38,262 bases of DNA from Planctomycetota bacterium (GTDB lineage: Bacteria; Planctomycetota; Phycisphaerae; Phycisphaerales; SM1A02): contig VGYB01000018.1 of the NCBI GenBank assembly GCA_016873115.1, forward strand, positions 1 to 38,262, in the 5' to 3' direction. The translations under genes and the position numbers were made by a program. This document shows positions 1 through 38,262 of the stretch, piece after piece. Position 1 is the stretch's first letter. Each line of letters begins with the position of its first letter. The notes beneath the pieces were generated by a model that had not been told where the DNA came from, did not search any database, and was given only the letters and a program-made list of their open reading frames with translations.

Positions 1-141
1 CGCGGACTGTGGCATACCGGCACCCCGCTGGGGGTGGATGGCTTCTACCAGCAACTCTCATTCGACATGCTGGCTGACACGTCGTTCCATATGTTCACGA
101 CCGACGGCATCCTCGGTCGCGACATCATGACCCCCAAGTGA
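1..141 (+). CDS. Prepilin-like protein, C-terminal fragment (cut by window edge)
   Basis: This is an open frame from base 1 to a TGA at 139-141, giving 46 residues. The fragment closely matches the C-termini of the two complete prepilin-like proteins that follow: all share RGLWHTGTP, a YQQ.SFD stretch, DTSFH and TTDGI.GRDI just before the end. It is therefore the third member of a tandem paralog family. The N-terminal pilin helix lies outside the window, so its presence is inferred from the paralogs. It is followed by a 277-base gap with a hairpin before the next member. Confidence 0.8.
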   Translation, partial: RGLWHTGTPLGVDGFYQQLSFDMLADTSFHMFTTDGILGRDIMTPK

Positions 142-241
142 GGCTTACGCCTCTTTGGGAACTGTGCCACGCAGTCCGCCTCATCCAATGGCCCTGCAGG
201 CCCAATGTACGGCCAGAACCGTCAGGCCAACAGAAGTCCGA

Positions 242-273
242 AGACCCCCCCCAACGCCCCCCCGGGGGGGTCT
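242..273 (+). terminator. C/G-run hairpin, possible terminator
   Basis: AGACCCCCCC at 242-251 is the reverse complement of GGGGGGGTCT at 264-273, with a C-rich loop of 12 bases. A run of seven C directly abutting seven G allows an alternative tighter fold. The sequence after it (GTTGTGCTTTG) is only moderately T-rich. It lies downstream of the first prepilin-like gene and could end its transcript. The rest of 142-418 shows no convincing gene. Confidence 0.4.
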
Positions 274-373
274 GTTGTGCTTTGCCCCTCATGGGCCCGC
301 TCTTCGGCCCGCTCTTCAGCAATTCCAGCCGAGGAACGGTGCTGTGAGTTTAGAAGCGCCTGGCATCGAGACT

Positions 374-379
374 ATGCTG
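374..379 (+). promoter_or_regulatory. Putative -10 hexamer TATGCT
   Basis: TATGCT fits the TANNNT pattern seen before many genes here. It lies 39 nt before the ATG at 419, which would give a leader of about 30 nt. That leader carries a strong ribosome binding site (GGAAAGGAG at 402-410), as expected for a leadered transcript. No clear -35 box is visible. Confidence 0.4.
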
Positions 380-418
380 CTTGAGGTCAGGTCGCGGACG
401 CGGAAAGGAGCATGACTC

Positions 419-1525
419 ATGCTAACTGAACGACACCGTGCCTTCGCCTTCACGATCGTCGAGCTCCTGGTGGTGGTCTCCATCATCAGCCTGCTCATCG
501 CCATTCTCCTGCCCGCGCTCGGGCGCGCGCGCGATGCGGCTTTGATCACCCAGAGCCTGAGCAACCTGCGGAACCTTGCTGCGGCCAACGCCACCTACGG
601 CGCGGACCACACGGACCGGCAGTTCACCGCCTCGTGCGATGACTTCGGTCTGGTGCAGGGCAATTGCAACACCTACATCAATACGGTCAGTTGCCCGCCG
701 CAGCAGATCGCCGGCTGGGACATGAATGGCGGACTCTGGGGCTTCTGGCTCGGTGGTGGCATGTGCCCGGGCAACTACCCCGGCAACTGCGGCAACTGGA
801 TCGTCTACTGGCCCAACGAGTGGGGTTTTGCCAATGGCCTGTTCGGCTACTGGCGCTTGGCGAACTACAAGGCCTTCAACACCTATGTCAACGGGCGGTA
901 CTATGACCCGGTCTTCTGGGCGCCAAAGGACAAGATCTTTACTGAGCAAGCACATCCGGGCTTTCAATACCCGGGCGAGTTCATCCCGCCGTCGGCCGTC
1001 GGTGGCTCAAGCATCCGCAGCACCTATGTCTGGAGCCCGGCTGCATGCTGGAACCCTGATGTTCTGTCTCGCAACGGCTTCAAGCAACCCTCGACGCTGT
1101 CCGCCGGCTGGAAGTGCCCATCGGTCGGTCAAGCCAAGTACCCGGAGCTCAAGACCCGCATGATCGAGCACTACTGGCTGCAAAATCAGGATGGCGGACC
1201 GACGAATCCCGGGTTTGCCGGCGGCTCCAACCCTTGGCTCTTCAACCAGGGCAACTCGAGCACTCCCAACGCCATGTTCTTCGATGGGCATGTGGCCTCT
1301 CTCGCCGTCTCCGAGGTCATGGATGCCGATCGACGCATGCGAGCAAGTTGGAACGGTGCAGTGGGCGCCCCACCACTGACGGGTCGTGGCCTGTGGCACA
1401 CCGGAACGCCGCTCGGCGTGAACGGCTACTACCAACAACTTTCATTCGACACCCTTGCCGACACGAGTTTCCACGTGCTCACGACCGACGGCATCCTCGG
1501 TCGCGACATCCTTGGCGCCAAGTAG
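419..1525 (+). CDS. Prepilin-like protein with N-terminal methylation motif (paralog 2)
   Basis: This is a 368-residue type IV pilin/pseudopilin-like protein. A short positively charged leader (MLTERHRAFA) precedes the hydrophobic helix FTIVELLVVV; Glu15 is the Glu5 of the mature pilin, and the residue before the cleavage site is Ala rather than the usual Gly. The C-terminal part carries NAMFFDGHV at about residues 284-292, the DGH-type signature common in planctomycete prepilin-like proteins. The middle region is rich in Gly, Trp, Tyr and Cys and looks like a globular extracellular head. The start is fixed by GGAAAGGAG eight bases upstream. The next paralog begins 12 bases after the stop, so the two are probably co-transcribed. 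The family class is clear; whether it is a pilus, secretion or surface component cannot be told. Confidence 0.88.
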   Translation: MLTERHRAFAFTIVELLVVVSIISLLIAILLPALGRARDAALITQSLSNLRNLAAANATYGADHTDRQFTASCDDFGLVQGNCNTYINTVSCPPQQIAGWDMNGGLWGFWLGGGMCPGNYPGNCGNWIVYWPNEWGFANGLFGYWRLANYKAFNTYVNGRYYDPVFWAPKDKIFTEQAHPGFQYPGEFIPPSAVGGSSIRSTYVWSPAACWNPDVLSRNGFKQPSTLSAGWKCPSVGQAKYPELKTRMIEHYWLQNQDGGPTNPGFAGGSNPWLFNQGNSSTPNAMFFDGHVASLAVSEVMDADRRMRASWNGAVGAPPLTGRGLWHTGTPLGVNGYYQQLSFDTLADTSFHVLTTDGILGRDILGAK

Positions 1526-1537
1526 GATCTTTGCTCA

Positions 1538-2638
1538 ATGGATCACGCCCCACGCCGTGCGTCCGGACTCCGGGCCTTCACCATCGTTGAACTCCTCGTG
1601 GTCGTGGCGATCATCAGCCTGCTGATCGCGATCCTGCTGCCTGCACTCGGTCGCGCGCGCGATGCGGCCTTGGTCACCCAGAGCCTAGGCAACCTGCGCA
1701 ACCTCGCAGCAGCCAATGCCACCTATGGCGCCGACTACGCCGATCGGCAGTTCCAGGCCACTCCCGATGACGTGGGTGCGTTCGGGAGTTGCCAGAACTA
1801 CCTGCAGAACGCGTGCCTGCCCACCGTGGTCCTTGGCTGGCAGGGCGCTACGCAATGGGCGATCTCGGTCGGCCCCGGACCGATCAATTGCCCCGGACTG
1901 GTGGGCTGCGACAACTTCTTCCTCCTTGAGCCAGGTACCTTCGAAACCAGCCGCAACTTGTTCGGCGCTTGGCGTGCACCATGTGTGCAGGGATTCTCGA
2001 ACTACCTGAACGGCCGTTTCTACGACAAGGCGTTCTTCGCACCCAAGGATCTCATCAACCTTGAACTCGCTGACTCGTACATCAACTCACCCGACAGCTT
2101 CAGTTATGTTGACTCCATCGGCGTCGTGTTTCCCTCGTACTGCTTCAGCCCGGCTGCGATGTGGTGCCCTGACGTGCTGTCACGAAACGGCTACAAGGAT
2201 CCACGGGTAATGCCAGCGGGATATCGCGGCCCTGCGGTGGGCCAGGCTTCATACCCCGAACTCAAGACCCGCATGATCGAGCACCAGTGGCTGCAGAATC
2301 AGGACGGTGGTCCCACGAACCCCGCCTTCGAGGGCGGCTCGCAGCCCTGGATCTTCAATCAGGGCATCAGCAGCAATCCGAACGCACTCTTCTTCGACGG
2401 GCATGTTTCATCCATCGCCTGCTCGGAGGTGATGGATGCGGACCGACGAGCACGGGCAAGTTGGAATGGAACACCAGGTGCGCCGCCGACCACCGGCCGT
2501 GGCCTGTGGCACACCGGCACGCCCTACGGCATCAACGGCTACTACCAGCAGTACTCGTTCGACATGCTCGTCGATACGAGCTTCCACGTGCTGACGACCG
2601 ACGGCATTCGCGGCCGCGACATCCTCGGCGCGAAGTGA
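1538..2638 (+). CDS. Prepilin-like protein with N-terminal methylation motif (paralog 3)
   Basis: This 366-residue paralog of the preceding protein shares the N-terminal helix (A|FTIVELLVVVAI, Glu18 as Glu5), the following segment LPALGRARDAAL, the NALFFDGHV motif and the C-terminal TTDGIRGRDI block. The central head region (about residues 80-200) diverges strongly, so the ends are conserved and the exposed middle varies. An AGGAT ribosome binding site overlaps the TAG stop of the upstream gene, which favours translation coupled to it. It is followed by a strong hairpin. The sequence does not show what it assembles with. Confidence 0.88.
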   Translation: MDHAPRRASGLRAFTIVELLVVVAIISLLIAILLPALGRARDAALVTQSLGNLRNLAAANATYGADYADRQFQATPDDVGAFGSCQNYLQNACLPTVVLGWQGATQWAISVGPGPINCPGLVGCDNFFLLEPGTFETSRNLFGAWRAPCVQGFSNYLNGRFYDKAFFAPKDLINLELADSYINSPDSFSYVDSIGVVFPSYCFSPAAMWCPDVLSRNGYKDPRVMPAGYRGPAVGQASYPELKTRMIEHQWLQNQDGGPTNPAFEGGSQPWIFNQGISSNPNALFFDGHVSSIACSEVMDADRRARASWNGTPGAPPTTGRGLWHTGTPYGINGYYQQYSFDMLVDTSFHVLTTDGIRGRDILGAK

Positions 2639-2695
2639 TCGCGTCGGCCGGATCGCGCCGCACTCGCGTGAACCACGGCCAACTCACCAATGAAG

Positions 2696-2721
2696 AAGGC
2701 CCCGGCAGATGCCGGGGCCTT
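2696..2721. terminator. Strong hairpin between converging genes
   Basis: AAGGCCCCGGC at 2696-2706 and GCCGGGGCCTT at 2711-2721 form a perfect 11-bp stem with a 4-base loop (AGAT). It lies between the prepilin array (plus) and groEL (minus) and could stop transcription from both sides, although the following T runs are short. Confidence 0.7.
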
Positions 2722-2753
2722 GTCGCATGCACATGAGGTTGGGCGAAGTGGCC

Positions 2754-2782
2754 TGATCGGCCCCAGTCGGAGGGGCTGATCA
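2754..2782 (-). terminator. Second hairpin, downstream of groEL
   Basis: TGATCGGCCCC at 2754-2764 pairs with GGGGCTGATCA at 2772-2782 around a 7-base loop, with one wobble pair. It sits about 50 bases past the groEL stop on the minus strand. There is no T tract, so it may protect the 3' end or act together with the neighbouring hairpin. Confidence 0.4.
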
Positions 2783-2833
2783 GCGAACCCCGATCAGTGG
2801 AGCCGATCCACAGTCGAAGGTCGGCAGAGCCAA

Positions 2834-4474
2834 TCAGTAATCCATGTCGCCCATGCCGCCGCCCGGACCGGCCGGAGCCTTGGCCTTCTTCTCCTTGATC
2901 TCAGTGATGGCGCAGTCAGTCGTCAGCAGCAGGCCGCTGATGCTCGCTGCGTTCTGCAGCGCGACACGCTCCACCTTGGTCGGCACGATGATGCCGGCCT
3001 TGACCAGATCCTGGTACTCGCCCGTGGCGGCATTGAAGCCGAAGCTGGGCTCGGTCGACTCATCGACCTTCTGCGCGATGATCGAGCCGTCAAGGCCGCA
3101 GTTGGCCGCGATCTGCTTGATCGGTGCGCTGAGTGCGCGCAGGACGATGTCCACGCCGACCTTCTCATCGCCTTCGAGGCCCTTCTTGAGCTTCTCGAGC
3201 GCCTTGCGGGTGCGCAGCACGGCGACGCCGCCTCCGGGGAGGATGCCCTCCTCAACGGCCGCGCGGCACGCGTGGAGCGCGTCCTCGACACGGCCCTTCT
3301 TCTCCTTCATCTCGACCTCGGTCGCCGCGCCCACATTGATCTGGGCAACGCCGCCGGCGAGCTTGGCCAGGCGTTCCTGAAGCTTCTCACGGTCGTAGTC
3401 GGAGCTGGTGGCATCGATCTGGCCCTTGATCTGCTCGATGCGGCCCTGGATGTCCTTGGTCTTGCCGGCGCCTTCGACGATGGTGCAGTTGTCCTTGTCG
3501 ACGGTGATCTTCTTGGCGCGGCCAAGGTCAGTCAGGCTCATGCCTTCGAGCTGGATGCCCAGCTCTTCCATGACGGCGGTGCCGCCCGTGAGCGTAGCGA
3601 TGTCGCCAAGCATTTCCTTGCGGCGGTCGCCGAAGCCCGGTGCCTTGACGGCGCAGATCTTCAGCACGCCACGGAGCTTGTTCACCACCAAGGTGGCCAG
3701 CGCCTCGCCGTCGATGTCCTCGGCGACGATGAGCAGGCTCTTGCCGCTCTCGGCGATCTTGCCGAGCACCGGAAGCAGGTCCTTCGCCGACGAGACCTTC
3801 TTCTCGTGGATCAGGACATAGCAGTCCTCGAGCACGCACTCCATGGTCGCCTGGTTGGTGACAAAGTGCGGGCTGAGGTAGCCCTTGTCGAACTGCATGC
3901 CCTCGAGGAGTTCGACCTCGGTCTCGAGGCTCTTGCCTTCCTCGACGGTGATGACGCCGTCCTTGCCGACCTTGTCCATGGCTTCGGCAATGATCTTGCC
4001 GATGGCCGTGTCCTGATTCGCGCTGCAGGAGCCGACCTGCGCGATCTCGGTGCTGTTCTTCACGGGCTTCGAGAGGCGCTTGAGCTCATCGACGACGGTG
4101 GCGACCGCCTGATCGATGCCGCGCTTGACCGCGTTGGCGTTGGCGCCGGCGGTGATGTTCTTCAGGCCTTCCTGGTAGATCGCCTCGGCGTAGACCGTGG
4201 CGGTGGTGGTGCCGTCGCCGGCATCCTTGCTGGCCTTGCTGGCGACTTCCTTGACCATCTGGGCGCCCATGTTCTCGTAGGCGTCTTCGAGCTCGATCTC
4301 CTTGGCGACCGTGACGCCGTCCTTGGTGACGGTCGGGGCGCCGAAGGACTTCTCGAGGATCACGACGCGGCCCGACGGGCCGAGGGTGACCTTGACGGCC
4401 TTCGCGAGCTTCTGCACGCCGCGCAGGATGCGCTCGCGGGCGTCGGTGTCGTATGCAATCTGCTTTGCTGCCAT
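2834..4474 (-). CDS. groEL: 60 kDa chaperonin GroEL
   Basis: This 546-residue protein is the normal full length for GroEL. It is the ATP-driven cytosolic folding chamber that works with GroES. Visible signatures are the N-terminal [18 protein letters not shown], the nucleotide-binding GDGTTTATV near residue 87, the apical-domain segment [11 protein letters not shown], and a Gly/Met tail ending GGGMGDMDY. The start is supported by AAGGA eight bases upstream. The gene is the last of a minus-strand operon (response regulator-like gene, groES, 67-residue gene, groEL). A short GGTGT tandem repeat lies just upstream. No CIRCE operator was found near it. Confidence 0.99.
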
Positions 4475-4496
4475 GGTGTGGTTCCTTGCTTGATGA

Positions 4497-4520
4497 GGTG
4501 TGGTGTGGTGTGGTGTGGTG
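4497..4520. repeat. Short GGTGT tandem repeat between groEL and the 67-residue gene
   Basis: About 4.8 copies of the pentamer GGTGT fill most of the 58-base gap between groEL and the small upstream gene. On the mRNA strand this is an ACACC repeat, unstructured and free of G, just before the groEL ribosome binding site. It may help ribosome access or simply reflect slippage. Confidence 0.8.
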
Positions 4521-4532
4521 CCGGGACCGCCG

Positions 4533-4736
4533 TCAGCCGATCTCGATCCACGCGACGCGCTCGGCGTCGAAGACGTAGATGTGCGAGCCGTCGGTGACCT
4601 TCACGAGGCCATCGGATTCCGGGGGCACCAGCAACGCGCGCTTGACGATGCACGGATGCGAGCCTGCGAACTCGATGCGCAGGTCACGCTGGCCGTTCAG
4701 TTCCTTGAGCGCGGTGCGGAGTGCGGTGGAATCCAT
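4533..4736 (-). CDS. 67-residue protein encoded between groES and groEL
   Basis: This small soluble protein has no signal peptide and no membrane segment. It starts with a charged helix-like stretch ([12 protein letters not shown]) and continues with alternating hydrophobic residues suggestive of beta strands, ending [15 protein letters not shown] do not recognise a family. Its ATG is 18 bases after the groES stop and its stop 58 bases before groEL, all on the same strand, so it is almost certainly co-expressed with the chaperonins. The frame is intact and fills most of the groES-groEL gap. A role as a chaperonin accessory factor is inferred from position only. Confidence 0.7.
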
Positions 4737-4754
4737 GGTGGTCCCGGCGTTGGA

Positions 4755-5045
4755 TCAGTCGATGACGCCGAGGATGTCTTCCTCGGTCATGATGAGGAAG
4801 GTTTCGCTGTCGATCTTGACTTCGGTGCCGCTGTAGGCGCTGAAGATGACCGTGTCACCCTTCTTCACGCTGAAGGGCATCCAGGTGCCTTTGTCCTTGT
4901 TGAGCACGCCGTTGCCGAGGGCGATGACCTTGCCGGTCTTCGGCTTCTCCTTGGCGGTCTCGGGCAGGAAGATGCCGCTGTCGGTCTTGGTCTGGGCTTC
5001 CTCGCGCTTGACGAGGATCTTGTCTCCGAGGGGACGAACCTTCAT
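4755..5045 (-). CDS. groES: 10 kDa co-chaperonin GroES
   Basis: This 96-residue protein is the normal length for GroES, the heptameric lid of the GroEL chamber. It opens with KVRPLGDKILVKR, carries the mobile loop with the hydrophobic tripeptide in SGIFLPE, and continues with GKVIALGNG, a motif typical of the family. The frame is open further upstream, but the ATG at 5045 matches the family start and has AAAGGAGA nine bases before it. It lies 47 bases after the response regulator-like gene and 18 bases before the small gene of the operon. Confidence 0.98.
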   Translation of the reverse strand: MKVRPLGDKILVKREEAQTKTDSGIFLPETAKEKPKTGKVIALGNGVLNKDKGTWMPFSVKKGDTVIFSAYSGTEVKIDSETFLIMTEEDILGVID

Positions 5046-5092
5046 GTGTGAATCTCCTTTGGGTCGTGTGAAACGGAAGGGAGAGCGCGTGC

Positions 5093-5680
5093 TCACCCGG
5101 GGAAATGCCCACCGCGGGGGAAGCCCCCGGTGGGCGAGGAAGGCGAGTAGCCCGCCCCGGCGGGCGGTGAGGGCCAGTGGCCGGCGTAGTGGCGTTGCAC
5201 CACGCGGCGAAGGGTGTCGAGGAAGGTCTCGAGCGAGCAGCTGCGCTCAAGAACGGCGAAAGCGCCCTCGTGCAGGGCATCGCGCAGTGAACGGCCATGG
5301 TCACGCAACGACGGCTGGGGCGGACGCACCACCACCGTGGGGGGCGGTACATCCATGCGGCGCAGGATTTGGAGAACGCGCGAACCAGCAGGTTCACCCG
5401 CGCCCTCACCGATCGGCAGGCCGATGTCGACCACGGCGATGTGGACCCTGACCTGCCGAACGACCTGGTCGCTCTCGGTCAGGTTGCGGGCACGCAGGCA
5501 ACGGATGCCCTGCGGCTCGAGCAGCCGAGGCAGTAGGTCCGCAAAGGTGTCATCACGCCAGCCGCCGTAGGAAAGCAGGAGATTCAGGTTCGTTCTGCCG
5601 CCAGCGTGCGACAAACGCACATGATGACCCGGGCTGAAGGAGCCCGAATCGGTGCTGTAGAAACGGAGCGGCGAATGCAT
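5093..5680 (-). CDS. Degenerate response-regulator receiver-like protein heading the groES-groEL operon
   Basis: This is a 195-residue protein with a CheY-like pattern. Strand 1 is LNLLLSYG (about 32-39), strand 3 is [10 protein letters not shown] with Asp85 in the phosphoacceptor place, strand 4 is PTVVVRPP, and strand 5 is GAFAVLERS (140-148). The paired acidic residues normally at the end of strand 1 are absent, and the conserved Lys of strand 5 is replaced by Arg, so phosphorylation chemistry is doubtful. No DNA-binding domain follows; the last 30 residues are Pro/Gly-rich. The ATG at 5680 is chosen over an in-frame TTG at 5698. It ends 47 bases before groES on the same strand. A regulatory role in the stress response is inferred from position. 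Confidence 0.7.
5107..5135 (-). other. GC-rich hairpin at the 3' end of the response regulator-like gene
   Basis: GCCCACC plus CGGGGG at 5107-5120 pairs with CCCCCG plus GTGGGC at 5124-5135, with a single bulged base and a 3-base loop. It lies in the last codons of the gene, upstream of groES on the same transcript. It has no T tract, so an RNA-processing or attenuation role would be only a guess. The Pro/Gly-rich protein tail may exist because of this DNA structure. Confidence 0.45.
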
Positions 5681-5743
5681 GCTGGCCGCTCGTAGCAAAG
5701 GGTGTGCCGAATGTGGGCCAAATCGGGCTGGTCAGCATGGGGC

Positions 5744-5756
5744 CTCATGTTATGAG
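5744..5756. promoter_or_regulatory. CTCAT-N3-ATGAG palindrome containing a TAACAT box
   Basis: In the 202-base divergent region between the chaperonin operon and asnS, CTCAT (5744-5748) and ATGAG (5752-5756) form an inverted repeat. On the minus strand it contains TAACAT (5752-5747), which fits the TANNNT -10 pattern of this genome and faces the chaperonin operon about 66 nt from its first ATG. This is a candidate regulated promoter; neither strand shows a CIRCE element. Confidence 0.3.
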
Positions 5757-5869
5757 ACATCATGGTCGTTGCCCTATCGGCACGCGGTGGCCTTGTCGCC
5801 ACTGTCCAACGCGAGGCAGAGCGATGTGCCAAGACGGGTCAGGCCGCTGCACGCACGCCATGCCTGCCC

Positions 5870-5875
5870 TAGCGT
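5870..5875 (+). promoter_or_regulatory. Putative -10 hexamer TAGCGT, leaderless start for asnS
   Basis: TAGCGT ends 7 nt before the asnS ATG. Transcription starting 7-8 nt after the box would begin at the start codon itself. No Shine-Dalgarno sequence lies between. Confidence 0.5.
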
Positions 5876-5882
5876 CCCGCGA

Positions 5883-7301
5883 ATGAACACGATTGAACGC
5901 CCTATCGGCCGACTGTTCGCTGACCCCGCCTCGGCGATCGGCAAGAAGGCCGTCATCAAGGGCTGGGTCCGAACGCGACGCGACAGCAAGGCCGGTCTCT
6001 CATTCGTGCATGTGAGTGACGGGTCGTGCTTTGATCCCATCCAGGTCGTTGTGCCCAGCACTCTGGCCAACTACCAGGCCGAGGTGATGCGGCTGACCGC
6101 CGGCTGCTCGATCATCTGTCGTGGCGAACTCGTGCCGAGCCAAGGCAAGGGCCAGGCCCTGGAGTTGCAGGCCGAGTCGGTCGAGGTGGTGGGCTGGGTC
6201 GAGGACCCGGACACCTATCCGATCCAGCCCAAGCAGCACAGCTTCGAGTACCTCCGTGAGCAGGCACACTTGCGCGTGCGAACGAACACCTTCGGTGCCG
6301 TGGCACGCGTTCGCCACTGCCTCGCCCAGTCCATCCACCGCTTCTTCCATGCGCGCGACTTTTACTGGGTGCATACGCCGATCATCACCGGCAGCGACTG
6401 CGAGGGTGCAGGCCAGATGTTCCGAGTGAGCACGCTCGACCAACTCAACATCCCCCGCACGCATGACGGCAAGGTCGACTGGGACAAGGACTTCTTCGGC
6501 CGCGAAACCAGCCTCACCGTCAGCGGGCAGCTCAGCGTCGAGACCTACGCATGCGCCCTGAGCAGCGTGTACACCTTTGGCCCGACCTTCCGAGCGGAAA
6601 ACAGCAATACCAGCCGCCACCTGGCGGAATTCTGGATGATCGAGCCCGAGATCACCTTTGCTGACCTGGCGGCGGATGCGCAGCTCGCCGAGGACCTGCT
6701 CAAGACCATCTTCTCGGATCTCCTGCATGAGCGGCAGGACGACCTGAAGTTCTTCGCAGAGCGCATCGACAAGGGCTGCATCGATCGGCTTGAGGCGCTG
6801 GTCAAGGCGAACTTCGAGCGCATGGACTACACCGACGGCATCAAGCATCTGCAGGCTGCCGAGGCCAAGGGCGTGAAGTTCGAGTTCCCGGTCGAGTGGG
6901 GCATGGACCTCCAGAGTGAACACGAGCGCTACCTGACCGAGACGCTCGTGGGCCGGCCGGTGGTGCTCATGAACTACCCCAAGGGCATCAAGGCGTTCTA
7001 CATGCGGCTCAACGATGACGAGCGGACGGTCGCTGCGATGGACATCCTCGCGCCGGGCATCGGCGAGATCGTGGGCGGCAGCCAGCGCGAAGAGCGGCTT
7101 GATGTGCTCGATCGGCGCATGGATGAGATGCACCTCGACAAGGCTGCCTACTGGTGGTACCGGGATCTGCGGCGCTATGGAACGGTCCCCCACGCCGGAT
7201 TCGGCCTGGGCTTCGAGCGCACGATCGTCTATGCCACCGGCATGGCCAACATCCGTGATGTGATCCCCTTCCCGCGCACGCCGCGGAACGCTGCGTTCTG
7301 A
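5883..7301 (+). CDS. asnS: Asparaginyl-tRNA synthetase
   Basis: This 472-residue protein is the usual length for bacterial AsnRS, the cytosolic class II synthetase that charges tRNA-Asn. An N-terminal OB-fold anticodon-binding domain ([17 protein letters not shown], about 20-36) is followed by the catalytic core: motif 2 [16 protein letters not shown] and motif 3 [13 protein letters not shown]. The [11 protein letters not shown] stretch separates it from AspRS. The frame is open 68 codons further upstream, but ATG 5883 matches the family start and lies 7 nt after a TAGCGT box with no Shine-Dalgarno, so the mRNA is probably leaderless. The gene diverges from the chaperonin operon and is followed by a hairpin. 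Confidence 0.97.
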
Positions 7302-7341
7302 GACGCAGGTACGGACCATCGATCGAGACGGGCGCGGGAGG

Positions 7342-7366
7342 GGTGGTGCAACGCACCACTCTTTGG
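7342..7366 (+). terminator. Hairpin terminator after asnS
   Basis: GTGGTGC (7343-7349) pairs with GCACCAC (7353-7359) around an AAC loop, extended by one wobble pair and followed by TCTTTGG. It lies 41 bases after the asnS stop. Confidence 0.55.
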
Positions 7367-7506
7367 ATGACACGGCGCGCGTACTCCGGCGATGCATTCA
7401 GGATAGAAACTGCTGGCTTCCCCCTTCCGAAGTACAGGAATGAAGATTGATGTGCCGATATGCAGAACCTCGGATCCACTCAATGCCGAACCAGAAGGTC
7501 ACTGCC

Positions 7507-8016
7507 ATGAACATCAACCAGATCGCGTCCATGGGTGTCGCAGCCACCCTCCTGTCGGGTCCTTGCCTTGCCGACGGCGTCGTCAAGGGACAGACCGCCA
7601 CCAAGAAGGTCGTGGTCGAAGAGACCTCGTCCGACATCGTGGAAGTCACCGTGCTCGAGAAGACGGCACTGAACACCTGGGTCGTCTCGGATGACCTCAC
7701 CAACGAAACCAATGACGCGGAGCAGACCACCCCAGCGGCCGGGACCATCACCGATTGCAATGACAACGGAATCGATGATGCGGCCGACATCGCTGCCGGT
7801 ACCGCCGATGACATCGACGGCGATGGCACGCCCGACTCATGCGAAATCGCCGCTGGTGATGTGAACCTGAACGGCATCGTCAACAGCGCCGATGTCAACA
7901 TTGTGCTCGGCTGGTGGGGCTTGGACTACTCACCCACGAGCGACTGCAACACTGATGGCACGGTTGACGGCCATGACTTGGCCATGGTGCTCGCCGCCTT
8001 CGGCAGCACGCTCTGA
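7507..8016 (+). CDS. Small secreted protein with Ca-binding thrombospondin-type and dockerin-like repeats
   Basis: This is a 169-residue exported protein. Residues 1-22 form a signal peptide, with likely cleavage after CLA. Residues about 83-113 (DCNDNGIDDAADI, then DIDGDGTPDSCE) form Asp/Asn-rich calcium loops of thrombospondin type-3 style. Two dockerin-like repeats follow: GDVNLNGIVNSADVNIVLG at 117-135 and DCNTDGTVDGHDLAMVLAAF near 146-165. The protein ends right after them. The ATG at 7507 is preferred over upstream in-frame starts because the signal peptide begins there and AGAAGG lies eight bases upstream. Dockerins normally bind cohesins in surface complexes; here the partner is unknown, and the repeat may serve as a calcium-folded anchor. 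Confidence 0.8.
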   Translation: MNINQIASMGVAATLLSGPCLADGVVKGQTATKKVVVEETSSDIVEVTVLEKTALNTWVVSDDLTNETNDAEQTTPAAGTITDCNDNGIDDAADIAAGTADDIDGDGTPDSCEIAAGDVNLNGIVNSADVNIVLGWWGLDYSPTSDCNTDGTVDGHDLAMVLAAFGSTL

Positions 8017-8056
8017 GCCATCGAGCGGCGACCTGCCCAGACCATCAAACCATGGC

Positions 8057-8086
8057 AGGGCGCACCACTCGGTGCGCCCTCTTTCG
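8057..8086 (+). terminator. Rho-independent terminator
   Basis: AGGGCGCACC (8057-8066) and GGTGCGCCCT (8071-8080) form a perfect 10-bp stem with an ACTC loop, followed by CTTTCGTT. It lies 41 bases after the dockerin-like gene. Confidence 0.8.
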
Positions 8087-8142
8087 TTCAACCGGAGATT
8101 TGGCGCGCACCCTGAGGTGCACCCCGCAACGGATGTCCGCGC

Positions 8143-9129
8143 TCAGGGCGCCCCGGGGACGGCGTTGGCGATGTTGCCCGGGAGCAGCCGGTTCCGGAAG
8201 TAGAGCCAATCGGCGTGCACGCCCGCCGGCTCGGTGAGATCCGTATTCGGCGGGATGGACTTCATGAGCTCGACCAGCGCCGGATCCTGCATCTCGTGGG
8301 CCGTTGAACTGCCATCCACATTCGAATGCGTCACGACCACACCGTCCCACAAGGCTGGCCAGTCGTACCACAGCGCCTGCGTTGGATCGATGATCCACCC
8401 GCCGTAGTTCGAGTAGAGCCCCTGCTGCTTGGCCTCCACGATCGAGCACAAGGTCATGGATGGCTTCTGGACCCGGGACATCGCCGTGGTGTCGAACGCA
8501 CTGCAATCGCCCTCGCCGAGGGCAGACTGCCACTGAGCGACCGGTGTGTTGACGATCCAATCATCGGGAACCTGGACACCGACGAACCCATTCAGTGAGT
8601 AACTGCGCAGACGATCCTGCTTGTCCAAGGGACTGCGGTAGGCATCCAGGGTGCCCAGATACGGCCACAACCGCCCACGCGTGATCGCGTACTCCGTCTC
8701 CTGACGCGTGTCTCCGCCGGGGCCACCGGTGAAGTACACCGCGCCAGGCACACCGACCACGGGACCTTGGACCATCATCACCCAGCAATGGAACGACTCG
8801 GCATCATTCGCAATGGCGGCGGCAGCCGTCGGCCAGTACAGCAGTGGGCAGGCACTCCCGATGTCGAAGCCGCTCCCTGACACACCAGGGTCTGGCTTCT
8901 CTGTCCGGGGACTGACCAGCCGACCAGCCTGATCGGTGGCGTAGGCGGCACACGCCAAGGCGATCTGCCGCTGCTTGGACTGGCATCCGACGCTCCGAGC
9001 CGTGGCCTGGACCTTCTGGATCGAAACCACCAGTAGCGCAAGCAACACGCTGATGATGGCAATCACCACCAACAGTTCCGTCAGGGAGAAGGCTCTTTGA
9101 GAATGATGCCTTTGGTTCACTTCGGCCAT
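8143..9129 (-). CDS. Prepilin-like protein, second family (distal gene of pair)
   Basis: This is a 328-residue type IV pilin-like protein. A short leader ends RA and is followed by the helix FSLTELLVVIAIISVLLALL, with Glu18 as Glu5 of the mature form. Next comes SKQRQIALACAAYATDQAGR, shared with its upstream neighbour. Near the C-terminus SNVDGSSTAHEM replaces the FFDGHV motif of the first array. It ends PGNIANAVPGAP. The start is uncertain: ATG 9129 lies 13 bases after the stop of the upstream gene, while an in-frame ATG at 9162 would overlap that gene by 20 bases. It is almost certainly co-transcribed with the upstream paralog. The function as minor pilin or pseudopilin is inferred. Confidence 0.85.
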   Translation of the reverse strand: MAEVNQRHHSQRAFSLTELLVVIAIISVLLALLVVSIQKVQATARSVGCQSKQRQIALACAAYATDQAGRLVSPRTEKPDPGVSGSGFDIGSACPLLYWPTAAAAIANDAESFHCWVMMVQGPVVGVPGAVYFTGGPGGDTRQETEYAITRGRLWPYLGTLDAYRSPLDKQDRLRSYSLNGFVGVQVPDDWIVNTPVAQWQSALGEGDCSAFDTTAMSRVQKPSMTLCSIVEAKQQGLYSNYGGWIIDPTQALWYDWPALWDGVVVTHSNVDGSSTAHEMQDPALVELMKSIPPNTDLTEPAGVHADWLYFRNRLLPGNIANAVPGAP

Positions 9130-9142
9130 GGGTGACCACCAA

Positions 9143-10033
9143 TCAGGGTGGGTTCGGGACATTCCCCGGCAGGCAACGGATGCGGAAGTGATACCAGTCG
9201 CGACGAGCGCGCCAACCGCTGCCGTTCACGGGCGCTTCGTAGTACCAGTGTCCGAATGCATCGATCAGACCCGGCAACTCGGGCCGCGCCACCTCGTAGC
9301 GCTCGGTGCTGCCGTCAACCATCGCATAGGTCACATTCCGCGGATCCCAAAACGCGGGCCAGTCGACCCAGTTCGAGTTGGTCAGGTCAATGATCCAGCC
9401 CTGGTTGTTGTAGTTGAATCCATCGTTGTCGTCCTCGGTGATGCAGTTGATCGTCTTCGACGGTTGTTGGATGCGCGACATCGCCGTGGTGTTCAGATTC
9501 TGGCAATTCTCGGGTTCGTAGTACTGCTCCCAGCCGCTGTAACTGGTCCGTTCATCGGGGCTATGGCAGCCGACAAAGGCGCTGAGCGAGTAGCTGCGCA
9601 GGCGCGTCCCTGGATCAAGGGGGCTCCGATAGAGCAACACCGAACCGACATACGGATAGAGCGCACCCTTGGTGATGGCGGTCTCGAGCTCGGTACTGCC
9701 CATCATGTTGGGAGCGAACGACGCTGTCCACGAATGAAACTCATTGTTGAGGGTCCCTGTCGGGTAGGAGATCGTCGGGCAGCCAGGTGGGGTCAGGGTG
9801 AGTGTGCCGGGCGACGATGTCAGGGGGCTGACCAATCGCCCTGCATTGCTGCTCGCGTAGGACGCACAAGCCAACGCGATCTGGCGCTGGTTGTGCAAGC
9901 ACTTCGTGACCCGAGCGGTGCGCTGGACGGCGGCGATGGCTGTGATCAGGAGCGCCATCAGAAGCGCCAGAATCGCCACGACCACGAGCAGTTCCGTGAG
10001 CGAGAAGGCACGCGGAGCCTTGGACATACGCAT
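9143..10033 (-). CDS. Prepilin-like protein, second family (proximal gene of pair)
   Basis: This is a 296-residue protein with the leader MRMSKAPRA and the pilin helix FSLTELLVVVAILALL (Glu14 as Glu5). It is paralogous to the following gene: both share RQIALACA.YA, AGRLVSPLT, LRSYSL.AFVG, NTTAMSR.Q.PS.T and an ending in LPGN. The ATG at 10033 is preferred over an in-frame ATG at 10042, because a TAGCAT box overlaps the latter and ends exactly 7 nt before 10033, the spacing seen before many genes here. It diverges from the lipoprotein gene with a very short shared promoter region. Its role as a minor pilin or pseudopilin is inferred from the helix. Confidence 0.85.
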   Translation of the reverse strand: MRMSKAPRAFSLTELLVVVAILALLMALLITAIAAVQRTARVTKCLHNQRQIALACASYASSNAGRLVSPLTSSPGTLTLTPPGCPTISYPTGTLNNEFHSWTASFAPNMMGSTELETAITKGALYPYVGSVLLYRSPLDPGTRLRSYSLSAFVGCHSPDERTSYSGWEQYYEPENCQNLNTTAMSRIQQPSKTINCITEDDNDGFNYNNQGWIIDLTNSNWVDWPAFWDPRNVTYAMVDGSTERYEVARPELPGLIDAFGHWYYEAPVNGSGWRARRDWYHFRIRCLPGNVPNPP

Positions 10034-10040
10034 GTCGATC

Positions 10041-10046
10041 ATGCTA
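10041..10046 (-). promoter_or_regulatory. Putative -10 hexamer TAGCAT, leaderless start for prepilin-like gene
   Basis: On the minus strand TAGCAT is followed by 7 nt and ATG 10033. It overlaps the alternative ATG at 10042, which argues that the shorter protein is the real product. Confidence 0.45.
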
Positions 10047-10079
10047 GCGCACCCACCGCGGAAATCCCCGGGTTGACCC

Positions 10080-10085
10080 TAGAAT
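10080..10085 (+). promoter_or_regulatory. Putative -10 hexamer TAGAAT, leaderless start for lipoprotein gene
   Basis: TAGAAT ends 7 nt before ATG 10093 and overlaps an alternative in-frame ATG at 10084. It is close to the TATAAT consensus. Its position selects the 10093 start. Confidence 0.5.
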
Positions 10086-10092
10086 GACTCGC

Positions 10093-10770
10093 ATGAAACG
10101 TCATCTGGCCCTCATCGTGCTCCTCGTTGCCGGCTGCAGCGACGATCCCACTCCGCCGTTGCCGACGCCCGCAAGCGTTCCCGGAACCAGCACGCCGACA
10201 ACGACCAGCGGTCGCGACAACGCGGAGACATCCGATATCGCCATGGGTGGCACCACGGCCGATGGCACCCCCACCAATGGTGAATCAGGTGCGCGAACCG
10301 ACGGCGCCGCTGGCGGTGCGACGATGCGCCGCGACCCGAATGCCGCACCAAGCTCGACGGTCGTTGAACCCGAACCTGCGCAGACGCCGAGCAACGATGC
10401 TCCTTCATCGGACGGTGGCGCAGCCGGATCGAGTGGCCCGTCCGCTGGCGGACAGACCGAGGATCCAGCAACTGCTGCACTCCGCGCACGCACGCGTGAA
10501 GCACGGTGGAACGACTTCCGCGCCATCGTGCAGAAGCAGGCTGACCTCATGGTGAAGGTCGGCCTTGCCCGCAAGAAGATGCGCCAGGATCCGACGCCGG
10601 AGAACCGAGCGGCCTATGACCGCATCTGGGGTGGCATCGCGCCCTTGGCGGCAAGGGTGACCGAGTACATGGCGCAGACCCGCTTCAGCGATGAGGACCG
10701 CGCCGTCATGTCCATGATCGTCGACGAGATCCAGTCCAAGGCGATGGCGACGGTGGAGGCAGCGCCGTGA
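10093..10770 (+). CDS. Putative lipoprotein with long disordered linker
   Basis: This is a 225-residue protein. The signal peptide ends in the lipobox LVAGC (Cys15), so it is probably lipid-anchored after export. Residues about 18-135 are almost entirely Thr, Gly, Ser, Ala, Pro and Asp and are presumably disordered. The last 90 residues form a charged, helix-rich domain beginning ALRARTREARWNDFRAIVQ. I recognise no family. Its stop overlaps the GTG start of the DUF2892-like gene by four bases (GTGA), which in turn overlaps the metal ATPase gene in the same way. It is thus the first gene of a translationally coupled operon and may be a periplasmic or envelope partner of the ATPase. Confidence 0.75.
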   Translation: MKRHLALIVLLVAGCSDDPTPPLPTPASVPGTSTPTTTSGRDNAETSDIAMGGTTADGTPTNGESGARTDGAAGGATMRRDPNAAPSSTVVEPEPAQTPSNDAPSSDGGAAGSSGPSAGGQTEDPATAALRARTREARWNDFRAIVQKQADLMVKVGLARKKMRQDPTPENRAAYDRIWGGIAPLAARVTEYMAQTRFSDEDRAVMSMIVDEIQSKAMATVEAAP

Positions 10771-10994
10771 CATGCAACATCGACCAGCGCGGACGCAAGG
10801 CGCGCATCCTTGCCGGTGCCTTGATCGAAGTGCCGGGGCTCGTCCTTGTCGTCATGCGGTCGACCGACATGCTCGATGGGACCTGGCCATGGATCGTGGG
10901 CGTGTCCCTGATCGTGGGCGGACAATTCATGATCCTCGAGGGCGTGCTCGGCTGGTGCGCGCTGCGCGCCTGCGGCGTGAAGACGGCTCTGTGA
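10767..10994 (+). CDS. Small DUF2892-like inner-membrane protein
   Basis: This is a 75-residue membrane protein starting at GTG 10767 inside the GTGA overlap with the upstream stop. It has the layout of DUF2892 proteins: an N-terminal TCNI.Q..RKARI segment, a first membrane helix (ILAGALIEVPGLVLVVM), a second one (WIVGVSLIVGGQFMILEGVLG) and a C-terminal GWCALRACGVK stretch. Cys residues at the end of the second helix are typical and could bind metal or take part in redox chemistry. Its stop again overlaps the GTG of the P1B ATPase gene, so the two are made together. The family function is not established; an accessory role in metal handling is inferred. Confidence 0.75.
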   Translation: MTCNIDQRGRKARILAGALIEVPGLVLVVMRSTDMLDGTWPWIVGVSLIVGGQFMILEGVLGWCALRACGVKTAL

Positions 10995-12931
10995 GCGGAA
11001 CGCGGCACCGTGGTGGGACAAGGCCTGGTGCCACGCACCACGCCGTGTTCGTGCAGGCGATGGTTGCCGACGCTCATGTGCGTCGGTCGCTCCTTGCTGG
11101 TGTGTTGCTCATCGCCCACTGGGTGATTGGTGCAACCACGGTGCCTGAGCCATCCTGGTTGTGGATCCTCGCGGCCATGGCGTGCGTGATCGCAGGCTGG
11201 CATCCTCTTGTGACATCGATCCACCAGGTCGTGGCGCGCACGCTCGACATCGATGTGCTCATGGTGGTCGCGGCCATCGGAGCATGCGCGATCGGCCAGT
11301 GGACGGAGGCAGGCATCCTGCTGTTCCTCTTCTCCCTGGGCCATGGGCTCGAGGGCCTGGCGACCGAGCGCGCATCGAGCGCCATCTCGGCGCTGGCCGA
11401 ACTTGCACCCACCGAGGCAACGAAGGTGAGTGGCGGTGTCGAGGAACGCGTGGCCGTGAGCGCACTTGCGGTCGGTGACATCGTGATCGTGAGGCCGGGA
11501 GAACGGTTCCCCATCGATGGTGCGGTGACCGAAGGCACCAGCAGCGTGGACCAGAGTCCGATGACCGGCGAGAGCGTGCCGGTCCGGAAGGACCCCGGCG
11601 ATGAGTGCTACGCCGGCACGCTCAATGGCGAAGGGTTGCTGCGAGTCCGTGCGGCTCGTGCAGCCGGCGAGACGATGATGGCTCGCATGGCTCGGCTGGT
11701 CGAGGAAGGCCAGGCCAACCGTGGCGTGGCGCAGAGGCTCACTGCACGCTTCACCCGCGTCTACACGCCGATCGTGCTGTTGGCGGTGCCAGCCGTGGTT
11801 GGCGGCCTGATGCTCGCAGGACACGGCTTCGACGATGCCTTCCTGCGCGGCATGGCCGTGCTCATCGGTGCGAGCCCGTGTGCGCTGGCGATCAGCACGC
11901 CGAGCGCGGTGCTGGCGGGCATCGCACGGGCCGCACGAGGCGGCGTGCTGGTGAAGGGTGGCGCGCACCTGGAGACGCTGGGATCGCTGCGCTGCATGGC
12001 CTTCGACAAGACAGGCACGCTCACGACCGGCCGCGCGACCGTGCGATCGATCGAATGCTTCGATGGCACGACCCGTGAGCGTGCGCTCGCCATCGCCGAG
12101 GCACTGGACCGACACAGTTCGCACCCCTATGCCCACGCGGTGCGCGATGCCGCGCGTGCGGAAGGCACCCCACGCCTGGAGCCGGCGCGGGTCACCGTCG
12201 TGCCAGGCATGGGTGTGCGTGCAGACATCGATGGCCATGCGTACGCGCTCGGTTCGCCACGGATCATCGATGGCACCCCGTTGCCGGCACCGGTGCAGGA
12301 CCGCATCGATGCGCTTCGCGCCGGAGGCCAGGCTGTGGCGCTCGTCGTCGAGGAGGACTGCGTGATCGCGGTGCTGTCCTTCGAGGACCTTCCACGCGAC
12401 GGTGCCGCCGCGGTGATGGCCGATCTCGGTCGATCCGGGATCGTGCGCATCGCCATGCTGACCGGCGATGCCCCGACCGTCGCCGACCGGATCGGCGCCG
12501 CGGTGGGGATCACCGAGATTGCCGCGGGCCTGATGCCTGAGCAGAAGATCGAGCGGGTGCGTGCGATGCGTGACGCAGGCCCGACGGCCATGGTGGGTGA
12601 CGGCATCAACGATGCACCCGCGCTGGCCTCGGCGGACCTGGGCATTGCCATGGGGGCGCGTGGCAGCGATGTCGCCCTTGAAGCCGCCGATGTCGCGCTG
12701 ATGGGCGATGACCTGGCTCGCCTTCCGTGGGCCATCGGCCTGGCGCGGGCGGCGCGACGCACGATCATGCAGAATGTGATGATCGCCATGGGCGTGATCG
12801 CCGTGCTGGTGCCGTTGGCTGCCCTGGGCGACATCGGGCTCGGCGGCGCCGTGGTGCTGCACGAGGGCAGCACCGTGGTGGTGGCATTCAATGCACTGCG
12901 GCTGCTTGCCTGGGATCGCCGCGCGGCCTGA
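10991..12931 (+). CDS. P1B-type metal-transporting ATPase (P1B-4-like, SPC motif)
   Basis: This is a 646-residue ion-pumping ATPase of the inner membrane. Visible motifs are TGES (192-195), the phosphorylated Asp339 in DKTGTLT, HP (378-379) and GDGINDAP (from 536). The membrane metal site reads SPC (295-297) instead of the CPC of Zn/Cu pumps, and the last membrane helix carries HEGST (624-628). This combination is typical of the P1B-4 group, often linked to cobalt, iron or other divalent ions. There is no N-terminal heavy-metal-associated CxxC domain. GTG 10991 is chosen because it overlaps the previous stop (GTGA); an ATG at 11060 would drop residues that lie before the first helix. The direction of transport (efflux) is inferred from the family. 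Confidence 0.93.
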   Translation: MSGTRHRGGTRPGATHHAVFVQAMVADAHVRRSLLAGVLLIAHWVIGATTVPEPSWLWILAAMACVIAGWHPLVTSIHQVVARTLDIDVLMVVAAIGACAIGQWTEAGILLFLFSLGHGLEGLATERASSAISALAELAPTEATKVSGGVEERVAVSALAVGDIVIVRPGERFPIDGAVTEGTSSVDQSPMTGESVPVRKDPGDECYAGTLNGEGLLRVRAARAAGETMMARMARLVEEGQANRGVAQRLTARFTRVYTPIVLLAVPAVVGGLMLAGHGFDDAFLRGMAVLIGASPCALAISTPSAVLAGIARAARGGVLVKGGAHLETLGSLRCMAFDKTGTLTTGRATVRSIECFDGTTRERALAIAEALDRHSSHPYAHAVRDAARAEGTPRLEPARVTVVPGMGVRADIDGHAYALGSPRIIDGTPLPAPVQDRIDALRAGGQAVALVVEEDCVIAVLSFEDLPRDGAAAVMADLGRSGIVRIAMLTGDAPTVADRIGAAVGITEIAAGLMPEQKIERVRAMRDAGPTAMVGDGINDAPALASADLGIAMGARGSDVALEAADVALMGDDLARLPWAIGLARAARRTIMQNVMIAMGVIAVLVPLAALGDIGLGGAVVLHEGSTVVVAFNALRLLAWDRRAA

Positions 12932-12959
12932 CTCGGACGCGTCCAGCGGATCGATGGGG

Positions 12960-13946
12960 TCAGCGCACGAAGCGCTGCATGAAGCGTCGCACACGCCGCG
13001 CGGCCTCGTGCACGCGAGCAGGCTCGAGCGCACCGCTCTCGGCAGCGCGCACGAGCGCTTCATGCACCTCGACCTGTCGACCGTGATCATGGCAGACGAG
13101 CGCCACATCCACACCAGCGCCGAGGGCCAGGACCGCTGCGTCGCCCAGCGGCCATCGATCGGCCACCGCCTTCATCTCGAGGTCATCGGTGAGGACCATG
13201 CCGTCATAGCCGAGCTCATCCCGGAGCATGCCCTGGACCACCCGGCGGCTCAGTGTGGCGGGCACATCCGGGTCAAGCGCCTCGAAGAGGATGTGTGCCG
13301 TCATGATGCCGGCGACGCCAGCCTGGATCGAAGCCGCGAACGGTGGCAGCTCGGTCAGGCCGAGCCGTTCCATGGTGTGCGGCAGGCTCGGCAAATCGTG
13401 ATGGCTGTCCTTGTTCGTATCGCCATGGCCCGGGAAGTGCTTGGAGCACGCACCTACGCCCATGAGCTGCATCATCTGGATGAACTCGACCGCGCACTCG
13501 GAGACGGTTCCGGTCTCGGTTCCGAATGATCGCTCGCCGATCACGGGATTCGAAGGATTGCTGTCGACATCGACCACGGGGGCGAAGTCAAGATCGATGT
13601 TCACGCTGCGCAACTCACGCGCGATGACGCGGCCCCAGCGGCCGGCGGCCTGTGGCCCCTGCCGACCGACCTCGCGCATCGATGGGATCGCCGTGAAGCC
13701 ATCCACGAGCCGCTGCACGCGCCCGCCTTCCTGATCGACGCCGATGTAGACGAGCCCACGCGCGCGGCGCTTGATGTCCAGGCAGAGCTCGCGTACCTGT
13801 CCTCGGGAGGCGACATTGCGCGCGAAGAGGATCACGCCGCCGACGCCACGATCAAGCATGTCGGCCAAGGCGTCATCGACATGGTGGCCGTGGAATCCCA
13901 CGCACATGCATCGTGCACAGGCGAGGCGCAGATCCGTTGCGTCCAT
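12960..13946 (-). CDS. nagZ: Beta-N-acetylhexosaminidase, GH3 family (NagZ-like)
   Basis: This 328-residue single-domain enzyme matches the length of cytosolic NagZ, which releases GlcNAc from peptidoglycan fragments during cell-wall recycling. The signature KHFPGHGDTNKDSHHDLP spans about 169-186 and includes the His loop that acts as acid/base. GVDQEGGRVQRL (69-80) is also typical, and the nucleophile Asp lies in VLTDDLEM (about 251-258). No signal peptide is seen. ATG 13946 is preferred over upstream in-frame starts because TAACAT ends 7 nt before it. The gene converges on the metal ATPase gene and diverges from the MFS gene, with a perfect dyad in the shared promoter region. Confidence 0.93.
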   Translation of the reverse strand: MDATDLRLACARCMCVGFHGHHVDDALADMLDRGVGGVILFARNVASRGQVRELCLDIKRRARGLVYIGVDQEGGRVQRLVDGFTAIPSMREVGRQGPQAAGRWGRVIARELRSVNIDLDFAPVVDVDSNPSNPVIGERSFGTETGTVSECAVEFIQMMQLMGVGACSKHFPGHGDTNKDSHHDLPSLPHTMERLGLTELPPFAASIQAGVAGIMTAHILFEALDPDVPATLSRRVVQGMLRDELGYDGMVLTDDLEMKAVADRWPLGDAAVLALGAGVDVALVCHDHGRQVEVHEALVRAAESGALEPARVHEAARRVRRFMQRFVR

Positions 13947-13979
13947 CGTGGCAATGTTATCCTTCCGCCAATTGCCACG
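13947..13979. promoter_or_regulatory. Perfect 9-bp dyad in the nagZ/MFS divergent promoter region
   Basis: CGTGGCAAT (13947-13955) and ATTGCCACG (13971-13979) are exact inverted repeats separated by 15 bases, in a 55-base intergenic region. On the minus strand the inner edge overlaps the TAACAT box of nagZ; on the plus strand it ends 4 bases before the TAGGCT box of the MFS gene. It fits an operator that could control both genes. Confidence 0.5.
13954..13959 (-). promoter_or_regulatory. Putative -10 hexamer TAACAT, leaderless start for nagZ
   Basis: TAACAT on the minus strand ends 7 nt before the nagZ ATG. An AAGGA sequence further upstream would lie outside the transcript if this box is used. 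Confidence 0.45.
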
Positions 13980-13983
13980 GCCG

Positions 13984-13989
13984 TAGGCT
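13984..13989 (+). promoter_or_regulatory. Putative -10 hexamer TAGGCT for the MFS gene
   Basis: TAGGCT ends 12 nt before ATG 14002, giving a leader of only a few bases. No Shine-Dalgarno is present. Confidence 0.4.
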
Positions 13990-14001
13990 TGATGTCCATC
14001 C

Positions 14002-15297
14002 ATGCCTCACGATGCATTCCAGGCGTTGCAGCACGCCAACTACAGACGCTTCGCCACGGGCTTCATGCTCAACAGCCTTGGGCTGCATGTGCTCACGACC
14101 GCGGTGCTGTGGGATGTGTGGGAGCGCACCCACGATCCGCTGGCGCTGGGCATCACGGGACTCTGCCGGGCGTTGCCGGTCGTGCTGCTGGCACTCGTGG
14201 CTGGTCACGCCGCCGACCGCTTCGAACGGACGCGGATCCTCGTGGTCTGCCAGACCTGCTTCGCAGCGCTGTGCGCCGCGTTCGCGTGGCTCGACCTTCA
14301 TGATGCCCCGGTCTGGCAGTTCTATCTGCTGCTCGTTCTGAGCGGCTGCGTGCGCGCCTTTGCGGGGCCAGCGCGCGGTTCGCTGCTGCCGCTCTTGGTG
14401 CCCAGGCGCAATCTCGAGAATGCCGTCAACTGGAACAGCGGCTTCTTCCAGGCCGCCGCCATCGGCGGACCGATCGCCACGGGGCTGGTGATCGACTCCA
14501 TCGGATCGACCTGGCAGCTCTACCTGGTGGCGGCAGGGCTGACTGCATCGCTCGCCGTGGTGGCGCCATTCCTGCGACCCGAGCCGGCACCGCGGACGAC
14601 CGAAGGTCTCACGCTGCGGTCGCTCGTCGCGGGTGCACGGTTCATCATCGGCGAGCGCGTGGTGTTCGGTGCGCTCCTGCTTGACCTGCTTGCGGTGCTC
14701 TTCGGCGGTGCAACCGCCCTGCTGCCCATGTACGCCGACGAGATCCTGCACATCGGCCAGAAGGGATTCGCGTTCGGCGTGCTCAAGGCATCGCCGTATG
14801 TGGGCGCCCTGATCATGGCGGCCTTCCTCGCCTCGCGGCCGCCGATCCGCCGCGCCGGTCCCGCGCTGCTCTGGAGCGTGGCCGGCTTCGGTGCCTGCAT
14901 GATCGTGTTCGGACTGTCGACGAGTTTCTGGATCGCTGCACTCGCGCTGGTCACCAGCGGCGCACTCGATGCGATCAGCGTCACGATCAGGCACATGCTG
15001 GTGCAGACGCGAACGCCCAATGAACTGCGCGGTCGCGTGAGTGCCGTGAACACCATGTTCATCGAGTGCAGCAACGAGCTCGGCAGTTTCGAGAGCGGGC
15101 TCGTCGCCCGGTGGATGGGACCGGTCTTCAGTGTGGTCTCGGGCGGCGTCGGCACACTGGTGGTGGTTGGCATGATCGCTGCACGCTTCCCGACGCTGCG
15201 CAGCCTTCGAGGCCTGACTGACGAGGATCCGCGTGCCAGCCGGGCCAGCGCCACGCGCGAGACGGATGAGGCCGCAAGCGACACGACCGTGCCGTGA
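14002..15297 (+). CDS. Major facilitator superfamily transporter (EntS/MFS_3-like)
   Basis: This 431-residue integral membrane protein has around 10-12 hydrophobic segments. It starts F..L.H.NYRRFATGFMLNSLG, contains the loop GHAADRFERTRIL typical of the family after helix 2, and has VRAFAGPARGSLLPLLVP, all resembling the enterobactin-exporter-like group of drug/siderophore exporters. The C-terminal 30 residues are hydrophilic. The gene diverges from nagZ by 55 bases with a shared dyad, suggesting common control; whether it moves a cell-wall sugar or an unrelated compound cannot be told. A short GGTCGT/ACGACC hairpin follows the stop. Confidence 0.88.
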   Translation: MPHDAFQALQHANYRRFATGFMLNSLGLHVLTTAVLWDVWERTHDPLALGITGLCRALPVVLLALVAGHAADRFERTRILVVCQTCFAALCAAFAWLDLHDAPVWQFYLLLVLSGCVRAFAGPARGSLLPLLVPRRNLENAVNWNSGFFQAAAIGGPIATGLVIDSIGSTWQLYLVAAGLTASLAVVAPFLRPEPAPRTTEGLTLRSLVAGARFIIGERVVFGALLLDLLAVLFGGATALLPMYADEILHIGQKGFAFGVLKASPYVGALIMAAFLASRPPIRRAGPALLWSVAGFGACMIVFGLSTSFWIAALALVTSGALDAISVTIRHMLVQTRTPNELRGRVSAVNTMFIECSNELGSFESGLVARWMGPVFSVVSGGVGTLVVVGMIAARFPTLRSLRGLTDEDPRASRASATRETDEAASDTTVP

Positions 15298-15356
15298 CGA
15301 TGGTCGTCCTCACGACCGACCCGTGGTGGAGCGCCCCGCCGGACCCCGTTGGCGAA

Positions 15357-15362
15357 TAGCCT
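15357..15362 (+). promoter_or_regulatory. Putative -10 hexamer TAGCCT, leaderless start for esterase gene
   Basis: TAGCCT ends 7 nt before ATG 15370 with no Shine-Dalgarno between. It supports that start over an in-frame TTG at 15349. Confidence 0.45.
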
Positions 15363-15369
15363 GTGCGCC

Positions 15370-16839
15370 ATGCACACGCTCCTCCTCATCGCGGCGCTCG
15401 GCAGCATCGAACTTCCCGCTGTGTTCAGTGACCATATGGTGCTGCAGCGCGATCGACCGATCACGGTGTGGGGACGAGCCACACCCGGTTCGCAGGTCAC
15501 CGTACGGCTGGGCGACAACGATCCACAACAGGGCTCGGTGGGCAGCGATGGCTCATGGCGCGTGATGCTGCCTGCCGAGGCGGCGCAGCAAGCGCCACGA
15601 TCGCTGCATGTGATGGGCGATGGGAGCGAACTCGTGATCGCGGATGTGCTCGTCGGTGAGGTCTGGCTGTGCGGTGGGCAGAGCAACATGGAATGGACCG
15701 TCAACGGCAGCGCCAATCCCGACGGCGAGCGTGCCCGCGCTGCCGGACGGCCGACGATCCGCGCGATCAAGGTGCCACACACGCTCGCCGGCGCACCGGC
15801 CTTCACCACCGAGGCCGCGTGGCGGATCTGCACTCCGGAGCATGTCGGCGATGTCACAGCCGTGGGCTACGCCCTGGCCACCGAGGTGCAGGATGCCCTG
15901 CGTGGCGTGCCCATCGGCATCCTCGACATCAACTGGGGCGGCACCAGGATCGAACCCTGGATCGACGCCGTGACGCTCGGTGCGTGCCCGGTGACGCGCG
16001 AGGCGATCGGCCAGGCCAACGACGCAGCCGCGAGCGATCCGGCGAAGGCCGGCGAACGCGACCAGCGCTTCGCCGGCATGTTCAACGCGATGATCGCACC
16101 ATTCGTGCCCTACGGCATCCGTGGAGCGGTCTGGTACCAAGGCGAGAGCAATGCAGGAGAGGCCGAGGCCTACCGGACACTGCTGCCGGCGCTCGTCTCC
16201 AGTTGGCGTGCTGCCTTCGGCCAGCCCCAGATGCCCTTCGGTGTCGTGCAGCTGGCGGCCTTCATGAAGGAGAGCAATGAGCCGGCGCAAGGCGGTTGGG
16301 CGTTCTTGCGCGATGCGCAGCTGGAGGCAGCCCAGCGCGATCCGAAGGTCGGCCTTGCCATCACGACCGACATCGGCGATGCGGATGACATCCACCCGCG
16401 CAACAAGCGCGAGGTCGGTCGCCGCCTTGCGCTGTGGGCGCTCGATGCTGCCTACGGCAAGCGGTGCTGGCCACGAGCTGGCCCACCCGTCACCGTCTCG
16501 CGCTCCCTGTGCTTGGTCGATGGCGCGACGAGGCATGTCCTGATTGTGTCGTTCGATGACCTCGGCGGGCCAATGCGCACGCGTGGCAACACGCCGCCGG
16601 ACGGCTTCGCCATCGCGGGGGAAGACGGTCGCTTCGTGTGGGCGCACGCCATGATCAGCGGTGCCTCGGTGTTCGTGTGGAGCCCGGAGGTGCCGAACCC
16701 GGTGTCGGTGCGATACGCCTGGAGCAACAACCCCACCCGTGCCAACCTCGTCGATGGCCGCGGACAGCCGATCGGTCCCTTCCGGTCCGATCGGCCCGAG
16801 CGCGATGCTGCGTGTGACGACTGGCTCCGGCAGCAATAA
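15370..16839 (+). CDS. Sialate O-acetylesterase-like carbohydrate esterase (SGNH fold)
   Basis: This 489-residue enzyme of the SASA family removes acetyl groups from sugars. The N-terminal domain starts LPAVFSDHMVLQRDRP (about 15-30), the classic opening. The nucleophile Ser105 lies in GGQSNMEW, the middle motif is WYQGESN, and the Asp/His pair lies in DIHPRNK (Asp340, His342). The first 14 residues are hydrophobic and could be a short signal peptide, so the enzyme is probably exported. ATG 15370 is chosen because a TAGCCT box ends 7 nt before it. It lies alone on the plus strand, ahead of tRNA-Pro. The natural substrate may be an acetylated polysaccharide, in keeping with the GH95 gene nearby. 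Confidence 0.92.
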   Translation: MHTLLLIAALGSIELPAVFSDHMVLQRDRPITVWGRATPGSQVTVRLGDNDPQQGSVGSDGSWRVMLPAEAAQQAPRSLHVMGDGSELVIADVLVGEVWLCGGQSNMEWTVNGSANPDGERARAAGRPTIRAIKVPHTLAGAPAFTTEAAWRICTPEHVGDVTAVGYALATEVQDALRGVPIGILDINWGGTRIEPWIDAVTLGACPVTREAIGQANDAAASDPAKAGERDQRFAGMFNAMIAPFVPYGIRGAVWYQGESNAGEAEAYRTLLPALVSSWRAAFGQPQMPFGVVQLAAFMKESNEPAQGGWAFLRDAQLEAAQRDPKVGLAITTDIGDADDIHPRNKREVGRRLALWALDAAYGKRCWPRAGPPVTVSRSLCLVDGATRHVLIVSFDDLGGPMRTRGNTPPDGFAIAGEDGRFVWAHAMISGASVFVWSPEVPNPVSVRYAWSNNPTRANLVDGRGQPIGPFRSDRPERDAACDDWLRQQ

Positions 16840-16885
16840 CACCGCTGGTGCGGTCAGCCATGGGCGTCCAGCGTGCGCCAACGGC

Positions 16886-16891
16886 TACACT
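16886..16891 (+). promoter_or_regulatory. Putative -10 hexamer TACACT for tRNA-Pro
   Basis: GGCTACACT at 16883-16891 ends 10 nt before the first tRNA base. The same nine bases precede nuoA. Confidence 0.5.
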
Positions 16892-16901
16892 GGAATCCCC
16901 T

Positions 16902-16975
16902 CGGGGCGTAGCTCAGTTTGGTAGAGCGCTTGCTTTGGGAGCAAGAAGTCGTCGGTTCAAATCCGGCCGCCCCGA
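16902..16975 (+). tRNA. tRNA-Pro (anticodon UGG)
   Basis: The cloverleaf folds fully by eye. The acceptor stem is CGGGGCG (16902-16908) with CGCCCCG (16968-16974). The D stem is GCTC/GAGC. The anticodon stem is CTTGC/GCAAG with loop TTTGGGA and anticodon TGG at 16936-16938. The T stem is GTCGG/CCGGC with loop TTCAAAT. The discriminator is A16975 and no CCA is encoded. The C1-G72 pair is typical of bacterial tRNA-Pro. Confidence 0.97.
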
Positions 16976-17032
16976 TTCGTCGGCTTCGCCTCCTCATCCG
17001 GTGCCTGCGCTGCGCGCAGGCGCTCGCTGATG
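16957..17032 (+). repeat. 76-bp direct repeat, copy 1 (tRNA 3' end plus spacer)
   Basis: This copy contains the last 19 bases of tRNA-Pro and 57 bases of downstream spacer. It is identical by eye to 17061-17136. The spacer holds a hairpin (GCCTGCGC/GCGCAGGC). The two copies are offset by 104 bases. Confidence 0.92.
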
Positions 17033-17033
17033 C

Positions 17034-17079
17034 GAGCGCGACCGTTTGGGCCCAGAGGCCTCAAATCCGGCCGCCCCGA
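17034..17079 (+). pseudogene. Degenerate partial copy of tRNA-Pro
   Basis: The exact 3' end of tRNA-Pro recurs at 17061-17079. Just upstream, GAGCGC and TTTGGG also recur in the order found in the tRNA D stem and anticodon loop, with about five bases missing. The anticodon and T stems can no longer form. It reads as the decayed second copy of a tandem tRNA duplication; the part before 17061 is weaker evidence. Confidence 0.5.
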
Positions 17080-17136
17080 TTCGTCGGCTTCGCCTCCTCA
17101 TCCGGTGCCTGCGCTGCGCGCAGGCGCTCGCTGATG
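17061..17136 (+). repeat. 76-bp direct repeat, copy 2
   Basis: This is the second copy of the 76-bp repeat. It ends just before the nuoA promoter box and includes the same hairpin. No integrase or other mobile-element gene lies nearby, so a simple tandem duplication is more likely than an attachment site. Confidence 0.92.
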
Positions 17137-17146
17137 TCTGCCCGGC

Positions 17147-17152
17147 TACACT
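17147..17152 (+). promoter_or_regulatory. Putative -10 hexamer TACACT, leaderless start for nuoA
   Basis: GGCTACACT at 17144-17152 ends 8 nt before the nuoA ATG; the bases between contain no Shine-Dalgarno. The same nonamer precedes tRNA-Pro. Confidence 0.5.
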
Positions 17153-17160
17153 TCCGCCCC

Positions 17161-17559
17161 ATGAACGGCTGGAACTTCTCGAGCGATCTCGCTGCCTATC
17201 TGCCCGTCCTGATGGTGTGCGTCATGGCGGTGGGCTTCGCTGCGATCAACATCGTCGCGAGCCTCCTCCTGGGCCCCAAGGCAGCGGGCGCCGTCAAGGG
17301 CATGTCCTACGAGTCCGGGATGGACCCGATCGGGACGACCCACAAGCGCTTCAATGTGCGCTTCTACATCCTCGCGATGACGTTCCTGCTCTTCGACATC
17401 GAGATCATCTTTCTCTACCCGTGGGCGCTCGCCTTCACGAAGCTCGAGCCCGGCAGCGCCGAGGCCGGCCTCTTCCTGGCCCGCATCAGCTTCTTCGTCG
17501 GGACCAGCGTGATCGCCTATGTGTATGCGTGGAAGAAGGGTGTGTTCCGCTTCGACTGA
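17161..17559 (+). CDS. nuoA: NADH-quinone oxidoreductase subunit A (NuoA)
   Basis: This is a 132-residue membrane subunit of respiratory complex I. It has three hydrophobic helices: YLPVLMVCVMAVGFAAINIV, FYILAMTFLLFDIEIIFLYP and LARISFFVGTSVIAYVYAW. The loop YESGMDPIG matches the conserved YECG/FESG loop that lies near the quinone site, and FDIEIIFLYPWA is the family signature. ATG 17161 matches the family start and follows a TACACT box by 8 nt; an in-frame ATG at 17134 falls before that box. The other nuo genes are not next to it: the following gene runs on the opposite strand, so nuoA stands alone here, preceded by the duplicated tRNA region. Confidence 0.94.
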   Translation: MNGWNFSSDLAAYLPVLMVCVMAVGFAAINIVASLLLGPKAAGAVKGMSYESGMDPIGTTHKRFNVRFYILAMTFLLFDIEIIFLYPWALAFTKLEPGSAEAGLFLARISFFVGTSVIAYVYAWKKGVFRFD

Positions 17560-17640
17560 CTGAGTCAGCGCTCCCAGGCGCTGAGGGATGAGCGTCAGCG
17601 CTCCCAGGCGCTGAGGGATGAGCGTCAGCGCTCCCAGGCG
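17560..17640. repeat. 30-bp tandem repeat with hairpins between nuoA and the GH95 gene
   Basis: Two exact 30-bp copies (17581-17610 and 17611-17640) follow a shortened 21-base first copy (17560-17580) that lacks nine internal bases. Across each junction CAGCGC and GCGCTG form a hairpin with a TCCCAG loop. The array fills the gap between the stop codons of two converging genes and probably acts as a bidirectional terminator. Confidence 0.9.
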
Positions 17641-17644
17641 CGCC

Positions 17645-20122
17645 TCAGAACACCACATCGATCTTCTGGCCCGGCTGCGTGCTTGGCACGAACCATGCCT
17701 CGCCGCGACGCTCGATGGCGACCGGCTTGCCGTCACTCGATGCGCCCTTGACCTCGCACCCCTTGGGCAACCTGATCCAGAGCGGCTCGAAACCGCACTC
17801 GATGCGCACCGCATGCATCGCATGCGCCCTCCACTGGGCGAGCACTTCGTGGCCACCCCGCGCACGCAGGCCTTGATAGCCGCCGTCGATCCATGCATCG
17901 GGCCACGCTGGGAGCACATGCACCACATGACCACGCTCGCTCCCCTCGCCCATCTGCTGGTGCGACTGCAGCATCATCTCGGCCAAGCCCGCGGCCCCAC
18001 CGAAGTTCCCATCGATCTGGAATGGTGGGTGATTGTCGAACAGGTTCGACAGCGTGCTCTTGCGCAGCAACTCGTTGAGCTGCCGCCATGACTCGTTGCC
18101 ATCCCGTAGGCGTGCGAAGAAGTTCACGAGCCACGCACGCGACCAGCCCGTGTGGCCACCGCCGTTGGCGAGCCGATGCTCAAGCGACTTCCGCGCCGCC
18201 GCCATGAGCTCCGGCGTCTCCTCTGCCGTGAAGAGCGCGGCTGGGTGCAAACCGTACAAGTGGCTCATGTGCCGATGCCCTGGCTCGGCCTCGGGCCATG
18301 GTTTCGACCACTCCATCAAGCGTCCATCCGCGCCAACCTTGGGACGGGCGAGCGACGGCAGTGCATCGCGGATCCTGCGCGTGATGCGGTCGTCCTGCTC
18401 ACTGAGCACCTCGGCAGCCGCGAGTGTGCATCGCCAGCAGTCCTCGATGATCTCCTGATCCATCGCATTGCCCATGCCGATGTCGGCGTGCGTTCCGTCG
18501 GGCAGGATGAAGCTGTTCTCCGGGCTCGAGCTCGGACCTGCGAGGAGCTTGCCCGACATCGGATCACGCACGAGCCAATCAAGATAGAACTCGCTCGCGC
18601 CACGAAGCAGCGGCCAGGCGCGACGCAGTTGTGCGAGATCACCCCCGAATGCGTAGTGCTCGAATCCGTGGCGCACGAGCCAGCCACCACCGTGCGGCCA
18701 GAGTCCCCACACGGTCTGGCCTGTCGCCGTGGCGCGATGCCACGCATCGCTGGTGTGATGCGCACACCAACCACCGGCGCCGTACATCTCGCGGGCGACC
18801 CTGGTGCCGCGCACGGCCAGCGCTTCCGTGAAGGCCATCAGTGGATCGAAGCACTCGGGCGTGTTCAGCACCTCACAGCCCCAGTAGTTCATCTGCAGGT
18901 TGATGTTGGTGTGGTAGTCCGCGCCCCACGGCGCCTTGAGGTGCTCGTTCCACATGCCCTGCAGATTCGCGGGCAGGTCGCCGGGTTGGCTGCAGGACAG
19001 AAGCAAGTAGCGGGCGAACTGCGCGTAGATGGCGATGAGTTCGGGATCGGGCTCCCCGGATTCCATCCGCGCCCGGCGTTGATCGGTTGGGAGCGCACGC
19101 GCTGCAGGATCACTGGGATCAAGATCGATCGTCACGCGTTGCATGCGTCGGCTGAACCACCTGATGTGCTCATCGCGCAGCGGTTCCTGGCTCTGCGCGG
19201 CCGCGGTCAGGTCCTTCGCGTTGCGGTCGGAGAGCGCTGTTTCGCCCCAATAGTCCGTGCGCCCGGCGATCAACAGGTAGACCGAGTCAGCACGCTCGAT
19301 GCGCAGCGTGGCACCATCCTGCACACAGGTGCCACCACGCGGGAGCGCCATCACGCTGGCCTCGAAGGTCACGCCAGCCGCTGCATCAGCCTCGGTGCGC
19401 CCCCAGACCCGAACGATGCCTGATCCCTTGGTCGTCCCCGCATCGATCACGAGCGGACAACCCAGGCCGCTCGGCTGGCGCTCGATCGCCACAGTCAGGT
19501 CAACGCCACGAGGCTGGTCGCACACGAGTTCGACCACGATGACATCGTGCGGCTTGCTCGCGAAGATGGTGCGCATGTAGTTGGCACCATCCTTGTTCCA
19601 TGTGGTGGCACTGATGCCGGTGAAGAGGTCCAGGCCGCGCCGATAGCCCGTCACGCGCTCCATGCCGGGCATGCGCAGCACCAGTTCACCGAGTGTCTGG
19701 TGCGACCGATCCGCTTCGGGATCCATCAAGGTGCGCTGTGCGAGATCCTGACCCTGCCGCATCTTTCCGGCGAACAGCAGATCGCGTACATCGGCGACCT
19801 CCATGGACAGCGCGCGCGGCTGCAGATCGTCGCGCCGGCCCTGCCAGACCGAATCCTCATTGAGTTGCAGCCGGGACTCATGAACCCCCCCATAGTCCAT
19901 CGCGCCCAGCCGACCGTTGCCCACCGGAAGTGCCTCGTTCCACGAACGCGCAGGCTGGTCGAACCAGATCACCGCGCCATCGGGTGTGGGTTGCGAGGAT
20001 CGCTCGATGGATGGGGACACCGTCGCGACAGCCTTGGTCGCGGGCGGCGCGGGATCCTGCCCGCGCGCCTTGGCTGCCGGCGGCACCAGAACGAGAACCG
20101 ATGCTGCGATGGCGAGCCGCAT
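17645..20122 (-). CDS. GH95-family glycoside hydrolase (alpha-L-fucosidase-like)
   Basis: This 825-residue enzyme is full length for GH95, whose members cleave alpha-L-fucose or alpha-L-galactose from polysaccharides. The N-terminus is a signal peptide (MRLAIAASVLVLVPPAAKARGQ), so it is exported. WNEALPVGNGRLGAMDYGG opens the N-terminal beta domain. ADYHTNINLQMNYW carries the conserved Asn residues of the active site, SSSPENSF the putative acid Glu, and IDGNFGGAAG the putative base Asp. ATG 20122 lies 5 bases after the stop of the upstream zinc-ribbon gene. A TACGCT box inside the end of that gene ends 7 nt before the ATG, so it may have its own leaderless transcript besides operon read-through. 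Confidence 0.93.
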   Translation of the reverse strand: MRLAIAASVLVLVPPAAKARGQDPAPPATKAVATVSPSIERSSQPTPDGAVIWFDQPARSWNEALPVGNGRLGAMDYGGVHESRLQLNEDSVWQGRRDDLQPRALSMEVADVRDLLFAGKMRQGQDLAQRTLMDPEADRSHQTLGELVLRMPGMERVTGYRRGLDLFTGISATTWNKDGANYMRTIFASKPHDVIVVELVCDQPRGVDLTVAIERQPSGLGCPLVIDAGTTKGSGIVRVWGRTEADAAAGVTFEASVMALPRGGTCVQDGATLRIERADSVYLLIAGRTDYWGETALSDRNAKDLTAAAQSQEPLRDEHIRWFSRRMQRVTIDLDPSDPAARALPTDQRRARMESGEPDPELIAIYAQFARYLLLSCSQPGDLPANLQGMWNEHLKAPWGADYHTNINLQMNYWGCEVLNTPECFDPLMAFTEALAVRGTRVAREMYGAGGWCAHHTSDAWHRATATGQTVWGLWPHGGGWLVRHGFEHYAFGGDLAQLRRAWPLLRGASEFYLDWLVRDPMSGKLLAGPSSSPENSFILPDGTHADIGMGNAMDQEIIEDCWRCTLAAAEVLSEQDDRITRRIRDALPSLARPKVGADGRLMEWSKPWPEAEPGHRHMSHLYGLHPAALFTAEETPELMAAARKSLEHRLANGGGHTGWSRAWLVNFFARLRDGNESWRQLNELLRKSTLSNLFDNHPPFQIDGNFGGAAGLAEMMLQSHQQMGEGSERGHVVHVLPAWPDAWIDGGYQGLRARGGHEVLAQWRAHAMHAVRIECGFEPLWIRLPKGCEVKGASSDGKPVAIERRGEAWFVPSTQPGQKIDVVF

Positions 20123-20127
20123 GACCC

Positions 20128-20934
20128 CTAGCGTAGCCGTCGTGCAAGTGCACGAGCGACACCGACCAGCAACGCGCTCATCAGGAGCACGCTCAGTCCC
20201 GAGACGAGCCATGTGAAGCGCAGGATCTGCAGCATGCGCGTGAGCGTGGGCTGCAACGCACCGAGTCCCTCGGTGTTGGCGGCAAGAAACGCGGCTGCCC
20301 ACGCAAGGCACAGGAGCGTCGCAAGGCCTGCTGTTCCCATCACCACGGCCGAGCTCCATGGCCAACGAAGCCCTGTCGCCAGCCGCAGTGCCGCCACCAT
20401 GAGCACGGCCAGCGAGCCCGCGGGCATCAGGATGCCCATGGATGTCAAGCTGAGGACAGCCCACGGCTTCGCGAGCATCGCGCTGATCGCCGGGGTCGCG
20501 AACCACTCCTGCACCACCAGTTCGGCCAGGCGGACCAGGCTCATCGCGAGCGTCACCCAGCAGACCAGGCGCATCCATCGACCATGGAGCACGGGCCACA
20601 GACCGAGCACGGCAAGCCATGGCACGATGCCATCAGGCACGAGGTACAGGAACACGACGGCCGGCAGCGAGGACCGCAGCGCCAACGGCAGCATGGGCGG
20701 CACGAGGATCCACGCAGCCGAGGCGACCATCAGCGCGATCGCGCACCACCGGATGTGCGCAAGCATCCGTGCGGCCGCTGACGCGTCGAACGCATCGATC
20801 CGCGTCGCACGCGACCAGCGCTGCCATGCCTCCGAGCGGGGCGCACCGCACTCGGAGCAGAGCGCCGCCTCCGGCGCGATCGGGTAGCCGCAGGTCCAGC
20901 AACGCGTTGGTCCTTCGACCGGTCGATCAACCAC
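20128..20934 (-). CDS. Zinc-ribbon multi-pass membrane protein
   Basis: This is a 268-residue protein with an N-terminal zinc ribbon (CWTCG...CSECG, Cys12, 15, 26, 29) followed by about six hydrophobic helices, for example IRWCAIALMVASAAWILVPP and SLAVLMVAALRLATGL. I do not recognise a named family; proteins with this layout are frequent in planctomycetes. The GTG start overlaps the stop of the M28 peptidase gene by eight bases, and its own stop is 5 bases before the GH95 ATG, so it sits in the middle of a three-gene minus-strand unit. The ribbon resembles those that guard the N-terminus of many membrane proteins; its ligand is unknown. Confidence 0.72.
   Translation of the reverse strand: MVDRPVEGPTRCWTCGYPIAPEAALCSECGAPRSEAWQRWSRATRIDAFDASAAARMLAHIRWCAIALMVASAAWILVPPMLPLALRSSLPAVVFLYLVPDGIVPWLAVLGLWPVLHGRWMRLVCWVTLAMSLVRLAELVVQEWFATPAISAMLAKPWAVLSLTSMGILMPAGSLAVLMVAALRLATGLRWPWSSAVVMGTAGLATLLCLAWAAAFLAANTEGLGALQPTLTRMLQILRFTWLVSGLSVLLMSALLVGVARALARRLR
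20130..20135 (-). promoter_or_regulatory. Putative -10 hexamer TACGCT, leaderless start for the GH95 gene
   Basis: GGCTACGCT on the minus strand ends 7 nt before ATG 20122. It lies within the last codons of the zinc-ribbon gene, so it would be an internal promoter of the operon. Confidence 0.4.
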
Positions 20935-22900
20935 GCGGCTTGGACGCCTTCATCGTGACATCGACTTCGATCTCCTGGCCGTCGCGTCGGATCTTGATCT
21001 TGACCTTGTCGCCGGGGGCGTGCTTGCGCAGCTGGTCCATCATGTCGCCGGCGCCCTCGAGGAGTTCGCCGTTCCAGGCCAGGAGCACATCGCCCTTCTT
21101 GATGCCCGCCTCGGCAGCGCTGGTGCCCTCGCTCACGGCCTCGACGACCACGCCGCTCTGGCCGGTCTCGCCGTAACCAGGCGACACGCCCAGCCGCACC
21201 TTGGCATAGCCGCGGTCCTGGCCGGAGCCCGCTGTCTTGCCTTCAAATTCAAGCTTGGTCTCACTCACCAAGCCCCGTGTGATCGCCTCGGTGAGCGTGA
21301 TCACCTTCACTGCACCACCGGGATTGACGGTCCATCCATGATCACCGGGCTTGTGATAGATGTCGTGCAGGCCCGTGAAAATGAAGAGCACCGGAATGCC
21401 TGCGCTGTAGAAACTCGCATGGTCGCTCGGTCCACGGCCGCTTGGATCGGAGCGGATCGTCAAGCCGCTGGCCTCGAAGCGCGGACGAAGCCACTCCTTG
21501 AAGCCCTTCGCGCTGCCCACGCCGCCCACGACAAGCTCGTCGTTGCGCAGTCGGCCGACCATGTCAAGGTTGACCATCGCGTTGATGGACTCTTGCTTGA
21601 GCGTGGGGTGCTCGGTCCAGTGGCGGCTGCCATCCAGGCCGATCTCCTCTGCACTGAAGGCCATGAAGAGGATGCTTCGGCGATCCTTGGGCGCATCGTC
21701 GGACCCGTACCAATCCGCCATCACGCGGGTCATGCAGAGCATGGCTGCCGTGCCGCTGGCGTTGTCATCGGCGCCCGGGTGAAGCTTGCCACGGTTGCGT
21801 GGATCGGCACCGTAGGCACCGAACCCGACATGGTCGTAGTGACTGCCCACAATGACCCACTCCTCGGCGAGCGATCCGGCGCCACGCAGCACGCCGCCGA
21901 TGTTGTCGGTCGCGATGGTGCCGGCCGTCAACTCGGCCTTCAGCGTGACCTGCACCGAGTCCTTCAGCGGAACCGTCGTGACCGAACCTTCGTCGGCCTT
22001 CTGGCGCCACTCCGCCAGCGAGCGCCCATCGGGATCGGCCTGCTGGATCAGTGCATCCATGGACTCGATGCTCAGCTGGACTGCGGGGATCGAGAGACGA
22101 TCGCCGAAACGGCTCGTGGCGGTCATCTCGAGCCCACGGCGGGCGTCGCGCGCATCGGGCGGCGTGACCATGATCACGCCCACGGCGCCGCGCTTGGCAA
22201 GCGCTTCGAGCTTCGGTGCGGCGGCGCTGAACTCGCTCCAGCGCCTCTCGCTCCAGCGGCTGACGCCCTCCTGGTTGATCGGCTCGTAGCGGAAGAACAC
22301 TGCGATGCGGCCCTTGAGGTCCTCGCCATCCTCCTTGAAGCTCGTGTAGCCATCCTTGCCTGACTCGATCGCATAGCCAGCGAAGGCCAGCGGAGCCGTG
22401 ACGCTCGCACTGCCGCTCGAACCAAGCACCACGAAGTCGTCCCCGGACCCGAGTGCGCGATCGCCGATCGCGACGGCACTATCGATCACCTTGGGTCCCG
22501 CACCCGGCAACTCGAAGGTCTGTCGGTAGGTCGTGCGCTCGCTGTCGCCCTCCTTTGCCGGGAAGCCCGGCTCGAGCCCCGCCTGGCGCATCCAGAACTC
22601 CACATAGTTGGCGGCGGCAGCGATGCCGTCGGAGCCCGGCGCGCGGCCCTCGAAGTACGGATTCGAGAGCGTCATGACATGCTGGTACCACTGCTGGCCG
22701 ACCGGCCCGATGGCGGCCAGTTGTCCAGCGATGTCCGGATCGATGCCTGTGTCCTTGGGCTTGTAGTCGAAGACATTGACCGTGCCCTCGATGACGGTGC
22801 CCTTCTTGCGCTCGGGCTCGGCATCCTGTGCCATGGCGATCGCCGAGACGGCGCACGCGGCGCTCAGGAGCATGGTGACGGTCATGCGCACGGTAAGCAT
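20927..22900 (-). CDS. M28-family zinc metallopeptidase with C-terminal PDZ domain
   Basis: This is a 657-residue exported peptidase. Residues 1-24 form a signal peptide (cleavage after AMA). A protease-associated domain spans roughly 130-290. The M28 core shows all the zinc-site motifs in order: [31 protein letters not shown] and SDHASFY. The last 110 residues form a PDZ domain ([20 protein letters not shown], then [14 protein letters not shown]). M28 enzymes are mostly aminopeptidases; the PDZ may recruit substrate. ATG 22900 has GGAAGG eight bases before it and starts the signal peptide. Its stop overlaps the GTG of the zinc-ribbon gene. Confidence 0.93.
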
Positions 22901-22949
22901 CAAGGGGACCTTCCTACGCGGAGCGGCGTGCCCCGACGCGTGGGTGTCC

Positions 22950-22979
22950 ACTCTAGGTTTCCAAGGGCCCGCCGTGCAA
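22950..22979 (-). promoter_or_regulatory. Putative promoter of the M28 peptidase unit
   Basis: On the minus strand TTGCAC (22979-22974) and TAGAGT (22955-22950) are 18 bases apart and lie 49 nt before the ATG, leaving a leader that contains the GGAAGG ribosome binding site. Confidence 0.35.
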
Positions 22980-22999
22980 GGGATCGAGGCTGTCAGGCC

Positions 23000-23005
23000 T
23001 ATACT
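23000..23005 (+). promoter_or_regulatory. Putative -10 hexamer TATACT for gcvP
   Basis: TATACT matches TATAAT at five of six bases and lies 31 nt before the gcvP ATG. No clear -35 box, riboswitch fold or Shine-Dalgarno is visible in the 136-base divergent region. Confidence 0.45.
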
Positions 23006-23036
23006 TTCCGCTCACCCAGCCAGCCTCCACCCCACC

Positions 23037-25967
<2,931 letters not shown>

Positions 25968-26029
25968 CCGTTGCAGGCCCGCGAGGGTCGATCGAAGGTT
26001 CGGGCCGATGATCCAAGCACGGTTGGCCG

Positions 26030-26035
26030 TACCAT
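26030..26035 (+). promoter_or_regulatory. Putative -10 hexamer TACCAT, leaderless start for the LETM1-like gene
   Basis: TACCAT ends 6 nt before ATG 26042, with no Shine-Dalgarno between. It suggests that this gene is transcribed separately from gcvP. Confidence 0.4.
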
Positions 26036-26041
26036 CGGGGC

Positions 26042-26461
26042 ATGTTCGGTCCGAGTCCCTCGCCCCTGGAACCTCGCCCCGACTGGTCCCATCTGGTGCC
26101 AGCCGTGCTGCGCAACCCCCGCACCGAACTTGAGGCCGGGTTCACTCGCCTGCGCACGATGCTGCAGGCCGAGGGTACGCAGACCCGCGAGATGCTCGAG
26201 ATCTACGGTCGAGCGACACAAGGCCAGGCCTCGAGCGCCGACATCGATCGGGCCAATCGTCAATTCGGCGATCTCCTCCGCTTGGCCGGGCTGGGCGCGT
26301 TCTTCGCCGTCGTACCGGGAAGCGCACTGCTGCTTCCGCTGGCCGTGACCACGGCTCGCAGGCTGGGCATCAACCTCCTGCCGGACAGCTGGGAACAGCA
26401 GGCCGGGCTGCCGGTCGACGGTCGCCCCGACGAGCAGGTCAAGCCAAGGCAGGGTTCCTGA
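26042..26461 (+). CDS. Small LETM1-like membrane protein
   Basis: This is a 139-residue protein. The first 75 residues are hydrophilic and helix-rich (LEAGFTRLRTMLQAEG). A single hydrophobic stretch, LGAFFAVVPGSALLLPLAV (about 86-104), is followed by RRLGINLLPDSW. The pattern VPGSALLLPL then G..LLP resembles the membrane segment of LETM1-like proteins, known from mitochondrial ion homeostasis and found as short forms in bacteria. The resemblance is by eye and the function is unproven. Its TGA directly abuts the stop codon of the next, opposite-strand gene with no base between. Confidence 0.6.
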   Translation: MFGPSPSPLEPRPDWSHLVPAVLRNPRTELEAGFTRLRTMLQAEGTQTREMLEIYGRATQGQASSADIDRANRQFGDLLRLAGLGAFFAVVPGSALLLPLAVTTARRLGINLLPDSWEQQAGLPVDGRPDEQVKPRQGS

Positions 26462-29428
26462 TCACACCTCGGCGTGCTCGGCCACGCCCTGGATGCGGGC
26501 GATCGCGCCACGAAGCCCATCGGCACGCATGGCCACGTTGACCACTGGGCTCTGGAGCAGGCTCACGATGTGCACACGCAGGTAGGACGGTGCCGCCGCA
26601 AGGGTGGCAGCCTGACGCACAGCCATCGCATCGAGCGCGGCTGGATCCATCTCGCTGAGGAGCGGAGTGGTGTTCGTCAGGCGCACCTCGATGTCCGCCG
26701 CATACGCATCGAGCTCGCTCGGCACATCGAACGGGAACGAGCGTGCGGTCGCATGGGCCACGTCGGCCATCTGCTTCTTGCCGACCTTGGGATTGAGCAG
26801 ACCGGTGAGCAGCATCACGAAGCGCTCACGGTGGTCGGCGAACGCGCCCAGGATCTCCTCGTGCGACGGGCCTTCACTGCGGAACGCGATCGACTCGCGG
26901 TCGTCACTGCGGTTGCAGCTGATCTCGAGCTTCCAGTCCCCAGCGCCCACTGCGATCTGTCGGGGGTCGATCAGGGCGACCGTGCGCGCACCGCCGAAGG
27001 TATCGGGTGCTTCGCTGTCGCGTCCCGAGACGAGATAGGCCTTCGACTCGGGCGTGAAGACGCCGCGCTCGAAGAGCCGTGACACGCGCGAGCCATCGGC
27101 GCCGTGTGCCACCAGGTTCCACTCGACCGCTGCAGGTACCGGGTCGTCATCCGAGGGAAGCCACACCACCTCGAAGAGCGGATGGCTTGAACCTGCATAG
27201 CGACGCACATAGAAGCGGCCACGACCACGCGGGCGTTCCACGCCCGGGGTCAGTGCCTCGAGCATGCGCTGCACGGTGTCGCGTTCATCCTGGGTGAAGC
27301 CGGACGGATCGCGCAGCACCCGCGAGCCGATCTCGAACAGCTTGGCAAGCACGGCGGGTTCGGCGCTCGTCTGGCCCGCTGGCGGATAGAGGAAGCGGAA
27401 GGCATCCAAGTGCACCTTGCCCTTGCTCAGGCCGCTGTCGACGAGGGCCTGCGCGATCAGTGCGCTGTCGGCACCGCCGACCATGCGCTCATCGAGTGCG
27501 CGTCGAGCGCCTGTCACATCACCGGTCGCCACATAGGTGGCGCAGAGTCCCTTGAGTGCCTCATGCGCGGGGCGGGTCTCGTTGATCGCCTCACGCACGG
27601 CATCCGGGAAGTTGAAGAACTTCTGCGTCGAGAGCGCATCGATCGCCGCGGCGAACTCACGGCGTGCGTGGTCGAACCGGGCTCGTGCAAGTTCGAGCAT
27701 GCCGCGGGCAAGTTCCAACAGGCCGGGTGCCGCACCGGTGCGCATGGAGGTGTGCTGTTCGGCAGCATCGAGGTTGCCCTGCCCGATTTCGAGGATCGCG
27801 AGGAACGGCCGCGCCACGCCGTCCACGCGGTCGGAACCTGAAACCGCGCGCATGAGGTGCGTTCGGGCCATGCCGATGAGGTCAGGATCGTGCGTGGCCG
27901 CGAGCCGCAGGCCGCGTGAGAGATCCGCCAATCCTTCGCCTTCGACCAGGTCGAGCGCTTCGCGGCGGATCGCCTCGGACTTGGTGGCGAGGTCGGCATC
28001 GTTCATGCAGTGCGGCTGCATCGCGACGGCTGCACGCAGCACGGTGCGGCTCCAGACCGGATCACGATTGCTCCATCCGTGCCACTCGGTGGCGACCGTG
28101 AGCGCCGGACGCCATTGCGATGCCATGATCAGTCGTGAAACAGCACGATCGACATCGCCATCAGGCACCATGCCGGCTTCGGCACGGCGCAGGAGTTCCC
28201 ACTCGATCTTGTGCACGAAGTGGGCGACCTTGCCATGGTCGCCGCGCTTCTCGTAGGCAGCGGTCAAGAGCTGCGAGGCCGTCAGCGCCGCAGCTCGCAC
28301 CTCTTCATTGGCCGAGTGCAGTGAGAGTCGGTTGAGCTCCGTCTCGACCTCCTCGAAACGCTGTTCGCGGGCACGCAGCAGCGCGATCGCATCACCGGCA
28401 ACGCCACCCACGCCGACGAGTTCCTCCGCGCGCTTCAGGTCATCGGTCTGGGCACGCTCGGCAAGCAGGCGCACGAGACCAGATCGCTGGAGGTGGCCGT
28501 CGGAACCGCGCGTCGACAGTGCCTGCTCATACAGGCCCTTGGCAAAGGCGAAAAGGCTGTCACTGCGGTGGCGGCGCCACTCCTTGGCCACACTTGATGC
28601 CGTGATCGGGCCGGCGGCGGCCACCGGCGAGGTCGAGGGCGTGCTTGAACCGACCGGAATCATGATCGGCGCAGCAGGAATGGTGGCGGTTGCCGGCACC
28701 ACTGCACGCGGCAGCACGGGAGCAGGAACCGGTGCTGGGGCGGATGCAGCAGCGATCGGCGCAGCGGGAATGGCCGCCGCCGGGACCACGGGCATCGGCG
28801 CCACTGGAGTCACCGGCGCAACCGCGGCAGGCACGACCGGAGTTGGTGTCGCCGCCACTGGGGCAATCACAGGCACAGTTGGCGCGACGGCCATCGGCTT
28901 GGGTGCCTCGACCGGATCGAGGTCAGTCAGATCAAGGAGCCCAGGAAGATCAAAGTCCGCGTCGCTCGTCACCGGCGCACCCATCATGGGCTTGGTGGAA
29001 CCCAGGTCGTCATCGCCAAATGGATCCATCGACGACGATGCCGCAGGATCGGTCATCGGCGTCGTGATCGGCATGCTTGCCGGACGCGCACCGCCCGGCG
29101 TACGAGGACCTGGCTTCCTTTCTCCAGCGGAGGTCTGGGCTGTCGGCTTCCGGGACGCTGCACCCTTCGACGCGGTGCCGCCCTCGCTCTTCTCGCCGCG
29201 CATCCAGAGCACGGCGCCGACGATGAGTGCGATCGCGATCGCGCCGACGGCGATGCCCGCGGCGAGCACGATCGGGTCGTCGTAGGGCAAGCCCATGATC
29301 GTGCCAGCGGCCTCTTCACCAGCCGACGGATCAGCAGCCGGTGCGGGGTCCTGCGCGTGGGCGATCGCCACGAAAACAAGGCTCGAGCAGAAGGTGGCGG
29401 AGTGCAACAACGAAGCGCGGATGGCCAT
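26462..29428 (-). CDS. Large membrane-anchored protein with Pro/Ala/Val linker and helical repeat region, unknown function
   Basis: This is a 988-residue protein. A signal peptide (cleavage near AHAQ, residue 26) is followed by a membrane helix at about 52-75 (PIVLAAGIAVGAIAIALIVG). The chain from about 80 to 295 is low-complexity, with long Pro/Ala/Val/Thr runs such as VAPVTPVAPMPVVPAA. From about residue 300 (EWRRHRSDSLFAFAKGLYEQ) to 700 it is rich in Ala/Leu/Arg helices resembling tetratricopeptide repeats. The last third has a mixed alpha/beta look with GAGDWKLEISCNR. I recognise no family. The start at 29428 has GAAGGGA upstream. The overall design suggests a surface scaffold reaching across the periplasm. 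It lies downstream of mgtE on the same strand but 162 bases away. Confidence 0.72.
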   Translation of the reverse strand: MAIRASLLHSATFCSSLVFVAIAHAQDPAPAADPSAGEEAAGTIMGLPYDDPIVLAAGIAVGAIAIALIVGAVLWMRGEKSEGGTASKGAASRKPTAQTSAGERKPGPRTPGGARPASMPITTPMTDPAASSSMDPFGDDDLGSTKPMMGAPVTSDADFDLPGLLDLTDLDPVEAPKPMAVAPTVPVIAPVAATPTPVVPAAVAPVTPVAPMPVVPAAAIPAAPIAAASAPAPVPAPVLPRAVVPATATIPAAPIMIPVGSSTPSTSPVAAAGPITASSVAKEWRRHRSDSLFAFAKGLYEQALSTRGSDGHLQRSGLVRLLAERAQTDDLKRAEELVGVGGVAGDAIALLRAREQRFEEVETELNRLSLHSANEEVRAAALTASQLLTAAYEKRGDHGKVAHFVHKIEWELLRRAEAGMVPDGDVDRAVSRLIMASQWRPALTVATEWHGWSNRDPVWSRTVLRAAVAMQPHCMNDADLATKSEAIRREALDLVEGEGLADLSRGLRLAATHDPDLIGMARTHLMRAVSGSDRVDGVARPFLAILEIGQGNLDAAEQHTSMRTGAAPGLLELARGMLELARARFDHARREFAAAIDALSTQKFFNFPDAVREAINETRPAHEALKGLCATYVATGDVTGARRALDERMVGGADSALIAQALVDSGLSKGKVHLDAFRFLYPPAGQTSAEPAVLAKLFEIGSRVLRDPSGFTQDERDTVQRMLEALTPGVERPRGRGRFYVRRYAGSSHPLFEVVWLPSDDDPVPAAVEWNLVAHGADGSRVSRLFERGVFTPESKAYLVSGRDSEAPDTFGGARTVALIDPRQIAVGAGDWKLEISCNRSDDRESIAFRSEGPSHEEILGAFADHRERFVMLLTGLLNPKVGKKQMADVAHATARSFPFDVPSELDAYAADIEVRLTNTTPLLSEMDPAALDAMAVRQAATLAAAPSYLRVHIVSLLQSPVVNVAMRADGLRGAIARIQGVAEHAEV

Positions 29429-29590
29429 GTCTAAATCCCTTCGGATGGTCGATCGAACAGCGGGAGCGCAAGGTACGGCCCTGCGCGTCCCACTGCAATT
29501 ACCGCGCCATTGCGCCCGATGGTTATCGGTTAGCCGATCCGGAGGCCCCACCCCGGAACGGTCGGCCCGAGTGCCGGGTGCGGAGTCCGC

Positions 29591-31045
29591 CTAACCCGCG
29601 CCGATCAGGCGTGAGAACGCACTCGCCAGCCCAAGGAAGACGAGAAACGACATCGAGTCGGTCACCATCGTCAGGAAGATCGTGCTTGCGGTCGCCGGGT
29701 CGGCACCCATGCGCTTCATGAGCAGCGGCAACATGCTGCCGGTCAGGCACCCGATCATCAGCGTGGTCGCCATGCTCAGGGCGATCACCGCACCGATCTG
29801 CCATGGCCGGTCCAGGGCCAACTCGATGCCCGCCACCACGCCACCCACGATCACGCCGCAGATCAGGCCGTTGACCAGGCCCACGCTCGTCTCGCGCAGG
29901 ATGTGCGGCAGTGCGCGGCGCGGGCGGATCTGGTCGAGCACGATGCCGCGCAGCGTGACCGCCAGGCTCTGCTGGCCGGCATTGCCCGACTGGTTGGCGA
30001 TCAGCGGCATCATCGCCGCGAGCACCGCGAGTTCCTCGATCAAGCCCTGATAGCGCAGGACCACCAGCGCACCGATGCTGCTCGTGAGGAGATTCACGAG
30101 CAGCCAGGGGAACCGTCCGCGGAACTTCACGCCCACACTCGAGTACACGGCCTCCTCGCGGCCGGCACCCACCATGCGCTGGGCGTCCTCGGTGCCTTCT
30201 GCACGAATGATGTCGATCACGTCATCGACGGTCACGACGCCAAGCAGGCGGTGATGCCCATCGACGACCGGCAGTGCCGCGTAGCGGTAGCGCTCAAACT
30301 CGTGGGCGACTTCCTCGCGGTCGATGTCGGGCGCGATGGCATCGATCGTGCGCTCGCAGATGTCGGCGATGCGGTCGGTCGGCTTGGCCACGAGCAAGCG
30401 GCGCAGGCTGATGATGCCCTTGAGATGCCCCTTGGCATCGGTGACGAACGCGTGCTGCAGGATTTCCGCTCCCTCGTGGCGCCGAATCGACTCGGTCGCC
30501 TCGGCGACCGTCATTGCCTCGCGCACGCTGAAGTGCTGCGTGGTCATCATGCCGCCCGCGGTGTCGGGCGCGTAGACCATCAGTTCGCGCAGTCGACGCG
30601 CCTCGCCGGAGGCCATGCTCGCCAGCAGACGCTCGCGATCGCGGACCGGCAGGGCCTGCAACAGGTCGGTGGCGTCATCGGGCGCCATCTCCTCCAGGAA
30701 CTTGCCCGCGAGCGCGGGGTCGTCATCGATCAGGTCCCGCAGCATGCTCACGGCAAGCGGTGTCTGCATGTAGGCGAGCGCCTCAGCGGCCGCATCGACA
30801 TCCATCTCGGCGAGCACCTCGACGGCCTCGGTCTCGCGCAGCGATTCGAGCGTGACGGCAGCGTCGGCAGGTTCCTGTGCCTCGACCGCCTCGGCCAACT
30901 CGGGCACATCGATGGAGTGCTGCATGAGCTGCTCGACGCGACGGTCCTCAGCGCTGGGTTCACCCGGCACCTCAAGTTCAACTCCCTCCACGGCCGGTGT
31001 GCCGGTCGTGGGCTGGGGCGTGGGCTCATCATCGGGCTCGGGCAT
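29591..31045 (-). CDS. mgtE: Magnesium transporter MgtE
   Basis: This is a 484-residue Mg2+ channel of the inner membrane. After a disordered acidic Pro-rich tail (1-40) come the superhelical N domain (about 45-145), two CBS domains (about 150-275, including APDTAGGMMTTQHFSVREAMTV-like and VVDGHHRLLGVVTVDDVIDI segments) and five membrane helices. ANQSGNAGQQS and the pore Asp in TDSMSFLVFLGLA match the family. CBS domains close the channel when Mg2+ is high. The GTG at 31048 is in frame, but ATG 31045 is chosen, as a TAGGCT box ends 6 nt before it. There is no room for an Mg riboswitch in the 56-base divergent gap. Confidence 0.96.
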   Translation of the reverse strand: MPEPDDEPTPQPTTGTPAVEGVELEVPGEPSAEDRRVEQLMQHSIDVPELAEAVEAQEPADAAVTLESLRETEAVEVLAEMDVDAAAEALAYMQTPLAVSMLRDLIDDDPALAGKFLEEMAPDDATDLLQALPVRDRERLLASMASGEARRLRELMVYAPDTAGGMMTTQHFSVREAMTVAEATESIRRHEGAEILQHAFVTDAKGHLKGIISLRRLLVAKPTDRIADICERTIDAIAPDIDREEVAHEFERYRYAALPVVDGHHRLLGVVTVDDVIDIIRAEGTEDAQRMVGAGREEAVYSSVGVKFRGRFPWLLVNLLTSSIGALVVLRYQGLIEELAVLAAMMPLIANQSGNAGQQSLAVTLRGIVLDQIRPRRALPHILRETSVGLVNGLICGVIVGGVVAGIELALDRPWQIGAVIALSMATTLMIGCLTGSMLPLLMKRMGADPATASTIFLTMVTDSMSFLVFLGLASAFSRLIGAG

Positions 31046-31051
31046 CACCGG

Positions 31052-31057
31052 AGCCTA
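31052..31057 (-). promoter_or_regulatory. Putative -10 hexamer TAGGCT, leaderless start for mgtE
   Basis: TAGGCT on the minus strand ends 6 nt before ATG 31045. The same hexamer precedes the MFS gene. Confidence 0.45.
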
Positions 31058-31101
31058 CCCGCGTACCTGCGGGGAGAACCTGCATCGTGTTCAATGCGGG
31101 A

Positions 31102-31881
31102 ATGGATCGGCTCATCAGCCATGAGGTGCTCGACGATGGAGCGCTGCACCGGATCACGCTCCGCGACGATACGCGGCGCAATGCACTCAGCCAGGCGATG
31201 TTCGATGACCTCGATGCAGCGCTCGCTGCCGTCACGACAGCCGTGGCGCGAAGGCAGGCGGCATCCTGCGTCCTCCTTTCGGCGACCGGGCGCGCGTTCT
31301 GCAGCGGCTTCGACCTCGGCGCCTGTGTCGCCGATCCCTCGATGATGGGCTCCTTCCTCCAGAGGCTTTCCGCGGCAGTGCGCTGCCTGCGTTCGCTGCC
31401 CTGCCCGGTCGTGGCAGCCGTGCAAGGTCCCGCGCTCGCGGGTGGATGCGCGCTCGTCACGGCCTGCGATGTCGTGATTGCCGGACCGGCTGCCCGATTC
31501 GCCTACCCCGTGCATCGCATCGGATTGAGCCCGGCGATCAGCCTGCCCACGCTGCGCGGCCACACCGGTGGCGGTGCCCGAACGGTCGCCCTTGAGCCTG
31601 AACCGCTCGATGCGGCTGCAGCGCGCGCACAGGGCCTGGTGCACGAGATCGTTGACGATCCGACCGCCCTGGATGCTCGCGCCCTGGCCGTGTCGCGCCA
31701 GCTGCTCTCCAAGGGTCCACAGGCCATGGCCAGCATCAAGCGCTGGATGAATGCGCATGATGGTTCGTGCGACCTGGCCGCGCTCGATGCCACGCTCGCG
31801 GCCAGCGTGGCCACGGGTTCGAGCGATGAATCGAGTGCGATGCTCGCGGCCACCTGGGCCGCGATGCAGAAGCCACGCTGA
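31102..31881 (+). CDS. Crotonase-fold protein lacking both hydratase glutamates
   Basis: This 259-residue member of the enoyl-CoA hydratase/isomerase superfamily has the usual length. The oxyanion-hole segments are present (AFCSGFDLGA at 66-74 and GPALAGGCALVTACD around 109-123). The two catalytic Glu of standard hydratases are replaced by Ala117 (in GGCAL) and Val137 (in YPVHRIG), with normal spacing, so it is unlikely to hydrate enoyl-CoA and may be an isomerase, hydrolase or other crotonase type. The start could instead be GTG 31087, which has GGGGAG ten bases upstream. Its TGA shares one base with the ATG of the next gene, so they are coupled. It diverges from mgtE. Confidence 0.85.
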   Translation: MDRLISHEVLDDGALHRITLRDDTRRNALSQAMFDDLDAALAAVTTAVARRQAASCVLLSATGRAFCSGFDLGACVADPSMMGSFLQRLSAAVRCLRSLPCPVVAAVQGPALAGGCALVTACDVVIAGPAARFAYPVHRIGLSPAISLPTLRGHTGGGARTVALEPEPLDAAAARAQGLVHEIVDDPTALDARALAVSRQLLSKGPQAMASIKRWMNAHDGSCDLAALDATLAASVATGSSDESSAMLAATWAAMQKPR

Positions 31882-32657
31882 TGGACCCGAAGCTCTATCA
31901 CCGCCCGCGGATCGAATGGTGGCAACTGCGCCGTCGATGGTGCCGTTGGCGCGACGACCTGCAGCATCATGCTGCGCCAATCCGGCGCAGCCATTGGCAG
32001 AGCGTGGTCCTGGCATCGATGTGGGGTTCGCTCGTGATCGCCCCCGTCGTGGCAATCGTCGGTCATCTTGCCTTCGGGCGCACCACGATCGAGCCGCTCG
32101 AGGCCCGCTTCCACCGGCTCGAGCATGGTCGCTGGGTCGATGCCAGTGGCCGCGACCTCGACGACCCGACGCAACCTGCGGTGAATCTGGAGCATGAGTC
32201 ATTCATCGAGACAGTCGGATGCACCGTCACCATCGAACGACGACGATCGGGATGGCCCGCGGCGAGCGGTGCATCGGCGACCATCACGACCGTCTTGAAG
32301 CCCTCGTTTCAACTCGATCCATCAACGGCGCCCTTGCAGGGTCTCGACTTGGATCGTTCGCGGAAGTGGATGCTTGCACACAACAACATCGACCTGGCAG
32401 GAATCACCGGCGAAGGTTCGATCTCGATCGTTGGCTTCGCGGTCAATGCACTGGTCGCCTGGCCAATCGTGTTCGCGCTCGTCTGGCTCGGCGCGCTCGT
32501 GAGGCGCGGGGTCCAACTCTTCGTCTGGCGCCGCCGCGCGCGGATCGAGGCCGGGCGCGCCGACCAAGGGCTCTGCCCGGGCTGCGGCCATGTCATCGAC
32601 CGCGCAGGCTTCAGCGACCGATGCCCGGAGTGCGGCTACTTCCTGCATCGCCGCTGA
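31881..32657 (+). CDS. Membrane protein with C-terminal zinc ribbon
   Basis: This 258-residue protein has a basic, Trp-rich N-terminus and a membrane helix at about 42-66. An extracytoplasmic domain of about 120 residues follows, then a second helix (about 183-208), and finally a zinc ribbon at the end (CPGCG...CPECG, Cys232, 235, 248, 251). I do not recognise a family. It starts at the ATG that overlaps the TGA of the crotonase gene before it. It mirrors the zinc-ribbon protein at 20128-20934, where the ribbon is N-terminal. A link to acyl-CoA metabolism is suggested only by position. Confidence 0.7.
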   Translation: MDPKLYHRPRIEWWQLRRRWCRWRDDLQHHAAPIRRSHWQSVVLASMWGSLVIAPVVAIVGHLAFGRTTIEPLEARFHRLEHGRWVDASGRDLDDPTQPAVNLEHESFIETVGCTVTIERRRSGWPAASGASATITTVLKPSFQLDPSTAPLQGLDLDRSRKWMLAHNNIDLAGITGEGSISIVGFAVNALVAWPIVFALVWLGALVRRGVQLFVWRRRARIEAGRADQGLCPGCGHVIDRAGFSDRCPECGYFLHRR

Positions 32658-32672
32658 TCGCGTCGCCGCGGC

Positions 32673-32678
32673 TACGCT
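32673..32678 (+). promoter_or_regulatory. Putative -10 hexamer TACGCT, leaderless start for the second crotonase gene
   Basis: GGCTACGCT at 32670-32678 ends 7 nt before ATG 32686, inside the 28-base gap after the zinc-ribbon gene. No Shine-Dalgarno is visible. Confidence 0.45.
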
Positions 32679-32685
32679 CTTGGCC

Positions 32686-33432
32686 ATGTCCACCCTCGTT
32701 TCGCTCGACATCACCGATGGCATCGCCCGCGTCTGCATGCGCCGCCCCGAGGCGCGCAACGCTCTCTCCAGGGACCTCATCACGCAGCTGCGCTCGACGA
32801 TCGAAGCGCTGCAGTCGCGCGCGGATGTCCGCGTGGTCATCCTGGAAGGCGACGGCAAGAGCTTCTGCGCCGGCATGGACCTGAAGGCCGTGGCGACCGA
32901 TCCGGTCGCGATGGGAGACATGCTGCGAGCGCTTGCCGAAACCAGCCTGGCGATACGAAAATTGCCGATTCCCACGATTGCCAAGGTCCAGGGTGCCGCG
33001 ATCGGTGGCGGGTGCGGACTGATGGTCGTCTGCGACTTTGGTGTGACGCACCCCGAAGCCAAGGTCGGCTACCCAGAGGTCGACCTGGGGATCTGCCCGG
33101 CGGTCGTGGCGCCCTGGCTCGTCAAGAAAATCGGCGCCGGCCCGGCGCGCGCGATGCTGCTCTTGGGCGGGACCATGAGCGGCGCCGAGGGATACGCCAA
33201 GGGCATCGCCAGCCACTGCGTGCCGCTCGATCAACTCGAATCAGCCACGATGGCACTGGCCACCGGACTGGCCAAGGGCGGACCACTCGCCATCCGTGAG
33301 ACGAAACGATGGTTATCGGTTCTTGATGGATCAAATGACGATGCCGCTATCCGGGAGGCAGCGGAGATCAGCGCGAGGATCATCCAGGGCGGTGAGGCGC
33401 AGGAGCGACTAGCCAAGCTGTGGCGTTCCTGA
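32686..33432 (+). CDS. Enoyl-CoA hydratase/isomerase family protein (LiuC-like)
   Basis: This 248-residue crotonase has KSFCAGMDLKA and AAIGGGCGLMVVCD forming the oxyanion hole. The first catalytic Glu is replaced by Gly111, while the second is kept as Glu131 in YPEVDLGICPAVVAPWLVKK. The PAVVAP.LV.KIG stretch resembles methylglutaconyl-CoA hydratase-like proteins of leucine catabolism, which also keep one Glu. That fits with the leucine-type dehydrogenase and acyl-CoA dehydrogenase downstream, but the substrate remains an inference. It is preceded by its own TACGCT box. Confidence 0.88.
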   Translation: MSTLVSLDITDGIARVCMRRPEARNALSRDLITQLRSTIEALQSRADVRVVILEGDGKSFCAGMDLKAVATDPVAMGDMLRALAETSLAIRKLPIPTIAKVQGAAIGGGCGLMVVCDFGVTHPEAKVGYPEVDLGICPAVVAPWLVKKIGAGPARAMLLLGGTMSGAEGYAKGIASHCVPLDQLESATMALATGLAKGGPLAIRETKRWLSVLDGSNDDAAIREAAEISARIIQGGEAQERLAKLWRS

Positions 33433-33522
33433 TCTGCACTTTCGTTTGAAATCACGACTTATCGATACACGATCGACACAGATGCAGTCACAATCGACCT
33501 TGAAAGGCCAGGAGCATCGATC

Positions 33523-34404
33523 ATGCCAACATCTGCGCTGAACATCACCGAGTTTGGCGATGGGATCGTCTCGCTCACGCTGCAGATCAACCCTGAGAAG
33601 CCCCGTGGAGGGGTCGTTGTCTTGGATGCGTGGCTGATCGATCAGATCCATATCGCGATGGATCGCGTCGAATCGATGCACGATCTCAGCGGTTTCATCC
33701 TCGATAGTGCCTCAGAGCGCGTGTTTGTGGCTGGGGCCGACTTGGCCGAGATCGATGCCATGGATGACGGCGCGCTGCACGGGTACCTCAAGCGCGCCGC
33801 CGATGCGTTCTGGCGCATTGCGGCGCTCCCCTGCCCGAGTGCCGCCATCATCGGCAAGGCTGCGCTCGGCGGCGGTCTTGAGATTGCCATGCACTGCGAC
33901 GGCCTCATCGGGGTCGCCGCAGCCGAGGGCGCCAAACCGTATCGGGTCGGCCTGCCTGAAGCGGGGCTCGGGATTTGCCCGGGTTGGGGCGGCACGCAGT
34001 GTTTGCCAGCGCGCATCGATCCCCTGACCGCCATCAAGGCCACGGCGACTGGTGAGACCTTCGCGAGCAACACCCTGCCACCATGCCTCTTCAATGCCGT
34101 AGCACCCTCGGCCGAGACCGCCCGGGCCACCGCCACAGCCTGGCTCCGTAGCCAATCCAAGCAGCACCCGATCCGCTGCGTCCGCGGGGATCAGGGGCTG
34201 GCGCTTCCCGGGGTGGCCGAAGCACTTGCCCAAGCGCGGAAGGAACTCCCGCAAACCCCCGCCGCGATGGCCGTCTGCGACCTCGTTCAGTTCGGGCTCG
34301 ACCGTGGCTGGGGCGCTGCGTGCGAACGCGAGCGCCAGACACTCGTCGGCCTTCGCCATACGCCGCAGGCCCGCGAGAAACTGGCTGCGTTCCTCAAGAA
34401 GTGA
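33523..34404 (+). CDS. Enoyl-CoA hydratase-like protein (FadB/FadJ N-domain-like)
   Basis: This 293-residue crotonase keeps both catalytic Glu: Glu120 in GGGLEIAMHCD and Glu146 in GLPEAGLGICPGWGGTQ, as in the hydratase half of FadB/FadJ. The oxyanion segment is VFVAGADLAEID. The spacing between the two Glu is six residues longer than usual. The C-terminal 100 residues after LPARI differ from short hydratases and hold no NAD-binding dehydrogenase domain, so this is not a fused FadB. It starts with AGGAG upstream and lies after a 90-base A/T-richer gap. It is the only one of the three crotonases here with the full standard active site. Confidence 0.88.
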   Translation: MPTSALNITEFGDGIVSLTLQINPEKPRGGVVVLDAWLIDQIHIAMDRVESMHDLSGFILDSASERVFVAGADLAEIDAMDDGALHGYLKRAADAFWRIAALPCPSAAIIGKAALGGGLEIAMHCDGLIGVAAAEGAKPYRVGLPEAGLGICPGWGGTQCLPARIDPLTAIKATATGETFASNTLPPCLFNAVAPSAETARATATAWLRSQSKQHPIRCVRGDQGLALPGVAEALAQARKELPQTPAAMAVCDLVQFGLDRGWGAACERERQTLVGLRHTPQAREKLAAFLKK

Positions 34405-34441
34405 GGTTGGCAGGCGATTTCCACCACCGGGCCGACCACCC

Positions 34442-34447
34442 TACACT
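34442..34447 (+). promoter_or_regulatory. Putative -10 hexamer TACACT for the acyl-CoA dehydrogenase gene
   Basis: TACACT lies 71 nt before ATG 34519 and would produce a leader of about 65 nt. The leader contains the hairpin at 34459-34480 and a Shine-Dalgarno (AAGGAT). Confidence 0.4.
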
Positions 34448-34458
34448 TCCTCGCCTGC

Positions 34459-34480
34459 GGGCGACTCTGATGGGTCGCCC
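34459..34480 (+). terminator. Hairpin with T-rich tail in the leader of the acyl-CoA dehydrogenase gene
   Basis: GGGCGAC (34459-34465) and GTCGCCC (34474-34480) form a perfect 7-bp stem, followed by GTTCCGTTTCG. It could end the upstream crotonase transcript or, because it follows a -10 box, act as an attenuator. Confidence 0.45.
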
Positions 34481-34518
34481 GTTCCGTTTCGCCGCCGAAC
34501 CACTCCGAAGGATCCCCC

Positions 34519-36462
34519 ATGAGCTCCACCAACCTTGCCGACATCAAGGGCATCGCTGAACGAGACCGCAAGCAGATCGAGGCCGCCCAGGAAATGCTCG
34601 GGCCGGATCCCTCGGCGATGGGAGCCATCAAGAACAACTTCTGGGGCAACTTCCGCGAGGAACTCATGTTCCCCTATCCCGAGGGAAGCGCCGACGAGAC
34701 CGCGCGCTGCGACCAGTTGCTCGCTGACCTCGATCGCTACCTGCGCACCGATCACCCCGCGCACCTGATCGACCAGGAACAGCAGATCCCCGACTGGGTG
34801 ATCAAGCGCCTGTTCGCGCTCGGTGTGCTCGGCATGACGGTGCCCAAGGAGTTCGGCGGCGGCGGCTTCGGCATCACCAGCTACAACCGCGCACTCGAGC
34901 GCATCGGCCGCAGTTGTGGTTCGACGGCCGTGCTCGTGAGCGCGCACCAGTCGATCGGCTGCAAGGCCGTGATGCTCTTCGGCACCGACGAGCAGAAGGC
35001 GCGCTTCCTGCCCCGCATGGCAAAGGACACGCTCAGCGCCTTCTGCCTCAGCGAACCCAATGTGGGTTGCGACGCGGGCGGCCAGGAAACCCGCTGCGAG
35101 CTTTCTGCCGACGGCACGCACTACCTCCTCAACGGCGAGAAGAAGTGGGCGACCAGCGGCGCGCTGAGCGGCCTCTTCACCGTCATGGCCAAGCAGAAGG
35201 TCACCGACCCAAAGACCGGCAAGCAAAAGGACATCGTCACGGCGCTGATCTGCACGCCCGACATGGAAGGTGTCGACATCTTCAGCCGAAACCGCTCCAA
35301 GTGCGGCATCCGCGGCACCTGGCAGGCGCGCATCCGACTGACCAATGTGAAGGTCCCTGCGGCCAACCTGCTCGCGAAGGAAGGCCAGGGCTTCAAGATC
35401 GCCATGACGTGCCTGAACTACGGCCGCTGCACACTCAGTGCAGGCATGCTCGGTGGTGCGGGCTTTGCCTACGAGCAGGCGCTCAAGTGGGCCAAGTACC
35501 GCCACCAGTTCGATCGTCCGCTGGCGGACTTCGACCTCTGCAAGGAGAAGCTCGCGCGCATGGCCGGCTACATCTACGTGATGGACGCCATGCTCTACAT
35601 GACCACCGGCTTCCTCGACCGCCACGATGACGACATCATGGTCGAGACCGCGATGTGCAAGGTCTTCTGCAGCGAGATGGGCTACCGCACCGTGAACGAT
35701 GCGCTCCAGATCATGGGCGGCGAGTCGTACATGACGGAGAACTCGGTCGAGCGCATCTGGCGCGACAGCCGAATCAACATCATCGTCGAGGGTGCCAACG
35801 AGGTCATGCATTCCTTCATCTGGGCCTACGGCGGCAAGCAGCTGGGCGAGTGGATGAATGGCATCAAGGGCAGCCCCTTCTCCAACCTCGGCAGCGCCAT
35901 GCAGATCGGCTCGGAACTCTTCCTTGGCTTCCGCCGTGGCATGCCGACCTTCGCCTGCCGGAACCCTCGCATCACGCGTCACCTCGATGAGTGCATGATG
36001 CGCATCCGCGAGTTCAGCCACCAGGTCAAGATGATGTTCAAGGAGCACGAGGAAGGCATCGTCACCGCCCAGACCATCCAGTCGCGCCTGGCGATGGGTG
36101 CGCTCTGGATCCACGCCAGCCTCTGCGCGCTGTCGAAGTTCGAGCGCAACATGCGCCGTGGCCTCGAGGGCCGCGAGCTCGAGCACGAGGCCGCGATCGT
36201 CGATCACTTCATCGCCTTCGCGGGCGAGCAATTCGATGCGGAGCTGCGGGCACTGCGGGTGAACTGCGACACCACCATGAAGCGTGCCGCAGAGGCCGTG
36301 CTCACCTGGGCCGACAGCCTGCCGAATGCCGACTATGTGCTCCCCGAGCGCACGCCGGTCGTTGCGGTGCGTGGCACCGGCAAGAAGCCTGACCAGTCGA
36401 ACATCCCGCAGTTCGGCACTGGCAGTGTCTTCGCCGGCACCAAGGTGGCCAACGGCGCCTGA
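34519..36462 (+). CDS. Acyl-CoA dehydrogenase with C-terminal extension (VLCAD/ACAD9-like)
   Basis: This 647-residue FAD enzyme oxidises acyl-CoA to enoyl-CoA. The N-terminal helical domain is followed by the beta domain, with FCLSEPNVGCDAGG and YLLNGEKKWATSG, and the C-terminal helical domain with YRHQFDRPLADFDL. The catalytic Glu lies in NIIVEGANEVMHS and the FAD-binding ALQIMGGESYM stretch precedes it. About 180 extra residues follow the core, as in the very-long-chain/ACAD9 group. AAGGAT six bases before the ATG fixes the start. Together with the crotonases upstream and the amino acid dehydrogenase downstream, it supports fatty-acid or branched-chain acyl-CoA oxidation. Confidence 0.94.
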   Translation: MSSTNLADIKGIAERDRKQIEAAQEMLGPDPSAMGAIKNNFWGNFREELMFPYPEGSADETARCDQLLADLDRYLRTDHPAHLIDQEQQIPDWVIKRLFALGVLGMTVPKEFGGGGFGITSYNRALERIGRSCGSTAVLVSAHQSIGCKAVMLFGTDEQKARFLPRMAKDTLSAFCLSEPNVGCDAGGQETRCELSADGTHYLLNGEKKWATSGALSGLFTVMAKQKVTDPKTGKQKDIVTALICTPDMEGVDIFSRNRSKCGIRGTWQARIRLTNVKVPAANLLAKEGQGFKIAMTCLNYGRCTLSAGMLGGAGFAYEQALKWAKYRHQFDRPLADFDLCKEKLARMAGYIYVMDAMLYMTTGFLDRHDDDIMVETAMCKVFCSEMGYRTVNDALQIMGGESYMTENSVERIWRDSRINIIVEGANEVMHSFIWAYGGKQLGEWMNGIKGSPFSNLGSAMQIGSELFLGFRRGMPTFACRNPRITRHLDECMMRIREFSHQVKMMFKEHEEGIVTAQTIQSRLAMGALWIHASLCALSKFERNMRRGLEGRELEHEAAIVDHFIAFAGEQFDAELRALRVNCDTTMKRAAEAVLTWADSLPNADYVLPERTPVVAVRGTGKKPDQSNIPQFGTGSVFAGTKVANGA

Positions 36463-36492
36463 GCCCGATTTCGCACACCCCTCGATGTTCAC

Positions 36493-36498
36493 TAGCAT
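36493..36498 (+). promoter_or_regulatory. Putative -10 hexamer TAGCAT for the amino acid dehydrogenase gene
   Basis: TAGCAT lies 28 nt before ATG 36527 and would give a leader carrying GGAG. Confidence 0.35.
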
Positions 36499-36526
36499 CC
36501 CCGCCTCGCTATCCCCCGGAGACACC

Positions 36527-37609
36527 ATGGACCTGCTGACGACGATGCATACGATGGGCCACGAGCGCGTAGCGCTCCACCAAGATCCTTCGAGCGGCTT
36601 GAAGGCCATCGTGGCCATCCACAGCACGGTGCTCGGCAACGCGCTTGGCGGCACGCGCCGCTATGCCTACGCCAGCACCAACGAGGCACTCTTCGATGTG
36701 TTGCGCCTCTCTGAAGGCATGACCTACAAGGCAGCCGCGGCCGACCTGCCGATGGGTGGTGCGAAGAGCGTGATCATGCTTGCGCAGCCCGGCCAGCAGC
36801 CGACCGAGGCGCAGGGTCGCGCGATGGGCCGCTTCGTGAACACCTTCGACGGCCAGTACATCGCCGCCGAGGATGTGGGTGTGAGTCCGCAGTTCTGCGA
36901 CTGGATGGCCCGCGAGACCCCGCACATCATGGGCGGCGAGGCTGTCAGCCGTGGCGGCGACCCGAGCCCGTGGACGGCGCAGGGCTGCTTCAACTCGATG
37001 AAGGCCTGCCTGAAGTTCCTCGGCAAGCCGGTGAGCTTCGCCAACCTCACCGTCGGCGTGCAAGGCTGCGGTGCGACCGGCTACAAAGTTGCGAAGCTCC
37101 TGCGAGAGGCAGGCGCGACCGTGCTCGTGGCTGATGTCCATGTGCCCACGATGAAGCGCACGGTCGAGGAACTCGGCTGCGTGGCGCTCGGCAACGACCG
37201 CAACCTCCTCACCGAGAAGCTCGACATCCTCGCCCCGTGCGCGCTCGGCGGCGTGCTCGATGCGAAGACGATCGCGGGCCTGAACTGCTCCATCGTCTGC
37301 GGCACCGCCAACAACCAGCTGCTCGATCCAGTGGCCGATGGCGTCGCGATCAAGAAGAAGGGTGTTCTGTACTCGCCGGACTTCGTCGCCAACGCCGGCG
37401 GCCTGATCCGCCTGGGCGGGCTCTACCTCGGCTACACCGAAGCCATGGTCGACGAGAAGGTCGCCAAGATCGAAGCGACCACCCTGGCCGTGCTTGAAGA
37501 GAGCCGCACGCAGGACTCGACTGCTGACGCTGCGATCACCTACGCCAAGCGTCGCATCGCCGCTGGCCGCCCAAGCGGCACCCGCCGCCCTGCGACCATC
37601 GGCGTCTGA
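36527..37609 (+). CDS. Leucine-type NAD-dependent amino acid dehydrogenase (Glu/Leu/Phe/Val family)
   Basis: This 360-residue protein has the normal length of leucine dehydrogenase, which deaminates branched-chain amino acids to 2-oxo acids. The catalytic lysines fall at Lys68 (GMTYKAA) and Lys80 (MGGAKS), matching the numbering of well-studied leucine dehydrogenases. The Rossmann fold shows GVQGCGATGYKVAKLL, and the C-terminal part has NAGGLIRLGGLY. Phe or Val specificity cannot be excluded. ATG 36527 has GGAG upstream. It is the last gene of the catabolic cluster, followed by a strong terminator. Confidence 0.92.
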   Translation: MDLLTTMHTMGHERVALHQDPSSGLKAIVAIHSTVLGNALGGTRRYAYASTNEALFDVLRLSEGMTYKAAAADLPMGGAKSVIMLAQPGQQPTEAQGRAMGRFVNTFDGQYIAAEDVGVSPQFCDWMARETPHIMGGEAVSRGGDPSPWTAQGCFNSMKACLKFLGKPVSFANLTVGVQGCGATGYKVAKLLREAGATVLVADVHVPTMKRTVEELGCVALGNDRNLLTEKLDILAPCALGGVLDAKTIAGLNCSIVCGTANNQLLDPVADGVAIKKKGVLYSPDFVANAGGLIRLGGLYLGYTEAMVDEKVAKIEATTLAVLEESRTQDSTADAAITYAKRRIAAGRPSGTRRPATIGV

Positions 37610-37635
37610 GCGCGCCCCTCTTCGCACCGATCCAC

Positions 37636-37670
37636 AGGCCGCTGCCCTCCGCGGGCGGCGGCCTTGTTCG
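37636..37670 (+). terminator. Rho-independent terminator
   Basis: AGGCCGCTGCCC (37636-37647) and GGGCGGCGGCCT (37653-37664) form a 12-bp stem with one wobble pair, followed by TGTTCGTTT. It lies 26 bases after the amino acid dehydrogenase stop. Confidence 0.8.
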
Positions 37671-37744
37671 TTTGGGGCGTGTTCAAGAAGGACCGTTCGG
37701 TCAGGGCCATGGTGATGTGGTGCGTGGTTGCCCGGAGGCTGGAT

Positions 37745-37750
37745 TAGTCT
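37745..37750 (+). promoter_or_regulatory. Putative -10 hexamer TAGTCT, leaderless start for the kinase gene
   Basis: TAGTCT ends 7 nt before ATG 37758, without Shine-Dalgarno between. Confidence 0.45.
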
Positions 37751-37757
37751 GCGCGGC

Positions 37758-38262
37758 ATGGCACCGGGTGACCAGACCATCAGGCCTGCAGACGATGACG
37801 ATCATCGGCCGACGGGCGACGGGACCCGCGAAGGCGCGCTTGGTCACGGTGTACCGAGCCAGGAGCCGAGTTCCGCATCCACCGCTGTGCGCGACGGCCT
37901 CGAGAAGGCAGGCGACCAGATCGGCGCATACAAGTTGCTCTCGCTGATCGGCGAGGGCGGCTTCGGATCGGTGTGGCTGGCTGAGCGGCGCGAGCCCTTC
38001 GTGCAGCGCGTGGCGCTGAAGGTCGTCAAGGCGGGCATGGACTCCAAGAGCGTGCTCGCCCGCTTCGAGCAGGAGCGCCAGGCGCTTGCGGTGATGAACC
38101 ACCCCGGGATCGCCAAGGTGCTCGACGGCGGGCTCACGCCGGCAGGCCGCCCCTTCTTCGCGATGGACTACGTGAAGGGCGAGCCCGTCACGCAGTTCTG
38201 CGACCGGATGAAGCTCGGCATTGAGGAACGGCTGAAGCTCTTCGAGCAGGCCTGCGAGGCGA
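37758..38262 (+). CDS. Hanks-type serine/threonine protein kinase, N-terminal part (cut by window edge)
   Basis: 168 codons are visible before the window ends. Residues 1-50 are polar and probably disordered ([16 protein letters not shown]). The kinase domain starts at about 57: Gly-rich loop [13 protein letters not shown] (64-76), ATP-binding Lys88 in VALKVVK, the helix-C Glu near 104-106 (RFEQERQAL) and the hinge region [12 protein letters not shown]. The HRD and DFG motifs and any sensor domain lie beyond the edge. The VVKAGMD segment is common in planctomycete kinases. The frame reads through to the last base. ATG 37758 is supported by a TAGTCT box 7 nt before it. Confidence 0.93.

Follow-up and report, generated by a model that had tools for sequence, protein, structure and literature searches.

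The crotonase-fold protein C1 of a planctomycete gene cluster looks, on present sequence evidence, like a real non-hydratase relative, with an altered active site that has been kept across many related genera. Because this site persists beside the gene of C2, a crotonase with one catalytic glutamate, we regard C1 as a genuine relative rather than a decaying gene. C1 is, by its place in the gene tree, a paralogue derived from C2, whose gene is its neighbor in many genera.

Crotonase genes of the cluster

The genes lie in a 38,262-nucleotide stretch of DNA, the whole of which is referred to here as the window (contig VGYB01000018.1) (Table 1). The sequence-only reading had described three crotonases with zero, one, and two glutamates at the two hydratase positions, and the codons bear out all six residues as well as all coordinates; in C2, Gly111 is encoded by gga (33016-33018) and Glu131 by gag (33076-33078), and in C3, Glu120 is encoded by gag (33880-33882) and Glu146 by gaa (33958-33960). 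C1, C2, and C3 match the Pfam profile ECH_1 (PF00378) with 114.5, 157.5, and 61.3 bits (cut-off, 27), and together with MenB they make up the four ECH_1 matches found in the window's genome (2.36 Mb, 96% complete). The order C1-C2-C3-acyl-CoA dehydrogenase recurs in the loci of relatives. The 258-aa open reading frame (ORF) between C1 and C2, which had no match in a Pfam profile search, has hydrophobic segments, as judged by eye, and a zinc-ribbon-like C-terminal CxxC...CxxC end, and similar ORFs also adjoin C1 in relatives.

Table 1. Features of the crotonase cluster, with positions in the window
Feature	Coordinates	Strand	Remarks
C1, crotonase-fold protein, 259 aa, Ala117/Val137	31102..31881	+	ATG start 31102; ECH_1 match; AlphaFold2 model
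Ala117 codon gcg in C1, first hydratase Glu position	31450..31452	+	
Val137 codon gtg in C1, second hydratase Glu position	31510..31512	+	
258-aa ORF between C1 and C2	31881..32657	+	ATG overlaps C1 stop by 1 base
C2, one-glutamate crotonase (Gly111/Glu131), 248 aa; candidate 3-methylglutaconyl-CoA hydratase	32686..33432	+	ATG start 32686
C3, predicted stand-alone FadB/FadJ-type enoyl-CoA hydratase, 293 aa, Glu120/Glu146	33523..34404	+	
Acyl-CoA dehydrogenase, 647 aa, ACAD9/ACADV-type C-terminal domain	34519..36462	+	directly after C3 in conserved cluster

Along its length, C3 matches the N-terminal hydratase portion of the FadB profile (positions 7 to 295 of 717); it retains both glutamates and is by this alignment a hydratase of the FadB/FadJ type. 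Unlike FadB and FadJ, it stands alone, with only ECH profiles over its 293 aa and no fused 3-hydroxyacyl-CoA dehydrogenase domain, and it scores 98 bits against a full-length cut-off of 870 bits. The sole 3HCDH_N match found in the window's genome is on contig 4. C3 and the acyl-CoA dehydrogenase would serve beta-oxidation.

The best PDB matches of C2 include 3i47 (E value, 1.9e-34), 1uiy (3e-30), and the isohexenylglutaconyl-CoA hydratase 4zu2 (5e-29), all of which share the Gly/Glu pair of C2 at the two hydratase positions in the alignments; we take 3i47 and 1uiy to be structures from Legionella and Thermus, respectively. C2 does not come near the curated cut-off of any of the 25 NCBIfam models listed and reaches no named-subfamily cut-off, its best curated model being PRK07468 (161.1 bits; cut-off, 350) while the gamma-carboxygeranoyl-CoA hydratase model PRK05674 gives 133.6 bits (cut-off, 426).

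Active site and origin of C1

Ala117 is invariant in the 40 aligned C1 proteins, 39 of which come from genomes retrieved for their overall resemblance to C1, their loci having been chosen by hand from the similarity listing, mostly one per genus, with L051 omitted (residue X). Glutamate is found at neither hydratase position in any of the 107 rows of the C1 clade (Ala/Val in 95, Ala/Thr in 9, and Ala/Ala in 3); some of these rows derive from a scan with a pattern containing Ala117, and the alanine count in loci L075 to L154 (80/80) is biased in this respect. C1 relatives of the same family share the signature AGGCA...GYPVHRIG.SPAV. Six columns are at least 85% conserved in C1 with a differing C2 consensus, namely, Phe70, Ala113, Ala117, Val125, Val/Thr137, and Ser143, and all of them sit in or beside the catalytic motifs, with Ala113 and Ala117 at 100%. 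Ser143 occurs in 106 of the 107 C1 sequences; it is found in 111/112 sequences without Glu137 versus 5/63 with it, the C2 counts of 63 being one short owing to a locus (L104) that was dropped whole.

The oxyanion-hole Gly-Gly motif and the crotonase fold are retained in C1, whose membership in the crotonase superfamily follows from the ECH_1 match and a confident AlphaFold2 model (mean pLDDT, 95.4; pTM, 0.92). The best PDB match of the model has a Z score of 30.2 and an rmsd of 2.1 over 236 residues, and many crotonases have tied scores, so that no single relative stands out among the matches listed. With Ala117/Val137 at the two glutamate positions, C1 cannot hydrate by the usual two-glutamate mechanism, and a role as a standard hydratase is discarded because both glutamates are missing; the earlier suggestion of a non-hydratase thus holds. 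A local mutation is likewise discarded, since the same state occurs across many genera. At the sequence level, the C1 clade conserves no Asp or Glu that C2 does not also conserve.

In a tree of 203 crotonases, with near-identical rows thinned, X residues removed, and C1 and C2 labels assigned from profile scores, the 107 C1-scored rows formed a single clade (support, 0.989) whose sister group contains C2. The planctomycete outgroup rows are Gly/Glu in 17/17 cases. Three rows scored as C2 are not Gly/Glu: the row at positions 7436-8374 of L104 is of the C3 type, and those of L165 and L177 belong to a non-Glu group; one true C2 was lost when L104 was dropped. The separate alignments are uniform, with Gly/Glu in 26/26 C2 proteins and Glu/Glu in 19/19 C3 proteins. 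The single glutamate is the probable ancestral state of the Gly/Glu class to which C2 belongs. Since the C1 clade lacks glutamate, is sister to the C2 group, and has Gly/Glu outgroups, C1 is best seen as a duplicate of C2 minus its glutamate, which would most simply have arisen by tandem duplication. After the duplication of C2, and before three families of a single planctomycete order diverged, C1 lost the Glu at position 137, exchanged Gly117 for Ala, and acquired new fixed residues at the catalytic motifs, a state that has persisted since. The functional gradient from a non-hydratase to a standard hydratase proposed in the sequence-only reading is not supported, and a graded series from C3 through C2 to C1 is rejected, because C3 is of a different subfamily, the one-glutamate state of C2 is probably ancestral, and C1 derives from C2. 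Escherichia coli ScpB, a methylmalonyl-CoA decarboxylase, falls outside the part of the tree that holds C1, C2, and the outgroup.

Distribution of C1 and C2 and the leucine pathway

Of 98 good genomes, 82 contain C1, each with a C2 in which Glu was read or the residue was not read. The other 16 comprise 8 with such a C2, 5 with a C2 relative lacking Glu, and 3 in which neither was found. Of the 151 family genomes, 13 keep C2 with no C1 found, and C1 is dispensable in some lineages of this kind. C1 presence in many genomes was scored by profile and place rather than by residues read, and the C2 residue was read as Glu in 79 genomes and as non-Glu in 9, with the remainder counted as "Glu or not read." The genome sets were transcribed by hand, and those for the 98 good genomes agree with the automatic tallies. 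Six genomes, listed as 65 to 82% complete, show C1 without C2 (G047, G066, G105, G119, G129, and G149), and G020, which fails the quality filter (7% contamination), has C1 on a 3.3-kb contig and a non-Glu C2.

The beta subunit of methylcrotonyl-CoA carboxylase (match threshold, E value of 1e-120) was found in 76 of the 79 genomes with Glu in C2 versus none of the 9 without it. The nine non-Glu genomes form one gene-tree group as far as they were placed (five in the tree), so the link with the carboxylase may rest on a single event. Among the 122 family genomes scored as C1 bearing, 115 have the carboxylase, and seven gave no match (G020, G038, G078, G094, G100, G134, and G142); G038, G078, and G134 are the three Glu-C2 genomes without it, and G078, G100, and G142 are the three good genomes with C1 and C2 but no match. 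In the window's genome, a carboxyltransferase gene is on contig 24, with the methylcrotonyl-CoA carboxylase beta subunit 3u9r as its best PDB match (E value, 6.8e-123) and AccD1 4q0g as the runner-up (1.8e-122), and no other leucine-pathway gene was seen among its scanned neighbors. The hydration of 3-methylglutaconyl-CoA in leucine catabolism may be the task of C2. With its single glutamate, C2 could instead be an isomerase, by analogy with PaaG, for which a lone catalytic Glu is described, an isomerase-like feature (PMC4498308, the part available).

Possible functions of C1

Our leading interpretation, held at a little short of an even chance, is that C1 catalyzes little or nothing and serves the C2 branch as an acyl-CoA-binding accessory. 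Its oxyanion hole would take up a short or branched acyl-CoA that is not hydrated there, and C1 would hold or deliver this acyl-CoA for the C2 branch or join C2 in a mixed assembly. The carrier role is modeled on EchA6 of Mycobacterium tuberculosis, a crotonase-fold protein that is described as devoid of the residues needed for hydratase activity, which C1 lacks as well, and is predicted to act as an acyl-CoA shuttle (PMC5964476, available in part). EchA6 chains rank 38 (3he2) and 40 and 49 (5dtw) in the C1 Foldseek list, with other crotonases ahead; with 25 to 27% identity to C1, EchA6 does not stand out from many other crotonases, and its partners differ. PaaF-PaaG and BoxC are precedents for the joint assembly of two different crotonases and for a second crotonase domain that lacks an active center (excerpted from PMC4498308), but an assembly of C1 with C2 finds no backing in a tree-distance test on 19 loci that contain all four genes, which gave no sign of a C1-C2 complex. 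Partial r values were 0.20 for C1-C2, 0.28 for C1-C3, and 0.09 for C1-dehydrogenase, compared with 0.64 for C2-dehydrogenase, 0.52 for C3-dehydrogenase, and -0.12 for C2-C3, and a complex is weak as a candidate in that the C1-C2 value is below that of C1-C3. The previously proposed regulatory partnership thus fits the co-occurrence of C1 with C2, while the tree distances give no C1-C2 link beyond that of C1-C3; the new reaction proposed for C1 in the same reading is conceivable. The invariant active-site substitutions would equally fit a catalyst of different chemistry. In several genera, moreover, C1 lies beside a gene of the short-chain fatty acid transporter family with no C2 in the fetched stretch, which points to the substrate, not C2, as the partner.

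An unlikely alternative is that C1 is an active enzyme that works without glutamate; decarboxylation of a beta-carboxyl-enoyl-CoA, for instance 3-methylglutaconyl-CoA, would then be its most plausible reaction. C2 would interconvert HMG-CoA and 3-methylglutaconyl-CoA, and C1 would release CO2 to give 3-methylcrotonyl-CoA, as PksI does with PksH and ECH2 with ECH1 in polyketide beta-branching. In the available portion of PMC7501309, PksH, which acts on an HMG thioester, needs one glutamate (Glu137), with Asp68 as the proposed proton donor, and PksI decarboxylates with the single catalytic residue His230, for which the CurF ECH2 decarboxylase has a catalytic Lys; both PksH and PksI also act on CoA thioesters. 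The zero-Glu/one-Glu pairing of C1 and C2 resembles this couple, the carboxylase accompanies C1 in most genomes of the family, the pocket positions of C1 are fixed rather than drifting, and His138, next to the second glutamate position, is conserved in at least 90% of the window's family. In the wider C1 clade, however, His138 falls below 70%, being replaced by Val, Thr, Leu, or others, and, unlike in PksI, no other His is conserved across the clade in the alignment; Lys213 is common to C1 and C2, and the C1-specific Lys204 and Arg139 reach 79% and 74%. For a PksI/CurF-type decarboxylase, the known catalytic residues are not conserved clade-wide, though His138 is kept in the window's family. 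The reaction would also create a futile cycle when the carboxylase is present, and PksH and PksI formed no mixed complexes (PMC7501309, same portion). The related proposal of a glutamate-free decarboxylase, or other C-C- or thioester-cleaving enzyme, acting on a leucine-pathway CoA thioester through the oxyanion hole and the Ser143 region is quite improbable.

It is also improbable, though somewhat less so than this last proposal, that C1 acts in the use of short-chain acids or acetoacetate, linked to the adjoining transporter. C1 might then, for example, hydrolyze or isomerize an acyl-CoA by means of water and the near-invariant Ser143. A gene family with one member matching PF02667 (short-chain fatty acid transporter) occurs in 12 of 40 C1 loci, in 11 of which it lies directly upstream of C1 on the same strand, overlapping it or within about 110 bases. 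Against this, the fetched stretches of the remaining 28 loci did not show the gene, and it is not beside C1 in the window, where the upstream gene is MgtE on the opposite strand. The tested member reached 398 bits, short of the TIGR00366 cut-off of 575.75, which leaves its substrate uncertain.

It is highly improbable that C1 is a relic, an inactivated duplicate decaying slowly and kept by chance or inside the operon: its median dN/dS of 0.099 (36 pairs) is about three times that of C2 (0.031; 27 of 28 pairs) and it was not found in the 13 family genomes noted above, but a value near 0.1, frames open over many genera, and Ala113 and Ala117 invariant with Ser143 near-invariant at about 40% identity argue the other way. 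C1 is under purifying selection, as expected of a maintained rather than a decaying gene.

Glutamate-free crotonases are known as individual cases, and, to our knowledge, most of them cannot be traced clearly to a catalytic ancestor. Literature searches on crotonases or enoyl-CoA hydratases of Phycisphaer- taxa and on planctomycete methylcrotonyl-CoA carboxylase gave no paper on the C1/C2 pair among the matches listed, and none was found joining "pseudoenzyme" with "crotonase." Here, many genera still have the ancestor-like paralogue C2 adjoining C1, the substitutions are fixed and small in number, and the pattern of presence and absence over 151 genomes is largely nested, which makes the pair a clean natural experiment in how a hydratase becomes something else. 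C1-type genes also call for caution against the annotation "enoyl-CoA hydratase." In planctomycetes, C1 flags a step or regulator in the use of leucine or short-chain acids, and if the decarboxylase reading were true, tandem duplication of a one-glutamate hydratase would have given one branch of these bacteria a crotonase-only short cut between HMG-CoA and 3-methylcrotonyl-CoA.

The crotonase cluster and its conservation

The three crotonases of the window, here called C1, C2 and C3, all match the Pfam family ECH_1, and four such matches, these three and MenB, were found in the 2.36-Mb host genome. Direct reading of the proteins confirmed the residues that the sequence-only reading had assigned to the two hydratase positions of each, from no glutamate in C1 to two in C3 (see the table). 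The gap between C1 and C2 holds an ORF of 258 amino acids whose start shares one base with the C1 stop. The gene 3' of C3 encodes an acyl-CoA dehydrogenase whose C-terminal domain is of ACAD9/ACADV type.

Coordinates and residues of crotonases and other features (L-numbers, loci fetched from other genomes or contigs)
Feature	Source	Position (strand)	Residues or description
C1 crotonase	Window	31102-31881		Ala117, Val137
C2 crotonase	Window	32686-33432		Gly111, Glu131
C3 crotonase	Window	33523-34404		Glu120, Glu146
ORF in C1-C2 gap	Window	31881-32657		Zinc-ribbon-like C-terminal end, CxxC...CxxC
Counterparts of that ORF in C1-C2 gap	L035; L071; L074	4740-5606; 5498-6316; 7739-8584
1,029-aa ORF	Window	26462-29551 (-)	No Pfam match at E 0.001
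945-aa ORF	Window	22953-25790 (-)	No Pfam match at E 0.001
C2 relatives without Glu	L165, L166, L171-L174, L176, L177, L269		Pro or Ala
Second crotonase tandem	L179; L180	665-2259; 1444-3422	Glu/Glu and Ser/Phe proteins
Topoisomerase VI subunits B and A	L243 (host genome, contig 24)	2151-5450

A crotonase match to the C1 query was found in 146 of the 151 genomes of the host's family (E 1e-10); 40 loci in as many genomes were sampled from these, in most cases a single locus per genus. In the alignment of the window with 39 of these loci, Ala117 never varies and Val137 is conserved in at least 90%; the remaining locus was omitted because it contains an unknown residue. The C2 state Gly/Glu was found in 26/26 aligned sequences and the C3 state Glu/Glu in 19/19. 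Of the 40 loci, 25 include C2, and 18 have all of C1, C2, C3 and the dehydrogenase, as does the window. The C1-C2 pair also occurs in f2 and f5, families of the same order; a C2 match at E 1e-55 was absent from the 11 listed genomes of f3 and f4, two families that likewise belong to it. A second collection of 80 loci (L075-L154) has Glu at neither C1 position and Ala in 80/80, the latter not being independent evidence because the scan motif itself contains Ala117. C1 is otherwise found in planctomycete records, and three metagenome bins carrying it, L075, L091 and L101, are titled Bacteroidia, Limnohabitans and Chitinophaga; these organism labels look wrong.

The ORF in the C1-C2 gap has hydrophobic segments, as judged by eye, and ORFs ending in CxxC...CxxC occur in 17 of the 40 loci; in 15 of these the ORF follows C1 and shares its strand. 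In addition, 12 of the 40 loci hold a gene of a family typed in L068 as a short-chain fatty acid transporter (PF02667), located directly upstream of C1 in 11 (L043, L046, L048, L054, L065, L066, L068-L071, and L074).

Origin of C1

A FastTree phylogeny of 203 crotonases, with MenB as the root, united the 107 rows assigned to C1 by score in one group (support, 0.989), with the residue states A/V in 95, A/T in 9 and A/A in 3. Its sister group has 69 members: the C2 proteins plus five in which Pro or Ala replaces the C2 Glu, the latter from genomes where no C1 was found. Outside both groups are 17 proteins with the Gly/Glu state, of which three belong to the same family and 14 to other classes of the phylum. 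Since the C2 group is sister to C1 and the outer proteins are Gly/Glu, this state is most simply ancestral, with C1 arising by duplication; the branching is good rather than absolute, given supports of 0.924 for C1 plus C2 and 0.916 for C2. The functional gradient from zero to two glutamates proposed from the sequence is thus replaced by a duplication, C1 versus C2, beside a FadB/FadJ-type neighbor of a different subfamily, C3. The same tree places the Glu/Glu protein of a second tandem in relatives (L179 and L180) with PaaF and the Ser/Phe protein with PaaG.

AlphaFold2 models C1 with high confidence as a crotonase fold (mean pLDDT, 95.4; pTM, 0.92), and its best solved-structure matches are crotonases (Z of about 30). 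By Nei-Gojobori counting over nonindependent within-genus pairs, median dN/dS is 0.099 for C1 (36 pairs) and 0.031 for C2 (27 of 28 pairs usable). Six columns conserved at 85% or more in C1 have a different consensus in C2 (70, 113, 117, 125, 137, and 143), and, judged by sequence place, they appear to fall within or next to the oxyanion and catalytic motifs. Ser143 occurs in 106 of 107 C1 proteins, in 5/5 of the non-Glu proteins and in only 5 of 63 C2 proteins. Arg139 (74%) and Lys204 (79%) are also C1 specific, most C2 proteins having Asp and Gly there, respectively.

C2 and the carboxylase

Among 98 good-quality genomes, 82 have C1, all of them with C2, and the 16 without C1 comprise eight with a C2 bearing Glu (or unread), five with a C2 relative lacking Glu and three in which neither was found; these sets were compiled by hand, with C1 mostly called by profile score. 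A distance-correlation test gave no special link between C1 and C2.

The best solved match of the host carboxyltransferase is the beta subunit of methylcrotonyl-CoA carboxylase, an enzyme of leucine breakdown (E 6.8e-123), with AccD1 close (1.8e-122). This carboxylase was found in 76 of the 79 family genomes in which a Glu was read in C2 and in 0/9 with a non-Glu C2, a link that may represent one evolutionary event because the non-Glu proteins included in the tree, five of the nine, all form one group. No other leucine genes were found among the scanned neighbors of the host carboxylase gene. Topoisomerase VI genes, which are unusual in a bacterium, lie a few kilobases from it. The host genome also has a single clear thiolase and a single 3-hydroxyacyl-CoA dehydrogenase, the latter adjoining a gene of the methylmalonyl-CoA mutase family. 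As the other crotonases are accounted for, we infer that C2 is the strongest candidate for the role of 3-methylglutaconyl-CoA hydratase; alternatively, it may be a one-glutamate isomerase.

Possible role of C1

The most economical reading, to which we give slightly less than an even chance, is an accessory one, in which C1 would bind acyl-CoA without hydrating it and may assist the C2 branch. Published precedents are EchA6, a predicted acyl-CoA shuttle reported to be without residues for catalysis (PMC5964476), BoxC, whose second crotonase domain has no active center, and the complex of PaaF and PaaG (both PMC4498308). His138 and the possibility that C2 is an isomerase weigh slightly against the accessory reading. 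The main rival is that C1 is a glutamate-free catalyst; a decarboxylase role is given a considerably lower chance than the accessory one. PksH, with one Glu and Asp68, and PksI, with one His, work as a dehydratase and decarboxylase pair and take CoA thioesters as well (PMC7501309); in the virginiamycin cassette these two roles fall to ECH1 and ECH2 (PMC10006238). This make-up resembles that of C2 and C1. However, PksI relies on its His, whereas no His is conserved throughout the C1 clade, His138 being conserved at 90% or more in the family alignment but not more widely. No Asp, Glu or His conserved at 70% or more in the C1 clade yet not conserved in C2 was found at the sequence level.

No name or paper for the C1 branch was found among the matches listed. 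C1 forms a genuine, conserved branch of crotonases that lack the glutamates and whose parent can be identified, and the label "enoyl-CoA hydratase" is unsuitable for it unless an assay supports it.
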